From: Blastocatellia bacterium
Lineage (GTDB): Bacteria > Acidobacteriota > Blastocatellia > HR10 > J050
NCBI GenBank assembly: GCA_025054955.1
Contig: JANWZE010000068.1
Span: 1-64,000, forward strand
Direction: 5' to 3'
Length of the DNA: 64,000 bases
The notes under the pieces were generated by a model that saw only the letters and a program-made list of their open reading frames with translations, was not told where the DNA came from and did not search any database. Below are positions 1 to 64,000 of the stretch, one piece after another (position 1 is the stretch's first letter; each line of letters starts with the position of its first letter). Made by a program: the position numbers and the translations under genes.

Positions 1-475
1 TGGCAATGGCATTGGCGACATCGTCTCGCTGTTCGACCATGTCGACCACAAACGCCTGACGAGCCGGCGTGTCAAACGCATTGATGATGCCCTGAAAAAT
101 ACTCAGCACGATGATGTGCCAAACCGCGATCACGTGCATCAAGGCGAGAATGGCCAACATCAAGGACTGACTCATGGACAGCGTTTGAGTGATCACCAGG
201 ATTCGATGACGATCCCATCTATCCACCAGCACGCCAGCCAAAGGAGCTAAAAGAAAGGTCGGGATCTGACCGGCAAATCCGACCATGCCTAATAAGAGCG
301 CCGAGTCCGTCAGCCGATAGACCAGCCAGCTCGTGGCCACGCGGGTCAACCACGTCCCAATCAGGGAGATGCTCTGCCCGCCAAAATAAAGACGGTAATT
401 CCTATAACGCAAGGCACGAAAGAGGAACTCCAGCCGCTTGACCTCATCCTGCCGTTGCGCCTCAGGTTGCGACAT
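1..475 (-). CDS. MFS transporter, EntS/MFS_3-like (N-terminal part; runs off the window)
   Basis: An open frame starts with ATG at 475 and runs without a stop to base 1, giving about 158 residues. The start region reads ALRYRNYRLYFGGQSIS and then GTWLTRVATSWLVYRLTDSA, followed by PLAGVLVDRWDRHR. This is the TM1-TM2 segment and the cytoplasmic loop-2 motif (G...D+..R+) of major facilitator exporters of the enterobactin-exporter type. Four hydrophobic segments are visible. The start lies one base past the dedA stop, so it is the last visible gene of the gdh-GH15-APC-dedA operon. The substrate is unknown. The C-terminal two thirds lie outside the window. Confidence 0.85.
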   Translation of the reverse strand, partial: MSQPEAQRQDEVKRLEFLFRALRYRNYRLYFGGQSISLIGTWLTRVATSWLVYRLTDSALLLGMVGFAGQIPTFLLAPLAGVLVDRWDRHRILVITQTLSMSQSLMLAILALMHVIAVWHIIVLSIFQGIINAFDTPARQAFVVDMVEQRDDVANAIA

Positions 476-476
476 A

Positions 477-1070
477 TCATTTCCCATACGACTTTTTTCG
501 TTGCACGACCCAATACAGCAAGAGGAGAAGAATGATCGAGCACGAACCGATGGCCAGCGGGCGGTGGACATTGGTCGAGACCCACACCCATTCTTCGCCT
601 AAAAAGTAGCCGATGACGATGAACGTCGCCGACCAAATGAAACCTCCCGTATAAGCGAACGCGGCAAACACAGGCAGTCGGAGCTTAGTTGATCCAGCCA
701 CCAGGGCGATGACGTGTCGGGCACCCGGCAAAAAGTAACCAAACAGCAAGCCCCACTTCCCGACACGATCAAACCACTGGTGGACACGATTGAATTCAGC
801 GGGCCTGAGGTGAACCAGGTGACCGTATTTCTCGACCAGGTAAAGGCCGACCGTGCGCCCTAACCCATAACTGACGGTGATGCCGCAGACGCTGCCCAGA
901 AATGCCGCCGCCACGGTAGCAACAGGATGGAGGTCGCCTTTGTAGATCAGATAGCCAGCAAATGTGAGCACAGCTTCATCTGGAATGGGGATGCCGATGA
1001 TGCCTAGCATGAGCAAAGAAAAGATCCCCATGTATCCATGCTGTGTCACCCCGTGAAGCACTATTTCCAC
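477..1070 (-). CDS. DedA family inner-membrane protein
   Basis: This is a 197-residue polytopic protein with a GTG start at 1070. It carries the family signatures: an N-terminal re-entrant segment GIIGIPIPDEAVLTFAGYL, the central F.R..PGARHVIALVAG motif at about residues 115-130, and a C-terminal hydrophobic helix before a basic tail (VQRKKSYGK). Members of the DedA/SNARE-associated family (PF09335) flip lipids such as undecaprenyl phosphate or phosphatidylethanolamine across the inner membrane and affect envelope stress tolerance. Length is typical. It lies 44 bases after the APC permease gene and 1 base before the MFS gene, so the genes are probably co-transcribed. The exact lipid substrate cannot be told from sequence. 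Confidence 0.9.
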   Translation of the reverse strand: MEIVLHGVTQHGYMGIFSLLMLGIIGIPIPDEAVLTFAGYLIYKGDLHPVATVAAAFLGSVCGITVSYGLGRTVGLYLVEKYGHLVHLRPAEFNRVHQWFDRVGKWGLLFGYFLPGARHVIALVAGSTKLRLPVFAAFAYTGGFIWSATFIVIGYFLGEEWVWVSTNVHRPLAIGSCSIILLLLLYWVVQRKKSYGK

Positions 1071-1114
1071 GCCGAAGGGAGTTTAAAGCCGGTCGGGAAC
1101 CCCCGTCAAGAAAG

Positions 1115-3343
1115 TCACCGGCCAGAGTCATGCCTCTTCATCAACCCGATGAGGTCCGTGCGGCGGGGTCCGTCCAGTTCCTGCTTCAGCAGACGCAGCC
1201 CAGCCACGACGATATCACGATGGTGAATATCCTCCGTTCCGGGCTGTTGGGACACAGAGAGCCAGAGCTGGTGAATCAGATTCAGGTCTTCTTCGCTCAA
1301 TTGTGGCTCGTGCGCACCCAGCCGGAAGGCTTTCACTTGTCCGCTTAGTCCAACGACCTCTAGAACGATGGATTTCCGGTCGCTTCCGGGGATCTGCGCC
1401 CAGGCGATCTCCAGCCGCTGGCTCTGCTTCTCGGCAGACAGCGCGTGCGACTGTCCCAGGATGATCCGGGAAGCATTCAGCCTGAAGGCCGTCCAGGCGA
1501 TGCCCGGAAAAACGCCGATTGAAGGCACTACCAGCAGACTCACGGGCCGGCCTAGCCGCTCCGCTACCGCCACGACCTTCGTAAAGAGTAATTGTTGCCA
1601 TGTGCCGAAGATTTCGTCGTGGTAAAAACGCTCAGCCCCGGAAGACCCACGCATCACCTTGACCGAGACAACAACGACATCTTGCTTGGTGGTATCCGTT
1701 TGTTCAAGCGCATACTCCAGATGGCGAAGGTGAGCGCCATTGCGCACGGGTACGAGCACACTGCCCGGTCGCACGCCCACCGCTTCTGGCTCAGCCGTCT
1801 CCTGCTCGACCAGTTGAAACTGATCGAGTTCTGGTTCACGCCCGGCCCGCCGGCGCTGGGCGCGCCGCTCCGAGAAGGTGAAGAGAGCGAAGAAGACGCC
1901 GGTGAACGCCAGGCCGGAGATGGTGGCCACCTGCTTGGTCAGCAAATTCGTTCCTGCGATGGCGAAGAGCGCGACGGTAATCAAGCCGAGCCCGACCGGC
2001 AACTCCAGCCGGCCCACGCGAACATTGAACGGCACGCGGTAGGAGCGCTGGCCCGGCTCGGTAAAGCGCAGCACCAGTACAGCCAGCGCCTTGAAGGCAA
2101 AGCTCCAGATCACACCGAAGGCATACGCCTCGCCCAGCACGTAAACGCGTCCGCCACTGATGAGGATCGTGACGATCTGGAGCATCACCACCAGATCAAT
2201 GATCCGGTAGGTCGTGCCGAATTTGTGGTGCGGAGCGCGGAACCAATCGCTCAATACGCCGTCTTCTGAGACGCGATTCAACACGCCGTTGGAGCCGACA
2301 ATCGCGGTGTTGACGGCACCGGCCAATATCAGAAAACCGACGAAGACCACAAAACCTTGAAGCAGCAGTTTCATCCAGGCCGGGCCGACCACATACATCG
2401 CTAGCCCACCGATCAAGTTGTCGAAATATTCAGACCTCACCTGGTCAGGAATGAGCATCACGGCGAAGAAGGAAACCAGCGAGGTAAAAACCAGGCTGTA
2501 GATGAAAATCACCAGCCCCGCGCGGCGCAGATTCTTAATCTTGGGATGCTCGATCTCACGATTGACCTGAGCCAACGATTCTTCACCCGACATGGCCAGA
2601 ATGGAGTGGCCGAATCCGATCAAGATGGCGATGGGAAGGATATTGGGGAGCCTTGTCCCGTTCAACCATCCCAGCGCCTCATCGCTGAAACGAATGGTTT
2701 GGTCGGTCGGCAGTGGCGGAAGCACCGCGCCGCGCACGGCGACGGTGATCACACACCAGGCGATCACCAACACGACCATTACCGTGGTGACCTGCATAAT
2801 TCGCAACGCCCGCTCTGATGATTCGTGCATGCCTTTGATGTTTTGCCGCCAGAAGTAGAGCGTGATGGCCAACGCGAGGCCGACGGCGATCACCCGCATC
2901 TGACCGGAGGACAGGCCGCTCCCACGGAAATGCTGCAGTGTGTCGCTCATCAACCCAGCCAGATACTGTCCTGCCGAAACACCGGAGATCGGCCCGGTCA
3001 GGATGTAATCGAACATCAGCGCGGACACGGACAACTTTGCCAGCGGCCGCCCCATCGCCTCTTTCACCACGCGATAGACGCCGCCGCGCGTGAACATGGC
3101 GCACGATTCGACATACACCGCCCGCACCGCATAGGAGAACAACATGACGCTCAGAATGAACCACGGCGCCGACTTGCCGACCGCTTCTTCCGCGATACCG
3201 CCGACATAAAAGGCCGACGAGGCCAGGTCGCTCAGGACAATGGCGGCGGCCCGCCAGAATGATATGAATGAGAGCAGAACGGTCGTCGCGACCACCACTC
3301 GTGCTTTGTCGGTCCGTGCCATAGCCATCGTCGGAGGATCCAT
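1115..3343 (-). CDS. APC-superfamily permease with C-terminal Usp-like domain
   Basis: A protein of about 742 residues. Residues 15-490 hold about 12 hydrophobic segments of the amino acid-polyamine-organocation fold, with the early GGIAEEAVG helix break and a gating segment near GFGHSILAMSGEESLAQ. A linker rich in charged residues follows (SERRAQRRRAGREP). The last 200 residues start GSVLVPVRNGAHLRHLEYAL and look like a universal-stress-protein fold. I prefer ATG 3343, preceded by GACGAGG, to the TTG at 3370, which would overlap the glucoamylase stop. Permease-Usp fusions are known among APC transporters and may sense nucleotides. The substrate is unknown. It is operonic with the glucoamylase gene. 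Confidence 0.85.
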   Translation of the reverse strand: MDPPTMAMARTDKARVVVATTVLLSFISFWRAAAIVLSDLASSAFYVGGIAEEAVGKSAPWFILSVMLFSYAVRAVYVESCAMFTRGGVYRVVKEAMGRPLAKLSVSALMFDYILTGPISGVSAGQYLAGLMSDTLQHFRGSGLSSGQMRVIAVGLALAITLYFWRQNIKGMHESSERALRIMQVTTVMVVLVIAWCVITVAVRGAVLPPLPTDQTIRFSDEALGWLNGTRLPNILPIAILIGFGHSILAMSGEESLAQVNREIEHPKIKNLRRAGLVIFIYSLVFTSLVSFFAVMLIPDQVRSEYFDNLIGGLAMYVVGPAWMKLLLQGFVVFVGFLILAGAVNTAIVGSNGVLNRVSEDGVLSDWFRAPHHKFGTTYRIIDLVVMLQIVTILISGGRVYVLGEAYAFGVIWSFAFKALAVLVLRFTEPGQRSYRVPFNVRVGRLELPVGLGLITVALFAIAGTNLLTKQVATISGLAFTGVFFALFTFSERRAQRRRAGREPELDQFQLVEQETAEPEAVGVRPGSVLVPVRNGAHLRHLEYALEQTDTTKQDVVVVSVKVMRGSSGAERFYHDEIFGTWQQLLFTKVVAVAERLGRPVSLLVVPSIGVFPGIAWTAFRLNASRIILGQSHALSAEKQSQRLEIAWAQIPGSDRKSIVLEVVGLSGQVKAFRLGAHEPQLSEEDLNLIHQLWLSVSQQPGTEDIHHRDIVVAGLRLLKQELDGPRRTDLIGLMKRHDSGR

Positions 3344-3362
3344 AAACCTCGTCAGCTTCCTT

Positions 3363-5768
3363 TCAGTCAATCACAACAGTAAAGTCCACGCCTTCCCAGC
3401 GATCAGCCTCGGGCCAGTAAAACGTAAAATAAACCGCGCTCCCACGCGGGAGCCTCTCCGTTGGTAAGTCAGCCACGTGCACGCCGAGTCCCGTATCCCG
3501 TGTCGCCGCGTCTTGCGGCGTCTTCCATCCATCAGTGCTCCAGTGAATCATGGCCGGCGCGAGCGCCTCCAAGCGTAGGATTCTGCCAGTCGGGATCGTC
3601 CGACACTTGTTATTGAACCGCCAGATCGCGTAAGGGGAACTCGTCTTCTCAACCTGATAGCGTTGTACGGGCTGGGGCGGCAGATCAAAGACGCGACCTT
3701 CGTTGAGGGAGCGGCGCAGCTTAATGTATTCGGCGTGAGCCCAGACGAGCGGCATCGCCGAGCCGGACGGTCGGCCAAAGAAAAGCTCTCGCTCCGGAAT
3801 GTCAGGCGCGTCCCAGACTTGCTCTGGAATCATTCCCCCTTCATTGGCGAATGCTTCCAGGGTGTGGAGTAATCTCTCCGCCACCTCCGGCCGGCCTGCT
3901 GCCAACTCGTAGTGCGCTCGCTCGCCGGTCAGCAAGGGCCAAACCCGCCCCCTCCCTGTGCCGTCGAAGGGCGCACCGTCTTCCCGTTCGCCATAGCCGT
4001 CGTCGTTATAGCGGTGCCAGGCCGGACCCGAAGGCGTCTCTACTTTGAGTAACGCATCAATCACTTTCACCGTATTGACAACGCGCGGGTCATCCGGGGC
4101 CCGCAGGCCAAAACGCACCAAGGCCAGAGCGTCGGGACTGATCAGGTGAGCCGCGGGCTCCCTACTCTGGCCAGGGGGCCGGTTCTTGATGGCGACGAAA
4201 CCTTGCGCGGGCGAAGCGGCATCGGCGACCTCCGGTGGAGCGATTCGCACGTAGTACCCTTCAACGCCCACTTCACGAGCCAAGTCCGTATCGGTCACGT
4301 ACACCCATTGCTCAATGTGCGCATTCCAAGCATCGGCCGCCTCCCGCAGATAAGCTGCCACCGCTGGTTCTCTGTTCACGTCGGCCAGATCCGCGGCAGC
4401 CAGCAGGGCCGCAATCTCAACCGCCAACGTGAACGGCGAGTAGCCAGGGTCTTCCTCCCACCGGTCCTGTTGAGTCACCGGGCCATTGCGAACCAGAAAG
4501 CCGGCCGCCCGCCGCGTCATGGGCCAGAAACGATTCAAGTCCTCCTCGGCCAACACACGCTGCCGCCGTGCCAGATCCACAAGCAAAATGGGGAAGGCCG
4601 TTTCATCCATTTGTATCCCACGCCAAAAGGATGTTCCATCTAGCCACATGTTCTGCGGCCAGTGACCATCGGCTTCCTGCGTGACCTGGAGATAGGCCAG
4701 TACCCGGCGGACGTCTTCTTTTGCCCCGGCGGCCAACAGCCCTCCGGCCGCTTCGACCAAGTCACGAGGCCAGACCAGATGATAGCCACCCAGGTCATCA
4801 TCCCCTCGCGCAAAACCCCAGGGGATGGAGAGACTGGCAATGAGGCCGCCGGGGAAGCGTTTGGCTTCGTGCGTGCGCAGAACCGCCGTGCTGACGCGGT
4901 ACAAGTTCCGCTCAGGCGGTTGAACTTTATCTAGGGGAAGCAGAGACCGTTGCCACTCTTGCCACATCTCTACGTAATCGGCCATCGCCGCGTCAAAGCC
5001 GTCCAGAAGACTGGCCACGGCGCGATGCCCAGCTTCAGCCGGGTTGCGACCAAAACCCAAAGCCAGCACAAACGTGTTGTCGGAGGTGTGCCAATCAATC
5101 TCTCCCGTCAGAGCCACGTTGCCGTTCTCGGCTCGGAAGTAGACCCAGGTCATCTGCTTGTGCTGTGCCAGATCTTGCCAGCCATCGGAAAATCCGACGT
5201 AGCCGACGGAACGCTTCACCCAGGGCACGGAACAGGCCAGCGCCAGCGCGTTGCCGTCTCGTTCAGCCAAGAGCATCGGGATGCCTTTATAATCGCCGAC
5301 CCAGGCGGTGTTGCCGCTGCCTCGATTGCCCAGATGTGGAGCCAGGAGAACATAGAGGTGATAATCCTCCGGCGCTCCTTGCAAGGGCACAAAGCGAGTC
5401 CGTTGCAGCACTACATCACGTCGGGGATCAGTTAGGATCTCCTTCTCGATGCGATATCGCCCGTGCTGGCAGGTGTTGATGAGCCGGTAGGCAGGTACAC
5501 CGTCCATCACATAACTCACCTCACAGCGGGTGTGCCGTTTTTCCTCGGAGAAGAATGCCTTCCCATCGGTGACGATCAGACCCATGTCTCGGGTACTGGC
5601 TTGATCCACGCGAGGGTAGTAGATCTCGTTCACGATGCTGTGACTGAGCGTGAACCAGACGCGGCTGGTGGGGCTCAGAGCGGTACCCACGCCAGTTTTG
5701 GCGCTCGAAGTCCAGCGCGGCGGAATCCCCGGCCAGCCCGGCGCGAATGATTGGCGCTCTTCCATCAT
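3363..5768 (-). CDS. GH15 glucoamylase / glucodextranase-like glucan 1,4-alpha-glucosidase
   Basis: About 801 residues from ATG 5768, which has AGGAGG six bases upstream and overlaps the gdh stop by 4 bases (ATGA-type coupling). The N-terminal 270 residues form the beta-sandwich N domain of prokaryotic glucoamylases (start APGWPGIPPRWTSSAKTGVG). An (alpha/alpha)6 barrel follows with both catalytic acids visible: GIQMDETAFP (about residue 388, general acid) and GRVWPLLTGERAHYEL (about 613, general base). A C-terminal beta domain ends in DRWEGVDFTVVID. No signal peptide is evident, so it probably releases glucose from alpha-glucans in the cytoplasm. The next gene upstream oxidises glucose, which fits a glucan-to-gluconate route. 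Confidence 0.93.
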   Translation of the reverse strand: MMEERQSFAPGWPGIPPRWTSSAKTGVGTALSPTSRVWFTLSHSIVNEIYYPRVDQASTRDMGLIVTDGKAFFSEEKRHTRCEVSYVMDGVPAYRLINTCQHGRYRIEKEILTDPRRDVVLQRTRFVPLQGAPEDYHLYVLLAPHLGNRGSGNTAWVGDYKGIPMLLAERDGNALALACSVPWVKRSVGYVGFSDGWQDLAQHKQMTWVYFRAENGNVALTGEIDWHTSDNTFVLALGFGRNPAEAGHRAVASLLDGFDAAMADYVEMWQEWQRSLLPLDKVQPPERNLYRVSTAVLRTHEAKRFPGGLIASLSIPWGFARGDDDLGGYHLVWPRDLVEAAGGLLAAGAKEDVRRVLAYLQVTQEADGHWPQNMWLDGTSFWRGIQMDETAFPILLVDLARRQRVLAEEDLNRFWPMTRRAAGFLVRNGPVTQQDRWEEDPGYSPFTLAVEIAALLAAADLADVNREPAVAAYLREAADAWNAHIEQWVYVTDTDLAREVGVEGYYVRIAPPEVADAASPAQGFVAIKNRPPGQSREPAAHLISPDALALVRFGLRAPDDPRVVNTVKVIDALLKVETPSGPAWHRYNDDGYGEREDGAPFDGTGRGRVWPLLTGERAHYELAAGRPEVAERLLHTLEAFANEGGMIPEQVWDAPDIPERELFFGRPSGSAMPLVWAHAEYIKLRRSLNEGRVFDLPPQPVQRYQVEKTSSPYAIWRFNNKCRTIPTGRILRLEALAPAMIHWSTDGWKTPQDAATRDTGLGVHVADLPTERLPRGSAVYFTFYWPEADRWEGVDFTVVID

Positions 5769-6895
5769 CGTTCCTCCTGAATGTGACCAGCCGCTCCCCA
5801 CTCGATGACAGCCTTGATTTCATTGGGCGGATGTTGACCCAAAGCCGCTGCAAAGTCGGTGTAGGGATAGTGATGAGTGATAAGCTTCGTCACATGATCA
5901 CCCCAGCGGTGTTGGGCGTCCTCCAGGTCGTCTACGGCCATCTGAAAGTGGTCACGGGCGGCGTTGACGCTGCCTACCATGACCTGATTGTTTAGCACCA
6001 ACTGACGGATCAATTCGGCGCCGGGGATTTCCAGCGGTCGGTCGCCGCCGGGGATGCCCGTGAGCACATAGACTCCATTGCGGGCCAGGGCGTCCAGCAG
6101 ATTAAACGCTAAGCCGGGGATGCCCGTGGCCTCAAAGATCAACTCCATCGGTCCGAGTTCATCGCCCACCTTGTCCGGTGGTATCTGACGACCATCAACA
6201 TAGTGCCCTCCGATATGAACCAGCCACTGCGGACGGGCGCTGGTGTCATCTACAATGTCCAGGCCGTAAACTTCCGCCCCACGCAGCCGCAGCGCCATGG
6301 CCGCCAACAGGCCAATAGGTCCCAAGCCGGCAATCAGGCAACGACGACCGAAAAGCCAATTGGGCGTGGCTGGCGCATCCGGGAGCCGGACGAGCTGCAG
6401 GCGCACAGCCTCCTCAATCGCCTTTTCCGCAACGGACAGCGGTTCCGTGAGCACCCCAAGCGATTCCAACTCGGTCGGCACGCGCACCACGTATGCTTCT
6501 TTGTCTACGACATACTCTGCCTGATAACCATCCAGCCCCCAGATGCCCCGCTCGTGATACCCGCCGGTGCGGCACATGTCGGAGCGATGCATGGCACAGG
6601 GCAGACACTGGCCACATCCCCGACGCACGGTGAAGATCGCATAGTCACCCGGCTTCACTCGCGCGACCTCTTGGCCCACTTCTACCACTTGCCCGAGCAT
6701 TTCGTGACCGATGATTAGCCCCTCTTGACCTTCGGGAGCACGGGCGCGGCCACCGGCGGCTTCCTCCCGGTCGGTGCCACAGATGCCCACGCACCGTACC
6801 TGCACCTTGACCTCATCTGGCACCGTGATGGATGGCTCCGCACGATCTTCAAGCCGAAGCGTCGTTGTTCCCGGAACGATGGTGATGGCTTTCAT
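5765..6895 (-). CDS. gdh: Zinc-dependent glucose 1-dehydrogenase (MDR family)
   Basis: About 376 residues from ATG 6895. The N-terminal GroES-like half carries the catalytic-zinc residues CGICGTD (about 40) and GHEMLG (about 66), and the structural-zinc cysteines GCGQCLPCAMHRSDMC (about 95-110). A Rossmann segment CLIAGLGPIGLLAAM and the C-terminal glucose-dehydrogenase domain ending ALGQHPPNEIKAVIEW follow. This matches archaeal-type glucose dehydrogenases, which oxidise glucose with NAD(P) to gluconolactone. Its stop overlaps the start of the glucoamylase gene, so the two are translationally coupled. The start lies 5 bases past the stop of the truncated DUF1003 gene. Other aldoses are possible substrates. 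Confidence 0.88.
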   Translation of the reverse strand: MKAITIVPGTTTLRLEDRAEPSITVPDEVKVQVRCVGICGTDREEAAGGRARAPEGQEGLIIGHEMLGQVVEVGQEVARVKPGDYAIFTVRRGCGQCLPCAMHRSDMCRTGGYHERGIWGLDGYQAEYVVDKEAYVVRVPTELESLGVLTEPLSVAEKAIEEAVRLQLVRLPDAPATPNWLFGRRCLIAGLGPIGLLAAMALRLRGAEVYGLDIVDDTSARPQWLVHIGGHYVDGRQIPPDKVGDELGPMELIFEATGIPGLAFNLLDALARNGVYVLTGIPGGDRPLEIPGAELIRQLVLNNQVMVGSVNAARDHFQMAVDDLEDAQHRWGDHVTKLITHHYPYTDFAAALGQHPPNEIKAVIEWGAAGHIQEER

Positions 6896-6900
6896 ACCGA

Positions 6901-7188
6901 TCAAACTCCATTTGTATATACCGGCTCTATCGGGCCAGGCATTGGCGATGAGTCGAGCGTGCCCTTGCCGACCTGGACCAGCTGTTGATCAATGAGCATC
7001 TGGTGAATCTGCAAGAACGCCTGATCTTGTGCTGCCAGATGATCCAGGATGGCACGGATTTCTTCCTCGGCCTTCTGGTTGATCACATATCCGTGGTGCG
7101 CCTCCAACCGGTCCCGTTCCGCCTGCCGGCTCTGGCTCATCATGATGATACCGGCTGTAGAGATGGCCAGCAGTGAAAGAGCTAGGTT
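6901..7188 (-). pseudogene. C-terminal remnant of a DUF1003 membrane protein
   Basis: The frame reads NLALSLLAISTAGIIMMSQ and then RQAERDRLEAHHGYVINQKAEEEI. This is the second transmembrane helix and the conserved cytoplasmic tail of DUF1003 proteins. The expected first half (first helix and N-terminus) is absent: upstream of about 7190 the sequence becomes the 3' end of the RND pump gene. The remnant is about 95 residues against a usual 150-190. An internal ATG at 7143 could still give an 80-residue product. It overlaps the out-of-frame tail of the RND ORF. The simplest reading is that the efflux operon was inserted into, or recombined with, this gene. Confidence 0.75.
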
Positions 7189-10100
7189 GGTATTGTATTT
7201 CGTTCTTGGTTCTTGCCATACTTAACGCCGCGTAAACTATCGGCGTTGTCACGAGCGAAAAAAGTAATGCGACTGCCAGACCGGAGATGACGGCGATGGC
7301 GAGCGGCTGCAGAAGTTCCGCACCTGCGCCAATGCCTAAAGCAAGCGGTAACATTCCGAGAATTGCAGCTAAACTTGTCATCAGGACAGGGCGAATTCTT
7401 CTCTTTCCCGAAAACACAAGTGCGTCTTGCAAATTATCGCCTTCTGCCAAGTGCTCTTGGACCGCGTCAAGCATCAGAATTCCGTTTTTGGCGACAATGC
7501 CGATGACCATAATCATTCCCATCAAGGAAACGACATTGAGAGTTGATTTCGTGAGGAACAACCCGAACAGCACACCGCCCAGAGCCAAAACCGCACCCGA
7601 AACTATCGCAATCGGATGTGCGAATGAACGAAATTCAAACAAGAGAACGAGAAAAACCAACGCGACAGCCAGCAGGAGTGCAACCGCCAATTCGCGGAAA
7701 CTCCTTTGCTGCTCCTGATAAAGTCCGCCGTATTCGAGTGTCATTCCGGGTGGGAGTTTCACGTCTTTGGCTAGTTGAGTTTTGACTTTGGCGATTGTCG
7801 TCCCCAAATCAGCGCCCGTGATTCGAGCTGTAACGGCAACCGACTGGCGCAAGCCGTCGCGTTCAATTTCGGTTTGTCCTGGGTCGTATCGGAGTTCTGC
7901 TACTTGGTCAAGGCGGAACATTTGACCAGTTGCAGAACGAATTTGCAAGGATTTTAGCGCATCAAGTGATCGTCTGATATATTGCGGCAAAGTTACGCGG
8001 ACGGCTATCAGTTTGCCATTTTCTAAGATTGCCGAGGATGCATCTCCGGTCATTGCCGTCGTGACCATGTTGGCAATGTCATTTGCCGTTACGCCGAAAC
8101 GCCCCGCCGCCTGGGGTATTACTCTGAAGATAACCGCCGCGCCGCTGACGACCACGCCGCTGTTGGTGTCTACTACGCCGGGAACTCTTTTGATTGATTC
8201 TTCGATTTGGGCGGCGGTTCGGTATAAAACTTTTTGGTCATCGCTGAAAATGCGGATTTCTACCGGCGCAGGCGAACTTGTCAAGTCGCCAATTAAATCC
8301 GATAGAATACCGGCAAACTTAACGCGAAGAGCCGGTTCAGATGAGTCTATTTTCTGCCTTAATTCGTTAATTACTTCTTCAGTTGAACGCTCACGATTGG
8401 GTTTTAATTTGACAAGGAAATCGCCGGTGTTCGGTTCCGATATAGCCAGACCGAGCCGCAAGCCGGTGCGCCGTGAAAAGCTCTCAACTTCCGGAGTTTC
8501 GTTCAGCATTTGCTCAACATGCCGCAACATTCGGTCGGTTTCTTCAAGGGATGTTCCCGGCGGGGCAATGTAATCAAGCACGAACGCCCCTTCATCAAAA
8601 GCCGGTAAAAATTCCGAGCCCAGATTTTGATAAAGAAGATAAGAACTCGATAAAATCAAAGCCGAAAGAACCAAAACGACAAAACGATTTTTGAGAGAAA
8701 ACCGCAAAACCGATTCGTATCGCGCCATGATAAACCTCATGATAAAGCCGCTTTCGGCTTCTTCGTCGCGTTCATCGGCTTTGAGTTCGCTCTCGGAAAC
8801 TTTCGGTTTTCTCTTCCGCGTCCCCACGGAAGGAATGAGTGTTTGCGCCAGAACCGGCGTGAAAGTCAGCGCGAGCACAAGCGAAGTCAGAAGAGCGACC
8901 GTCATCGTCAAAGCGAGCGAGCGGAAAAATACGCCTGTTATGCCTGACAATAGCGCGAGCGGCAAGAAAACCACGACCGGGGTAACAGTTGATCCGATTA
9001 TTGGAACGGTAATCTCCGAAATTGCTTTCTGCACGGCTTCGACCCGCATTTGCCCCCGTGAAAGATGCGAGTAGATGTTTTCAACAACTACGATTGCATC
9101 GTCAATAACTAGTCCGATTGCCGCAGCCACACCGCCCAAAGTCATCAGATCAAATGACAACCCAACGAGATACATCGCTAGGAACGTCGCTAAGACCGTG
9201 ACCGGAATCACCAAAATTGCAACAAAAGTTGTTTCCCAATTTTTGAGGAAAGCATAAAGAATGACAACCGAAAGAAACAATCCCAAGAGAATCGCATCTC
9301 TGACCGAATTCATCGAATCACGCACCAGAAGCGATTGGTCATAAAACGGCGCAACTTTGACATCCGTCGGCAGCGTTTTCCGAATTGAATCCAGTTCCGC
9401 TTTGATTTCGTCCATGACGGTAACGGTATTTGCATCCGGTTGACGCAAAATATTAAGCAGAACGGCGCGTTTTCCGTCCGCCGTAACAATGGTGTAGTTC
9501 GGCTCTACACCCGATTTTACTTCAGCAATGTCCGCAACTGTGACCGGCACGCCGTTGACTGTGCCAACGACAATCGAATTCAAATCATCCGGCTTTGCTG
9601 CTTGTCCGCTGACAAGTGCGAGCTCAAGCTTATGATCACTTTCAAGAAGTCCGGGGGAAGCAAGCAGGTTGGAACTTTTAACTGCTTCCGCAACCTGTTG
9701 GAGCGTCAGTTGACGGGCGGTTAATTTTTTCTCATCGATGACGATGTGAAATTCGCGGACCTCACCGCCCACCACTCTTACATCTGCAACGCCCGGTAGG
9801 CGCGCAAGGCGTGGCTTGACGGTATAGGCCGCCAAATCGCGCAAAGTTGCTGCATCGCGCTTATCGGAAGTCAGGCTATATCCGGCAACAGGAAAGACGG
9901 CAAATGTGAGCCGGTCAACCCGCCTGATTTGTGCTGTCGGCGGCAAACTGACTCGCGACAGCTGTGCCTGCACAAGTTGAAGCGTCTGCACGATGTCAAC
10001 CTTCCAGTCGAAAAAGAGGTTGATGTCGCATGACCCCCGCGAAGTTGTTGATTTGATTCTTTGAATACCGGGAATACCGTTCATTGCTTCTTCAATTGGG

Positions 10101-10294
10101 CGCGTCACGGTCACGAGCATTTGTTCAGCGGGAACTACGCCGTTATCAACGATAATCACGATTCGAGGAAAATCCGTTTGCGGAAAAAGGGCGGATGGCA
10201 ACTGCAAAGCGGAATACAATCCCGTCGCGCACAGTAAAATAACAAGCGCGATAACAGCGCGTCTTTGCCCGGAAATTGAATCCGCTAAGTTCAT
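6989..10294 (-). CDS. RND efflux pump, HAE1/CusA-like inner-membrane transporter
   Basis: A 1101-residue ORF. Residues 1-1034 are a normal RND trimer subunit: N-terminal helix, porter domain with the PLFP-type segment SALFPQTDFPRIVI, TM4 with the proton-relay pair in GLVIDDAIVVVENIYSHL, a second porter half, and a C-terminal TM block ending SLVTTPIVYAALSMARTKN. The double Asp points to the hydrophobe (HAE1) branch more than to metal exporters. The last 67 residues (from about 7193 down) are translated from another frame of the DUF1003 remnant and look like nonsense, so the native stop was lost. It is coupled to the fusion-protein gene by an ATGA overlap at 10291-10294. The gene is visibly A/T-richer than its flanks. 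Confidence 0.92.
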   Translation of the reverse strand: MNLADSISGQRRAVIALVILLCATGLYSALQLPSALFPQTDFPRIVIIVDNGVVPAEQMLVTVTRPIEEAMNGIPGIQRIKSTTSRGSCDINLFFDWKVDIVQTLQLVQAQLSRVSLPPTAQIRRVDRLTFAVFPVAGYSLTSDKRDAATLRDLAAYTVKPRLARLPGVADVRVVGGEVREFHIVIDEKKLTARQLTLQQVAEAVKSSNLLASPGLLESDHKLELALVSGQAAKPDDLNSIVVGTVNGVPVTVADIAEVKSGVEPNYTIVTADGKRAVLLNILRQPDANTVTVMDEIKAELDSIRKTLPTDVKVAPFYDQSLLVRDSMNSVRDAILLGLFLSVVILYAFLKNWETTFVAILVIPVTVLATFLAMYLVGLSFDLMTLGGVAAAIGLVIDDAIVVVENIYSHLSRGQMRVEAVQKAISEITVPIIGSTVTPVVVFLPLALLSGITGVFFRSLALTMTVALLTSLVLALTFTPVLAQTLIPSVGTRKRKPKVSESELKADERDEEAESGFIMRFIMARYESVLRFSLKNRFVVLVLSALILSSSYLLYQNLGSEFLPAFDEGAFVLDYIAPPGTSLEETDRMLRHVEQMLNETPEVESFSRRTGLRLGLAISEPNTGDFLVKLKPNRERSTEEVINELRQKIDSSEPALRVKFAGILSDLIGDLTSSPAPVEIRIFSDDQKVLYRTAAQIEESIKRVPGVVDTNSGVVVSGAAVIFRVIPQAAGRFGVTANDIANMVTTAMTGDASSAILENGKLIAVRVTLPQYIRRSLDALKSLQIRSATGQMFRLDQVAELRYDPGQTEIERDGLRQSVAVTARITGADLGTTIAKVKTQLAKDVKLPPGMTLEYGGLYQEQQRSFRELAVALLLAVALVFLVLLFEFRSFAHPIAIVSGAVLALGGVLFGLFLTKSTLNVVSLMGMIMVIGIVAKNGILMLDAVQEHLAEGDNLQDALVFSGKRRIRPVLMTSLAAILGMLPLALGIGAGAELLQPLAIAVISGLAVALLFSLVTTPIVYAALSMARTKNEIQYQPSSFTAGHLYSRYHHDEPEPAGGTGPVGGAPRICDQPEGRGRNPCHPGSSGSTRSGVLADSPDAH

Positions 10295-11697
10295 TTTGCT
10301 TCTCCCGGCTGTTTCGGATTATTGGCTATGATTTCAACCCGCGTACCATCAGGCAATGAATAATTGCCTTCGATGATGACCGTTTCTCCGCCCGATAAAC
10401 CAGAAACGATCTGAGTCAATTCATTCGTCCGGATTCCGATTTCAACTTTCCTTTCGCGGGCAATGCTGAATTGATCCACAATCATCACAACGCCCGTTTT
10501 TTCATTCGCGTCGTCAAGAACAACTGCGGAATTGGGCACGACAACCGCGTCGGTTTGCGTGTTTACGCTGATAACGACGTTTGCCGCACCGCCGATTCGC
10601 AACCTTCCCGCGCGGTTGTCCAACTTTACCCAAACTTCTGTTGTCCGATTATTCGGGTCGGTTGAGCGAGAAATCAGCGATACCTTGCCGCTCATCCGCT
10701 CGCCTGGCAGATCGTTTGGATATATTGCCACTGCATCGCCTTCTTTCAGATCCGAAATGACCGTATCGGAAAAGTTCGCTTTAACGATGACTTCGCTCGC
10801 GTCGGCAATAGTCAGGATTTTTCCTCCAGCAGTCGCGTATTCCCCGTCAAATTGCGTTTGCTCAACCACGAAACCGGAAATCGGAGCGCGAATTTCAGCC
10901 AGATTCATTTGCGTTTGTAGACTTCTAATACGCTGTTCGGCTTGTGCAACTCGTGCTTGCGCCATTTGCAAGTCGAGGGGATTGATAGCTTTTGTTCGGA
11001 GATCTTTCAACTCTTCTAAATACTTAAGATTGTCCTCGGCTTGTGTTAAGGCAAGTTGAGCAGCTTCCAGATCCTTGAGTGCAAGACCACCTTTTTCATA
11101 TAGGAATTTGCGTCTTTCGTAAAGATTGCGGGCATTATCAACGGCGGCACGGGCATCGCGCAAATCTTTTTTCGTTTGAATATCGGCCTGCGGAATTGTT
11201 GACCGTAGGAGAGCCTGGACATTCAATTTTGCTTCTATGAGTGCGGTCTCGGCCTCGCGTTTCTGTGCTTCCAGATCACTTGTGTTAATGGTGGCTAAGA
11301 GCTCTCCCTTTTTAACGAATATGTCTTTCAAAATCCGCAGACCTTTTAATTGACCGCTCAAGTTTGAACTCACTACTGCCTGCCGCGCAGGAAAAATCGT
11401 TCCGATCGCGGAAACTTCGGATGAGATTGTTCGTTTTTCAGCCTGTGCAATGCGGACGCTGACGACCAACTCGTTTTCGTTTTTCCCCGCAGGATCCGAT
11501 GAAGGCGATGGTGAGAAAAAATACAGCCAGCCCAAAACTCCAGCAAACAGAAAAAGAATCAGAGCTAAAACGACCGTTGAACGGCGTCCTGCCCTTAGTT
11601 TTTCTTGCTTGCTATCACTCGTGCCGGTTTCTTCTAATAAATTTTCCGGCACAATCTCTTCCACATTTTCCGTCGCCGGCTCTTCCACGTCGTTCAC
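10291..11697 (-). CDS. RND efflux membrane fusion protein (HlyD/AcrA-type)
   Basis: A 468-residue periplasmic adaptor with a GTG start at 11697 and GAGGAA just upstream. An acidic cytoplasmic N-terminus (about 40 residues) precedes one transmembrane helix (TVVLALILFLFAGVLGWLYF). Then come a lipoyl half-motif (VVSSNLSGQLKGLRILKDIFVK would be the first blade), a long alpha-hairpin (residues 140-270, coiled coil rich in A, E, Q), the second lipoyl half NLAEIRAPISGFVVEQTQFDG, and beta-barrel and membrane-proximal domains. It links the RND pump to the TolC-like channel and is the middle gene of the three-gene operon. It shares the A/T-richer composition of its partners. Confidence 0.92.
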   Translation of the reverse strand: MNDVEEPATENVEEIVPENLLEETGTSDSKQEKLRAGRRSTVVLALILFLFAGVLGWLYFFSPSPSSDPAGKNENELVVSVRIAQAEKRTISSEVSAIGTIFPARQAVVSSNLSGQLKGLRILKDIFVKKGELLATINTSDLEAQKREAETALIEAKLNVQALLRSTIPQADIQTKKDLRDARAAVDNARNLYERRKFLYEKGGLALKDLEAAQLALTQAEDNLKYLEELKDLRTKAINPLDLQMAQARVAQAEQRIRSLQTQMNLAEIRAPISGFVVEQTQFDGEYATAGGKILTIADASEVIVKANFSDTVISDLKEGDAVAIYPNDLPGERMSGKVSLISRSTDPNNRTTEVWVKLDNRAGRLRIGGAANVVISVNTQTDAVVVPNSAVVLDDANEKTGVVMIVDQFSIARERKVEIGIRTNELTQIVSGLSGGETVIIEGNYSLPDGTRVEIIANNPKQPGEAK

Positions 11698-11744
11698 AGC
11701 TTCCTCGAGATTCTCATTTCATTTCTTAGAGTTTCGCGTCAGGT

Positions 11745-13082
11745 TTATTGTCCAGTCGCAAAGCGCAGTTGTGCGACGGCAATGCGATAATCGTAAATTG
11801 CTCGGAGAAGCGCATTGCGCTGAACGATAACTTGAGTCTGCGCGTCAGTTACTTCGATAATTTGTGTTTCGCCCGCCCGATACCGCAAGATTGCTACTTC
11901 CAGAATTTTTTGAGCCTTGCTTAAATTTTCCTCCAGAGACCGAATCCGAAAAGCCGCCGACTTTGCCTGTGTCATATTCGAGTTAAATTGAGCGATAAAT
12001 TGCCGCTCAGCGAAAATACGCGAAGTCTCGGAAATCTGCGCTCTAAATTGGGCCTGTTTTTGACGGCTTTTGCTTGCGCCCCAATCAAAAAGGGGAATTG
12101 AAATGCCGACTGTCGCTCTGACTCCAGTTGAATTTCCTATTCTTCCCGAACGCAAGGAATCGGAAATAAAACCGATGTCAATTGAACAAATCAGTCGCGG
12201 CATAAGTTCGGCTTTAGCGATTTTTGCATCTTCTTGTGCAGCTTTAGTTTCAGCGTGAAGCTGCTGCAATTCGGGACGATTCATAACTGCCTCAAGCGAA
12301 AATCGTTCAAGTTCGTTCCTGTCTGGTATCAATAATTCCAGGTCCGAAACAGCGATTTCCTGCGAAGCGTCAAGCCCCAGCAGTGCAAGTAAATAATCAG
12401 CAGCAATGCGTTCATTGACACGCGCTTGTTCAAGCTCATCTCGGCGGTTATCCGTTTGAATTTGCGCCCGCAGTAAGTCAACCGGCGCAATTTCGCCGCC
12501 CTCGACAAGCAGTTTTGTCAGTTTTTCAAATTCTTCGGCCGATTGCAGACTCGCCTCCGCCGACTTCCTCTTTGCTGTTGCCAAAGACAAATTCAAGTAA
12601 GCTTCATCAGTTGCGTTGATTAAGTTGCGACGTGTGATTTCTGTTCCGGCTTTGGCGGCTTGCAGTAAAAATTGAGCGCGGCGGCGGTTTGCTCGCAATC
12701 TTCCCGAAATGTCAAGCTCGCCAGAAACCGCCACTAATCCCTGGTACTCGGTTATCGCGTTTGCACCTAGAAAGGATGGCGGACGAAGTGTTCCAACTGG
12801 AATTGGGCCCACAGTTGGCGAGTTGTAAATAAGCGTCGGATTAGCGGAAACTCTAGGCAAAAAGGCTTTGTTGGATTGAAAAACATCTTGCGCCACGATT
12901 TGTTCGTTGAGCTGCGATTGCTTAAAAGTTGAAGCTTGCATCAGAGCAAGTCTGACAGCTTCATCACGCGAAATAAATCGCGGCTGATTTTGCAGTCCCG
13001 GTTGAGTTGTTTGCCCTACAGTCAGATTCACTGTGCCGACCATAATCAATTCGGCAAGTAACACCACCATTTTAGCTTTCAT
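11745..13082 (-). CDS. TolC-like outer-membrane efflux channel
   Basis: About 445 residues from ATG 13082. A signal-like segment MVVLLAELIMVGTVNLTVGQ is followed by the two OEP repeats: SRDEAVRLALMQASTFKQSQ opens the first, and PRLICSIDIGFISDSLRSGR lies in the second. The C-terminal helix YRAGETQIIEVTDAQTQVI is the usual landmark of this family. The open frame continues 63 codons further upstream, but that extension is an IS630 transposase remnant, not TolC sequence, so I place the start at or near 13082. It should form the outer-membrane duct for the downstream MFP-RND pair, 48 bases away. Confidence 0.88.
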   Translation of the reverse strand: MKAKMVVLLAELIMVGTVNLTVGQTTQPGLQNQPRFISRDEAVRLALMQASTFKQSQLNEQIVAQDVFQSNKAFLPRVSANPTLIYNSPTVGPIPVGTLRPPSFLGANAITEYQGLVAVSGELDISGRLRANRRRAQFLLQAAKAGTEITRRNLINATDEAYLNLSLATAKRKSAEASLQSAEEFEKLTKLLVEGGEIAPVDLLRAQIQTDNRRDELEQARVNERIAADYLLALLGLDASQEIAVSDLELLIPDRNELERFSLEAVMNRPELQQLHAETKAAQEDAKIAKAELMPRLICSIDIGFISDSLRSGRIGNSTGVRATVGISIPLFDWGASKSRQKQAQFRAQISETSRIFAERQFIAQFNSNMTQAKSAAFRIRSLEENLSKAQKILEVAILRYRAGETQIIEVTDAQTQVIVQRNALLRAIYDYRIAVAQLRFATGQ

Positions 13083-13360
13083 CCGATTCCACTGTAACTG
13101 GCCCGTGCGTGGTTCGACGCTCAACAACAGGTAGACCCCCTCAAAGACAAACTTGGCCTTCTGCGCCGCTTTGACGCCGCGCGACGCCCAGGCCCGCCGC
13201 TCTTGTAATCCCAGTCGTATCTCAGCGACCTCCGTCACTCGCTCCCCCCGCTTGACACCCGCCTGCTTCAACGCCCGGCCCAGACTCTTTTTTCCAGGCC
13301 GCCTGACGCTCGTGATCCGCCTTGTCTGACTGCCGACGCGACACCTTCTTGGTATTTATG
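13083..13360 (-). pseudogene. IS630-type transposase remnant abutting tolC
   Basis: The minus-strand frame just upstream of tolC reads VAEIRLGLQERRAWASRGVK and then FVFEGVYLLLSVEPRTGQLQW. This resembles the catalytic core of IS630-family transposases (usual form D-E-x-R-x-G-L ... R-x-W-A-P-x-G ... Y-L-x-x-x-V-x-P-x-T-G-x-L-x-W). The expected catalytic Asp of the DE motif is Ala here. More N-terminal residues (RRQSDKADHERQAAWKK) appear only in another frame, so there is also a frameshift. No ends or target duplications are visible. It marks the 5' border of the efflux block. Recognition is from motif memory only. Confidence 0.55.
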
Positions 13361-13389
13361 CTTCTCTGTCCATGCGACCAGAGGAGTCA

Positions 13390-14805
13390 TCAGTCAAGCG
13401 CCCATTCAGTGTGAAACATGCCTTGAGCGTCCACCCGTTCGTAAGTGTGAGTGCCAAAGTAATCGCGTTGGGCCTGAATCAAGTTGGCTGGCAGCCAAGC
13501 GCTCCGGTAACCATCGTAGTAGGCCAGTGCCGACATCAATCCGGGCACCGGAATGCCCAAGTCCACAGCCATACGCACAACGACCCGAAGGTCTTGCTCC
13601 CGCGTCACGAGCCTTTGAGCCAATACAGCATCGGTCAGCGGGTTGAGCAAATTCGGTTGGACGATGTAGGCTCCGCGGATGCCTTCGAGCAGTGCCGTCC
13701 GGATGGTGCAACCACCGCGCCAGATTCGGGCCACATCCTCTAAATTCAGTTCGTAGCCATAGGCATGTGAGGCCACACGAAGCAGGCTCATGCCCTGCGC
13801 ATAGGTGAGGATCATCCCAACATGGAGCGCCTGGCGCAGGTGATGAATGAAACGCTCTCGCTCGCCCCGGAAAGCCAGTGAAGGCCCAGAGAGGATCTGG
13901 CTGGCGGCAATCCGCTCGTTTTTGTAGATGGACAGGTCGCGCATTACCACCGCCGCGTCCATGGTTGGCACTGGGACTCGCAGGTTCATCGCCTCCTGCG
14001 AGGCCCACTGCTCCGTCCCGTTTTGCCTGGCCGCGTCCAGAATCACGTCTATCAGCCACCGGCCCGTTTTCTCGTCCTCACGGCGGAAGATGTGGGCCGT
14101 GATCTCGATCAGATAAGAATTCAGTTCCTCCCGATTCCATTGCTCGTAGACAGCGCGCAACTGGCTATTGGTAAGACCCAGTCCACGCTTCATTAAGTCG
14201 TACGTCTCGGCAATGAGCTGCATGAACGCGGACTCGATACCATCGTGGACCATCTTGACGTAGTGACCCGCCGAGCCAGGTCCCAAGTAAGCGACGCATG
14301 GCTCGGTGTCCACTTTTGTCGCGATGGCCTCAAAGATAGGCTGCACCCGTTCGTAGCCCTTGGCGGAGCCGCCGGGCATCAGGCTGGGGCCATAACGTGC
14401 GCCGTGCTCACCGCCGGCGATGCCGACGCCCAGGAAGTGGATACCCTTTTCCGCCAGCATCACCGCTCGCCGATTGGTGTCTTTGAAGTGCGATGGGCTG
14501 CCGTCAATAATCAGGTCGCCCGGCTCCAGATGAGGTATCACTTTTTGGATAACTGCATCAACCAGCGGACCAGCCTGTACCAGGATCATCACCGCTCGAG
14601 GCGTGCGTAGTCGGTCAACCAGTTCTTCCAGGTTCTCCGCGCCCTGAATATTCCGACCTTCAGCCACCTCTCGCAAGACCTCGACGTGGCGCCAATCTTT
14701 TTCATAACCGACCACTGAATAGCCATGATCGGCTATGTTCAGCGCCAGGTGGCGACCCATCGTCCCCAGACCTATCAGGCCGATGTCATGTCTTCTTTGA
14801 CTCAT
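13390..14805 (-). CDS. gnd: 6-phosphogluconate dehydrogenase, decarboxylating, variant active site
   Basis: 471 residues from ATG 14805, six bases after AGGAGG. The NADP Rossmann motif GLIGLGTMGRHLALNIADHG opens the protein, DGSPSHFKDTNRR and GPSLMPGGS follow, and the all-helical domain ends with LPANLIQAQRDYFGTHTYER. Catalytic Lys and Glu are kept in YVKMVHDGIESAFMQ. Several residues that hold 6-phosphogluconate in classical enzymes differ, though: Ser to Ala before GGEHGARYG, Asn to Asp and Tyr to Ser in KMVHDGIES, and the GTGKWT motif reads GTEQWA. The C-terminal Arg and His remain. It may be a divergent 6PGDH or act on a related acid sugar such as gluconate. Confidence 0.82.
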   Translation of the reverse strand: MSQRRHDIGLIGLGTMGRHLALNIADHGYSVVGYEKDWRHVEVLREVAEGRNIQGAENLEELVDRLRTPRAVMILVQAGPLVDAVIQKVIPHLEPGDLIIDGSPSHFKDTNRRAVMLAEKGIHFLGVGIAGGEHGARYGPSLMPGGSAKGYERVQPIFEAIATKVDTEPCVAYLGPGSAGHYVKMVHDGIESAFMQLIAETYDLMKRGLGLTNSQLRAVYEQWNREELNSYLIEITAHIFRREDEKTGRWLIDVILDAARQNGTEQWASQEAMNLRVPVPTMDAAVVMRDLSIYKNERIAASQILSGPSLAFRGERERFIHHLRQALHVGMILTYAQGMSLLRVASHAYGYELNLEDVARIWRGGCTIRTALLEGIRGAYIVQPNLLNPLTDAVLAQRLVTREQDLRVVVRMAVDLGIPVPGLMSALAYYDGYRSAWLPANLIQAQRDYFGTHTYERVDAQGMFHTEWALD

Positions 14806-14939
14806 GCCATTCCTCCTGTTCAAGCGTTTTTCGACGGCCGCCCGATCACTGTCGGAAAAGAGGGCTTCAATCTATTCCAGTCAGAGCGATAAGCCATCAG
14901 ACCGTCTTCTTCTGATCCGCTCGGATTGGTTGACCCACG

Positions 14940-15563
14940 CTACGACTGCTTCTTTTCGCCCTCCCGGATGTTCTTGACGAAGCGATTCACCAGATTCTCG
15001 ACGGCTTTGTTAATCGTCTTTTCCGACTTATTGAAATCAACTGTCTCGGTGTCGTAACCTCGCCAGATCAGCAGATTCGATTGCGGATCAATGATGTCCA
15101 GGACCATGGTTGACTCCGTGTAGGGGATATTCCAGACATCGAACTCGCCGCCCCAGGGGCCCCAGCCCCACCAGCCACCCCAGCGCCCCCACCGGTGCCA
15201 GCCCCACCCAATCGGAAAGCCATAGTTGATGTATCGCGTGTCGTACTTTTCCTTGGTGCCCATATAATAAGCTACCAGAAAGCTGGGCTCCCGGTTCGTC
15301 ACCCGCTCAAATCCATTTTCGGCGAGCTGCTGCTCGATAGCCGTGCGGATGCGCTCATTCCATAAAGTATTGGTCCCCACCGGATCCTTCGGCATCCGAG
15401 TCTGGACTTTGAAATCCCAGGTCTTCAACCTGGCAAAATCGAAGCTCCGGTCATAGTCCGACTTAGTCTCGGCCAGCACGATCCGACTGAGCGGCAGCAG
15501 AACCAATACGGCCAGGATCACACCGGCTCTTAGGTTTTTACTCGACTTGTTTCCTGAGTTCAT
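14940..15563 (-). CDS. DUF4136-like exported protein with Gly/Trp-rich segment
   Basis: About 207 residues from ATG 15563, with GGAGGAG four bases upstream. A basic N-terminus and hydrophobic core (AGVILAVLVLLPLSRIVLA) act as signal peptide. The mature part begins with the DUF4136 pattern (YDRSFDFARLKTWDFK) and has WNERIRTAIEQQLAENGFE. A middle stretch is remarkably rich in Trp and Gly (WGWHRWGRWGGWWGWGPWGG, residues about 140-160). A conserved end includes IIDPQSNLLIWRGYDTE. The function is unknown. Members are often envelope lipoproteins, but no lipobox Cys is seen here. It lies downstream of dps in the stress island. Confidence 0.78.
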   Translation of the reverse strand: MNSGNKSSKNLRAGVILAVLVLLPLSRIVLAETKSDYDRSFDFARLKTWDFKVQTRMPKDPVGTNTLWNERIRTAIEQQLAENGFERVTNREPSFLVAYYMGTKEKYDTRYINYGFPIGWGWHRWGRWGGWWGWGPWGGEFDVWNIPYTESTMVLDIIDPQSNLLIWRGYDTETVDFNKSEKTINKAVENLVNRFVKNIREGEKKQS

Positions 15564-15633
15564 ATCTCCTCCATTCAATCTTTCTTTTCTGAGACGACGG
15601 TTGAAGCGAACCATCATCGGGGTTCACGCAAGT

Positions 15634-15651
15634 GGAGTCCGCCGTGGCGGA
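15634..15651. repeat. Short perfect hairpin between dps and the DUF4136 gene
   Basis: AGTCCGCC and GGCGGACT form an 8-bp perfect stem with a 2-base loop. No T run follows on either strand, so it is not a classical terminator. It could stabilise the dps transcript end or be a small dispersed palindrome. Confidence 0.5.
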
Positions 15652-15679
15652 CTGCTTCACCACTCGTTTTCCGACTTGT

Positions 15680-16165
15680 TTACACTACATCATCCTCCAG
15701 ATAAGCTCGTAACATCCAAGCCATTTTTTCGTGCCGCTTCATCAGCTCGATCAAGAAATCGTTGGTACCCATATCATGATACTGATCAGCACACCTCTGC
15801 AGATCATCCCGCAAACGGCGAATCACGCTTTCATGATCAATGAGAAGGTTTTCTATCATGCCACGAGCGGCAGGATAGTAACCCGGACGCTCTTTGAGCC
15901 TGGCGTGTTGTAAGAACTCCGTCAGTGTGCCTATGGCTCGTCCGCCTAGAGAACGCGCTCGCTCTGCGACCTGATCCACAATGTCATCCAGCTCGGTATA
16001 TTGCGCTTCAAAGAATTTGTGCAGGTCATTGAACTGCGCTCCGAGCACATTCCAGTGGTAGTTTCTTGTTTTCGTATAGAGCAGATATTCATCTGCCAAC
16101 AGCGTGTTGAGGATATGCGCAACACCGTCGCGTTGTTCATCTGAAAGTCCGATGTCAGGTTTCAT
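15680..16165 (-). CDS. dps: Dps-family DNA-binding/ferroxidase protein
   Basis: 161 residues, a typical Dps length. The ferroxidase-centre signature is intact: YHWNVLGAQFNDLHKFFEAQYTEL (first His, then D/E), followed by DDIVDQVAERARSLGG. Four-helix-bundle composition runs throughout. Dps dodecamers oxidise and store iron with hydrogen peroxide and can coat DNA, protecting cells in stationary phase and oxidative stress. The N-terminus is short and only weakly basic, so DNA binding is uncertain. It starts 50 bases after the ankyrin gene and is probably in the same transcript, which begins at a candidate sigma-54 promoter. Confidence 0.93.
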   Translation of the reverse strand: MKPDIGLSDEQRDGVAHILNTLLADEYLLYTKTRNYHWNVLGAQFNDLHKFFEAQYTELDDIVDQVAERARSLGGRAIGTLTEFLQHARLKERPGYYPAARGMIENLLIDHESVIRRLRDDLQRCADQYHDMGTNDFLIELMKRHEKMAWMLRAYLEDDVV

Positions 16166-16215
16166 AGAAGTTGCTCCTTTCAGTTCATTACTCCTTTTGC
16201 CGGCTTCCGGCTCGA

Positions 16216-16863
16216 TTATTCCTTCGCGCCCGCTTGCTGAAGCACTTGAGCGATGTCAACGAAGTTTTCGCTATTGGCCAGCGTCAAAGCTGTCTTGCCA
16301 TCATTGCGCTTCGCATTCACATCGGCGCCAGCCTCCACCAGCGCTTTCACTGTGTCGAGGTGTCCTGCCAACGTTGCCTCCATCAAAGCGGTGACCCCAT
16401 TTACATCTTTGGCATTCACATCGGCGCCAGCCTTCACCAACATTTTCACGACATCGGTGTTGCCCCTGTAGGCAGCGGCACTGAGCGGCGTCCCGCCATC
16501 GTTGTCTTTGGCATTGACCTGGGCGCCGTGCGCCAGCAGCACTTTCACAACATCCGTCTGACGATTCAACGCCGCTTTCAATAACGCCGTCTCGCCTTCA
16601 TCATCCTTGGCATTCACATCGGCGCCATGTTGCAGCAGCGCCTTCACAATCTCGGTGTGACCGTACTCTGCCGCCAGCATCAAGGCGGTCCGACCAGCCC
16701 GGTCCCGCGCATCCACATTCGCGCCCTTGGCTAACAGTTCATTCACTGTTTGGGTGTGTTTGTACTTGGCCGCTCGAATCAAGGCTCGACCCTCGATTCG
16801 GCTGCACCCGAAGAGCGGAATCAATAGGCTGAGCATCAGAACAATGACTCGTGGTTGTCTCAT
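16216..16863 (-). CDS. Ankyrin-repeat lipoprotein
   Basis: 215 residues. The N-terminus MRQPRVIVLMLSLLIPLFGC is a lipoprotein signal peptide with lipobox LFGC (Cys20). Five consecutive ankyrin repeats follow (about residues 40-205), each of the form D-x-x-G-x-T-A-L-x-x-A-A-x-x-G-x-T-x-x-V-K-x-L-L-x-x-G-A-D-V-N-A-K. The repeats are close to consensus, so the protein should be a stable periplasmic protein-binding solenoid. In other bacteria small periplasmic ankyrin proteins protect catalase or other stress enzymes. The partner here is unknown. It lies first in the ankyrin-dps pair, behind a sigma-54-like promoter. Confidence 0.9.
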   Translation of the reverse strand: MRQPRVIVLMLSLLIPLFGCSRIEGRALIRAAKYKHTQTVNELLAKGANVDARDRAGRTALMLAAEYGHTEIVKALLQHGADVNAKDDEGETALLKAALNRQTDVVKVLLAHGAQVNAKDNDGGTPLSAAAYRGNTDVVKMLVKAGADVNAKDVNGVTALMEATLAGHLDTVKALVEAGADVNAKRNDGKTALTLANSENFVDIAQVLQQAGAKE

Positions 16864-16913
16864 CAGTCGCCTCCTGTTTGTTCATTTTTCCAAAGCCCTA
16901 GAACGATCGCTTG

Positions 16914-16929
16914 TGCAATCACTGTGCCG
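16914..16929 (-). promoter_or_regulatory. Candidate sigma-54 (-24/-12) promoter for ankyrin-dps
   Basis: The minus strand reads CGGCACAGTGATTGCA. It has the GG and GC dinucleotides at the required 10-base spacing, the pyrimidine/purine block CACA and the TTGCA -12 box. Only the first base deviates (C for T) from TGGYRYRN4TTGCA. It lies about 50 bases upstream of the ankyrin lipoprotein start. Confidence 0.6.
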
Positions 16930-17072
16930 ATTCCTGTCTCGCCCTCGTCTCCTCAAAAACGTTCTGAAAATGCAAGGGGGTAGAAGCCGGTCACCGATCT
17001 GATTTTTACTCATCCCGAGCGAGGCAGAATTGCATCGCTCATCAAATCTGCCACAAAGTGCCTGGCTCCTCG

Positions 17073-17675
17073 TCACTCTGGCGGTGCCGCCCTTTCTGGC
17101 TGCATGAGCCGTTTTCCTACCAACAGGCTTCTCATGCGTAGTCGCGCTTTGTGCAGTTGCGATTTCGATGTGCCTGCACGAATCCCCAGCATCCGAGCGA
17201 TCTCTTCATGCTCATAGCCTTCGACATCGTGAAGCACCAGCACGCTGCGATACCCGTTCGGCAGTTGCCTGAGCGCGCGCTCCAGGGCCATGCGATCAAT
17301 CAGGGTTGCTTCACTCTGACGTCTGGATCGGCTCTCCTCGGCCAGGCTGTGGACAGAGCCCTCTCCGATTGGCTCTTGCATCGGCTTCCGCTTCTTGCGC
17401 CGCAGGTGCATCAAGACCGTATTGACGGTCAGGCGATAAAGCCAGGTGGACAGAGCGGCCTCCCCCTGAAACGTACCGATCTTGCGATGAAGCTGCACAA
17501 AAACGTCCTGCATGACATCTTCTGCCTCGGCCGAGTTTCCCAGCAGGCGAAGGCACAGCGAATAGACTTTTCGGACGTGCGCTCGATAAATCTGTTCGAA
17601 CGCCACTTCGTTGCCTGCCGCTGAGGCTCGAGCTAGTTCAATGTCGCTCGTAGGAATCGTTTCTGTGCTCACCAT
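17073..17675 (-). CDS. ECF-family RNA polymerase sigma factor
   Basis: About 200 residues from ATG 17675, preceded by GTGAGGG. Region 2 is seen as FEQIYRAHVRKVYSLCLRLL and DVMQDVFVQLHRKIGTF, with the -10 contact segment LSTWLYRLTVNTVLMHLRRK. Region 4 reads LPNGYRSVLVLHDVEGYEHE and then EIARMLGIRAGTSKSQLHKA, a typical helix-turn-helix. No anti-sigma factor gene (zinc-finger or membrane type) is adjacent, which is unusual for the class; control may be transcriptional or through a distant partner. It lies between the response regulator and the ankyrin-dps pair in the stress island. Confidence 0.9.
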   Translation of the reverse strand: MVSTETIPTSDIELARASAAGNEVAFEQIYRAHVRKVYSLCLRLLGNSAEAEDVMQDVFVQLHRKIGTFQGEAALSTWLYRLTVNTVLMHLRRKKRKPMQEPIGEGSVHSLAEESRSRRQSEATLIDRMALERALRQLPNGYRSVLVLHDVEGYEHEEIARMLGIRAGTSKSQLHKARLRMRSLLVGKRLMQPERAAPPE

Positions 17676-17758
17676 AGCTACCCTCACGTCTCCATCGTTT
17701 GCAACTTGGCCGTCAATTATGGCGGCTATCACTCAGACGAATTGCTATCCTCACATCT

Positions 17759-18178
17759 CTACCTCTGCTTTGCGACGGGGCGGGGACTTGCAAGCAGGGA
17801 CCCCCTTGGCGTCGTCCGCTCGTGGCTCTGGCTCATGATTCGATTCACCTCGTTGAGAAATTCGCTAGGATCGCTCGACTTCAATACGTAGCTATCCGCC
17901 AGCCACGACGTGTAATCATCCTGGAACGAAAGGTAGGCCGTCAGGAGAATGACAGGCAAACCGGGATGATCATGCACGATGTGTTGAAGCAAATTGAGCC
18001 CGTTTTCAGCGCGAAGCTTAATATCCAGGACGATGAGATCGAACGGTTCGTGGTTGATTAACCGCATCGCCTCGTGGCCTGAGATGGCTTCGAGTACATC
18101 ATGGCCTTGGTCGGCCAGAACACCCGAATAAAATAACCGCATACTCGGCTCGTCGTCTACTAACAAAACTCTCGCCAT
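17759..18178 (-). CDS. Single-domain response regulator (receiver only)
   Basis: About 139 residues from ATG 18178, with AAGGAGGAGG upstream. The receiver fold is clear: RVLLVDDEPSMRLFY (acidic pair), LIVLDIKLRAENGLNLL (phospho-acceptor Asp about 52), VILLTAYLSF (Thr switch) and SYVLKSSDP (conserved Lys). A basic tail of about 20 residues follows with no output domain. It may relay phosphate or control activity by protein contact, possibly with the neighbouring ECF sigma factor, although no kinase is adjacent. It lies 111 bases downstream of the SOD gene. Confidence 0.88.
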   Translation of the reverse strand: MARVLLVDDEPSMRLFYSGVLADQGHDVLEAISGHEAMRLINHEPFDLIVLDIKLRAENGLNLLQHIVHDHPGLPVILLTAYLSFQDDYTSWLADSYVLKSSDPSEFLNEVNRIMSQSHERTTPRGSLLASPRPVAKQR

Positions 18179-18289
18179 CGTGCTTCCTCCTCCTTTTTGG
18201 AAGGCTCGTGTTCGTTGGCCTACCAGGATAACAGTGGTGGAAAGCATAAGAACGGCTCAGACGCTCGTCCGTATCCTTTTTCATATCCT

Positions 18290-18892
18290 CTATAAGACGG
18301 CCCTCAGCGCATTGTTGAATCTGCTGGCGACCATTTCCCAATCAATGGCTTGGAAGAATGCTTCGATGTAGTCAACCCGCTTCAATCCATAGTCCGTCAT
18401 GTACGCGTGCTCAAAGACATCCATAATGAGCAGCGGAATACCGCCCGCCAGATGTCCCAGATCGTGTTCATTGATCCAGGCATTGAACGTGCGGTGAGCC
18501 AGTGGGTCAAGATAAAGAACTACCCAGCCAATGCCTCTAATCGTACCGGTGGCTTTGAAATCTTTCTCCCAATTTCCATACGAGCCAAAGTCGTCCAGGA
18601 GCTGTTTGAAAAAAGCCGAGCCTTTGTCCAGCGGCTTTCCGCCGTTGGCCATGTTGCTGAAATAGTATTCGTGCAATCGCATGCCGTTGAACTCCCAGCC
18701 AAAGCGGCGCTTCAACGTGGCGTATTCAGGTGCTTCCACGCGCGCGTCGCGAACCACGTGAGCCAGCGCCTGTGCGAACTTGTTTGTGGTCGCTACATAA
18801 CCTTGATAGAGCGCAAAGTGGTTCATCAAGAGCTGATCGCTGAATCCTGGTGTTCCGAGTAGGTGATCAAAATTCTTTGCTTTGTACTTCAT
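18290..18892 (-). CDS. sod: Superoxide dismutase, Fe/Mn family
   Basis: 200 residues, the usual length. All four metal ligands can be assigned: His25 ([15 protein letters not shown]), His74 ([13 protein letters not shown]), Asp158 and His162 ([16 protein letters not shown]). It belongs to a divergent branch with [15 protein letters not shown] at the N-terminus. No signal peptide is present, so it is cytoplasmic unless exported by another route. Its start overlaps the tatA stop by 4 bases, implying translational coupling. Fe or Mn preference cannot be decided by eye. Confidence 0.92.
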
Positions 18893-19098
18893 GCCGTCTC
18901 TTTTGTGGTTTCGTTCGTGTCCTGAACCGGCTTGTCCGGCTCATCGCGTTTGTTGTCTTCCTGGTGGAGTCCTCGCTTGAACTCCGTGATTGCGCGGCCA
19001 AGCGAGCCGCCGATTTCCGGCAGCCGCCGTGCGCCGAACAACAGAAGGACAATGACCAGGATGATCAACAGTTCCGGGAATCCGATGGTTTCAAACAC
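18889..19098 (-). CDS. tatA: Sec-independent translocase subunit TatA/TatE
   Basis: 69 residues: a short periplasmic N-terminus (MFETIGFPE), one transmembrane helix ([21 protein letters not shown], with the FG-A-R-x-L-P hinge), an amphipathic helix ([16 protein letters not shown]) and a charged acidic tail. This is a full-length TatA/E type. It forms the membrane pore or weakening element for twin-arginine export. tatB and tatC are not in the window. Placement in front of sod in a stress operon, not with tatBC, suggests an auxiliary, condition-specific TatA. Confidence 0.9.
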
Positions 19099-19121
19099 AG
19101 GCTATCCTCCACCAGACGGCG

Positions 19122-19166
19122 AGCAGCAAACGGGAGGGTCCAACGCCCCTCCCATTTGCTCGCCAT
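19122..19166. repeat. Long hairpin upstream of tatA-sod
   Basis: GCGAGCA...GGGAGGG pairs with CCCTCCC...TGCTCGC across a short loop (about 45 bases in all, with small internal mismatches). It lies between htrA (stop at 19318) and tatA (start at 19098) and has no downstream T run. The rest of this 219-base spacer holds nothing else I can name. It could be a terminator-like or RNA-processing structure. Confidence 0.55.
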
Positions 19167-19317
19167 CAGTGATCAACCAGAGAAGGACGCGAATGAGGGC
19201 GAGATGGAGCGACGGGAAGCTGACCCTCCATCCCGTTCCTTCTGCCCCCATGACCCCATCTGCTGAACCTTCTTGGTTGCGTACTGACGGCTGAACATGA
19301 AACGATCATAGTTCGGC

Positions 19318-20913
19318 TCATTGCGACTCGATGACGACGTAGAACGATTGTCCGCTCCGATTCACGAGCAGCAGCACAGGGCCATTTCCCGCCTGATCAA
19401 CGGCGCGCTCGAACTCACGGACGGTGGTGACAGGTTGACGATTCACCTCTTGAATCACATCGCCGCGTTGTAAGCCGGCGTCGGCTGCCGTGCTCCCGGG
19501 TTCCACGTCAACGATCACGACGCCGCGCGTGGAGATCGGCAGGCCCAACTGCCGGGCCACTTGCGGCGTGAGATCATCAACGCTCACACTGTCGAGGGCG
19601 CTCGCCTGCTCGTTGCTCTGATTGCCGCGAGACTCCGGGCTCGGCAGCTCACCCAGGGTGACCGACACGTCGCGTTCCTGACCGTTGCGGAAGACTTTCA
19701 GGCGCACGGTGGTCCCCGGCGCTGCCTGAGCGATCTTCAGTTGGAGCTCACGACTTTCATGGATGGGCTGGCCGTTAAGTTCAAGGATAATGTCGCCTTT
19801 GGCCAAACCACTGTGTGCCGCCGGGCTGTCGGGCCGGACATCGGCTACCAGCGCCCCGCGCGCCTGGCTGAGCCCGAAGGCTTTGGCAATAGCCGACGTC
19901 ACGGGCTGGATAGTCACACCTAAATAACCACGGACCACTTTTCCGTGCCGGAGGATTTGCTCCATCACGTGACGGGCCATATTGACAGGGATGGCGAACC
20001 CGATGCCCTGATTGCCTGCGGCGCCGCTAGAGAGGATCGCCGTGTTGATGCCGATCAACTCGCCACGTGCATTGATGAGCGCCCCGCCGGAATTACCCGG
20101 ATTGATGGGAGCGTCCGTCTGGATGAAGTCCTCATAATCTTCGATTCCGAGGTTGCCGCGCCCGGTGGCACTGACAATCCCCATGGTCACCGTCCGGCTG
20201 AGACCAAAGGGATTGCCAATCGCAAACACAAGATCACCCACTTGAACCTTCGAGGAATCGCCCAGTGTGAGCGTCGGTAGATTGCCGGCATCAACTTTCA
20301 GTACGGCCACGTCAGTTTTCGGGTCGGTGCCCACAATGCGCGCTTTGAGTTCGCGGTTATCGTCCAGAAAAACCCTAATATCTGTGGCGCCATCAACCAC
20401 GTGGTTGTTCGTGAGGAGGTACCCTTCAGGGCTGATGATGACGCCGGAGCCCAGGCTCTGCTCGCGCCGCTCGCGCGGAACGTTGAACTGGAATTGGTCA
20501 CCGAAGAATCGTCGGAAGAACGGGTCGTTGAAGAACGGCGCCCAGGGACCTGCCCCTGGCGTGCGAACCATCTTCGAGGAAGAGATATTCACGACCGCAG
20601 CCATCGCCGGTTTGACAATGGGAGCAAAGGTCATAGGCAATGGCGCGTGAGCGTCACCTCTCGCCCTGTCGTTCGCGATGTACATGGGAACCGCCTGGCC
20701 TGAGCCGAACGGCACTCCTTGGCTCTTAGCGGTGACCAGTGATCCAGCCACTCCGCCCACAATCAGCGCCACCGCCAGCCCGACGGCTCCTACCCACATT
20801 CGTATTTTTAACACCCTTCCCTCTGCCATTTTTTCCATCTCCTCGCTTTCAATGCTCCGCCCGACGGCCCTCCCACCAAGCGGCATGCGTTCTGCTGAAC
20901 TTGAGACATGCAT
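19318..20913 (-). CDS. degP: HtrA/DegP-type periplasmic serine protease (S1C, two PDZ domains)
   Basis: About 531 residues from ATG 20913, with GAGGAGG six bases upstream. A cytoplasmic N-terminus of about 35 residues precedes a membrane anchor/signal (WVGAVGLAVALIVGGVAGSLV). The trypsin-like domain has the full triad: His in YLLTNNHVVDGA, Asp in DPKTDVAVLKV, Ser in NPGNSGGALIN. PDZ1 starts VVRGYLGVTIQPV and PDZ2 ends the protein (TAADAGLQRGDVIQEVN). A segment rich in Phe, Pro and Arg (FFNDPFFRRFFGDQF) is typical of the LA loop. It degrades or chaperones misfolded envelope proteins. It begins 31 bases after the BON-protein gene, as in an envelope-stress operon. Confidence 0.95.
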   Translation of the reverse strand: MHVSSSAERMPLGGRAVGRSIESEEMEKMAEGRVLKIRMWVGAVGLAVALIVGGVAGSLVTAKSQGVPFGSGQAVPMYIANDRARGDAHAPLPMTFAPIVKPAMAAVVNISSSKMVRTPGAGPWAPFFNDPFFRRFFGDQFQFNVPRERREQSLGSGVIISPEGYLLTNNHVVDGATDIRVFLDDNRELKARIVGTDPKTDVAVLKVDAGNLPTLTLGDSSKVQVGDLVFAIGNPFGLSRTVTMGIVSATGRGNLGIEDYEDFIQTDAPINPGNSGGALINARGELIGINTAILSSGAAGNQGIGFAIPVNMARHVMEQILRHGKVVRGYLGVTIQPVTSAIAKAFGLSQARGALVADVRPDSPAAHSGLAKGDIILELNGQPIHESRELQLKIAQAAPGTTVRLKVFRNGQERDVSVTLGELPSPESRGNQSNEQASALDSVSVDDLTPQVARQLGLPISTRGVVIVDVEPGSTAADAGLQRGDVIQEVNRQPVTTVREFERAVDQAGNGPVLLLVNRSGQSFYVVIESQ

Positions 20914-20944
20914 GAACGTCCTCCTCAATCAATCCGGCTGACGC

Positions 20945-21724
20945 CTACTGCTGCTGCTGTCGTAGCGTTTCTACCTTGAGATTGTTCGTCACACTGAACG
21001 CCAACGTATCACCTCGCACAATCGTCTCGGCCACCTGTCGCTCGACCGAATTATTGACCACACCTTCGAGGATGACGTTCCCATTATCAACGATAATGTG
21101 GATCGGCGGATAGGGTTGGAACGCATATCGCTCAAACTCCGGGTTATGATAGATCAACCGGGCGATCCGAATGCGCAATTGATCGTCAAAGATCGAAGTG
21201 GGGAGAACCTGAATCTCGTTCTGCACGGCCCTGACACCAGGCACACGGGCAGCCAGCCGCTCGTAATCGTTTTTGCGCCACGGCTCACGCACCCATCCCT
21301 TCAACGTCACCACACCGCTGTTCACGTCACCCGTGATCCAATCGAAGATGTCGTAGAACGCATACGTGCGGATGTTTCTGGCCACGGCGTCAGCAATCTG
21401 CTGATCAGAAAGACTGCCTGGCAGAACGGTCAAGCGGTTCTCCACTGCAACAACATCATCGAAGCCGCGCGCGTCTTTCTCCGCTTGCAGCTTCTCAGCC
21501 AAGCTGCGCACGGTTCCTGTCAGCGTCACGATGCCATCTTCAACCAACACCGTGATGTTATTCTCTCGCTGCAGGTGGTGCTTGATGAGTCGGTGCTCCA
21601 CCAGTGTCTTGATCGTCTCATCCGACAGGCGACTGCGACTCTGTTGAGCCATCACGAAAGCCGCGCGCCCGCCCAGACTCATAACGATCAGCAAAACCAG
21701 CATCGTTCTTTCCATTACCATCAT
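20945..21724 (-). CDS. Exported protein with three BON domains
   Basis: About 259 residues from ATG 21724, with GGAAGGAG upstream. A signal peptide (MLVLLIVMSLGGRAAFVMA) precedes three BON repeats. The first has ITVLVEDGIVTLTGTVRS (about 45-110), the second GVVTLKGWVREPWRKNDYER (about 115-180) and the third IHIIVDNGNVILEGVVNN (about 185-255). BON domains bind phospholipid and occur in OsmY-like osmotic and envelope stress proteins. A short Gln tail ends the protein. It lies between the small sigma-54-controlled gene and degP, in the same orientation. Confidence 0.88.
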   Translation of the reverse strand: MMVMERTMLVLLIVMSLGGRAAFVMAQQSRSRLSDETIKTLVEHRLIKHHLQRENNITVLVEDGIVTLTGTVRSLAEKLQAEKDARGFDDVVAVENRLTVLPGSLSDQQIADAVARNIRTYAFYDIFDWITGDVNSGVVTLKGWVREPWRKNDYERLAARVPGVRAVQNEIQVLPTSIFDDQLRIRIARLIYHNPEFERYAFQPYPPIHIIVDNGNVILEGVVNNSVERQVAETIVRGDTLAFSVTNNLKVETLRQQQQ

Positions 21725-21770
21725 TGGTTCGTCTCCTTCCATTCTGAAAGCCCCTCACGCTATCGTGAGA

Positions 21771-21810
21771 GAGGGACCCCTTCAGGATTCCAGGCAGCGG
21801 GGTCCCTCGG
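21771..21810. repeat. Hairpin between the small secreted protein gene and the BON gene
   Basis: AGGGACCCC and GGGGTCCCT form a 9-bp perfect stem around an 18-base loop, between the stop of the upstream gene and the BON start. Without a T run it looks more like an intra-operon processing or stability element than a terminator. Confidence 0.55.
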
Positions 21811-21821
21811 TGGTTGCCGGG

Positions 21822-22220
21822 TTAAGGCTTACTCTTCTTCGTAGCCGATGCGCGCTGCGCCGGGCGGAGGTCAACGGAGTGCGCCCAATTCTTCCCCTCG
21901 CGCTCGGTATACTTCACCGTCGCCTTCATCCCGGATTTGATCGCCGAGGGCTCGACCCGACGGCCAGCCTCGGTGAACTCGGTGTGGTTGTTATAGGCGA
22001 ATGTGATGGCTTTGCCCCGCTCCATTAGCGTCAGCGTTTCTGCGTTGGTATTCACGGCCGTGATTTCGCCCCGAACGGTCCTCATATTCGCCTTCGTCGC
22101 ATGCTTGGCCTCGACCTGTCCTGGCGCCTTGTGAGCTTCCGATTTTTGCGACGCCATCACAGCGCCAGACAGGGCAAAGGCCAAAACGACAATGTTGCCA
22201 AGCGATAGGAATGTTCTCAT
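21822..22220 (-). CDS. Small secreted protein, paralogue of 26081..26488 (DUF5666-like pattern)
   Basis: About 132 residues from ATG 22220, eight bases after GGAGAG. The frame stays open upstream to 22556 but holds no gene-like sequence. A signal peptide (TFLSLGNIVVLAFALSGAVMA) is followed by a small beta-rich domain: VRGEITAVNTNAETLTLMER, then ITFAYNNHTEFTEAGRRVEPSAIKSG and NWAHSVDL. The paralogue at 26081..26488 shares the pattern G-x-[IL]-x-x-[IV]-x-x-x-T-x-T-L-T-[LV], V-x-P-S-[AI]-[LI] and G-x-N-W-A-x-S. The function is unknown. A full sigma-54 promoter match lies upstream, and BON and degP follow. Confidence 0.75.
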   Translation of the reverse strand: MRTFLSLGNIVVLAFALSGAVMASQKSEAHKAPGQVEAKHATKANMRTVRGEITAVNTNAETLTLMERGKAITFAYNNHTEFTEAGRRVEPSAIKSGMKATVKYTEREGKNWAHSVDLRPAQRASATKKSKP

Positions 22221-22273
22221 GGTTTTCATCTCTCCTTTTGTGAAATGGTTCTTCATGTCCGACTCTTTTTCAG

Positions 22274-22289
22274 TGCAACTAGCATACCA
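22274..22289 (-). promoter_or_regulatory. Sigma-54 (-24/-12) promoter for the secreted protein-BON-degP operon
   Basis: The minus strand reads TGGTATGCTAGTTGCA. It matches TGGYRYRN4TTGCA at every defined position. Transcription would begin near 22263, giving a leader of about 40 bases to ATG 22220. Confidence 0.75.
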
Positions 22290-22332
22290 GTCCATCGCGC
22301 GTAGGCATCCGACGCGGAACGCCTCGAATAAA

Positions 22333-22355
22333 CTGGAGTTAGACAGACTCCAGTG
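22333..22355. promoter_or_regulatory. Perfect palindrome, candidate NtrC-type enhancer site
   Basis: ACTGGAGT at 22333-22340 and ACTCCAGT at 22348-22355 form an 8-bp perfect inverted repeat with a 7-base spacer. It is centred about 80 bases upstream of the predicted sigma-54 start. A second smaller palindrome (AGTGA-AAG-TCACT) overlaps its downstream edge. This is the position expected for dimers of an enhancer-binding protein such as the one encoded at 22852..24222. Confidence 0.5.
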
Positions 22356-22454
22356 AAAGTCACTCCACAATTGCAGGTGAGGCGGATTTGCGCTCACAAA
22401 CAAACTTGCCCCACACAGCGATGGATGATCGAGGTGGGAGCGACCTTGAGAGGA

Positions 22455-22674
22455 GGCGTCGTTAGACGCCGTAAGAGGGTAGCCAGACGTGAAGTCTGGG
22501 TCGGGCATCCCCCCAGGGCGCCTTGGAGAGGCGCCAGAAGTTCTCCCATGGGTCATTCATGCAGTTGAACCGCGCGCCGCGAACACCCATTGTTGGCGCG
22601 TCTCCAACGCGCCACTCTGGTTCGATCGGCTGCTCCAGACGTTGCACGTCTGGCTGTTTGCGCCTCCGGCGCAA
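22455..22674. repeat. Array of six GC-rich hairpins
   Basis: Perfect stems occur at 22455-22470 (GGCGTC/GACGCC), 22483-22499 (CCAGAC/GTCTGG), 22517-22535 (GGCGCC/GGCGCC), 22595-22613 (GGCGCGT/ACGCGCC), 22635-22653 (CCAGACGT/ACGTCTGG) and 22658-22674 (TTGCGCC/GGCGCAA). The second and fifth share a stem core. The array fills the spacer between the NtrC-type gene stop and the sigma-54 promoter region. No coding signal is seen here. Confidence 0.75.
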
Positions 22675-22729
22675 GCTGAGCTTGGACTTTTTCCGGGGAT
22701 CGTCCTTATCTCCGCGCTCGCCACGAACC

Positions 22730-22851
22730 ATGAAAATGGTTATTTTCAGAGGAATCGCTCCTATGCAACAGCACGCCACGAACGATGAAAGACAATTCTT
22801 TCGTGAGGTTTGTGTGTTTCGTGGGCTATTTTCAGAGGAGCTCCTCATTGC
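22730..22851. repeat. Imperfect direct repeat in the spacer downstream of the NtrC-type gene
   Basis: Two related segments carry CCACGAAC.ATGAAA and then TATTTTCAGAGGA followed by GCTCCT (near 22720-22765 and 22772-22850). The second contains a CGTG-rich palindromic stretch (TTTCGTGAGG...TTTCGTGGGC). This is non-coding repeat debris adjoining the hairpin array. Confidence 0.45.
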
Positions 22852-24222
22852 TCAACTGCGACGGATGCCATGACGTTCGAGGATGCGATAGAGCGTGCGC
22901 CGGTCAATGTTCAATATCTCTGCTGCTCGTGAAGCATTGTGGTTGGTGGCTTCGAGAACTTCCAGGATGTATTCCTTTTCCTTCTCGGCTAACGTCACAA
23001 ACGAATCAACGCTCACCGGAGGCGGCAACGCACTCGGTTGACCTCGGCGAATTTCTTCGGGAAAGTCTTCCGGCGTGAGAACTCCGCTGGAGTTCAGCGC
23101 GATGGCCCGCTCGACAGCATTTTCCAGCTCCCGCACATTGCCCGGCCAGTCATACCGGCTCAGCATCGGATAAACTGATTCGTGGATGGCGATGGTCTTT
23201 GAAGAGGCCGCTGCATACCGGCGGACAAAATGATCCAGCAAAAGAGGAATATCGCCCCGACGCTGGCGTAGTGGCGGAAGATCAAGAGTGACGACCTTCA
23301 AGCGATAGAAAAGATCCTCGCGAAACGCATGCGTCCGCACCAGCTCTTCGAGCGGTTGGTTGGTCGCCGCCACAATGCGGACATCCACATGAATAGGTTC
23401 AGTCGAACCAACACGGAGCACTTCGCGCTCTTCGAGTACCCGAAGGAGTTTCATTTGTAAGGCGGGGGTGGTATTGGAAATCTCATCGAGAAACACCGTC
23501 CCACCGTGAGCAGCCTCAAAGATACCCACCTTATTGCTTGTCGCTCCGGTGAACGCGCCCTTCACGTACCCGAATAGCTCGCTTTCGAGCAGCGTCTCAG
23601 TGAGCGCTCCACAGTTGATCGCCTTAAATGGACCACGGCGACCACTGATCTTGTGGATCAAGCGCGCGACCATCTCCTTGCCCGTCCCGCTCTCGCCTTG
23701 GATCAGCACCGTAGTTTGCAGCGGCGCGACCCGAGCAATCAGCTTATAAACTTCCACCATCTCCGGACTGCGACCGATGATGTCGGCCTCCGTCTGACGT
23801 TCTTCAATCGTCGAGCGCAGCTTCCGGTTCTCCCGCCGGAGCGCGGCTTGCTCCAACGCCCGCCGTACCACCAATCGCAGATGATCCAGCTTGAACGGTT
23901 TGCTGATGTAATCGTAGGCTCCTTTGCTGATGGCCTCAATTGCAGTATCCATCGCAGCAAATGCGGTCATGACGATGACCGGAATGTCCGGACGTCGCGC
24001 GCGCGTTTCCTCTAACACTTTCATCCCGTCAATCTCGCGCATGCGCAAGTCGGTCAGCACCAGCTCCAGGTTCTCGAACGAAAGCGCTTCCAAGGCCTCT
24101 GCTCCGCTTCTGGCTCGCACGACGGCGTAACCTTCTTTTTGGAGCACCTCGGCCAAAGATTCCAAAGCCGACCGATCATCATCTACGACCAACATCAAGG
24201 GGACTCGATCTTGGCTCATCAC
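22852..24222 (-). CDS. NtrC-family sigma-54-dependent response regulator
   Basis: 456 residues. The receiver domain has LMLVVDDDRSALESL, phospho-acceptor Asp in LVLTDLRMREIDG and VIVMTAFA. The AAA+ domain has Walker A GESGTGKE, the sigma-54 contact loop GAFTGA, Walker B GTVFLDEIS and the arginine-finger segment FREDLFYRLKV. The C-terminal Fis-type helix-turn-helix is NASRAAEILNIDRRTLYRIL. All motifs for sigma-54 activation are intact. Its start overlaps the kinase stop by 4 bases. The natural targets are the -24/-12 promoters at 22274, 26540 and perhaps 16914; this link is inferred. Confidence 0.95.
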   Translation of the reverse strand: MMSQDRVPLMLVVDDDRSALESLAEVLQKEGYAVVRARSGAEALEALSFENLELVLTDLRMREIDGMKVLEETRARRPDIPVIVMTAFAAMDTAIEAISKGAYDYISKPFKLDHLRLVVRRALEQAALRRENRKLRSTIEERQTEADIIGRSPEMVEVYKLIARVAPLQTTVLIQGESGTGKEMVARLIHKISGRRGPFKAINCGALTETLLESELFGYVKGAFTGATSNKVGIFEAAHGGTVFLDEISNTTPALQMKLLRVLEEREVLRVGSTEPIHVDVRIVAATNQPLEELVRTHAFREDLFYRLKVVTLDLPPLRQRRGDIPLLLDHFVRRYAAASSKTIAIHESVYPMLSRYDWPGNVRELENAVERAIALNSSGVLTPEDFPEEIRRGQPSALPPPVSVDSFVTLAEKEKEYILEVLEATNHNASRAAEILNIDRRTLYRILERHGIRRS

Positions 24223-25814
24223 ACTTCGACCTCCCGCACTGCCTGTGGCTCCTGCCAGTCTTGCTCAAGCTGGCGGACTTCAGGTAAGAGAATGGTGAAG
24301 CAGCTACCCTGCCCCGGCGTACTGCTCACCGAAATCTGACCTCCATGTTGACGGACGATCTTCTTGCTCACGGCCAAGCCCAGGCCGCTCCCCTTGCCAA
24401 ACTCTTTGGTGGTGAAGAGCGGATCAAAAATATGTTGCAGCCGGTCGGCTGAAATCCCAATGCCAGAATCGCGCACATCAATCCGAAAATCGCTCAGCGC
24501 ACCTTTTTCAGCCGGCGGCTCGCGCCGGATCTCTACCGACAGCGTGCCCGCGCCCGGGATCGCATCCAGCGAATTGTTGAACAGGTTGAGGAAGAGTTGT
24601 TGTAATTGGTCTGGATCCCCTTCGGTCAAGAACGGCCCACCGCTTCCCTTAAACTCAAATCGAATTTGCCGCGACTCCATTGTCGGACTAAGTAGATGAG
24701 CCACTTTAAGGATGATCTCCTCTAAATCTACCGGGACACGGCGACGCGGCTGCCGAGTCGTTGCCAAGAGATTCTCTACGATAGCGCAGACCCGATCAAT
24801 CTGCTCACTGACCAAACGCAGGCGAGCGTAGACCAGCGAATCTGACCGGCACTCCTCCATCAGCATTTGCAGATGAGTCGAGACGGCGCTCAGCGGCGAG
24901 CCAACCTCGTGCGCAAACGTGGCCGTCAGTTGCCCAGCCAGCGCCAAACGTTCGGCCTGCGTCAGCCGTTTTTGGGCTTCGTACAACTGCAAGTTCAGTT
25001 CTCGCAGCTCGCGGTTGCGCTTGGCCAACTCGGCAGTGGCCTCCTCGATGCCTTGTTGCAGGTTCTCCTGTAGCCGTTGAATTTCCTCGAGCATGCGATT
25101 AAAGTGGCACGCCAACTGACCGAACTCACCAACCAAATCTTCATCGGCCCGCGCCGAAACCTCGCCCGTTTGAAACCGCTGCATCACTGCCACCAGGTGA
25201 CGCACGCTCCGATACACTGTCGTACGAAACAACCAGGTGATCGCTAAAACCAAGAGCAAGCTGGCCACGATGACCGAGTAGAGGCCCATGCGAACATGGA
25301 TGGCTAGAATCTCGTCTACCACCTGCAACGGTTTGACGACCGTCAGAAATCCCCGCCGCCCGTCGCTGAATTCAAGCGGGTGCACAGAAAAGAGCAACCG
25401 CCCCGATCCCTCCTTGGTTATGAAGGTCTCCGCCGTACCACTCTGTAAGGCAGCCAGTTCTTGACCTTCCAGCGCACGGTCCCCACTGACGGAGCTAGAC
25501 TGAACCAGCTTCAGCTCCCCGTCGAAGTCAGCATAGATATCTACCCGACTGATATTGAACCCCATTTCTATGAACTCACGCACGTGGGTCTGAAAGTCAG
25601 GCGGAAAGCCAGCCGCCGGAAAGCGCTCCGCTTCGTCGGTCAGATAGCGAGCCACAGTTTCGATCCGCTCTCCGCGTGCACGCTCTAGTGCCCGTATCGA
25701 ACTCAGTGTAACGAGCCACTCGGTGACCGCCAGGACAAAAATGCAGATCACCAGCGTCAAAACCAAGATGCGAGTTTGTATGGACCACTTGGAGTTGTTC
25801 CAACGCTTTGACAT
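24219..25814 (-). CDS. Membrane sensor histidine kinase, NtrB/ZraS-like
   Basis: 531 residues. Two transmembrane helices (ILVLTLVICIFVLAVTEWLV; VIVASLLLVLAITWLF) enclose a periplasmic sensor domain of about 150 residues. A HAMP linker, a short coiled coil (QNLQQGIEEATAELAKRNREL), HisKA with phospho-acceptor His in TFAHEVGSPLSAVS, and HATPase_c with N-box LFNNSLDAIPG and G-boxes DSGIGIS and GKGSGLGLAVSKK follow. The periplasmic domain suggests sensing of an envelope or external signal. It is translationally coupled to the NtrC-type regulator. Confidence 0.94.
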   Translation of the reverse strand: MSKRWNNSKWSIQTRILVLTLVICIFVLAVTEWLVTLSSIRALERARGERIETVARYLTDEAERFPAAGFPPDFQTHVREFIEMGFNISRVDIYADFDGELKLVQSSSVSGDRALEGQELAALQSGTAETFITKEGSGRLLFSVHPLEFSDGRRGFLTVVKPLQVVDEILAIHVRMGLYSVIVASLLLVLAITWLFRTTVYRSVRHLVAVMQRFQTGEVSARADEDLVGEFGQLACHFNRMLEEIQRLQENLQQGIEEATAELAKRNRELRELNLQLYEAQKRLTQAERLALAGQLTATFAHEVGSPLSAVSTHLQMLMEECRSDSLVYARLRLVSEQIDRVCAIVENLLATTRQPRRRVPVDLEEIILKVAHLLSPTMESRQIRFEFKGSGGPFLTEGDPDQLQQLFLNLFNNSLDAIPGAGTLSVEIRREPPAEKGALSDFRIDVRDSGIGISADRLQHIFDPLFTTKEFGKGSGLGLAVSKKIVRQHGGQISVSSTPGQGSCFTILLPEVRQLEQDWQEPQAVREVEV

Positions 25815-25828
25815 GCCGTGCTTCTATT

Positions 25829-25851
25829 CTGAAGGCAGATTATGCCTTCAG
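25829..25851. promoter_or_regulatory. Perfect hairpin just upstream of the histidine kinase start
   Basis: CTGAAGGCA and TGCCTTCAG form a 9-bp perfect stem with a 5-base loop, ending 15 bases before the kinase ATG. Its place in the leader suggests an operator or mRNA structure limiting translation. There is no T run. Confidence 0.45.
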
Positions 25852-25890
25852 CCGAGGCCTCCCCGCAACCAGCGTAGGGACTGGATAGTC

Positions 25891-25993
25891 AGAGCGATTT
25901 TCAGTTGCATTTAGCCTGGTTACCCCGCATTTTGTTGCAGGCTGATGCACGCTGCAAGCGCGCCCTAGGGTAAACTCATTCACAAATCGCTCT
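25891..25993. mobile_element. MITE-like inverted-repeat element, copy A
   Basis: The element begins AGAGCGATTTTCA and ends CACAAATCGCTCT, so the termini are inverted repeats of about 10 bases. The interior has GATGCACGCTGCAAGCGCGCC. Related copies are at 47341-47439, 56493-56587 (inverted) and 57081-57183. It is non-coding and lies upstream of the histidine kinase gene. Confidence 0.75.
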
Positions 25994-26080
25994 AGGTTTG
26001 ACGAATCAACCCTTCTTCTCCCACACGAACAGTTTTGCAGATGCTCGCAACGACCGGCCAGTCACCGCTTTGATGACTCG

Positions 26081-26488
26081 CTACTTCTTCGCCTTCCGTG
26101 GCACTGAGTTGATGACAATGGAATTCGCCCAATTGCGCCCATTCTTCATCTGGTAATACACCGTCAGACGGGCGCCAGGCAACAAAGCCGACGGCTTGAC
26201 GGCATGCCCTCTTCCAGTAATCTTTGTGTCAGCGTCCCACACAAAGGTCAGCGACTTTGTACCTTCAGCGACCGTCAGAGTCTTGGTCTTAACGTCAATA
26301 CTGGTCAGCCAACCCGCGACCATCTGAGAGGCTGATTTGACCTCCGTGGCCGATTGAGTCTTCGTTGTGGCCACGCGAGTCTTGACGGGAATTGGTTCTT
26401 GCGGAACCAACTTCGATTGCGCCAAGCCTGCTGTAGACATGCTCACAGCAGCAACGAACACGGTGGTAGTTGCTAGGAACTTGCTCAT
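26081..26488 (-). CDS. Small secreted protein, paralogue of 21822..22220
   Basis: About 135 residues from ATG 26488, with AAGGAGG nine bases upstream. A signal peptide (FLATTTVFVAAVSMSTAGLA) and a 45-residue low-complexity linker lead to a domain shared with 21822..22220: VAGWLTSIDVKTKTLTVAEG, LTFVWDADTKITGRGHAVKPSALLPG and NGRNWANSIVI. The tail is basic (VPRKAKK, against KKSKP in the paralogue). The function is unknown. The fold looks like the small beta-barrels annotated DUF5666. A full sigma-54 promoter match lies upstream. The two paralogues flank the NtrC-kinase pair. Confidence 0.75.
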   Translation of the reverse strand: MSKFLATTTVFVAAVSMSTAGLAQSKLVPQEPIPVKTRVATTKTQSATEVKSASQMVAGWLTSIDVKTKTLTVAEGTKSLTFVWDADTKITGRGHAVKPSALLPGARLTVYYQMKNGRNWANSIVINSVPRKAKK

Positions 26489-26539
26489 GCGCTGTATGCC
26501 TCCTTCCCAACCATTTGTATGTCCGAAATGCACCCCTTA

Positions 26540-26555
26540 TGCAACTCTTGTGCCA
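26540..26555 (-). promoter_or_regulatory. Sigma-54 (-24/-12) promoter for the small secreted protein at 26081..26488
   Basis: The minus strand reads TGGCACAAGAGTTGCA, a perfect match to TGGYRYRN4TTGCA. A partial second box (TGGCACGAAGTTGGCA) overlaps immediately upstream at 26551-26566. The predicted start lies about 40 bases before ATG 26488. Confidence 0.78.
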
Positions 26556-26644
26556 ACTTCGTGCCAGTTGACTAGCCCCCGACAATTTTGAGCAGCAACG
26601 AATGTTAGCAAAAAACTGACTTCCATCATGTCTATCCTTTGGGC

Positions 26645-26683
26645 GTGGCAAAATTGCGCCTGTCAGCAAAGTTGCCACAGGCG
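26645..26683. repeat. Interleaved inverted repeats in the spacer before waaA
   Basis: GTGGCAA (26645-26651) pairs with TTGCCAC (26672-26678), and CGCCTGT (26657-26663) pairs with ACAGGCG (26677-26683). The two stems exclude each other. They lie 90-130 bases upstream of the sigma-54 box at 26540 and could be an enhancer site or repeat debris. The rest of the 26556-26878 spacer shows no gene. Confidence 0.4.
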
Positions 26684-26878
26684 GGATGGACAATCAGGCA
26701 ATCAGATAACGCCCAGAAGAACATGAATACAGAAGCTGCTGCCAAGCTAGATTCCACATGAGTCTTCCCCATCAAACACGTGGCTGCTGGCTTCCAGCCG
26801 GCCGTTCTCAGCTCGGCCCTTGGGACTATCGCACCGCCATCCTCTCTTTTCCATGAAGATGACTCACCACATAGTTCC

Positions 26879-26907
26879 TTGACCCTGCCAACCGTTTGTA
26901 CTATGTT
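26879..26907 (+). promoter_or_regulatory. Sigma-70-type promoter for waaA-lpxK
   Basis: TTGACC and TATGTT are 17 bases apart. The start site would be near 26914, which supports ATG 26936 as the waaA start and argues against ATG 26903 inside the -10 box. Confidence 0.6.
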
Positions 26908-26935
26908 GCCAACTCCAATTCGGCACAAACCGTCT

Positions 26936-28288
26936 ATGTATTACCTCTACACGATAGGATTATGCTTGAGCATAGCCACCCTGGTTCCCCTTTTCCTGGT
27001 CAGGGGAATTCGCGCGAACAAGTATCTGCACAGCTTTCGTCAACGGCTCGCCATGACGTTGCCCTGCCTTCCCCATGATAGGCCAATAATCTGGATTCAC
27101 GCCGTCTCTGTTGGAGAGGTCTTGGCCGCTCAGCCCCTTATCCAAGCCCTCTTAAGTCACCTGTCAAACTATCAAATTGTCCTCTCTACAACAACTGAAA
27201 CAGGACAACTGATCGCTTCTCGTCGTCTGCCCTTGTCCGGTATCCAGCGGTTCTATTTCCCCCTTGACGTGCCATACGTTATCAGACGGATACTCAACAC
27301 GGTCAAACCTACACTCGTGCTCATCATGGAAACTGAAATATGGCCCAACTTCCTCCGCCTGTGCTCGCACAAAAATATCCCCGTACTGCTCGTCAATGGC
27401 AGAATCTCAGAGCGCTCGTTCAGACGCTATAAACTCATTAAAAGTTTCTTCCGGTCTGTGTTGAATCACTTCCACTTGCTGTTGATGCAAAGTCAGCAAG
27501 ACGCCGCCCGCGCTCTTGCGCTTGGCGCACAAAGCCAAAAGGTCATCATCACAGGCAACCTCAAGTATGATGTGTTCCCACCAAGTGAACCGCCAGATTT
27601 GGCCTCCATCGCCAAACAGCTTCAACCTTCTGATCATGACATCATCATAGCCGGCAGCACGGTCACGGGCGAAGAACCTATCATCCTCGAAGCGTTCACT
27701 CAGCTCATCAGGAAACGAATATCCACCAACAGCCACCAGCATCCCAAAAAACTTCGGTTGATATTGGCGCCAAGACATCCTGAGCGATGGGCAGAGGTGG
27801 AGCACCTGCTGAAGGCATCCGGCCTGCACTACATCCGGCGCTCGGCGCTGCCCTGCCCGGAACTCTCGCCTGCCCATGTCATCCTACTCGATTCCATGGG
27901 GGAACTCGCCTTTCTCTATTCCCTAGCCCGGATTGCCTTCGTCGGCGGCTCTCTGGTCCCTGCCGGCGGACATAACATCTTAGAACCTGCCCTTTTCGGC
28001 AAACCCATTGTCGTTGGCCCCTACATGGCCAACTTCCAACAAATCACCGCGGCATTCCTGGAAGCCGGAGCGCTCATACAACTTCGTCACGATCCACAGC
28101 GCACCTTCGCTGAGCAACTGCTCGACACATTTGAATCATTGCTGGAGAATGAACCTCAATCCAAAGCCATGGGCCAGACAGCTAAGCAACTGATCGAGCA
28201 ACATCGCGGCGCCACCGCCAAAACACTGGCACACATCAAAAGCCTTCTCGAGCAACGCGCCTCTGAGCCTACCCTGCCATCATGCTAA
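26936..28288 (+). CDS. waaA: 3-deoxy-D-manno-octulosonic acid (Kdo) transferase
   Basis: About 450 residues from ATG 26936. An N-terminal membrane anchor (YYLYTIGLCLSIATLVPLFL) is followed by the GT-B fold of KdtA. Family landmarks are IWIHAVSVGEVLAAQPLI with the conserved Glu, VLSTTTETGQ, METEIWPNFLR, VIITGNLKYD and, in the C-terminal half, FVGGSLVPAGGHNILEPA. The enzyme adds Kdo to lipid IVA at the inner face of the inner membrane. It overlaps lpxK by 7 bases, the usual lipid A gene pairing. Whether one or more Kdo units are added cannot be read here. Confidence 0.95.
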   Translation: MYYLYTIGLCLSIATLVPLFLVRGIRANKYLHSFRQRLAMTLPCLPHDRPIIWIHAVSVGEVLAAQPLIQALLSHLSNYQIVLSTTTETGQLIASRRLPLSGIQRFYFPLDVPYVIRRILNTVKPTLVLIMETEIWPNFLRLCSHKNIPVLLVNGRISERSFRRYKLIKSFFRSVLNHFHLLLMQSQQDAARALALGAQSQKVIITGNLKYDVFPPSEPPDLASIAKQLQPSDHDIIIAGSTVTGEEPIILEAFTQLIRKRISTNSHQHPKKLRLILAPRHPERWAEVEHLLKASGLHYIRRSALPCPELSPAHVILLDSMGELAFLYSLARIAFVGGSLVPAGGHNILEPALFGKPIVVGPYMANFQQITAAFLEAGALIQLRHDPQRTFAEQLLDTFESLLENEPQSKAMGQTAKQLIEQHRGATAKTLAHIKSLLEQRASEPTLPSC

Positions 28289-29364
28289 ATCCGTTCACAC
28301 ACTCTCTCATTGAAAGGCTACCGACGCCTGCGCTAAAACTCCTTGCGAGGTTGTATTCGGCAGCCGTTCAAATTCGGTTGTCCCTTTACTACGCGCGCTA
28401 CATTCCGTCCCGCCGACTGAATAGCTTCACCATCAGCATCGGCAATCTGAGCGTCGGCGGTACAGGGAAAACTCCCCTCGTAGAACTTCTGGCCAGATAC
28501 CTCCATGAGCAGGGCTATGTTGTGTCCATTCTAACCCGGGGACATGGGCGCCGACGCGCCCGTACCCGACAGGTTGTTTCCAATGGAAAGACAATTGCCA
28601 GCGACGTTACGTTAACCGGCGACGAACCGTTAATGCTGGCTCGACACCTACCGGGGGTCATTGTAATCGCCGACCCGGATCGCTACAACGCCGGCTTATG
28701 GGCTGAAGCAACCTTTGCAACCGATGTGCACATCCTCGACGATGGTTTTCAGTACCTCAGACTCCAACGCGACGTCAACATTTTGTTGATTGATGCGCTT
28801 GATCCACTAACAACCGCTCAGCCGCTACCACTTGGACGACTCAGAGAACCATTGTCCGAAATGGCCAGAGCTGACATCATCATCGTCACCAATGCAGACC
28901 AACACTTCGATCAAACAGAACTGGAGATTCAAATACGATCGCTCGCAGGCGACAAGCCTCTATTCTATGCCTATCGGGATTTGGTCGGTCTTCTAGCCCC
29001 TCAAACCGGGCAGACCTATAAGATGCAGCGATTAACTGGAGCCCCCATCGCTGTAATATGTGGCATCGGGAACCCACACCAGTTCGTCTCCAACCTCGCT
29101 CATTTTGCCCCCAGCATCGTCTACCAACGACATTTTCCAGACCATCACTGGTTCACACGAAAAGAGCTTCAGCACATGTTTGCTGAAGCGACTGATCGGG
29201 GCGCGCAATTCATCATCACAACAGAAAAAGATTGGCTCCGGATTGAAAACCTCCCACTGCCTTGCACGCCACCCCTGTTGGTCGCTCTGTCAGAATTGAG
29301 AATAACAGAACAAGCTCGATTGTTTAGCTTGATCCTTCAGGCGATGCACGCAAAAACCGGATGA
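28282..29364 (+). CDS. lpxK: Tetraacyldisaccharide 4'-kinase
   Basis: 360 residues. A short N-terminal membrane-associated helix precedes the P-loop ISIGNLSVGGTGKTPLVELL (about residues 48-68). The LpxK-specific segments ILTRGHGRRR, TGDEPLMLARHL and HILDDGFQYLRLQRDVNILLID (DDGFQ motif) follow, then FPDHHWFTRKEL and ITTEKDWLR near the C-terminus. It phosphorylates the 4' position of the lipid A disaccharide with ATP before Kdo addition. Translation is coupled to waaA (7-base overlap). Length is typical. Confidence 0.95.
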   Translation: MLNPFTHSLIERLPTPALKLLARLYSAAVQIRLSLYYARYIPSRRLNSFTISIGNLSVGGTGKTPLVELLARYLHEQGYVVSILTRGHGRRRARTRQVVSNGKTIASDVTLTGDEPLMLARHLPGVIVIADPDRYNAGLWAEATFATDVHILDDGFQYLRLQRDVNILLIDALDPLTTAQPLPLGRLREPLSEMARADIIIVTNADQHFDQTELEIQIRSLAGDKPLFYAYRDLVGLLAPQTGQTYKMQRLTGAPIAVICGIGNPHQFVSNLAHFAPSIVYQRHFPDHHWFTRKELQHMFAEATDRGAQFIITTEKDWLRIENLPLPCTPPLLVALSELRITEQARLFSLILQAMHAKTG

Positions 29365-29398
29365 GCGATTGATACGAGCAATTGAACATCACGCTTAA

Positions 29399-30646
29399 TC
29401 ACGACTTCGGCTGTCGCAGCAGTTCAATTGCCTTTTTCAAGAGTAGGTCTTCACCAGAATCGGGAGAAGGCGCAGAGACTCCAGCACCCGGCGAATGAAT
29501 CCCTTCTTCCTGGATTTGCTCGATCGCACTCAGGTCAGGGCCAGACGAAATCTTAACCTCAACGCTCGGAGTGACGCCGCTAGTGGCTGATGTAGAGCCT
29601 AAAAACGGCCGCCCTGACGGACTCGCATACTTCTTCGTCGTGATCAACATCCCGCCACCATCCCTTAACCGAAATAATTCCTGCTCGCCACCGGCGCCGA
29701 ACGTGCGCTCGCCAATAACCTCACCAACCTTGTTCTCCAAGATCGCAGCGGCAATCGCTTCAGCCGCCCCGGCCGTTGTTCGGTCAATAATAGCCACCAA
29801 AGCCCCTTTGAAAATACGACGCTCCGGTTGAGCTTCAAAACTCTTGATTTCTTTGGCCTCCTTGCCCACAAGCTTGGCCAGCACCCCTTGACCGATAAAG
29901 AGATTCGCTACGGCAACAGCTTCTTCGATTTTCCCATCAGCAACGCCTCGCAAATCAAGAACGAGGCTTTTAATCCCCTGGTCAACCAACGACCGCAGTT
30001 GGTTCTTGATGGCAACGCTCTGCCCCTTTTGCAAGCTGGCGACTTGTAAATACCCTATTGCCGGCGAGAGCAGCTTGCCAGTTGGCTCAGGCGGGGAGAA
30101 CTCAGCAAGTTTCACCTTTAGCGTCTGAGACCGCCCGCCACGAAACACTCTCAATTCGACCTCTTTACCGGCTGGACCCTTGAGCAGCCCCAATGCGTCA
30201 TACAAACTCATGTCGCGAGTCGGCTGGTTATTTATGTATTCAAGAACATCCCCTGCCTTGACGCCAGCGTGATCTGCTGGCCCCTTTTTGACAACAGCTA
30301 CGACGTACACATAACCCGCCACCTTGGAGATCGTCATACCACAGCTCGCTTGCCGATCAGAATCAGCCGCCTGAAACTGGCTGACCTGCTCCGGCGTCAA
30401 ATAAGCACTGTACGGATCGAGTCCCTCAGCCAAACCACGCAACGCACCAATCCGCACCTTCTCAAGGTTCGGCTCGTCAACATAATCTTCTACAATGCGT
30501 GAAAGAACCTCGTGAAAGATATTCATCTGGGAATAGGGATCATTTCCAGCAATCACGCCGTAGCGAGGAAGAAGCCCCCCCAGTATCGCATAAAGCGCGA
30601 TAATTGACGAGAAAATCATAACGCCGATTCTCAGCTTGATGCCCAT
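29399..30646 (-). CDS. S41/C-terminal-processing-peptidase homologue lacking the Ser-Lys dyad
   Basis: About 415 residues from ATG 30646, preceded by GGAGG. A signal anchor (IGVMIFSSIIALYAILGG), the N-terminal helical segment with GLDPYSAYLTPEQ, a PDZ domain (about 95-175, KKGPADHAGVKAGDVLEYIN) and an S41 domain follow. Active family members have G-S-A-S-A-S-E with the nucleophile Ser and T-F-G-K-G with the general base Lys. Here these read RTTAGAAEAIAA and RTFGAGGEQ, so the Ser is Thr and the Lys is Ala. The protein is therefore probably not a protease by the usual mechanism and may act as a PDZ scaffold. It is convergent with lpxK. Confidence 0.85.
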   Translation of the reverse strand: MGIKLRIGVMIFSSIIALYAILGGLLPRYGVIAGNDPYSQMNIFHEVLSRIVEDYVDEPNLEKVRIGALRGLAEGLDPYSAYLTPEQVSQFQAADSDRQASCGMTISKVAGYVYVVAVVKKGPADHAGVKAGDVLEYINNQPTRDMSLYDALGLLKGPAGKEVELRVFRGGRSQTLKVKLAEFSPPEPTGKLLSPAIGYLQVASLQKGQSVAIKNQLRSLVDQGIKSLVLDLRGVADGKIEEAVAVANLFIGQGVLAKLVGKEAKEIKSFEAQPERRIFKGALVAIIDRTTAGAAEAIAAAILENKVGEVIGERTFGAGGEQELFRLRDGGGMLITTKKYASPSGRPFLGSTSATSGVTPSVEVKISSGPDLSAIEQIQEEGIHSPGAGVSAPSPDSGEDLLLKKAIELLRQPKS

Positions 30647-30806
30647 AGCAATCCTCCGTGAAGCGGTATCATACAACACCAATCAATCCATCCACAAGTA
30701 ATGCTCTCGGCAACTCTCGGCTGGTGAAACAACAAATTGAGTCGCGTAGAAGCCAAGCAGACTATCCAGCCATCGGCACCACTCAACAGACAAAACGTTA
30801 ACCCGC

Positions 30807-30836
30807 TTGACGGTCTGCTGAATCCGCTCATATACT
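30807..30836 (+). promoter_or_regulatory. Sigma-70-type promoter for ruvX, leaderless start likely
   Basis: TTGACG and TATACT are separated by 18 bases. The -10 box ends 9 bases before ATG 30846, so the mRNA should begin at or within a few bases of the start codon. No Shine-Dalgarno sequence is present (CAACCTTCC precedes ATG). Confidence 0.65.
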
Positions 30837-30845
30837 CAACCTTCC

Positions 30846-31262
30846 ATGAGAATCCTGGCTATAGACTATGGACTAAAGCGAATCGGCATCGCGACCACTG
30901 ATGAATTGCGCCTGACCATTCGAGCAGTGAAAACAATCCCATCTCATGGCGTCAACCAGGACGCCCATCGGCTCCTAGAAATAGCAAACCAGCTCAACAC
31001 CAAACAGCTTGTCATCGGATTACCCACCCACCATTCAGACCGTTCAGGAGTGTTCTTGCGCCGAGTCCTCAAACTTCGTGATAAACTACAGAAACTTTCC
31101 TCGCTCCCTGTGACCGTATGGAACGAAAGCTGGACAACAACAGCCGCCAATCAATGGATGATCGAACATCACATCCCTGCCAAGCGCCGACGCCAAATCA
31201 GAGACCAAATCGCCGCATGCCTTATCCTCGAAGACTTTCTTTCAAGTCAAAAACATGCTTAG
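30846..31262 (+). CDS. ruvX: RuvX/YqgF family nuclease (pre-16S rRNA processing)
   Basis: 138 residues. The RNase H-like fold begins MRILAIDYGLKRIGIATTDE, with catalytic Asp in IDYG. LVIGLPTHHSD (normally GLP-x-x-x-DG) and TVWNESWTTTAA (Glu) follow, and RDQIAACLILEDFL has the last acidic residue. Length is normal. YqgF processes the 5' end of 16S rRNA and is usually essential. It overlaps mltG by 8 bases, a neighbourhood seen in many bacteria. A promoter directly upstream suggests a leaderless mRNA. Confidence 0.9.
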   Translation: MRILAIDYGLKRIGIATTDELRLTIRAVKTIPSHGVNQDAHRLLEIANQLNTKQLVIGLPTHHSDRSGVFLRRVLKLRDKLQKLSSLPVTVWNESWTTTAANQWMIEHHIPAKRRRQIRDQIAACLILEDFLSSQKHA

Positions 31263-32325
31263 ACCCGTTATCAGAGTGCTCCAAAGATGGTGGCTCGCTC
31301 TCGCAATTGGCGCAGCCGGGACGTTCTTGTCAACTTTCTTAATCATTCACCACTACACGAATCAGCCAAGAATACACCCCTACGCCACCCACGTGATTAC
31401 TATCAATCAAGGCGCTTCTGCCGGGGCTATTTATCATCAACTCCAGAGTTACTCTGTGCTTCCTGATTCATGGCTGATGAGAACTTGGTTTAAACTCAAA
31501 ACTTCACAAAACACTTTAAAGGCCGGCGACTACCAATTCCCATCACCAATCACCCCTCGACAAGTCTACGAAAAGCTCGTGCAGGGCGACGTCGTGAAGC
31601 GGTTTGTGACAATTCCCGAAGGGCTTAATCGGTTTGAAATTGTCGCAATCATAGAAAAACTCGGATTGGCCTCATCTGAGAGCTTACTTGAACTGACCAG
31701 TGATCCAAAGCTACTCAACTTGATAAAAGATCTCGACCCAGCCGCAACAGACCTTGAAGGCTATCTCTACCCCGACACCTACCAATACACTGCTAATTCA
31801 ACGCCTGAGCAACTCCTGACGATGATGGTCAAACGGTTTCGCCAGGTTTTTTCGCCTGCTTTCATCGAACGCGCGAACCAACTAAAAATGTCTGTAAGAG
31901 AAGTAGTCACCTTAGCCTCGATGATTGAACGAGAGGCTAAACTAGACGAGGAGCGAGCTATTATTTCGTCCGTCTATCATAACCGCTTGCAAAAAGGAAT
32001 TAAGCTGGATTGTGATCCAACAGTCATATATGCCGCCATTCTCGCCCAGAAATGGACAGGCGTCATCCGACGCTCAGACCTGCAACGACGGTCTCCATAT
32101 AACACCTACCTCACTCCTGGCCTGCCCCCCGGCCCTATCGCTTCGCCTGGCAAAAAATCTATCGAAGCGGCCCTCTTTCCTGCCGATACTCCCTATCTTT
32201 ATTTTGTCGTGAACGCCGAAGCCAACAACGGCTCGCACCTTTTCACTGACAACTTTGTGAACCATCAAGCTAATGTTGCTCTCTATCGCACGAGCCAACA
32301 GAAAAAAGTAAATCACCAACGATGA
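31255..32325 (+). CDS. mltG: Endolytic murein transglycosylase
   Basis: 356 residues. One N-terminal transmembrane helix (WWLALAIGAAGTFLSTFLII), a LysM-like segment (VITINQGASAGAIYHQL) and the YceG domain follow. The catalytic Glu is in VVTLASMIEREAKLDEER. The lower family motifs LDCDPTVIYA, SPYNTYLTPGLPPGPIASPG and YLYFVVNAEANNGSHLFTDN are intact. It cleaves nascent glycan strands in the periplasm and sets their length. It is coupled to ruvX upstream and lies 16 bases before the GAF protein gene. Confidence 0.95.
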   Translation: MLRPVIRVLQRWWLALAIGAAGTFLSTFLIIHHYTNQPRIHPYATHVITINQGASAGAIYHQLQSYSVLPDSWLMRTWFKLKTSQNTLKAGDYQFPSPITPRQVYEKLVQGDVVKRFVTIPEGLNRFEIVAIIEKLGLASSESLLELTSDPKLLNLIKDLDPAATDLEGYLYPDTYQYTANSTPEQLLTMMVKRFRQVFSPAFIERANQLKMSVREVVTLASMIEREAKLDEERAIISSVYHNRLQKGIKLDCDPTVIYAAILAQKWTGVIRRSDLQRRSPYNTYLTPGLPPGPIASPGKKSIEAALFPADTPYLYFVVNAEANNGSHLFTDNFVNHQANVALYRTSQQKKVNHQR

Positions 32326-32341
32326 ACCGAAGTAGCAACCT

Positions 32342-32824
32342 ATGGCAGACGAAATCCTACTACGCAAAATGGAATATATCGCCGAGCAAAGCCGCTCATG
32401 GGACGAGCTCTTGAGAAAAACGGTCGAATTGCTCTACCTAAACAACGAGCGTTATCACTGGGTCGGCATCTACTTGCTTGAAGATGACACGCTCGTCTTG
32501 CACAACTACATGGGCAAGCCCACTGAGCATACTCGCATACCCGTCGGCAAAGGCGTTTGTGGCACTGCTGTTCAACAACGTGAGAATCAGCTTATCGGCG
32601 ATGTTACAAAGCTAGAGAACTACTTAGCGTGTAGTCCAGAAACAAAGTCAGAGATCGTCGTTCTCATTAAAGACGATGAGAGGATTCTCGGCCAAATTGA
32701 CATTGACAGCGACCAACGCGACGCTTTCGGTCCCGATGACGAGAGCTTCCTTAATCAAATAGCCGGGATTATCGCCGCCAAATCCAGGCAACTTCTGCCG
32801 TCCAGAAGTAAAAATCACGCTTAG
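32342..32824 (+). CDS. GAF-domain protein, free methionine-(R)-sulfoxide reductase-like
   Basis: 160 residues covering a single GAF domain. The pattern VGIYLLEDDTLVLHNYMGKP, IPVGKGVCGTAV and LACSPETKSEIVVLIKD, then ILGQIDIDSDQRDAFGPDD, is that of YebR/fRMsr enzymes. The cysteines in GKGVCGT and in LAC are at the positions used for catalysis and disulfide recycling with thioredoxin. Substitution of HIACD by YLACS is mild. It may reduce free methionine-R-sulfoxide, or be a non-enzymatic GAF sensor. It is the third gene of the ruvX-mltG cluster. Confidence 0.75.
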   Translation: MADEILLRKMEYIAEQSRSWDELLRKTVELLYLNNERYHWVGIYLLEDDTLVLHNYMGKPTEHTRIPVGKGVCGTAVQQRENQLIGDVTKLENYLACSPETKSEIVVLIKDDERILGQIDIDSDQRDAFGPDDESFLNQIAGIIAAKSRQLLPSRSKNHA

Positions 32825-32828
32825 CCTT

Positions 32829-32950
32829 TACCTAAATCGTTGTCCGCATGCTTAGGCTCTACCTGAACTGTCGTCCAGCCGACAAACCTTCACAGAGAAT
32901 ATCAAGCTCATTCAATACATAAATTGTCGTCTGGCCGACTAACGCTCATA
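32829..32950. repeat. Three imperfect direct repeats after the GAF gene
   Basis: Segments ACCTAAATCGTTGTCCGCA, ACCTGAACTGTCGTCCAGCC followed by GACAAAC, and ATAAATTGTCGTCTGGCC followed by GACTAAC share the core [AT]-x-T-[TC]-G-T-C-C/T-[AG]-G-C-C-G-A-C. The 185-base spacer to serA (convergent) holds nothing else recognisable. Confidence 0.45.
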
Positions 32951-33009
32951 ATCCGCTTGAACACACCACGTCTTGGGCTTCCCAAACCACCGACACCACA
33001 TGCCCAGAC

Positions 33010-34593
33010 TTAATCCAAATTGATGAATCGTACCTTTGTGATACCCGATGATTGACGGATTTCCGTTAACACCGACTCACTCACCTCAGAATCCACAGTT
33101 AAAACCCCAATGGCCAACGGAGCATCAGCCTGACGACCTAATGCAAAGTTCGCAATGTTGATATTAGCAGCCCCAAGGATTGTACCAATCCGCCCAATCA
33201 CGCCTGGCACATCTTGATTCTGCATCAACAACATGAATCGCGAGAGCGGCACTTCTAAGTCAATCCCATCAATCGTCACCAACCGCAGATGATTTTGCTT
33301 GAACACGGCTCCCTCAACCCAATCAACGCCCCCTTGCCCATCGCGCAGTTGAACACTAATCACGTTGGACAAGCTCCTGGTCCGGCCACTTTTGGTCTCT
33401 GTCACAATTAACCGGCGCTCCTCCGCAACCCGACGCGCATTGATCATGTTAACTTCATCGCCCAAGGCCGGCTTCAACACGCCACTCAAAACCGCATTCG
33501 AAATAGGATATGTGTTTAACTCATTAATCTTGCCGTAATACCGAATCCCAACTTCGTGCAATCGCCGGTCCGACATTTGAGCAATGAACTTGCCAAGTTT
33601 TTCACCGAGCTGACAAAATACACGAAGCTTTTCCGCCTCCTCTGGCTGGATAGTCGGAAAATTGACGGCATTTCTGATTTGACCAGTCAGCAGGTAATCC
33701 CGAACCTGCTCAGCTATGTCAATGCAAACTTGTTCCTGCGCTTCCTGTGTCGAAGCTGCAATGTGAGGGGTTGCAATCACACGTGGATGCTCAACAAGCT
33801 CGCGCATCGGTGACGGCTCCCCAACAAAAACGTCTAGCCCAGCACCATAAACCTTCCCCGTTTTAATCCCTTCCAGCAGAGCCTCTTCATCCACCAACTC
33901 ACCACGTGAACAGTTGATAATCAAAACGCCGTCCTTCATTCGTTGCAAACTTTGACGATTGATGATGGCGCGCGTCTGCTCGTTCAGGGTAGCATGGAGA
34001 GAGATAATGTCAGAGCACTGAAACAATTCGTCCAGCGACACCAGTTGGACATCTAAGTCCTGTGCTAATCGCTCAGAGATAAACGGATCATAGGCCATAA
34101 TCTTCATGCCTAATGACCTGGCACGACGAGCGACTTCTTGTCCCACCTTCCCCAATCCAATCAAGCCTAATACTTTTGCCCTCAGCTCGCGTCCCGTGAA
34201 CCTTCCCTTTTCCCAGCGGCCTCCCTTCATTGACTGGTTAGCTTCCACCAACTGTCGAACCAACGCTAACATCAATCCAAGGGTATGCTCCGCGACACTG
34301 ACACTATTTCCTCCAGGCGTATTCATCACAAGGATCCCTCGCTGCGTAGCAGCAGCAACGTCTATGTTGTCCACCCCAGCGCCAGCACGACCAATCACCT
34401 TAAGCCTGTCAGCTAGCCGAATGACGGCTTCTGTGACTCTCGTCGCACTGCGAATAATCAAACCATCATAACAGGATATGCACTCCCTCAGTTCGTGCTC
34501 CGTTAACCCCAGCTTGACATCTACAACCAAGCCTGCCTTCAACAACACATCTATTCCTTGCTGAACAAATCGGTCCGTAATCAGTACCTTCAT
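33010..34593 (-). CDS. serA: D-3-phosphoglycerate dehydrogenase, long (ACT) form
   Basis: 527 residues, the length of the long form with an intervening (ASB) domain and C-terminal ACT domain. Substrate and catalytic parts are IIRSATRVTEAVI, IGRAGAGVDNIDVAAAT, NAD-binding VLGLIGLGKVGQEVARRA, Arg in IINCSRGELVDEEAL and the catalytic His in ATPHIAASTQEAQEQV. The ACT domain begins LMLLMQNQDVPGVIGRIGTI. It oxidises 3-phosphoglycerate in serine synthesis, and the ACT domain usually binds serine for feedback. It starts 12 bases after rlmD ends, so the two may be co-transcribed. Confidence 0.96.
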   Translation of the reverse strand: MKVLITDRFVQQGIDVLLKAGLVVDVKLGLTEHELRECISCYDGLIIRSATRVTEAVIRLADRLKVIGRAGAGVDNIDVAAATQRGILVMNTPGGNSVSVAEHTLGLMLALVRQLVEANQSMKGGRWEKGRFTGRELRAKVLGLIGLGKVGQEVARRARSLGMKIMAYDPFISERLAQDLDVQLVSLDELFQCSDIISLHATLNEQTRAIINRQSLQRMKDGVLIINCSRGELVDEEALLEGIKTGKVYGAGLDVFVGEPSPMRELVEHPRVIATPHIAASTQEAQEQVCIDIAEQVRDYLLTGQIRNAVNFPTIQPEEAEKLRVFCQLGEKLGKFIAQMSDRRLHEVGIRYYGKINELNTYPISNAVLSGVLKPALGDEVNMINARRVAEERRLIVTETKSGRTRSLSNVISVQLRDGQGGVDWVEGAVFKQNHLRLVTIDGIDLEVPLSRFMLLMQNQDVPGVIGRIGTILGAANINIANFALGRQADAPLAIGVLTVDSEVSESVLTEIRQSSGITKVRFINLD

Positions 34594-34605
34594 AAGTGAA
34601 TGGTT

Positions 34606-35790
34606 TTAGCCAACACGATGAGCGATGTCAACCAACCTCACGACTGTCTCCACATGATAAGTCTGTGGAAGTAAATCAATCGCCTCTATGGAGACGATCT
34701 CATAGTTCTTCGCTAGAAGGCGCTTCAAATCACGGGCAAGCGTCGCCGGATTACACGAAACATACGTCAGCTTGCTCGGTTTGAGATCACAGATGCCCTC
34801 GATGGCCTGGCGGGAAAGCCCGATGCGTGGCGGATTAACCAAAACAAAATCTATCTTGCCTCGCTCTCCTTTCAATGTAGCCAACCATTGTTCAACCGAC
34901 TGAGCGAGAAACTTGATATTGCTGACGCGATTTCTCAAAGCATTCCGACGGCCAAGTTGCACGGAATGGGCATTGTTTTCAACTGCCACCACATGCTCAA
35001 ACCGCCGTGCCAGTGCAATTGAAAAAAAGCCGACTCCGCAGTACAAGTCTACAGCTCGAATCCCCCTCTCACGCCCGGTGACAATTTCTAACAATTGAGA
35101 GAGCAAGTACCGGTTTGCTTGGAAAAAGTCTGTCGGTCCGACCAGGTATCTGTTTCCGCCAGATGCGATCTCGACGTTATCAGACCTTATCCGACCCACC
35201 TCAGGATATGCCGCCACAACCCCATTCTCCGCTGAGATCAACCGTATTGACTCAACAGCAGTGTCACCTCCCACCACTGATGGCATTGACCGAAGTGTTT
35301 CTATAACACCATTCAGAGCTGGGCTTAAAATCATACAAGACTCGATCTCGCATATCTCATTTGACCCAGCTTGGTAGAAACCTATACTCACTCCTCCACC
35401 ATTCCTCTTCTGCTTCAACTGAGTTCTTAACCTATACTGAAACTCATCCCCATAATAAATAGGAATTTCATGTGGCCAATGAATTCTTCCAATTCGTTCA
35501 AGTGATTCTTTAACAAAACCGACCTTAGCTTCTAGTTGAGCATGATAATCTATGTGCTGCAATTGGCAGCCTCCACAACGCTCGTAATATGGACAAGGGG
35601 GGAAACGGCGAACGTTCGATGGCTTGATGACTTTCTCAATGTGGGCTATGACCATTCCTTTGCGCTCCTTTACGGGCCTGACTTTGACTAGGTCCCCTGG
35701 AGCAGCGAAGGGTATCAAGAAGACTTGCCCACAGCTTCTTGCCAAACCATAACCCTCGTAAACAACCTTCTCAACAACCAGCTCAACCAT
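34606..35790 (-). CDS. rlmD: 23S rRNA (uracil-5-)-methyltransferase, RlmD/TrmA family
   Basis: 394 residues. An N-terminal TRAM domain (VVEKVVYEGYGLAR, GDLVKVRPVKERKG) is followed by an iron-sulfur cysteine cluster (CPYYERCGGCQLQH plus a later Cys in EICEIESC). The SAM-binding segment AVDLYCGVGFFSIALAR, NPPRIGLSR and the catalytic Cys in LTYVSCNPATLARDL follow. It makes 5-methyluridine in RNA using SAM. Which rRNA site is modified (U1939 or U747), or whether tRNA U54 is the target, cannot be settled by eye. It is upstream of serA. Confidence 0.88.
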   Translation of the reverse strand: MVELVVEKVVYEGYGLARSCGQVFLIPFAAPGDLVKVRPVKERKGMVIAHIEKVIKPSNVRRFPPCPYYERCGGCQLQHIDYHAQLEAKVGFVKESLERIGRIHWPHEIPIYYGDEFQYRLRTQLKQKRNGGGVSIGFYQAGSNEICEIESCMILSPALNGVIETLRSMPSVVGGDTAVESIRLISAENGVVAAYPEVGRIRSDNVEIASGGNRYLVGPTDFFQANRYLLSQLLEIVTGRERGIRAVDLYCGVGFFSIALARRFEHVVAVENNAHSVQLGRRNALRNRVSNIKFLAQSVEQWLATLKGERGKIDFVLVNPPRIGLSRQAIEGICDLKPSKLTYVSCNPATLARDLKRLLAKNYEIVSIEAIDLLPQTYHVETVVRLVDIAHRVG

Positions 35791-35829
35791 TAACTCTCTT
35801 ATTATCCAGGCAACTGTGCGACAGGCTCT

Positions 35830-36579
35830 TCAAAACCTTGCTGGCTCACGATCAAAATCTTGATCTGGATCGCGATCTGGCTCAGGATCAAACTGCTTAT
35901 CAACATGAGGAGACAAAAAAGGCAGCGAAATGGACCGGTCAAATTGCACACGAAGGATCGTCCCCCTGGCTAGCCTAATGTCCTCTGCTTTTGTTAGCAA
36001 CACGCCCGCGGCCATCGCGCCAAGGATGGTAGTCCCCGCCGCCGTTGCAGCTCCTCCGCTTCCCTTACCTAACAGAATGACGGCTAATCCTCCTGCCGAA
36101 CCGATTGTGGCCCCTTTGTAGATATTCTCCACGGTGTTGCCTCCACCACGTCCCCCTCTCACAACACCTTCGCTATCACCCTTCAATTTTCGATCGCCAA
36201 CCTGATCATCAACCGCCGTGATGACAGTAGAAACTTCTTCCAATCCATACGATGTTTTCACGCGATTGAAGGTGAGCGCCAGCTCTGCACGCTTCAGTGG
36301 CCGACCAGCCGGTTTGACATGTGTGATATTTCCCAAGAACTCCGTGCCCCGTGCTAAAACCAGCCGCCCATTGATCAGTAGATCGTCATAAAGAACTGCC
36401 CGCACAGGATCACCGACTTCATTCAACCTGGTGCTTATTGGAGTTTGTAATGCTAGCCGTATTTTGACGCCCGGCTCAACGCGAGCCTGCGTTTCTGACA
36501 GTTGGTTTTCCTTCGCTTCCTGAGCAAACGCGCTCATCCCGAAGACCAAGGCGAGCGGGAGTAAGACACCATATCTCAT
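35830..36579 (-). CDS. Exported protein of unknown function with glycine-zipper segment
   Basis: About 249 residues from ATG 36579, with GGAGG upstream. A signal peptide (YGVLLPLALVFGMSAFAQ) precedes a beta-rich domain (VKIRLALQTPISTRLNEVGD, LARGTEFLGNITHVKPAGRP) resembling the pilus/TrbI-like barrel seen in many acidobacterial hypothetical proteins. A glycine- and alanine-rich segment follows (GATIGSAGGLAVILLGKGSG), compatible with a membrane-inserting zipper. The end is a repeated Asp-Pro/Arg tail (DPEPDRDPDQDFDREP). I do not recognise the function. It lies 39 bases before rlmD in the same orientation. Confidence 0.7.
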   Translation of the reverse strand: MRYGVLLPLALVFGMSAFAQEAKENQLSETQARVEPGVKIRLALQTPISTRLNEVGDPVRAVLYDDLLINGRLVLARGTEFLGNITHVKPAGRPLKRAELALTFNRVKTSYGLEEVSTVITAVDDQVGDRKLKGDSEGVVRGGRGGGNTVENIYKGATIGSAGGLAVILLGKGSGGAATAAGTTILGAMAAGVLLTKAEDIRLARGTILRVQFDRSISLPFLSPHVDKQFDPEPDRDPDQDFDREPARF

Positions 36580-36664
36580 GTTCCGAATCCTCCATAATGA
36601 AACTCTGACTCGTTGATTATATAACAAGGCACGTTAATGCCCATGAATTCAATATTAATTTCTG

Positions 36665-37843
36665 CTAATTGACTCTTAGGATGAAACATTTCAAGTAATA
36701 GCTCTCAGGCATACTCAGAAGAATGGGATGATCGCGAGCCTGCGTCCGCTTTTCTAACAACGTTAAACAACGCCCAGCATCAAAAGCAGCGCTCAGCAAG
36801 ACCTCCAGAAACATCTGCTCGCTCAGATGGTAGGAACAGCTACATGTGACCAAGATACCCCCTGGATGGAGCAATCTCATAGCTTGCCGGTTGATCTCCT
36901 TATAGCCACGAATTGCACTACCGAGCGCAGCTCGCGTCTTAGCAAATGCAGGAGGGTCCAATATGATGATGTCAAACCTCTTTGACTGATCGTAATAATC
37001 GCGCAATAGATCAAATACATTTGCCTCTACACACTCAATGTTATCGAGGCGATTAAGCAGCGCGTTTTTCTTCACGCGCTGTAGAGCCTCTCCGGCTATA
37101 TCTACTGCTTGAACGCTCTGACACTGAGAAGCGACCGTCATTGAAAAGCCACCGTCATAACAAAAACAATCCAAGCAATAGCCGCGCGCATATTTGCGAA
37201 CAGCCGCTTGATTCTCACGCTGATCGAGAAAAGCGCCGGTCTTTTGCCCTGCTATAAGATCAACCGCGAAGCTTATCCCATTGATCTGCACCACGACCTC
37301 TTCCATCAATGTGCCCCACAACACGCCTGACTGCAGCGGCAGTTCTTCCAACTGCCGAACCTTTACATCATTGCGCTCAATAATGGCACGCGGGCGCTTC
37401 CGCTCAATCAGTAAATCTATCCAAAAACTCTTGAGCCGCTCCATCCCAGGCGTCAACGTTTGTATGACGTAGTGGTCGCCGTATCGGTCAATAATCAACG
37501 ACGGCAGCATATCACTTTCCCCAAACACTAAACGATACGCCTCCGTGTTCTCAACGACCGTTCTTCTCCATGAATCGGCTGCATCAAACCGGCGGGCCCA
37601 GAAGCGGTCATTGATTCGCTCATGAGCACCGGCAATCCAGCGAAGCGCAATCAATGAATGTTGACTATAAAACCCCCAACCAAGCCTACGATCACGTTCA
37701 TCAAGAATGGCGACAATGTCTCCGTTGACGGCATCGGTCACCTTGACCAGATCGCCGGAAAATACCCATGGATGCCCGGCTCGCAATCGGGCGGCTCCCT
37801 TTCGAGAAATAATCACCCTTGCCTCGTTGCGAGTGCTCACCAC
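36665..37843 (-). CDS. rlmI: Class I SAM-dependent rRNA methyltransferase, RlmI-like (PUA domain)
   Basis: 392 residues with GTG start at 37843. An N-terminal PUA domain (RVIISRKGAARLRAGHPWVF, the usual HPWVFSG motif) is followed by an EEHEE-type linker (LIIDRYGDHYVIQTLTPGME) and the methyltransferase domain: GQKTGAFLDQRENQ, LDCFCYDGGFSMTVA (SAM loop), FDIIILDPPAFAKTR and GGILVTCSCSYHLSEQMFLE. The pattern is that of RlmI, which makes 5-methylcytosine in 23S rRNA; close relatives modify other RNAs. It is divergent from the PanC-like gene. Confidence 0.87.
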   Translation of the reverse strand: MVSTRNEARVIISRKGAARLRAGHPWVFSGDLVKVTDAVNGDIVAILDERDRRLGWGFYSQHSLIALRWIAGAHERINDRFWARRFDAADSWRRTVVENTEAYRLVFGESDMLPSLIIDRYGDHYVIQTLTPGMERLKSFWIDLLIERKRPRAIIERNDVKVRQLEELPLQSGVLWGTLMEEVVVQINGISFAVDLIAGQKTGAFLDQRENQAAVRKYARGYCLDCFCYDGGFSMTVASQCQSVQAVDIAGEALQRVKKNALLNRLDNIECVEANVFDLLRDYYDQSKRFDIIILDPPAFAKTRAALGSAIRGYKEINRQAMRLLHPGGILVTCSCSYHLSEQMFLEVLLSAAFDAGRCLTLLEKRTQARDHPILLSMPESYYLKCFILRVN

Positions 37844-37945
37844 TAGCTGTCGTGCCCATTGACTATAGGTTCACCGGCTGCCCAGCATACCCGATTTGCT
37901 CATTCGGGTCAAATACCAATCGCGTCGCATCGGCTGCGCTGCATC

Positions 37946-37974
37946 TTCCAGGCGCTTCTCTTTTTCTCTATAAT
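37946..37974 (+). promoter_or_regulatory. Sigma-70-type promoter for the PanC-like gene, leaderless start likely
   Basis: A perfect TATAAT (37969-37974) lies 8 bases before ATG 37983, with a weak -35 (TTCCAG) 17 bases upstream. The predicted mRNA start is about 2 bases from the ATG and no Shine-Dalgarno sequence is visible. Confidence 0.6.
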
Positions 37975-37982
37975 CAAGCCTC

Positions 37983-38831
37983 ATGGACGTCATCAGGAAT
38001 CCAGCACGCATGAGTCATCTGGTGTCTCGAGTACACACCCAGCGTAAACGTATCGGCTTGGTGCCAACCTGGGGAGGCCTGCATGAAGGACACCTGTCCA
38101 TGGTACGCACCATCAAAGGCCTCGTTGACGTCGTGGTGGTCTCCATCATTCCGCCCTCTCCCCATTCAGGAAGCGATCTTTTGCTCAGAGCACATCCTTC
38201 GACGCTGACCCAAGACGTTGAACTCTTGGTGCCCACAGACATTGACTACGTGTTCGCACCGAAACGACAGGATGTCATCTCGCCAACGCCCGTAACAGAA
38301 GTCGTTGTCCACGGACTCAAAGATCGCTTGTTCGGCGGCTTGCGGACACGTTTTTATACTGACGCAACGACAGAGCTGGTCATCTTGCTCAACATCACGC
38401 GTCCCGATGTCGTCAGCATGAGTCAAAAAGACCCACAACTCCTCATGATCGCTCGTCGCATTACAGCAGATTTGCATTTCTCTTGCCAAATCATGGTCAC
38501 CCCCACCGTTCGCGAGCCGGACGGCACGGCGGCCTCCTGGTGGTTGTCACGACTGTCGCCTGAGCAACGACAGGCAGCCGCCGTCATATACAAAGGATTG
38601 GAAAAAGCTCAGGTCCTCTTTGGCGCCGGCGAACGAGAAGCCCATGAGCTGATCCAGGCCATCCGAGAGGTTTACGCATCAGAAGTCTTACTCAAAACCG
38701 ATTACATTGGCATTGTGGACCCGGTCACGTTAGAACCTCTCACCACCATTGACGAAAGACCGGCCCTGGTGGCCGTTGCCGTCACCATCGGCGATGCTCA
38801 CCTCATTGACAACCTGATCATCAATGAATAG
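37983..38831 (+). CDS. Divergent pantoate-beta-alanine ligase (PanC) homologue
   Basis: 282 residues, a PanC length. The fold is recognisable from GLVPTWGGLHEGHLSMVRTI (ATP-binding His pair HxGH kept), DIDYVFAPKRQDV, SQKDPQLLMIARRI (Lys kept) and VTPTVREPDGTA. The residues that hold pantoate and ATP in true PanC are changed: the VNPxQF segment reads IPPSPHSG, the RPGHFxGVxTVV segment reads RTRFYTDATTEL, and the MSSRN motif reads ASWWL. It may have lost or changed its substrate. A typical panC is not in the window. It is divergent from rlmI with its own promoter. Confidence 0.75.
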   Translation: MDVIRNPARMSHLVSRVHTQRKRIGLVPTWGGLHEGHLSMVRTIKGLVDVVVVSIIPPSPHSGSDLLLRAHPSTLTQDVELLVPTDIDYVFAPKRQDVISPTPVTEVVVHGLKDRLFGGLRTRFYTDATTELVILLNITRPDVVSMSQKDPQLLMIARRITADLHFSCQIMVTPTVREPDGTAASWWLSRLSPEQRQAAAVIYKGLEKAQVLFGAGEREAHELIQAIREVYASEVLLKTDYIGIVDPVTLEPLTTIDERPALVAVAVTIGDAHLIDNLIINE

Positions 38832-39004
38832 CTTTTGTTTGTCCAGCAAGGCGCAAAATTCTTCTTCGCAGCAATACGGAGTTTATTGTATAATGGCGGT
38901 CGTCTTTTGGAATTGGGCTTGGATGTAACAAATTGAAAAGGTGAGTGAAGCAACTGAACGAACGGCTTCAACGAATGAGAGTTCATTAGCTGAGGGAGGT
39001 GGTT

Positions 39005-39226
39005 ATGAACATAAGAAAGGTGATTCATATCATCCTTTGGGTAGGAGCCTTGGTCTGTTTCGCTATGTCCTACATTTCCCATGGGCGATGGATTGAACGA
39101 GGTGGGTTAGAAACAGACCCTGGGCGAAGCACCTGGATGATCTATGGAGCAATCGGGGTGATCTTCATTGCCATCTGGTTCTTCACCAGAGAGAAAGAGG
39201 AGGAGATCAGCATCACGCGGAGTTGA
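39005..39226 (+). CDS. Small two-helix membrane protein
   Basis: 73 residues from ATG 39005, with GGGAGG five bases upstream. Two hydrophobic helices (VIHIILWVGALVCFAMSYI and WMIYGAIGVIFIAIWFF) flank a short charged loop (HGRWIERGGLETDPGRS). The C-terminus is acidic, then polar (REKEEEISITRS). A perfect TATAAT at 38889-38894 could serve as its promoter, with a leader of about 100 bases. No family recognised. Confidence 0.7.
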   Translation: MNIRKVIHIILWVGALVCFAMSYISHGRWIERGGLETDPGRSTWMIYGAIGVIFIAIWFFTREKEEEISITRS

Positions 39227-39264
39227 AAGAGCGGAGGCATTAGTTTTACTCATGAGCTGCCTTC

Positions 39265-39423
39265 AGAAGGGGCCATGATGTTTTTTGCTCAAAAGCCACT
39301 GCTAAGCCTCATGCGCCCCCTTCTTTCTACTCTTTCTGTTCTTGCCTTCCTCTTTCAAGAATGTGGCACAGGCGTCCCACCTGTGATCCTCATCGTTTCG
39401 GGGCTGTCGCCAGCGGCGACAGC
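39265..39423. terminator. Hairpins between convergent genes
   Basis: The 221-base spacer between the small membrane protein and the M48 gene holds an AGAAGGGG...CCCCTTCT inverted repeat (39265-39324) enclosing a run of six Ts, an imperfect CACAGGCG/CACCTGTG hairpin (39367-39385), and a perfect 9-bp hairpin GCTGTCGCC/GGCGACAGC (39403-39423). They probably end transcription from both sides. None is a textbook stem plus T-run. Confidence 0.45.
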
Positions 39424-39447
39424 AATAAGTCCCCAGCGAAAACATTC

Positions 39448-40488
39448 CTAGGGATTTGGCTTTTTCAATTCCGGTTTCTCTCGTGGTTCTTGGCCTTTGT
39501 CATCGCTCGGTTGCCCTGAATCAGTTGGCCGACGCCGCTTCAACGTCGGAGGGCCTGTTTCTCCAGGTCGCCCTTCAGCATCAAGCTTGCGCGCCTGGCC
39601 TTGCAAACGAGCCAAGCGATCCTTGATCCGATTAAACTCCCACGAGCTAATCACGTACTCATCACGCTCAGGAAAACGAACGATGAGATCCCTGACTGCC
39701 TTAATTCGATCCCCTTCAAATGGGTGAGTCATAAACAGCTTGGAGAATGCATTGGGTTGCTTCTTGCGCTTGGCTTCCAGTTTCTCAAACATCGTAATAA
39801 GGCCATTGGGATCGTATCCGGCCGCCCAGGAATACTGAGCGCCTAACATGTCTGCTTCATTCTCAGCATTTCGGCTGAATTTGAAAAAGGCCAGCGGTAG
39901 TCCAAAACTGGCGCCCAATTGACCGAGCATCCCAACCCCACCACCGACAAAGATCAATGGGACAGTAGCAGCCCACGAAAGCAACTGCGACTTGGTGAAA
40001 TTTTCCAAAGCATGACGCGCCACCACATGCGAAATCTCGTGAGCCATAACACCAGCCAACTCCGCTTCGTTTTCCGCCGCCAGGATTAATCCCGTGTTGA
40101 CATAGAAGAAACCACCGGGCAATGCAAAAGCGTTGATCTCATCAGACACAACCACCTTGATCGTGAAGGGCATCTGTGCATCCGAGTGCAACACGATGTT
40201 CTGACCAATTCGATTGATATACTCTACAATAATTGGGTCGTCCACCAGCTTCAGTTGCTGGTCAACGGTTGCAGCTAATTGCCGTCCGAGGGCAATTTCT
40301 TTGTCAATCGAATAAAAATTTAACTGTCCTTTGTTGATGTTGCGCTTGCCAATCAATAATGGATTTTCTTTGTCAGAAAGCGGCTTTGAGCTAGCCGTCT
40401 TATCTTGAGAGAAGATCGGCGATGGCGCCATGACCATAGACGCTGTCAGTACCGCTGAAAGGATCACCTGTGATACCCGGCTTATCAT
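39448..40488 (-). CDS. M48-family periplasmic metalloprotease, BepA/YfgC-like
   Basis: 346 residues. A signal peptide (VSQVILSAVLTASMVMAPSP) is followed by the M48 domain: FALPGGFFYVNTGLI, zinc motif VMAHEISHVVARH, and the third ligand in NAENEADMLGAQYSWAAGYD. The tail is proline/lysine-rich and acidic-basic (about 45 residues), with no TPR repeats as in E. coli BepA. It probably degrades or helps fold outer-membrane proteins such as LptD. ATG 40488 is preceded by AGGAG, and a TATAAT lies on the minus strand at 40525-40530. Confidence 0.9.
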   Translation of the reverse strand: MISRVSQVILSAVLTASMVMAPSPIFSQDKTASSKPLSDKENPLLIGKRNINKGQLNFYSIDKEIALGRQLAATVDQQLKLVDDPIIVEYINRIGQNIVLHSDAQMPFTIKVVVSDEINAFALPGGFFYVNTGLILAAENEAELAGVMAHEISHVVARHALENFTKSQLLSWAATVPLIFVGGGVGMLGQLGASFGLPLAFFKFSRNAENEADMLGAQYSWAAGYDPNGLITMFEKLEAKRKKQPNAFSKLFMTHPFEGDRIKAVRDLIVRFPERDEYVISSWEFNRIKDRLARLQGQARKLDAEGRPGETGPPTLKRRRPTDSGQPSDDKGQEPREKPELKKPNP

Positions 40489-40674
40489 GACTCTGAAACT
40501 CCTATCTTAGTTTTTAGGGCGGTTATTATACATCCGCAGGATTAAAAAAATCCCCCACAGCCATTAATTTTTCCTAATTCATTGGACCCTCTCATCACGG
40601 TCTTGCAATCGGTCCCTTACTGGGATAACGTTGATTTCCATTCAGACAATCGGGCCAAGGAGCTCCACATTCCG

Positions 40675-41256
40675 ATGACAGAAACGGAAATCAAAATTCG
40701 TTGCACGACCAATCCGATTGAGCATCACCCAGAGCTGAGCGTCCAGGTCATCGTACCGCGTCACTTCGAAGACAATCGGCTCTTTGATTTTCCTGATCAA
40801 CGATTACACGCAACGAATCGAACGCTTCGCTTGCGTCAAACCGAACAGGAGAATTGGTTGACGTTTAAGGACTCCCCGCTGCCACACACGTGGTTGAAAA
40901 TAAGACCAGAATACCAGGTCGCCATTGACACGCCCGATGCCATGCAACAAATCCTGCATGCCCTCGGACTTCAGCAGGTATTCCGCTATCAAAAGTATCG
41001 AACCGTATTTCGTGTCGTCTTACCAGACCAATCGGAACTTCACGCGATGTACGATGAAACTCCTATGGGAAATTATTTGGAGCTGGAAGGTGACGCTGCA
41101 TCTATCCGAAAAACAATTGACCTCTTAGGTGTATCGCCGGCAGCAACCGTCACAGCAAGCTACCCAACTCTCTGGAGGCAGTATCTGCAACAAATAGGCA
41201 GCGCCCCAAGAGACATGATCTTTGAGCAAGAGCGTCCGGTACCATGCGTGCGATGA
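40675..41256 (+). CDS. CYTH-domain protein (class IV adenylate cyclase/thiamine triphosphatase-like)
   Basis: About 194 residues from ATG 40675. The N-terminal ExExK-type signature MTETEIKIR defines the CYTH tunnel fold. Further tunnel residues are in RTLRLRQTEQENWLTFK (R-x-R, T-x-K), YRTVFRV and MGNYLELEGD (E-x-E near the end). Such proteins act on triphosphates: cAMP synthesis, thiamine-triphosphate or inorganic triphosphate hydrolysis. The open frame extends upstream to 40582 but without CYTH sequence. It overlaps the next gene by 13 bases, so it is tied to the MurU/AmgK-like pair. Confidence 0.82.
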   Translation: MTETEIKIRCTTNPIEHHPELSVQVIVPRHFEDNRLFDFPDQRLHATNRTLRLRQTEQENWLTFKDSPLPHTWLKIRPEYQVAIDTPDAMQQILHALGLQQVFRYQKYRTVFRVVLPDQSELHAMYDETPMGNYLELEGDAASIRKTIDLLGVSPAATVTASYPTLWRQYLQQIGSAPRDMIFEQERPVPCVR

Positions 41257-42209
41257 TCATGGCAGCCGGGTATGGCACGCGGTTATGGCCATTGACGGCT
41301 GACCGCGCTAAGCCTGCTGTGCCCTTTCTTAATCGCCCCCTGATTGCATACTCGCTTGAGTATCTCGCCAGGTTCGGCATCAGCGATTTCATTATCAACC
41401 TGCATCACTTTCCCGAAACCGTGAAAGCCGCTGTTGAACGCCACCTGCCTCCCAACTGCCGAGTTCAGTTCTCCTATGAGCCGGAAATCCTTGGCACGGG
41501 CGGCGCCTTAGACAAGGTCCGTGATTACCTGACTGAGTCCTTCGTTATTCTCAATGGCAAAATCGTCACAGATATTGACCTGTCGGCGGCAATCGAGACG
41601 CACCGGCGACAAAATGCCCTGGCAACGCTTGTGCTCCTGCCCAACGTGCGTCGCGAAAAATTTAGCTGTGTTCATATTGCCGATGACGGGCGTATACTTG
41701 GTTTCTCCAAAGCACCAGACCCTTCCGACACACAGAGCACGAATTCTCCACCTCTGATGTTCACCGGTATCCAGATAGCCGAGCCACGATTGCTTGACTA
41801 TATCCCCAGAGGTCGGTTCTCTCACACAACCCAAGAAGGCTACCCCAATGCTATCAAACACGGAGAAATGATCGCGGCTCATATAGCCACTGGACATTGG
41901 TATGAATTCAGCACATTACAACGGTATTTGGAACACCACCTTGAATTCATGAAACGGAACGGACAATCCTACATAGCCGGAACAGGATTGGTCAGAGAGC
42001 CGCATACGACGTTATCGGACTCGGTTCTTTGGGAGCACGTCTTCATCGGACACTCGGCTTCTCTGCTCCGATGCATCGTCGGCGACTCGGTTCAGATACC
42101 AGCCGGTATGCGCCTTGAAAATGTTGTCATTGTCCGCCGTGACCTTTGCTCGCAACCGCCCGCAGGCCACGTCATCGGCCATAACTTGATCGTCCCTATT
42201 ACAGACTAA
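41244..42209 (+). CDS. Sugar-1-phosphate nucleotidyltransferase, MurU-like
   Basis: 321 residues. The signature MIMAAGYGTRLWPLTADRAKPAVPFLNRPL is that of nucleotidyltransferases (G-x-G-T-R-L ... K-P). GTGGALDKVRDYL and FTGIQIAEPRLLDYIP follow, with a C-terminal short left-handed-helix-like part (SDSVLWEHVFIGHSA). The usual metal Asp in NGD is Lys here (VILNGKIVTDID), and the later WxDxGT motif reads WYEFST, so catalysis may differ. It is followed by an AmgK-like kinase, as in the pathway that salvages MurNAc to UDP-MurNAc. The assignment to MurU rests mainly on that pairing. Confidence 0.78.
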   Translation: MRAMIMAAGYGTRLWPLTADRAKPAVPFLNRPLIAYSLEYLARFGISDFIINLHHFPETVKAAVERHLPPNCRVQFSYEPEILGTGGALDKVRDYLTESFVILNGKIVTDIDLSAAIETHRRQNALATLVLLPNVRREKFSCVHIADDGRILGFSKAPDPSDTQSTNSPPLMFTGIQIAEPRLLDYIPRGRFSHTTQEGYPNAIKHGEMIAAHIATGHWYEFSTLQRYLEHHLEFMKRNGQSYIAGTGLVREPHTTLSDSVLWEHVFIGHSASLLRCIVGDSVQIPAGMRLENVVIVRRDLCSQPPAGHVIGHNLIVPITD

Positions 42210-42266
42210 CCAATTCAATTATTGTCAAACCAGATTCGATCCGGTATATTTCCGCGCTGTACTTCC

Positions 42267-43304
42267 ATGCCAACACCAATCGAAACAGAAATTAAGCGAT
42301 TCGCCGCGTGTGCCCTTGGCGGCGTCGCAACAGCGAATCATGTGGTCAAACTTGCCGGAGATGCTTCGTCCCGACAGTATTTCCGCGTGACCGCGGCTGA
42401 TGGCAAGACCTATGTCGTGGCTCGCTACCCAGAGCCTTTCGACCCAATTCATCATCCAACCATTCAGACAACTCGGCTTTTCTTGGCAGCCGGCCTGCCA
42501 GTCCCCAAAATCTTGGCCCTCTCGGATAATCATCAGCTCATGCTGTTGGATGATCTCGGCGACATGCGCCTCCAAGACTGGCTCATGACAACTAAACCGG
42601 ACGCGCATCAATCGGCCTATCGTCAAACGATCGACCTGATCATACGCATCCAAGAGGCTCAGCAATTAGCGACCACGCTCGACTGCATCGCAGCGCGCAT
42701 AGCATTTGATCAGGAGAAACTCCAATGGGAACTGGCCTTTTTCTATCAAAACTTCTTTCAACGTTATCTTGGCCTGCAGCACGATGCAGACCTGAAGCAA
42801 AGGTTGTTTGATGAGTTCACCGAAATCGCCTGCACCCTTGCCTCATTGCCGCGCGTCTTGTGTCATCGCGACTTCCACTCGCGAAACCTCATGTTGCATG
42901 ACCACCGCTGGTTTATCATAGACCATCAAGATGCCCGCATGGGCCCTGTGTTTTATGATCTAGCGTCGTTGCTAGGCGATCCATACGTCGAATTAGACGA
43001 GTCGTTCTGCAAGGAGATGTTGCACTACTTCGTGGCTCAACGTCGCCAGAAACCACCAATCCACTTAGTGCCCGATCAGGCCTCGGCGCTCAACAAAGAA
43101 TACAATCTCATGCTCGTGCAGCGCCTGTTGAAAGCAGCAGGAACGTATGCCTATCAAATGACTGTTCTAGGCAACAGTGTCTATCTGCCATACATCCCCC
43201 GTGCATTGAAACGCGCCTTCGCAGCCATTCATCAACTGGATGGTTACCCAACACTGAAAGCCGAACTTGAGCGCTTGCTGACCACCTCACTCCCCTCAGC
43301 GTGA
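42267..43304 (+). CDS. Aminoglycoside-phosphotransferase-fold sugar kinase, AmgK-like
   Basis: About 345 residues from ATG 42267 (no clear Shine-Dalgarno sequence). A kinase-like fold: nucleotide-binding AGDASSRQYFRVTAADGKTY, hinge LMLLDDLGDMRLQDWL, catalytic loop VLCHRDFHSRNLMLHD and metal-binding IDHQDARMGPVFYDLASLL. These are the motifs of AmgK, which phosphorylates N-acetylmuramic acid and GlcNAc at C1. Both catalytic Asp are present. With the preceding MurU-like gene it suggests recycling of peptidoglycan sugars independent of MurA. A related choline/aminoglycoside kinase role cannot be excluded. Confidence 0.82.
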   Translation: MPTPIETEIKRFAACALGGVATANHVVKLAGDASSRQYFRVTAADGKTYVVARYPEPFDPIHHPTIQTTRLFLAAGLPVPKILALSDNHQLMLLDDLGDMRLQDWLMTTKPDAHQSAYRQTIDLIIRIQEAQQLATTLDCIAARIAFDQEKLQWELAFFYQNFFQRYLGLQHDADLKQRLFDEFTEIACTLASLPRVLCHRDFHSRNLMLHDHRWFIIDHQDARMGPVFYDLASLLGDPYVELDESFCKEMLHYFVAQRRQKPPIHLVPDQASALNKEYNLMLVQRLLKAAGTYAYQMTVLGNSVYLPYIPRALKRAFAAIHQLDGYPTLKAELERLLTTSLPSA

Positions 43305-43389
43305 ACTCACCTCGTCATTGACTAGACCCATTCTGGTTCAAAAATCCTTCGCTCCTGAAAATGGCTACTTGACGTACCAACCTCGGCGC

Positions 43390-43452
43390 TGGTTGACCAG
43401 AGCGAATGAGCTGGCTCACCGGAGCGAATGGAATTGGCTGACCGAAGCGAAT
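43390..43452. repeat. Three tandem imperfect 22-base repeats
   Basis: GGTTGACCAGAGCGAATGAG, TGGCTCACCGGAGCGAATGG and TGGCTGACCGAAGCGAAT follow one another, sharing T-G-G-[CT]-T-[GC]-A-C-C-x-[GA]-A-G-C-G-A-A-T. They lie just before the tRNA-Ala promoter. No coding potential. Confidence 0.7.
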
Positions 43453-43453
43453 C

Positions 43454-43481
43454 TTGACATTTGATCGCGCCATGCTATGCT
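43454..43481 (+). promoter_or_regulatory. Sigma-70-type promoter of tRNA-Ala
   Basis: A perfect TTGACA is followed after 16 bases by TATGCT. The start would be near 43488, 25 bases before the mature tRNA. Confidence 0.75.
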
Positions 43482-43512
43482 TGCTGTGCGTTTCGATGAT
43501 TCACACAGATGT

Positions 43513-43588
43513 GGGGTGGTAGCTCAGTTGGCAGAGCACGGCGTTCGCAACGCCGGGGTCGGGAGTTCAAATCTCCTCCACTCCACCA
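43513..43588 (+). tRNA. tRNA-Ala (anticodon CGC)
   Basis: A full cloverleaf: acceptor GGGGTGG/CCACTCC with the G3-U70 wobble pair that identifies alanine tRNA, D stem GCTC/GAGC, anticodon stem CGGCG/CGCCG with loop TTCGCAA (anticodon CGC at 43546-43548), T stem GGGAG/CTCCT with loop TTCAAAT, discriminator A and an encoded CCA. It reads GCG codons. Confidence 0.96.
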
Positions 43589-43696
43589 TTCGTTCTTTCA
43601 ATGGGCTGATTCGTCAACCGAGCACGGTCTTGACGGTAAACGACAAATTCGGCATATTACCGACTCCAATTTGAATTCGATCTATTCACGCACTCC

Positions 43697-44461
43697 ATGA
43701 ACTTCCTTGCTCTGACTGCCTATGAACTTCAGGAAGCAGCCATTCTGACGTGGCGGGCGTTCAAAGCTCTGTTCAAACGTCCACTCTATCTGAGGGACAT
43801 TATCGAACAGATGGACAAGATTGGCGTCGGGAGCGTGCTGATTATTATCCTGACCGGCTTTTTCACCGGCGCCGTGTTGACGTTGCACTCTGGAGACACA
43901 ATGGCCTCGTTTGGCGCGAAAGGATTGACCGGCCGGCTGGTCGCCACATCATTGATTCGCGAGTTAGGGCCTGTGTTGACAGCCTTGATGGTAGCCGGAC
44001 GCGTCGGCTCGGGTGTGGCCGCTGAGCTAGGCTCGATGCTGGTGACCGACCAGATTGACGCCATGCGAGCCCTTGGCACCGATCCGATCCGAAAATTGGT
44101 GATGCCGCGCATGCTTTCGCTGCTCGTGATGGTGCCCGCGTTGTCGTTGATTTGCACGGCGCTGGGAATCATTGGAGGATTGGTCATCGCACAAACGCTA
44201 TTGGGATTATCGTTTGCTCAGTACTTCAGTTCGGCCATGGAAGCCTTCAAAACCAATGATGTGATCGGCAGCCTCATCAAAGCGACCGTGTTTGGATTGA
44301 TCATCGCAATTGTTGGAACGCGTGCCGGCCTGCGAACCAAAGGCGGCACCGAAGGCGTTGGACGTTCGACAACGCAATCAGTCGTCACCGCCTCTATTCT
44401 GATCATTATGGCCGATTTCTTTGTCACACGAGCCTTGTACATTTTCCTTCCGCCAAACTAA
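43697..44461 (+). CDS. mlaE: MlaE-type ABC lipid transporter permease
   Basis: 254 residues. An N-terminal amphipathic/interface helix region (LYLRDIIEQMDKIGVGSVLI) precedes five or six membrane helices. The MlaE hallmarks are GAVLTLHSGDTMASFGAKG, LVATSLIRELGPVLTALMVAGRVGSGVAAELGSM (E-L-G-P and G-R-V-G-S motifs) and the coupling segment VTDQIDAMRALGTDPIRKLV. It is the inner-membrane part of phospholipid transport between the membranes. A substrate-binding MCE protein follows, but the ATPase (mlaF), usually adjacent, is missing. Confidence 0.94.
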   Translation: MNFLALTAYELQEAAILTWRAFKALFKRPLYLRDIIEQMDKIGVGSVLIIILTGFFTGAVLTLHSGDTMASFGAKGLTGRLVATSLIRELGPVLTALMVAGRVGSGVAAELGSMLVTDQIDAMRALGTDPIRKLVMPRMLSLLVMVPALSLICTALGIIGGLVIAQTLLGLSFAQYFSSAMEAFKTNDVIGSLIKATVFGLIIAIVGTRAGLRTKGGTEGVGRSTTQSVVTASILIIMADFFVTRALYIFLPPN

Positions 44462-44487
44462 TGAGTGCTACTCAAGTGGCAACTCAT
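44461..44487. repeat. Hairpin at the mlaE stop codon
   Basis: ATGAGTGCTACT and AGTGGCAACTCAT pair with one bulge around a CA-rich loop, starting in the mlaE stop and lying in the 74-base mlaE-mlaD spacer. It could tune expression of the downstream gene. No long T run. Confidence 0.4.
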
Positions 44488-44535
44488 CGAAAAAACGTGT
44501 ATCTTCATGCAAGGAACACATCAAGGAGATAGGCT

Positions 44536-45651
44536 ATGTCGTCACGTGGAAAACGTCTTGCTTGGTCTGAACTCAAAGTGGGGTTGCTCGTACTGGCCAG
44601 TCTTGCGATCTTGGTGTTCATTATCATGAGTGCCACCGGCGGCATCGGCGATCTATTCAGGCAACGATTCATTGCCAAGACTACGTTCGCTGAAGTAGAC
44701 GGCCTGTTGCCGGGCGCGGAAGTTCGACTGGCGGGAAAACGGGTGGGCAACGTGAAAGCTGTCAACTTGACTGAGGTTCCCAAGCGAGCCGAAGATCGCA
44801 ACACCGTCGAGGTGGTTATGGAAATTGATCCTGACATTGCACGCCGATTGATTCGCTCCGACTCGTCAGCCACATTAGGGTCCATCGGCTTGTTAGGAGA
44901 CAAAGTGGTGGAGATCAGACCTGGCACCGAAAGCGGTCAGCCCTTGCCCAGCGGCTCATATATTCAGAGCACGCCCGGCACGGACATCCGCAAAATCATC
45001 TCCGGCGTTGATCCTATCATCAGTGACCTAACGGCCACTGCGGAGCAAATCAAACAACTGGTCACAAACATCAACGAGGGCAAAGGCACACTGGGCCAAC
45101 TCATCAACAATCCGCGCGCATACGAGCATCTAGACAACACATTGCTGGAAGCCACCCGCTTGTTGAAAGATATTCGTGAAGGACAAGGCACTGTTGGGCG
45201 ACTCATCAACGACCCAGCATTGTATGATGATTTGCGTAATACCACCCGCCGCTTGGAAAATTTCGTCAGACAGATTGACGAAGGCCAAGGAACCGTCACG
45301 CGCCTGATCAAAGAGCCGCAACTCTATACCAAACTCGATGCTACGCTCACCGAACTGAAACAAACCTCGGAGCGCCTGAACATGATTGCCGCTCGGATCG
45401 AGCGCGGAGAAGGTACGATTGGACGGCTTATCCATGACTCGGCTTTACATGACGAGACAAAAAAGACCATAACAAATATCCAACACATTACGGCGCGGCT
45501 TGACCAGGGACAAGGAACGGCCGGCGCGCTGCTTCATGATAAAGCCCTCTATGACAATCTGAATGAATTATCGTCTCAACTGGTTCGTCTGATCTATGAT
45601 TTCCGACAAGACCCGCAGAAGTACTTAAAATTGAAGATCTCGATTTTCTAG
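44536..45651 (+). CDS. mlaD: MCE/MlaD-family lipid-binding protein with C-terminal repeats
   Basis: 371 residues. One transmembrane helix (LKVGLLVLASLAILVFIIMS) is followed by the MCE domain (FAEVDGLLPGAEVRLAGKRV, then GLLGDKVVEIRPG). Residues 170-360 hold about five degenerate repeats of 40-45 residues, each with I-x-x-G-x-G-T-x-G-x-L-I-x-D-x-x-L-Y, which form a long helical rod. Such proteins build hexameric lipid channels, and the repeats probably extend towards the outer membrane. It follows mlaE with no ATPase gene in between. Confidence 0.92.
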   Translation: MSSRGKRLAWSELKVGLLVLASLAILVFIIMSATGGIGDLFRQRFIAKTTFAEVDGLLPGAEVRLAGKRVGNVKAVNLTEVPKRAEDRNTVEVVMEIDPDIARRLIRSDSSATLGSIGLLGDKVVEIRPGTESGQPLPSGSYIQSTPGTDIRKIISGVDPIISDLTATAEQIKQLVTNINEGKGTLGQLINNPRAYEHLDNTLLEATRLLKDIREGQGTVGRLINDPALYDDLRNTTRRLENFVRQIDEGQGTVTRLIKEPQLYTKLDATLTELKQTSERLNMIAARIERGEGTIGRLIHDSALHDETKKTITNIQHITARLDQGQGTAGALLHDKALYDNLNELSSQLVRLIYDFRQDPQKYLKLKISIF

Positions 45652-45696
45652 CGCACTCAACGGGCTGCTGGAGCATCCATTGCGCATCCTACGACA

Positions 45697-47310
45697 ATGA
45701 TTGAAGCACGTCTCATTTCAGACAAGCAGAACCCATCGGCAGGCGTGGAGGTGAGGGATAAGTCGCTTCGCCTCCGGGCAACGTCCTCACCCCTCCCACA
45801 ACAGCCGACCGCGATTGCTCGATGGCGCGCTCGGTTGAGTTCAGCCGGATGGTTCCGTAGCGCAGAAATCGTCTCGGTTGGCGTCCTGTTTGGGGCTTAC
45901 ATCTATATGGACCTGCTGGCGGCGATGGAGCCAACAAAAATCAGGGGCCGATTTCGTCGGCTCCTACACTATCTGGCCAAGAAGCTGTTTTCTCAGGGCG
46001 CGCTCCAGCGTGAAGAACGATTGGCCAAGCAAGCGATCTGGCTGAGAGGACGACTGCTCAAACTGGGACCAACATTTATCAAAATTGGCCAGGCCTTGGC
46101 CACCCGCGCCGATCTCTTACCCCTGCCGTATATCAAGGAGCTGAGTAAGCTGCATGACGAAGTGCCCCCGTTTCCACACGACGAAGCGATGGCAATTCTT
46201 GAGCGCGAACTCGGCGCTCCGCTCACATCATTGTTCGCCCACATTGATGACCGGCCGGTGGCCTCGGCGAGCATGGGACAGGTCTACTATGCGCTCTTGC
46301 CAGATGGTCGTGAGGTCGCTGTTAAGATTCAACGTCCGCGCTTGAAGGAAACAATTGATTTTGATCTCCGCGTTCTCCAGCGGATTGTCAAACATCTGAA
46401 GCGCTACCCGAACCTGTTTCGCGGCGTTGATTGGAGCGGCGTGTTAAACGAATTCGCTTACACGATCGAGCAAGAAATGGATTACCTTCAAGAAGCCAAG
46501 AATGCCGATCGCTTCCGAGATAATTTTCGCTCGTGGAAAGATGTCTATGTTCCTCAAATCTACTGGGCGCTGAGCACCAGACGAGTCCTGACGATGGAGT
46601 ATATTCACGGCCTCAAAGTTACCGAGACGGAGTTACTGAAGGCGCGTGGCTTCACGCCGGCTAAGATCAATCGTCTGTTGGCTCGCACCTATCTGAAGCA
46701 GATGCTCGAGGACGGATTTTTTCATGCTGATCCGCATCCGGGTAACTTGCGAGTCATGCCGGATGGCAGGCTGGCCTTTTTCGATTTCGGCATGGCGGGG
46801 CAAATTGACGCGCATCTTCAGAGCCTGATGATTGATGCATTCTTTCACATTCTCGACCGCGACGTCAGCGGATTAGTTGATGATCTGATGAAGCTGGAGT
46901 TTCTCGATCCGGACACGGACCCCAGTCGCATTCGCCCTCTGGTCGAAGAACTCTTCAAAGAATATCTCGGATTAAAACTGAGCCAAATTCGCTTCAAAGA
47001 GTTGACCTACGAAATTGCTGATGTCGTTTACGAATACCACTTCAAAATTCCTGCTCGGTTCACCTACATGATCCGCGCGTTGATGGAACTGGAGGGTATT
47101 GGTGTGGCTATTGATCCCGACTTTAACTTCGTTGAAACCGCTCGACCCTTTGCTCGAGAGTACCTACTGAAGCGCGAAAGCCGCCAACTCCGCAACAAGA
47201 TCATCAGTAAGCTGCTGCGCGGCGAAAATAATGAACTTCGCCTTGACAAGCTATGGTACTTGACCAAGGTAGCAGCTCAACTCCTCTGGGACAAACTCCG
47301 CCAATTGTAA
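45697..47310 (+). CDS. ABC1/UbiB (AarF) family atypical kinase
   Basis: 537 residues. The family-specific KxGQ motif (LKLGPTFIKIGQALATRAD), alanine-rich loop ASASMGQVYYALL, EVAVKIQRPRLKE (ATP-contacting Lys), HADPHPGNLRVMPDGRLAFFDFGMAGQ (catalytic loop with metal Asp) are all intact. The C-terminal part is helical. UbiB/ADCK proteins are ATPases supporting quinone synthesis and lipid homeostasis at the inner membrane. The N-terminal 40 residues are weakly conserved, so a later start (for example at the Met before DLLAAMEP) is possible. It lies 45 bases after mlaD in the same direction. Confidence 0.9.
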   Translation: MIEARLISDKQNPSAGVEVRDKSLRLRATSSPLPQQPTAIARWRARLSSAGWFRSAEIVSVGVLFGAYIYMDLLAAMEPTKIRGRFRRLLHYLAKKLFSQGALQREERLAKQAIWLRGRLLKLGPTFIKIGQALATRADLLPLPYIKELSKLHDEVPPFPHDEAMAILERELGAPLTSLFAHIDDRPVASASMGQVYYALLPDGREVAVKIQRPRLKETIDFDLRVLQRIVKHLKRYPNLFRGVDWSGVLNEFAYTIEQEMDYLQEAKNADRFRDNFRSWKDVYVPQIYWALSTRRVLTMEYIHGLKVTETELLKARGFTPAKINRLLARTYLKQMLEDGFFHADPHPGNLRVMPDGRLAFFDFGMAGQIDAHLQSLMIDAFFHILDRDVSGLVDDLMKLEFLDPDTDPSRIRPLVEELFKEYLGLKLSQIRFKELTYEIADVVYEYHFKIPARFTYMIRALMELEGIGVAIDPDFNFVETARPFAREYLLKRESRQLRNKIISKLLRGENNELRLDKLWYLTKVAAQLLWDKLRQL

Positions 47311-47340
47311 AGGTGTGACATCCTGCGCCCGAAACCCGTT

Positions 47341-47439
47341 AGACCGATTTTCAACCGCCTTTAGCTGGGGCCCTACATCTTGCGGGCTCACGCACGCTGC
47401 AAGAGCGCGCCCAGCGTAAACTCATTGACAAACCGCTCT
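47341..47439. mobile_element. MITE-like inverted-repeat element, copy B
   Basis: Begins AGACCGATTTTCA after a TA and ends ACAAACCGCTCT before AGG. The interior TTGCGGGCTCACGCACGCTG and GTAAACTCATTGACAAACCG closely match copies A and C. It occupies the spacer between the UbiB gene and the PBP1A stop, ending 6 bases from that stop. Confidence 0.75.
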
Positions 47440-47445
47440 AGGCCT

Positions 47446-49827
47446 TCAAGGATTCCGATTGGCGCGGCGTGGTTGTGTTTCCGCAGGAGTATCCGGTTGA
47501 CCTATGGGGCCAGCAACTGGCAGTGAAATGCTTGGAAATCCCTCCCAATTGGATGGGCCGCCTATGCCGGGCAATCCCCCTTCATCAATCTGTGCAAACA
47601 GCGCAGCCCGCTCATGTCGCCGCTGACTTTGCAATTCGGCCATCATTGGTGGCGGGTCTTTTTCTAACACAAACCGTTTTGGCTTTTGCTTGCTCAAATA
47701 GTCCTTCATGAAATCTATCCAGATCGGCAAGGCAGCCGAGCCGCCGGTCTGGCCATGTCCCAGCGTTCTTTTTTCATCGTATCCGATCCATACTCCTGTG
47801 CATGTCGTCGGAGTGAAACCGATGAACCAGGCATCTGTGTAATCATCAACGGTGCCTGTTTTGCCGCCAATGTCCCAACCGGTAAAGCCATATCCGCCAA
47901 TGGCGCTGGCTGTACCCCTCATCACGACTTCCTTCAACATCGTCACGACCATTGAAGCCACATAGGGGGATAAGACTTCGCTCCCTGATGGTGGCTGCCA
48001 GCGCTCTAATTCTGTGCCATCGCGATCCACCACCCGACGGATGAGATGCGGTCGAACGTCTTTCCCTAAACTAGCAAAGATGGCATAGGCTCTGGTCATA
48101 TCGAGCAGCGGCTCTTCAGTGCTGCCTAAGGCGGAGGCCAACACCGGCTGCATACGGTTGGGCAACCCTAATCGCTCAACCATCTGCGCGCCGCGCTCAA
48201 TGCCGACTTCTTTCAACAGGCGAACAGCCGGAATATTGCGCGACAACGCTAGCGCGGTCTGAAGCGAGATGACGCCTTTGTACGATCGGTCATAATTTTC
48301 CGGCCTCCATCGTCCCAACTGAAATGGCGTATCTTCCACCGGATCATCTGGGCGAAGGCCATACTCAATAGCCGCCGCATAAATAAACGGTTTGAATGCT
48401 GAACCCGTCTGACGCAGGGCTTGCGTGGCTCGGTTAAACTTGCTGCGATTAAAATCGTAGCCCCCAACCAGCGCCTTGATTTCACCAGTCGGCACGTCGA
48501 GCGCCACCAGCGCGCCTTGCACTTCGGGCAACTGAAGGAGTGTGACCTGAAGTTGTTTGTTCTTGGCGTCAATCGCTTTGACGTGAAAAACCGTCAGGTC
48601 GCCCGGTTTGATCAGGGCTTTCAGCGGTTTGCCCCAAGGCGATTCCGCTGGCGTGACACGGGCTGTATACTCGCCGAATCGAACAATCGCTTCACGCTCG
48701 GACACCTGCATCACCAACCCCGTGTAGTACTGATCCTTGACGAACTGATTATCCCACTCCGGGTTGTAATAGGTGTCCAATGATTTCCCTTGCGCCAATA
48801 TGTTCTCTAGCTTGCCGCGCCAGCCACGGCTTCGATCAAACGCATGTAATTGTTTTCGCACAGCCGCGACAGCCCATTGTTGGGCTTGCGCGTCCAGCGT
48901 CGTGTAAATCTGAAGCCCGCCACCATGCGTCTTTTGCGTGCCGTATTTGTTTTCTACTTCCTGCCGGATCATCTCAACAACATAGGCATAGGGACTATGA
49001 GCATTGTTGATACGCTCACCGCGCCACAACTTGATGGGCTGCGCTTTAGCGATCGCGGCCTGCTCAGGTGTAATGTATCCCTGCTCAGCCATCAAATTGA
49101 GAACGAGATTGCGTCGTTGCAGCGCCGCCTCAGGATTCTTCAGCGGCGAATAGATGATCGCCGATTTGAGCATCGCGGCCAGCATCGCGCTTTGTTCCAA
49201 ATTTAATTCCTTGATTGATTGACCAAAATAGTATTGCGCAGCCGCCTCCACGCCATAGGCATTGCCGCCAAGATAAATCAGATTGCAATAGAGTTCAAGA
49301 ATCTGCTCTTTGCTATAGTGCTGCTCAATCAGCAATGCTAACAGCGCTTCTTTGATCTTTCGCACGAGCGTCTGCTCACGGGTCAGAAAAAGCCCACGGG
49401 CGAGTTGTTGCGTGATCGTTGAGCCTCCGCCAACAATCTCGCCTTGTTGCAAATTATCCAGTAACGCTCCAATGACACGAATCGGATCAAGCCCCGAATG
49501 CTGGTAAAATCGCGCGTCCTCAACGGCAATAAACGCCTGCCGCACAATCAACGGGATCTCGGAGTACTCAACCGGAATGCGACGTTGTAAATAAAATTCA
49601 CCGATAATCGTCGCGCCATCATCAGCATAAATTCGCGATAACACACTGGGCTGGTAGTGACTCAGTTGCTCGACCATCAGGGCATACTCAGACCGACTGA
49701 GCATGAAAGCCATACTCCAGCCAGTTAAGCCGCCAGCTAGCGCACTCAATAGAAACAAAGACGGCAATGTCGAACGGCGCAGAAAATCAACCAGCCGGTT
49801 CATCGCTTCTGCTACATGCCATTTCAT
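47446..49827 (-). CDS. mrcA: Penicillin-binding protein 1A (bifunctional class A PBP)
   Basis: About 793 residues from ATG 49827 (ATG 49803 is an alternative). A cytoplasmic stub and one transmembrane helix (SLFLLSALAGGLTGWSMAFML) come first. The GT51 domain has AVEDARFYQHSGLD (catalytic Glu), GGSTITQQLARGLFL and KIKEALLALLIE. The transpeptidase has SxxK in TGSAFKPFIYAA, SxN in LSRNIPAV and KTG in GGKTGTVDDYTDAWF. The tail is proline-rich. It polymerises and cross-links peptidoglycan in the periplasm. It is divergent from lptD; a TTGTCA-18-TACGAT promoter would start transcription near ATG 49827. Confidence 0.94.
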   Translation of the reverse strand: MKWHVAEAMNRLVDFLRRSTLPSLFLLSALAGGLTGWSMAFMLSRSEYALMVEQLSHYQPSVLSRIYADDGATIIGEFYLQRRIPVEYSEIPLIVRQAFIAVEDARFYQHSGLDPIRVIGALLDNLQQGEIVGGGSTITQQLARGLFLTREQTLVRKIKEALLALLIEQHYSKEQILELYCNLIYLGGNAYGVEAAAQYYFGQSIKELNLEQSAMLAAMLKSAIIYSPLKNPEAALQRRNLVLNLMAEQGYITPEQAAIAKAQPIKLWRGERINNAHSPYAYVVEMIRQEVENKYGTQKTHGGGLQIYTTLDAQAQQWAVAAVRKQLHAFDRSRGWRGKLENILAQGKSLDTYYNPEWDNQFVKDQYYTGLVMQVSEREAIVRFGEYTARVTPAESPWGKPLKALIKPGDLTVFHVKAIDAKNKQLQVTLLQLPEVQGALVALDVPTGEIKALVGGYDFNRSKFNRATQALRQTGSAFKPFIYAAAIEYGLRPDDPVEDTPFQLGRWRPENYDRSYKGVISLQTALALSRNIPAVRLLKEVGIERGAQMVERLGLPNRMQPVLASALGSTEEPLLDMTRAYAIFASLGKDVRPHLIRRVVDRDGTELERWQPPSGSEVLSPYVASMVVTMLKEVVMRGTASAIGGYGFTGWDIGGKTGTVDDYTDAWFIGFTPTTCTGVWIGYDEKRTLGHGQTGGSAALPIWIDFMKDYLSKQKPKRFVLEKDPPPMMAELQSQRRHERAALFAQIDEGGLPGIGGPSNWEGFPSISLPVAGPIGQPDTPAETQPRRANRNP

Positions 49828-49855
49828 GAGGGTAGTTAATCGTATCACATCTATC

Positions 49856-49884
49856 TTGCCGTTGACAAAGCCCCATGCTATGAT
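49856..49884 (+). promoter_or_regulatory. Sigma-70-type promoter for lptD
   Basis: TTGCCG and TATGAT are 17 bases apart; the predicted start is near 49891, about 55 bases before ATG 49946. Confidence 0.5.
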
Positions 49885-49945
49885 GGCCGGCCCTAAGCAA
49901 TCATGTGAGAATGTGGCGTGTCGTCAACGGGAGAATGTGACATCA

Positions 49946-52315
49946 ATGCAGCGGCGTGCGTGGGCGACGTTCATATTCTGTATCGCACTGCTTTATCGGG
50001 CACAAACAGTTTTAGCCATCCAAGCTCCGCAAGCGCAACCTTCATCAACTCCAGTTGAACCACCGACGGCGCTTCAACAACCTTCGGATCAACTTGAAAT
50101 CAATGCCGACACCGGCTCTAGCCAGGGAGGCGTCACCATCTATGAAGGGTATGTGGACATCCGCTATGGCAGTATGCGGCTCCAGTGTGATCGAGCTATT
50201 TACGACGAGTCTACTGACGAAGTGCAAGCGATCGGCAATGTCGTATTCGATCAGGAGAATCAACGCATCACGGGCAGCCGCGCTCAGTTTAATCTGCGCA
50301 CCAGAAAGGGAACCATCTGGGATGCGCGAGGCTTTACCGACCGAACGCCTGATGGCGTCATGATGTTCTTTGAGGCGGATCGCATTGAGCGCACCGGCCT
50401 CTCACGATTTGAGATCATCAACGGACGAATCACCTCGTGTGAAGAACCGCTGCCCAAGTGGAGCTTCTCCGCCAGTCAATCAACACTGATACTGAACAAA
50501 CGCGTCGCACTTCGCTCACCAACGCTCAAGCTGAAAAATGTGCCGGTCTTCTGGCTGCCGTATGCCACGTTTCCAATCGCCAAACGAACTCGGCAATCGG
50601 GATTTCTCACCCCCAGCGTTGGGAACTCAAACGTGCGTGGACGCTCCCTGACGATTCCCTACTATCAAACGCTCGGCCTCAGCGCCGATTTGCTCTCCCG
50701 TTTCGATCTCTTCACGCAACGAGGCATTGGGTTCGGCACGGACTTTCGCTCGCGAAACAGCGAGACGTCCTACCTGAACGCCGGCTTCTTCTCCGTCTAC
50801 GATCGCTTATTCGGACAACCGGGACCCAAACAAGGCGGCACAGCTTTCTACCTCGACGCGCAACAACAATTGCCGCAAGGATTCCGCTTAGTGGCCGACG
50901 TTAACCTCGTCACCAATTTGGCGTTTCGTCAGATCTTTTCCGATAGCTTTGAACAAGCAATTTCACCGGAGGAACGAACCCAGATTTACGTCAACAACCA
51001 TTTTGGGCCATATTCGTTCAATGTGCTGATGCAATCGCGTGATGTTTTCTTAGGACGTGGGGCAGACGGCAGCCAGCCGTTGATTCAGCCCGATCAATTG
51101 ATCACGATCCGTCAGCTTCCTTCATTTGAGCTCATGCGACGGCCAGCCAAACTGACCAAGCGCCTGCCCGTTTATCTGTCGTTCCGCACGGCCGCTGAAG
51201 GTGTCAGCCGCGGCGAGGCCTCATTTCAAACACCCTCCGTTGTCCAACGCTTGGACGCGCAACCACGCATCACGATCCCGCTGCCATCGCTAGCAGGAAT
51301 GGCCATCACGCCGAGCCTCACGCTGCGCAGCACGTTTTATTCCAATAGTCAGGACCCGCTCAACCGCGCACGCATACTCAGCCAAGATGTAACGCGGACG
51401 TATGTGGACTTCACCGTAGACGCGCGACCGCCAGCCTTCGAGCGTGTGTTTTACCATCGCGATGGGTCCCACTGGTTCAAGCATGTGATCGAACCAATGA
51501 TCACCTACAGGCGCATCACTGGCATCGGCTCAGACTTTGCTCGTATCATCCGCTTCGACGCACATGATGCCATTGCCAATACAAATCAAGTCGAATTCGC
51601 TTTGGTCAACCGATTTCTCATCAAGCGTGAAGGTCCTGAGGGACAAAAAAATCAGCCTCATGAGTGGCTCATGGTCAAGCTGGCGCAACAGTACTTCTTT
51701 GATCCAACCTTCGGCGGAGCCTTGCGGGCGGGACAACGCAATCAATTTGATCCGATCAATCTACTCTCCGGTTTTCACACCATGAGTCCCGACCGCCGTT
51801 TCTCACCGATTAACCTGAACGTTCGTCTTCGCCCATTATCCTCTCTGTTCGCCGATGTACGACTTGACTATGACCCGACAATCAAAACGCTTCGCAATAC
51901 GAGCGTGACAGGTGGCGTCCGCGCTTCATTCATTTCATTTTCTCAAACGTGGTTCCTGAGCCGTCAGACTCGATCGGTTGCGGGTACCTTCCCCGGAAAC
52001 CTCTATCAGTCTTCCCTCTTTCTGGGTCGAGAGGATCGCGGTCCATTTATCGGGTTCGATCTCATTTATGACTTCACCAATCGCGTCATCAACAACCGAC
52101 CGATCTCGGGACGCCTTGTCACATCGGTCATAGGATTTGGCTACGCGTTTGATTGCTGTAGTTTTCAGGTGCACAATACAACCTACAAGATCGGTTTGCG
52201 AAACGAAAACCGACTAGCGTTGAGCCTGACGCTGTTTGGCATCGGTAGTTTCGGTCGGCATACGGACGCAGGACGTCGCATCTTTGGCACAACATGGGAT
52301 GTACCCAGGCCATGA
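49946..52315 (+). CDS. lptD: LPS-assembly outer-membrane protein LptD
   Basis: About 789 residues from ATG 49946. A signal peptide (RAWATFIFCIALLYRAQTVLA) and a proline-rich linker lead to the OstA jellyroll (LEINADTGSSQGGVTIYEGY, then MRLQCDRAIYDESTDEVQAI and VVFDQENQRITGSRAQFNLR). The LptD barrel starts at PVFWLPYATFPIAKRTRQSGFL and ends with strands including FGYAFDCCSFQV, whose Cys pair fits the disulfides that switch on LptD. With LptE it inserts LPS in the outer leaflet. The frame is open upstream to 49703, but that part overlaps the PBP1A gene and is unlikely to be translated. Confidence 0.92.
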   Translation: MQRRAWATFIFCIALLYRAQTVLAIQAPQAQPSSTPVEPPTALQQPSDQLEINADTGSSQGGVTIYEGYVDIRYGSMRLQCDRAIYDESTDEVQAIGNVVFDQENQRITGSRAQFNLRTRKGTIWDARGFTDRTPDGVMMFFEADRIERTGLSRFEIINGRITSCEEPLPKWSFSASQSTLILNKRVALRSPTLKLKNVPVFWLPYATFPIAKRTRQSGFLTPSVGNSNVRGRSLTIPYYQTLGLSADLLSRFDLFTQRGIGFGTDFRSRNSETSYLNAGFFSVYDRLFGQPGPKQGGTAFYLDAQQQLPQGFRLVADVNLVTNLAFRQIFSDSFEQAISPEERTQIYVNNHFGPYSFNVLMQSRDVFLGRGADGSQPLIQPDQLITIRQLPSFELMRRPAKLTKRLPVYLSFRTAAEGVSRGEASFQTPSVVQRLDAQPRITIPLPSLAGMAITPSLTLRSTFYSNSQDPLNRARILSQDVTRTYVDFTVDARPPAFERVFYHRDGSHWFKHVIEPMITYRRITGIGSDFARIIRFDAHDAIANTNQVEFALVNRFLIKREGPEGQKNQPHEWLMVKLAQQYFFDPTFGGALRAGQRNQFDPINLLSGFHTMSPDRRFSPINLNVRLRPLSSLFADVRLDYDPTIKTLRNTSVTGGVRASFISFSQTWFLSRQTRSVAGTFPGNLYQSSLFLGREDRGPFIGFDLIYDFTNRVINNRPISGRLVTSVIGFGYAFDCCSFQVHNTTYKIGLRNENRLALSLTLFGIGSFGRHTDAGRRIFGTTWDVPRP

Positions 52316-52316
52316 G

Positions 52317-52508
52317 ACGCTCAACTTGAGATGTGATGATGCACCACCCGTGATCATCGAGGGCAGTGGATAGTTTCACCGGCCGTTCACGGAGGCGCTC
52401 GACGCTCCTGACGCTGATCGCCACACGCTCAACTTGAGATGTGATCCAGAAGCAGTGTATAGTTTCACAGGCCGTCCAAGGAAGCGCTCGACGCTCCTGA
52501 CGCCGATT
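52317..52508. repeat. Two direct repeats of about 85-100 bases after lptD
   Basis: Copy 1 (52317-about 52416) and copy 2 (52425-about 52508) both begin ACGCTCAACTTGAGATGTGA and share AGTG.ATAGTTTCAC.GGCC and GCGCTCGACGCTCCTGACGC. Copy 2 lacks an internal stretch of about 20 bases. Both are non-coding; copy 2 runs up to the ribosome-binding site of the next gene. Confidence 0.8.
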
Positions 52509-52521
52509 GGGAGATGAACAA

Positions 52522-53397
52522 ATGGGATTTGAAGTGCGCGACTATTTTGATTTGATCCGTCTTTTGGAAGATCATCCGCAGTGGCGGGCTGAACTGCGCC
52601 GACTGCTGCTGACTGATGAGCTGCTGACGCTACCTGAATTGGTGCGAGAACTGGCCGAAGCCCAGCGCCGCACCGAACAGCGGGTTGAAGAATTGGCCGA
52701 AGCTCAACGCCACCTGGCCGAAGCTCAACGCCGCACCGAACAGCGGGTTGAAGAACTGGCCGAAGCTCAACGCCGCACCGAAGAAGCGCAGCGGCAGCTT
52801 GAGGAAGCGCAGCGACGAACTGAAGAACGACTCAACCAACTCACTGTCACTGTCGAACGACTTGCTGAAGAGGTCCGCAACTTACGGCTGGCTCAGCAAC
52901 AAACAGACGATCAAATTCGCAATCTGGTGCAGGCGGACAAGCAAATTGCTGATCGAGTTAACGAGCTGAGAGGTCAGATGCTGGAAATCAAATACCGTGA
53001 CCGAGCAGGAGCGTACTTCGGTCGGCTCTTGCGACGACCTCAGGTCGTATCACCGGATGTGCTTTGGGATGAAGTTGAACCTCACCTGTCACGGGATGAT
53101 TTCTCTGATGTGTTGTTGCTCGACTTGATCGTGCGCGGGCGGCCTATAAGCACGCCCGAAGCACCAGAGGTTTGGCTGGCTGTTGAAATCTCCGCTGTTG
53201 TGGATACAAATGATGTGACTCGCGCCCGACGACGAGCTGAGCTGCTGCGTCGTGCCGGCCAGCGCGTGATTCCCGTTGTTGCTGGTGAGCGCGCAACGCT
53301 CAGTGCTGAAGCCGAGGCGCGTCAGTATCACGTCGCTATGCTGCAAGACGGACGCGCGTTTCTCTGGGATGAGGCCTTGCATGAATGGACGCGCTAA
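52522..53397 (+). CDS. Coiled-coil protein with C-terminal PD-(D/E)XK-like domain
   Basis: About 291 residues from ATG 52522 (GGGAG upstream). The N-terminus (DYFDLIRLLEDHPQWRAELR and LLLTDELLTLPELVRELAEA) is typical of a family common in Chloroflexi, Cyanobacteria and hot-spring bacteria. Residues 45-150 are a near-perfect repeat coiled coil of A-E-A-Q-R-R-T-E-x-R-V-E-E-L units, mirrored by DNA repeats. The C-terminal domain has DVLLLDLIVRG and WLAVEISAVVDTNDVTRARR, then AGQRVIPVVAG, which fits a restriction-endonuclease-like fold, though ExS replaces the usual ExK. It may be a nuclease relative or a DNA-binding scaffold. Coil length probably varies by slippage. Confidence 0.72.
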   Translation: MGFEVRDYFDLIRLLEDHPQWRAELRRLLLTDELLTLPELVRELAEAQRRTEQRVEELAEAQRHLAEAQRRTEQRVEELAEAQRRTEEAQRQLEEAQRRTEERLNQLTVTVERLAEEVRNLRLAQQQTDDQIRNLVQADKQIADRVNELRGQMLEIKYRDRAGAYFGRLLRRPQVVSPDVLWDEVEPHLSRDDFSDVLLLDLIVRGRPISTPEAPEVWLAVEISAVVDTNDVTRARRRAELLRRAGQRVIPVVAGERATLSAEAEARQYHVAMLQDGRAFLWDEALHEWTR

Positions 53398-53503
53398 GTT
53401 CTCCATGTTAGTACACTCACCGGCGCTCACTGATGAACTATTGACAACAACTGACGAAGTTACCGCTCGAGCTGACGATCGCTGATCCGACTGCCGTCTA
53501 TCC

Positions 53504-53561
53504 GTTGCCTGCATATTCACTGACAGGATTCTGTTGCCGGCATATTCACTGACAGGATACA
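53504..53561. repeat. Perfectly phased tandem pair of 29-base repeats
   Basis: GTTGCC[TG]GCATATTCACTG followed by ACAGGAT occurs twice with exact 29-base spacing (53504 and 53533), between the coiled-coil gene and rsmD. The 196-base spacer also holds a TAGAAT box at 53580-53585. Confidence 0.8.
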
Positions 53562-53593
53562 CCGCTCTCGATCCCGTGCTAGAATGAACAAGG

Positions 53594-54145
53594 ATGCGCG
53601 TGATTGCTGGCCAATACAAACGACGAGTATTGATGGCCCCCAGAGGCCACACAACCCGGCCGATCCCGGACCGATTGAAAGAGTCGCTGTTCAGCATTTT
53701 GCAACCGTGGCTTCCTGGCGCGCGCGTGCTTGATCTGTGTTCCGGCAGCGGAGCAATGGGCATCGAGGCGTTGAGTCGAGGCGCCGCTTGGGTCACATTC
53801 GTTGACTCATCGAGCGAGGCTATTCGCGCTCTCAAGCACAATCTTAAAAGCCTGCGCATCGAATCAGGCTTCGCCGTTTTCTCCTGTGACGTGGACCTCG
53901 CATTGAGGCGATTAGAGCAGGCTGGCGAAACGTTCGACCTTGTCTTCTTTGATCCACCATACGCCTCTGATCTCTATTTGACGACACTGCCTATGTTGGG
54001 AACGGCCGCTGTGCTCAAGAGCGGCGCTATCGTCATGGTCATGCATCATGCCAAAAACTGTCTGGCACAAACCTACGGGCGACTTCAGCGTGGGCGCGAG
54101 CTTCGGCAGGGCGAGAACCAGCTCAGCTTCTATGTTCTGGATTGA
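53594..54145 (+). CDS. rsmD: 16S rRNA (guanine(966)-N(2))-methyltransferase
   Basis: 183 residues, the usual length. The start MRVIAGQYKRR, then TRPIPDRLKESLFSIL, is the typical RsmD opening (T-R-P-T/I-x-D-x-x-x-E-x-x-F). The SAM-binding loop is VLDLCSGSGAMGIEALSRGA, and the catalytic DPPY motif is in DLVFFDPPYASD. It makes m2G966 in the 30S subunit. A TAGAAT box ends 8 bases before ATG 53594, so the mRNA may be leaderless, although AAGG also precedes the ATG. Confidence 0.93.
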   Translation: MRVIAGQYKRRVLMAPRGHTTRPIPDRLKESLFSILQPWLPGARVLDLCSGSGAMGIEALSRGAAWVTFVDSSSEAIRALKHNLKSLRIESGFAVFSCDVDLALRRLEQAGETFDLVFFDPPYASDLYLTTLPMLGTAAVLKSGAIVMVMHHAKNCLAQTYGRLQRGRELRQGENQLSFYVLD

Positions 54146-54211
54146 CACCGGCTACGTGACTCACTACTCTTACAGCTTTGTTTTCACCACTACATCTTAC
54201 ACAAAGGATAG

Positions 54212-55831
<1,620 letters not shown>

Positions 55832-55936
55832 TAGTGGGCGGCTGGGTTCGTGGCTTGCGCAGCGCGAGTGGTTCTCTGCCACAAGAATCACGAGTGAGAA
55901 CCGAGGTCCCTTTTCACCACCACAACGAGGCATGAG

Positions 55937-56314
55937 ATGATCATTGGGATTGGAATTGACCTGATCGAAGTCCCCCGATTTGAACGGGCGATGGAACGGT
56001 ACGGCGAGCGATTCATTCGCCGTTTGTTCACGCCCGGCGAGATCGCTTATTGCCAACCAAAGGCCAGAGCGGTTGAGCATTTTGCCGCCCGCTTTTCCGC
56101 GAAAGAAGCGGCCTTGAAAGCCCTAGGCACGGGCAAAAGCCGAGGGATTCGCTGGACGGACGTGGAAGTGACCCGATTGCCAGGACAGCCCCCTCAGATT
56201 CAATTTCACGGAGAAGCGCTCAAGCGATTTGAATCGTTGGGCGCTAAACAGGTCGTCCTGACGATGACTCATACGGCACATTCGGCGATGGCCCAGGTCA
56301 TCATCGAAGGGTAA
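55937..56314 (+). CDS. acpS: Holo-[acyl-carrier-protein] synthase
   Basis: 125 residues. MIIGIGIDLIEVPRFERAM has the metal-binding Asp, and HFAARFSAKEAALKALGTG the second (Glu in the F-[SA]-x-K-E-A motif). A conserved end MTHTAHSAMAQVIIEG is typical. It transfers 4'-phosphopantetheine from CoA to acyl carrier protein in the cytoplasm. ATG 55937 follows groEL by 105 bases; a GAGGCATGAG sequence lies just upstream. The spacer to groEL shows nothing of note. Confidence 0.93.
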   Translation: MIIGIGIDLIEVPRFERAMERYGERFIRRLFTPGEIAYCQPKARAVEHFAARFSAKEAALKALGTGKSRGIRWTDVEVTRLPGQPPQIQFHGEALKRFESLGAKQVVLTMTHTAHSAMAQVIIEG

Positions 56315-56359
56315 GTGGCAGGTTGCCTCACCGGTGAATTGCTTTGGGGGAGGTGCTTA

Positions 56360-56418
56360 CGTCGTCGGTGACGACGCGGGAGAAACGATGAGCATGGACC
56401 ACAGGCGTTCCGCCTGTG
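56360..56418. repeat. Two perfect hairpins in the acpS-atpC spacer
   Basis: CGTCGTC/GACGACG with a 3-base loop (56360-56376) and CACAGGCG/CGCCTGTG with a 3-base loop (56400-56418). The second resembles the imperfect hairpin at 39367-39385. They lie between convergent genes and may end transcription. The remainder of this 328-base spacer is filled by element copy D. Confidence 0.6.
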
Positions 56419-56492
56419 CCACTGTTGTCAGACAAGAGTGGATTTTTCATTGCGTGACCTCGCCTTTTGTCCCTATGAGCTATCCGCTTCTC

Positions 56493-56587
56493 AGAGCGAT
56501 TTGTGAATGAGCTTTCCTGGGAGCGAACGCCGGCCTTTAGCCGGCAAAATGCGCGGCCCTGGACTAAAAGCAATTGAAAACCGCCCA
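56493..56587. mobile_element. MITE-like inverted-repeat element, copy D (opposite orientation)
   Basis: AGAGCGATTTGTGAATGAG at one end is the exact reverse complement of the right end of copy A. The other end AAAAGCAATTGAAAACCGCC is the reverse complement of the left part (GATTTTCAxTTGCxTTTAG). The centre differs and has its own hairpin (CCGGCCTTTAGCCGG). It lies 55 bases beyond the atpC stop. Confidence 0.7.
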
Positions 56588-56642
56588 AGGCGAGCGCCAC
56601 GCGATGGCGACCACGCGATACCATGCAGCGCAGCCCATCGAA

Positions 56643-57068
56643 TCACAGTTCAATGCCTTTCTCTTGTCCCTTTGTTGCCACCTGAAGCTGCACCAGCGCC
56701 TTTTGAAGTTTGGCCCGCGCGCGTACAAAATCAGCCTCCTGCTCTCCCAGTTTGAGTTCTCTCATGGCGTGTTCACGGGCAAGCCGGGCCCGCTCAATGT
56801 CAATCTCTTCGGGCATCTCGGCTTCGGTCGCCAGCACGGTGACTTTGTCAGGCGACACCTCGACGTAGCCACCGCTTATGGCCACCATCTGCTTTTGTCC
56901 ACCAACGTGGTAAGTCAACACGCCGGTCTCCAACATGCTGAGCAAGAGCGCATGCTCAGGCAACACACCCATCTCGCCGTTCAATCCGGGAACAGCAACG
57001 TCGTCCACCATCTCGTCCACGACCAGCCGCTCAGGGGTCACAATCACTAAATTGATTTGCTTCGCCAT
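56643..57068 (-). CDS. atpC: F-type ATP synthase epsilon subunit
   Basis: 141 residues. The N-terminal beta sandwich has LVIVTPERLVVDEMVDDVAV and PGLNGEMGVLPEHALLLSML; the C-terminal helical hairpin starts EIDIERARLAREHAM. It sits at the base of the F1 stalk and regulates rotation. It follows atpD, but the 218-base gap between them holds inverted-repeat element copy C, whose end lies only 12 bases from the atpC start. No good Shine-Dalgarno sequence is seen before ATG 57068 (AACAGACAAGT). Confidence 0.94.
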   Translation of the reverse strand: MAKQINLVIVTPERLVVDEMVDDVAVPGLNGEMGVLPEHALLLSMLETGVLTYHVGGQKQMVAISGGYVEVSPDKVTVLATEAEMPEEIDIERARLAREHAMRELKLGEQEADFVRARAKLQKALVQLQVATKGQEKGIEL

Positions 57069-57080
57069 ACTTGTCTGTTA

Positions 57081-57183
57081 TAGCGATTTTCAAATGCCTT
57101 TCCCCGGGGAGCGCCCCCATCTTGCGGGCTTATGCACGCTGGATGTGCACGCCCCAGCGGAGATTGATTCGCAAACCGCTCTA
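57081..57183. mobile_element. MITE-like inverted-repeat element, copy C, inside the atpD-atpC spacer
   Basis: Begins TAGCGATTTTCA after TA and ends GCAAACCGCTCT before AAG. The interior CATCTTGCGGGCTTATGCAC and AGATTGATTCGCAAACC match copies A and B. It occupies most of the spacer between two genes that normally are close together. Confidence 0.75.
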
Positions 57184-57286
57184 AGAATTCGCGGCTCCAG
57201 GAGTTCACCTTCAACACAGCAGGCGGGGAAGGACAACTGCTCATCTAGCCAAAGCGCCTGTACTCTCACCTTTGCCACTGCACTAC

Positions 57287-58699
<1,413 letters not shown>

Positions 58700-58807
58700 T
58701 CAACATGTCTCCTTAGATTGAAATGTGATGATCTTTGCGTTCAAACAAGGCCGCAAGTATAGCATACGCCCCCAAGCCCAACCAGACAGAGAAAAGGAAA
58801 AGCCGCT

Positions 58808-58842
58808 CCCACTTCTATTGCAGAGCGTCAACGCCAGTCAGC
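58808..58842. repeat. Degenerate copy of the ferredoxin gene 3' end
   Basis: CACTTCTATTGCAGAGCGTC followed by AACGCCAGTCAG nearly repeats CATTTCTATTGCAGAGTATC with AACGGCGACCAG (58882-58915), which covers the last codons and stop of the ferredoxin gene. Offset is about 71 bases. It is outside any gene. Confidence 0.65.
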
Positions 58843-58886
58843 CTCAGCTCTTTTGATGAGCCGGATTTTTGGCCTGGCTTCCATTT

Positions 58887-59324
58887 CTATTGCAGAGTAT
58901 CAACGGCGACCAGCGGACGTTGCTCATTGCAGCCGCCGCTGGCTTCCGCTCGCAGGACATCATCATGGCTCAGCGGGTGTTGCACAATGAGATACTCCCG
59001 GACTAACTGGCCACCAATCAGGTGTTCTTGAATGATTCGCTCTAAAACATCCGGCGTGCAGGAGTGATACCAAGCGCCTTCTGGATACACAACAGCGATC
59101 GGGCCGCGAATGCACACTTGCAGGCAATTGGCTTTGGTGCGATAAATCCCGCCGGCGCCGACCAAGTTTAACTCCTGCAATCGCCGTTTCAAATAATTCC
59201 ATGACTCCAGACTCTCCTCCTTAGTCGAGCATTTCGGTTTGGTTTGATCAGCGCATAAAAAAATATGCCGCCGAATCTTCGTCACGCCGACCGCTTCAAT
59301 CACCTTTTTCAGTTGTTCACTCAT
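58887..59324 (-). CDS. Thioredoxin-like [2Fe-2S] ferredoxin
   Basis: About 145 residues from ATG 59324. Cysteines [19 protein letters not shown] and [20 protein letters not shown] give the C-x(n)-C ... C-x3-C pattern of thioredoxin-fold 2Fe-2S proteins (NuoE-like/Aquifex Fd family). [20 protein letters not shown] is the usual tail, followed by an extra 35 residues. It is probably a small cytoplasmic electron carrier. It starts 8 bases after the NTF2-like gene and lies upstream of atpD in the same orientation. The partner is unknown. Confidence 0.85.
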
Positions 59325-59332
59325 AGTCACTC

Positions 59333-59830
59333 TCACAATCTTGCTTTAATCGCCCGTATCACAGTGCCGACAACGGGAATATGCTCAAACAACCCGCCGG
59401 CAGCATCCCAGTAATCGTGGTGGAAGACTACCTGGCCAGAGCTGTTAAACCGGATATGCGTCATTCCTCTGGAACAACACACTTGATTCGGCTTGAATTT
59501 TTTGAAGCGAATGCACATGACCCAACGGAAATAATAGTTCCCGTTCGACTCTGCCACGTCCAGCATTTCGACCGTGCATTCTTCAACCGCCCGCGCGCTT
59601 TTCAGGAAATACGCTTCGATCTGATCAATGCCGCTGATCTCTTTGAGTGTGTCATTCAAATACGCCTCAGCCGCATACACCTGACGGACTTTAGCGCGCA
59701 CGTTCTGTTCAGAAAGAACGGAGAAAAAATCCTTGAATCGCTCGATCGCAGCGGATTCGGCAGTGCTTCCCTTCTTGATCGTGCCGAGACGGCTTGGATC
59801 GGTCCTGATCAACGCCTCATCGTAATTCAT
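59333..59830 (-). CDS. NTF2-like/SnoaL-fold protein
   Basis: About 165 residues from ATG 59830 (ATG 59872 is possible). An alpha+beta cone fold is suggested by [35 protein letters not shown], the beta segment [16 protein letters not shown] and [23 protein letters not shown]. Such proteins are often annotated nuclear transport factor 2 family. No catalytic residues can be assigned. It is followed closely by the ferredoxin gene. Confidence 0.75.
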
Positions 59831-60012
59831 CCGACTCACACCTGCGCCAAACTGAACCAGCGTAGCGCCCATTCAAATTGGACGCCGTTTTGTAGCATGG
59901 AATCAGGATGGCTTCAAGGACCCCCGATGCAAAATGATGGTTTTGAATGCTGAGGCTCCTGCCCCACAGGCGTTCATCGGTCGTGGCTGCACTAAGCAAC
60001 GTGACAAAAGCT

Positions 60013-60093
60013 CGGGGCGTTTTTGGAATGCTGCGACGTGTCGCCGCTTTGGCCGGAGGGCAGTGAGACGTCACCGCACTCCAAAACGTCCTG
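60013..60093. repeat. Long imperfect inverted repeat
   Basis: The left arm GGCGTTTTTGGAATGCTGCG continuing ACGTGTCGCCGC pairs with the reverse complement of the right arm GCACTCCAAAACGTCC preceded by GACGTCACC, giving arms of about 29 bases with a few mismatches. It dominates the 380-base gene-free stretch between the NTF2-like gene and tRNA-Asn; nothing else recognisable is there. Confidence 0.65.
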
Positions 60094-60252
60094 TCCTCCC
60101 AAATCTCCCAGAACGTTCGTCCAGCTACTTAGAAACAGCTTGAACGCGAGTGAAACAGAGTTGAAGCTAGCTGCGCTGGGATTAGCGAAGCTGCGGCAGC
60201 TTGTGGGAGCTACTGCACTGGGCTTGGGGGCGCCACAACAGGAGCAGAAGAA

Positions 60253-60328
<76 letters not shown>

Positions 60329-60361
60329 GCATGGAAAACTGCATGTTTCTCAGAAGCGGAC

Positions 60362-60390
60362 AAATTAGCAAACGGCCCATAGTCTGTCAA
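60362..60390 (-). promoter_or_regulatory. Sigma-70-type promoter of tRNA-Asn
   Basis: On the minus strand a perfect TTGACA is followed after 17 bases by TAATTT. The start is near 60355, 27 bases before the mature tRNA. Confidence 0.75.
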
Positions 60391-60391
60391 C

Positions 60392-60539
60392 CCTGATGAA
60401 CTTCACCCGCTGCGCGATTTTCGATGACCAACTTCACCCGCCGCGCGATTTTCGACAATGACGCGCGGCTTGCGCTCTGCTACGCACTCTCAACTCCGAC
60501 GAACTTCATCCACGCCCGATCCTCAACAATGACGCGCCG
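60392..60539. repeat. Three degenerate copies of the hslO 3' end
   Basis: Units at about 60392-60427, 60424-60467 and 60492-60539 share [CT]GA[CT]GAACTTCACCCG followed by CGCGATTTTCGA. Each resembles the plus-strand sequence over the last codons of hslO at 60563-60602 (CTGACGAATTTCGACCATCG followed by CCCGATTTTC). They lie between tRNA-Asn and hslO. Confidence 0.7.
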
Positions 60540-60560
60540 CCTGTACACCACCACACGCTG

Positions 60561-61496
60561 TCACTCCTGACGAATTTCGACCATCGCCCGATTTTCCCGG
60601 GCGAGGATCTCAGCCAGTGTTTCCTTAGGGATTTGATAGGCAGTATTGCAATAGTGACACACCATTTCGGCGCCGCCATCTTCCATTAACATGCTTTGCA
60701 GTTCGTTGGGATCAATCGCCGAAATGATCTTGACGGCGCGCTCATACGAACAGCTACAGGCGAACCGAACGGGCCTCTCTTCCAGGATGGTGAATTGAGC
60801 CTGTCCGAGGGCATCGCGGATGATCTGCCGAGGGCCGCTGCCTTGTCGGATCAACGTGGTGATGGCCGGAAGAGCGCGAATCGTCTCCTCCAATGAAGCA
60901 GCAATATCGTTGTCGGCGCCAGGCAATATCTGCACCAGAAACCCGCCTGCGCTTTCCACGACAAATCCTGCCGGTTTGGTTGGGACCAGTCGCACGCCGA
61001 GCGAAACAGCCGAAGGAATTTGCTCGGACTGCGTCAGGTAATAGGCTATGTCCTCGGCGATCTCGCCGGACACAATGGGAACGGACCCGCGATAAGCGTC
61101 TTTGTACACGCCCATCTCATAGAATCCACCTTCACGGATCACGTAGAGCATGCCACCGCCCACTATCCCTCCCACATCGAATTTACTATTGCCGTTCAGC
61201 GGCAAATCAATGGACGGATTTTGCACATAGCCGCGCACACGGCCATGCGCATCCGCATCAACGGTGATGCGCTTGATCGGACCAGTGCAATCAAAGATCA
61301 ACGTTAGCCGCTCCACATCTTTCAACATCGTGCTCAACAAAAGTCCGGCGGTTAACGCTCGACCGAGTGCGGCTGAGGCTGTAGGCGAGGTGTTATGACG
61401 TTGGACGGCTTCGTTGACAAGATTAGTCGTCACGGCGGCGACGCACCTGACCATGCCACCGTAAGCCATCGCATGGATCATCAGATCACTGTTCAT
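60561..61496 (-). CDS. hslO: Redox-regulated chaperone Hsp33
   Basis: 311 residues. The N-terminal domain contains LGRALTAGLLLSTMLKDVER and the GGxMLYVIRE core; the C-terminal zinc switch has FACSCSYERAVK (CxC) and MVCHYCNTAYQ (CxxC). All four zinc cysteines are present. Oxidation releases zinc and turns on holdase activity against aggregation. The gene start overlaps the S9 peptidase stop by 4 bases, so the pair is coupled. Confidence 0.95.
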   Translation of the reverse strand: MNSDLMIHAMAYGGMVRCVAAVTTNLVNEAVQRHNTSPTASAALGRALTAGLLLSTMLKDVERLTLIFDCTGPIKRITVDADAHGRVRGYVQNPSIDLPLNGNSKFDVGGIVGGGMLYVIREGGFYEMGVYKDAYRGSVPIVSGEIAEDIAYYLTQSEQIPSAVSLGVRLVPTKPAGFVVESAGGFLVQILPGADNDIAASLEETIRALPAITTLIRQGSGPRQIIRDALGQAQFTILEERPVRFACSCSYERAVKIISAIDPNELQSMLMEDGGAEMVCHYCNTAYQIPKETLAEILARENRAMVEIRQE

Positions 61497-63643
61497 CGTT
61501 GCGATCCTGAATGAACCTGCTTGCCAGATTCGTTGGGCAAACGTTGGCCGGTGGCGCGATCAAACACAGCGTTTCGCAGAAACTGCTCAGTCGTCCATGG
61601 CGGCGGCGCTCCGCCCAAGTAGCGATGAAACCATTCCAGGTGCGCTGTATAGTAGAGCGCCATTTCATACCAATTGGGCCAGTGCCCCGCGTTGGAGTAA
61701 ACGATCAATCGCGACGGCACATTCATCTTTTGCAAAGCGGTGAAAAACTGTAACGACTGCGTATACGGCACACGGTAATCGCGCTCGCCGGTAATGACCA
61801 GGCAGGGCGTCTTGAAGTTCTTGACGAAATTCGATGGCGACCACTTTTCGTAATGCTCAGAGTTCCACGGCTGCCCTTTGAGGTCCCACTCAGGAAACCA
61901 CAGCTCTTCCGTTGCGCCATAAAATGAACGCAGATCATACACACCCATCATTGCTGCCAATGCTTTGAATCGGTCCGTATGCCCTTGCATCCACATCATC
62001 ATGTAGCCGCCATACGACCATCCCATCGCGCCCATGCGGTTGCGATCAACGTATGGCAGCTTTTCCAGCGCGTCAGTCACTTTCATGAGGTCTTCATAAA
62101 CGCGTCCACCCCAATCGCCGGAAATGGCCGCCGTGAAGTCCTGACCATAGCCGGTCGAGCCGGTGGGATTGGCAAACGCGACAACATAGCCTGCGCCGGG
62201 ATAAACCTGCCAGTCGCCGCGAAACGCATCGGCCCACATTTGCTGCGGACCGCCATGCACATTGAGGATCAGCGGATATTTTTTGTTCGGATCGAACCCA
62301 TGCGGCTTGACGATAAACACATGAATCTTGACGCCGCCGGCGCCTTCAACCCACATAGCTTCCGCCGGTCGAATATCCACTTCATCGGCCACGCGCTGGT
62401 TGATGGCGCTCAGGCGCCTGACTTGCGTCACAGACCGACCGGCTAGATCGGCTCGGTAGATTTCGACCGGCTCGCCGACAGACCGGCGGATGTAGACGAG
62501 GTATCGTTCGCTTGAATCAAAATCGTATTCATCAATCGTCTTGTCTGCCAAAAGCTGCGTAATCGCCCCCGAATTGATGTCCAGCCGGTAAATTGGGTTC
62601 TGCCCTTCCACCGGCGCGGTAAAGTAGATTGTCTGTGAATCACGACCCCATTGAAAATCTTCAACCCAATTGCGGAACGATTCGGTCAATACGCGACTCA
62701 CGCCAGTCACCCGATCATATATCGCCAGACGAAAGAGATCAGATTCGTAGCCGGGTATTTTCTGGAGCCGATAAGCAATGAATCGGCCATTGGGCGAGTA
62801 TTTCGGACTGCCGTCGTAAGCAGGATTGGCGCTCGTAATGTTGCGCGGCTGAGCCTGCTTGTCTGTCAACGAGAGAATCCACAGGTCATTATTGGTCGAA
62901 GAGGCACGATCTTTATCGCGGTTGCATACATAAACCAGCTCCGAACCGTCGGGCGAGAAATCGTATTGCAGCGGCCCGCCAAGTTGAAATGGTGGAGCGT
63001 CAACATCGCCCGGTGTAACATCCCTGACCATCCCGGATTCCACCGACACCAGAAAAATATGCGTGCGAGTGCCGTCCTTCCAGCTCGCCCAATGACGATA
63101 GAGCAACTGGTCGGCTATGTGGGCATGCAGCGGTCCTCCTGACCATCGGTCGGCAATGCGTTTATTGCAGGCGTCGTCATCGCCGCATTCAGGATAGACA
63201 TCGGTCGAAAAGGCAATCCAGCGGCCATCGGGCGACCACAGCGGGTCAGCCACGCCCGTTGACAGACGAGTCAGTTGCCTGGCTTCGCCGCCATTGGTCG
63301 GCATCAGGTAGAGGTTAGCCGCGCCGTCTCGCGAGCTGATAAAGGCAATCCAGCGGCCATCGGGCGAAAATCGAGGCGATGACTCGCCTTTGTCACTGTG
63401 CGTCATCTGACGGGCGTTGCTCCCATCACTGTTCATCATCCACACGTGACTAACGCGTTTGGCGCGCGGCAAATCGGATGTCGTGAGGACGTACATGATT
63501 GATTGCCCATCAGGCGAAATCTGCACATCAGAAATCCCTTTGAGCCGATACAAATCTTCAATGGTGAACGCGCGTTTTTGCGCCTGAACAGAGCCAACGA
63601 GGAAGATCACCAGAAGCAGCGTTGAGAAGCGATAGCGGGTCAT
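61493..63643 (-). CDS. S9-family prolyl oligopeptidase/acylaminoacyl-peptidase-like, exported
   Basis: 716 residues. A signal peptide (FSTLLLVIFLVGSVQA) is followed by a beta-propeller with TolB-like repeats (SPDGRWIAFISSRDGAANLY, LWSPDGRWIAFSTD), then the alpha/beta-hydrolase domain: MGWSYGGYMMMWMQG (Ser), ITGERDYRVPYTQS (Asp) and YSNAGHWPNW (His). It should cleave short peptides in the periplasm. A Cys-containing loop (YPECGDDDACN) in the propeller may form a disulfide. It is coupled to hslO downstream. Confidence 0.93.
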   Translation of the reverse strand: MTRYRFSTLLLVIFLVGSVQAQKRAFTIEDLYRLKGISDVQISPDGQSIMYVLTTSDLPRAKRVSHVWMMNSDGSNARQMTHSDKGESSPRFSPDGRWIAFISSRDGAANLYLMPTNGGEARQLTRLSTGVADPLWSPDGRWIAFSTDVYPECGDDDACNKRIADRWSGGPLHAHIADQLLYRHWASWKDGTRTHIFLVSVESGMVRDVTPGDVDAPPFQLGGPLQYDFSPDGSELVYVCNRDKDRASSTNNDLWILSLTDKQAQPRNITSANPAYDGSPKYSPNGRFIAYRLQKIPGYESDLFRLAIYDRVTGVSRVLTESFRNWVEDFQWGRDSQTIYFTAPVEGQNPIYRLDINSGAITQLLADKTIDEYDFDSSERYLVYIRRSVGEPVEIYRADLAGRSVTQVRRLSAINQRVADEVDIRPAEAMWVEGAGGVKIHVFIVKPHGFDPNKKYPLILNVHGGPQQMWADAFRGDWQVYPGAGYVVAFANPTGSTGYGQDFTAAISGDWGGRVYEDLMKVTDALEKLPYVDRNRMGAMGWSYGGYMMMWMQGHTDRFKALAAMMGVYDLRSFYGATEELWFPEWDLKGQPWNSEHYEKWSPSNFVKNFKTPCLVITGERDYRVPYTQSLQFFTALQKMNVPSRLIVYSNAGHWPNWYEMALYYTAHLEWFHRYLGGAPPPWTTEQFLRNAVFDRATGQRLPNESGKQVHSGSQR

Positions 63644-63656
63644 CGAAGATCACCTC

Positions 63657-64000
63657 CTACGTGCTCGCCGGCGGCAAGCTCGGATGCGTCTGACGCCACC
63701 GGTCATAAGCTGCGATGAAGTTTGGATCGCGCTTTTTGAGTTTCTCATAATCAATTCGTTCGCTCCGTGTCATCAGTTTGTAAGCGAACGGAATTGGCTC
63801 CAGGTGCATATCGTCTCTGGCGTTTTCAAACAATATCAAACTGGAGTACGCTGCCTGCTGCAACGCTTCGACAACGGGGCGGCGCACCCTTTCAAATTCG
63901 GCCAGCGCCGCCGTCACATCGGAGTGTCGTTGAAAACAACTCGCTAGCGCGATGGCATCTTCCAAAGCCAATTTTGTGCCTGACCCGATGGAAAAATGCG
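63657..64000 (-). CDS. FAD-dependent monooxygenase, C-terminal part (runs off the window)
   Basis: The frame is open from the window end to the stop at 63657. It begins HFSIGSGTKLALEDAIALAS, the FAD-pyrophosphate (GDAAH-following) motif of flavoprotein hydroxylases. The tail FENARDDMHLEPIPFAYKLM and YEKLKKRDPNFIAAYDRW resembles salicylyl- or anthraniloyl-CoA hydroxylases. About 113 residues are visible and the FAD-binding N-terminus is outside. The substrate is uncertain. It lies 14 bases upstream of the S9 peptidase gene. Confidence 0.75.
   Translation of the reverse strand, partial: HFSIGSGTKLALEDAIALASCFQRHSDVTAALAEFERVRRPVVEALQQAAYSSLILFENARDDMHLEPIPFAYKLMTRSERIDYEKLKKRDPNFIAAYDRWRQTHPSLPPAST

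Follow-up and report, generated by a model that had tools for sequence, protein, structure and literature searches.

The window, a 64,000-nucleotide stretch from the genome of a Blastocatellia bacterium, carries a gene of the pantothenate synthetase (PanC) family (37983..38831, +) whose product is in all probability functional yet not a maker of pantothenate. Our tentative preference is for a repurposed PanC that may bind a nucleotide without catalysis and be kept for another role. The reading frame starts with ATG and encodes 282 amino acids with no internal stop, and the sole Pfam match of its product is PF02569 (Pantoate_ligase): at 191.9 bits, against a curated score of 20.7 bits, residues 3-279 align with positions 2-268 of the 268 in the profile, in keeping with the first-pass annotation, which had called the gene full-length. 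In the PDB the protein matches 21 distinct sequences at E <= 0.001, labelled pantothenate synthetases or pantoate-beta-alanine ligases. With the TIGR00018 model for PanC equivalogs it scores 173.8 bits, below the cut-off of 212.75 bits, and in our trees it falls inside the native PanC clade of its class.

Compared with working PanC (residue numbers are those of the tuberculosis enzyme, transferred by motif and spacing), the window protein retains His44, Gly46, His47, Arg132, Lys160, Asp161 and Ser196 and has lost Met40, Asn69, Gln72, Tyr82, His135, Phe157, Gly158, Gln164, Ser197 and Arg198. The HxGH motif (HEGH, residues 34-37; 38082..38093, +) and the Lys-Asp pair (residues 149-150) are both in place, as had first been observed, and with them the ATP-binding combination of HxGH and Lys160 (residues 34, 37 and 149); the pair lies in a stretch, residues 147-153 (38421..38441, +), from which the equivalents of Gly158 and Gln164 are gone. 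The replacement of VNPxQF, RPGHFxGVxTVV and MSSRN reported in the first-pass annotation also holds: the NPxQF stretch (residues 56-63; 38148..38171, +) has lost the equivalents of Asn69 and Gln72, while the alignment and the residue table document the replacement of the RPGHF stretch (residues 121-132; 38343..38378, +), whose first Arg is retained, and of MSSRN, which is now ASWWL (residues 184-188; 38532..38546, +). Thus Pro58, His61 and Leu153 stand in place of the pantoate-site residues Asn69, Gln72 and Gln164, and Trp186 and Trp187 in place of the ATP-phosphate residues Ser197 and Arg198. This is more than ordinary variation, since the lost residues are near-invariant in panB-bearing relatives: all are identical in 32/32 PanC copies except His135, which is conserved in 31 of the 32 (the residue table includes G003c, which an earlier conservation list omitted). 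A structure prediction from an alignment of two sequences, the window protein and L032, gave a mean pLDDT of 41 and was set aside, and our statements on the pocket come from the alignment.

In the accessible text of a mutational study of the M. tuberculosis enzyme (PMC5772511), alanine at His44, His47, Asn69, Gln72 or Lys160 costs PanC about 1000-fold in activity, ATP affinity drops in H47A and K160A and not in N69A, Q72A or Q164A, and Lys160 and Arg198 touch the ATP phosphates. Applied to the residues lost and kept, these data imply that the adenosine side of the site is largely retained and that the pantoate and phosphate side is gone. We picture a native PanC of the class that would have been freed from pantothenate synthesis and retained for a different role; the kept half-site (PT, HxGH and KD) may, though this is less sure, still bind an adenine nucleotide, and the protein could work through its core and C-terminal domain in a non-catalytic capacity, whether as sensor, scaffold or partner. 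That the protein is still a pantothenate synthetase, fed by pantoate from outside the cell or serving as an extra copy, would agree with its family membership and with the retention of most of the active site in several copies of family f8, but seems very improbable, since residues with the 1000-fold alanine cost (PMC5772511, accessible text) are missing from it and its genome has a canonical copy as well.

This canonical panC (381 bits) adjoins panB on contig C152 of the window's own genome (G000), and its product is 40% identical to the window protein, whose own gene does not adjoin panB. With the canonical pair elsewhere in the genome, the window gene is unnecessary for explaining pantothenate synthesis, and the earlier suggestion that this pathway might be run differently here finds no support. 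That suggestion had come with a proposal to look for canonical panB, panC and panD: the first two are present, and panD (PF02261) found no match in the genome. PanD is likewise missing from 43 of the 58 relatives, some of them with panB and panC, and the beta-alanine of PanD-lacking relatives is probably supplied by another route.

The order to which the window belongs is represented by ten genomes (G000-G009). Of the 58 relatives searched, 57 have a PanC match and one (G054) has none. An altered copy, 280-290 amino acids long and stop-free, occurs in 10/10 of the order genomes, and a canonical copy accompanies it in six. This coexistence, along with the homodimeric state of M. tuberculosis PanC (PMC5772511, accessible text), would suit a regulatory partner that joins canonical PanC in a mixed oligomer; such a role is improbable, however, considering that four genomes (G004, G005, G006 and G007) have the altered copy with no panB match and no intact canonical panC. 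In G004 and G007 the canonical gene persists only as fragments, 81-84% identical to the panC of G008 (L046:4381-4587 and L045:4777-5034, respectively), and the altered copy there is intact. Elsewhere among the relatives, family f6 (g16, g26) has second copies that are less altered, and the panB-less members of f8 and f4 have single PanC copies with altered sites. A wider search of genome contigs added a single locus, whose Oscillospiraceae PanC is mostly canonical in its motifs.

Within the order, none of the ten altered copies has Asn69, Gln72, Ser197 or Arg198 and all ten have HxGH, Lys160 and Asp161; the Arg198 position is occupied by E in six, W in two, and G and D in one each. The gate loop is 22% identical among the order copies and the SSRN site 30%, as against 66-81% in canonical groups, and the C-terminal domain is 52-53% identical as against 44-52% (subsets of 6/10 order, 7/10 f8, 8 f5 and 9 other canonical copies, with near-duplicates avoided). 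These values bear on the main rival reading, suggested also in the first-pass annotation, that the protein ligates other substrates, adenylating some carboxylic acid other than pantoate and joining it to an amine. The universal HxGH, Lys160 and Asp161 of the order copies and the purifying selection described below would be expected of such an enzyme, and in family f3 the replaced loops are similar among relatives, which is compatible with a specific new substrate. However, Ser197 and Arg198, the ATP-phosphate-contacting residues, are gone from 10/10 order copies, Lys160 is gone from 7/10 f8 copies, and the replaced loops, which a specific new substrate should fix, differ within the window gene's own family. 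The lost phosphate residues and variable loops together make a non-catalytic role, with nucleotide binding, somewhat more likely than a changed ligase, and we consider the latter rather unlikely, if far from negligible. The picture is not uniform across the class: f8 copies retain Asn69 (8/10), Gln72 (9/10) and Arg198 (9/10), and f6 copies retain Lys160, Ser197 and Arg198 (5/5) with Gln72 gone in 4/5 and Arg132 in 5/5. The many canonical residues kept here weaken the case for a function shared by the whole class, and some of these copies may still act on pantoate. What all 27 altered or panB-less copies retain is HxGH and Arg177.

The altered copies are, as judged from pairwise comparisons of their codons, under purifying selection. 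The nearest relative of the window gene is only 51% identical to it, so that dN/dS is not measurable for the gene itself and selection was gauged among relatives. Across 13 pairwise comparisons among altered or panB-less copies, none of which includes the window gene, dN/dS is 0.053-0.131 (0.087-0.131 in the order's six pairs), and in 6 canonical PanC pairs it is 0.042-0.081, several of the dS values being above 1 and saturated. The combination of lost catalytic-site residues with purifying selection among relatives may point to a pseudoenzyme, yet HxGH and Lys160 are retained. A functionless, decaying gene might be suspected from the lost active-site residues and from a long end branch (0.68 in the 60-row tree, 0.59 in a tree with extra outgroups), but this is hardly credible given the ten stop-free order copies of near-constant length, their low dN/dS and a conserved TATAAT; moreover, the genuinely decayed panC of the same family is fragmentary.

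The TATAAT in question is a perfect -10 element (37969..37974, +) that ends 8 bases upstream of the ATG, preceded over a spacer of 18 by a weak -35-like hexamer, CTTCCA (37945..37950, +; 3/6 matches). A perfect TATAAT occurs in 10/10 order copies, ending 8-30 bases upstream of the ATG, with -35-like hexamers of 3-5 matches, which in the other nine are TTTCCA or TTGAxx at spacers of 15-17; the transcript may accordingly be nearly leaderless in several of these copies. Elsewhere a TATAAT within 40 nt upstream is rare: 1 of 50 other PanC rows has one (one row extends only 8 nt upstream), as do 3 of the 151 remaining long ORFs at the order loci. The strong promoter claimed in the first-pass annotation is therefore borne out in its -10 element and not in its -35, which at best matches in three positions, and the site went unreported in a generic promoter scan. 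The further claim that the gene seems to be in use fares better, in view of the purifying selection among relatives, the retention in 10/10 order genomes and the conserved promoter-like site. The three other ORFs with a TATAAT (L035:993-2132, L037:12772-13893 and L039:6097-7260) are all homologues of the M48 peptidase gene that lies close to the altered PanC.

With respect to descent, the PanC lineage of the window gene is, by its position in the trees, native to its class. Sixty PanC rows were used for the first tree, where a clade of 50 rows (100/99) unites the altered copies from f1, f2, f3 and f6 with the single PanC of f4-f9 and excludes the canonical PanC of genomes that have two copies. 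The PanC of G028, G038, G039, G044, G047 and G051 and the canonical copies of G024 and G045 are not in the alignment or trees, G049 is outside the PanC trees, its PanC being split across two contigs, and L002, a repeat of the window, was dropped. Adding 20 rows from other classes leaves the 50-row clade in place with its support lowered to 82/93, and pairs the altered copies of the order with the f8 copies as sister groups (99/89). The panB tree, which carries a long-branch flag from the program, agrees with this placement: 22 rows make up its native clade (99/90), and the panB of f1, f2, f3 and the two-copy f6 genomes lies outside. Most simply, native panB would have been lost, pantothenate synthesis would have been regained in some lineages through panB and panC of outside descent, and native panC would have remained.

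Retention of PanC without panB is a feature of the whole class. Among its genomes at least 90% complete, PanC occurs in 103/104 and panB, at a score over the cut-off, in 90; the 14 without panB have a full-length PanC in 12 cases, a partial one in G334 and none in G364. Elsewhere in the phylum (sample totals minus 37 class members), panB is missing from 57/260 genomes, of which only one (G113) has PanC over the cut-off; another panB-less genome there, G164, has one PanC match, below the cut-off. Related genomes are non-independent in these counts, and panB was probably lost on three to four separate occasions. Perhaps PanC throughout the class also serves a second function, independent of pantothenate, which predates the losses of pantothenate synthesis, a proposal to which we give slightly less than even credence. 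If it is true, the native gene would survive the loss of panB or takeover by a foreign panB-panC pair, and mainly its pantoate half would erode. The canonical residues kept in f8 and f6 count against this proposal, and the weaker clade support with more outgroups and the case of G113, which lies outside the class, count against the reading of the window gene as a repurposed native PanC. CoaX (in 6) or CoaA over the cut-off (in 8) is found in 14 of the 16 panB-less relatives with PanC, G025 and G037 having neither, so that most could use imported pantothenate, a further argument against continued synthesis by the altered protein. CoaX is present in 46 of the 58 relatives. In eight f8 genomes (G018, G022, G026, G030, G033, G043, G046 and G052) CoaA (TIGR00554) is over the cut-off and CoaX unmatched, a swap of pantothenate kinase that accompanies panB loss in that family.

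PanC is usually regarded as a single-purpose vitamin enzyme and drug target. The window protein is like PanC (PF02569, TIGR00018) in belonging to the same family over its full length, in retaining HxGH and Lys-Asp and in its 40% identity to the canonical copy of its own genome, but unlike it in having neither the pantoate nor the ATP-phosphate residues, in scoring below the equivalog cut-off and in lying away from panB. The titles and abstract openings of the PanC literature covered, which leaves most subscription journals outside, describe no altered, retained PanC. The accessible text of PMC6594144 groups the cysteine ligase MshC with PanC as relatives of class I synthetases. MshC illustrates that a fold of this kind is able to link a different acid and a different amine, but it belongs to a family other than that of the window protein. 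HisZ is a relative of histidyl-tRNA synthetase kept as a non-catalytic regulatory subunit; like the window protein on the favoured reading, it is a relative of an adenylate-forming enzyme retained without its reaction, but its fold and pathway are unrelated to those of PanC. A class that keeps PanC after abandoning its reaction would point to a hidden second function, whose needs the retained HxGH and C-terminal domain may mark. Annotation at the family level would count the altered genes as pantothenate synthetases, and auxotrophs could be called prototrophs.

Neighbourhood clustering of 32 loci and Pfam searches of ten neighbours revealed no gene that accompanies the altered copies in every lineage. 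At the f1, f2 and f8 loci of G001, G002, G003, G014, G026, G030 and G037, folK is followed by panC with panB absent between them. A folate link, considered because folK lies immediately upstream of the altered PanC in G001-G003 and of the panB-less f8 copies in G014, G026, G030 and G037, was given up as a general explanation: the adjacency is inherited, since folK-panB-panC is the gene order at the nine f5 and f9 loci whose flanks are long enough, and FolK (PF01288) has no match in the window's own genome, which is rated 99.5% complete. FolK is present in 52 of the 58 relatives. A methyltransferase gene, presumably RlmI-like (36665..37843, -), lies beside the PanC-family gene in divergent orientation in f1 (3 genomes), f2 (1) and f8 (G026 and G052) and appears to be part of the old locus, as would be expected from its sharing, with folK, at the f1, f2 and f8 loci. 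The downstream neighbour (39448..40488, -) is an M48 peptidase family gene, 72% identical to the L033 homologue, which matches PF01435; in 7 order loci such a gene lies 0.6-2.3 kb from the altered copy. Finally, the hypothetical protein encoded at 35830-36627 (-), which has no Pfam match at 1e-5, is 58-59% identical to the products of same-place genes in G001 and G002.
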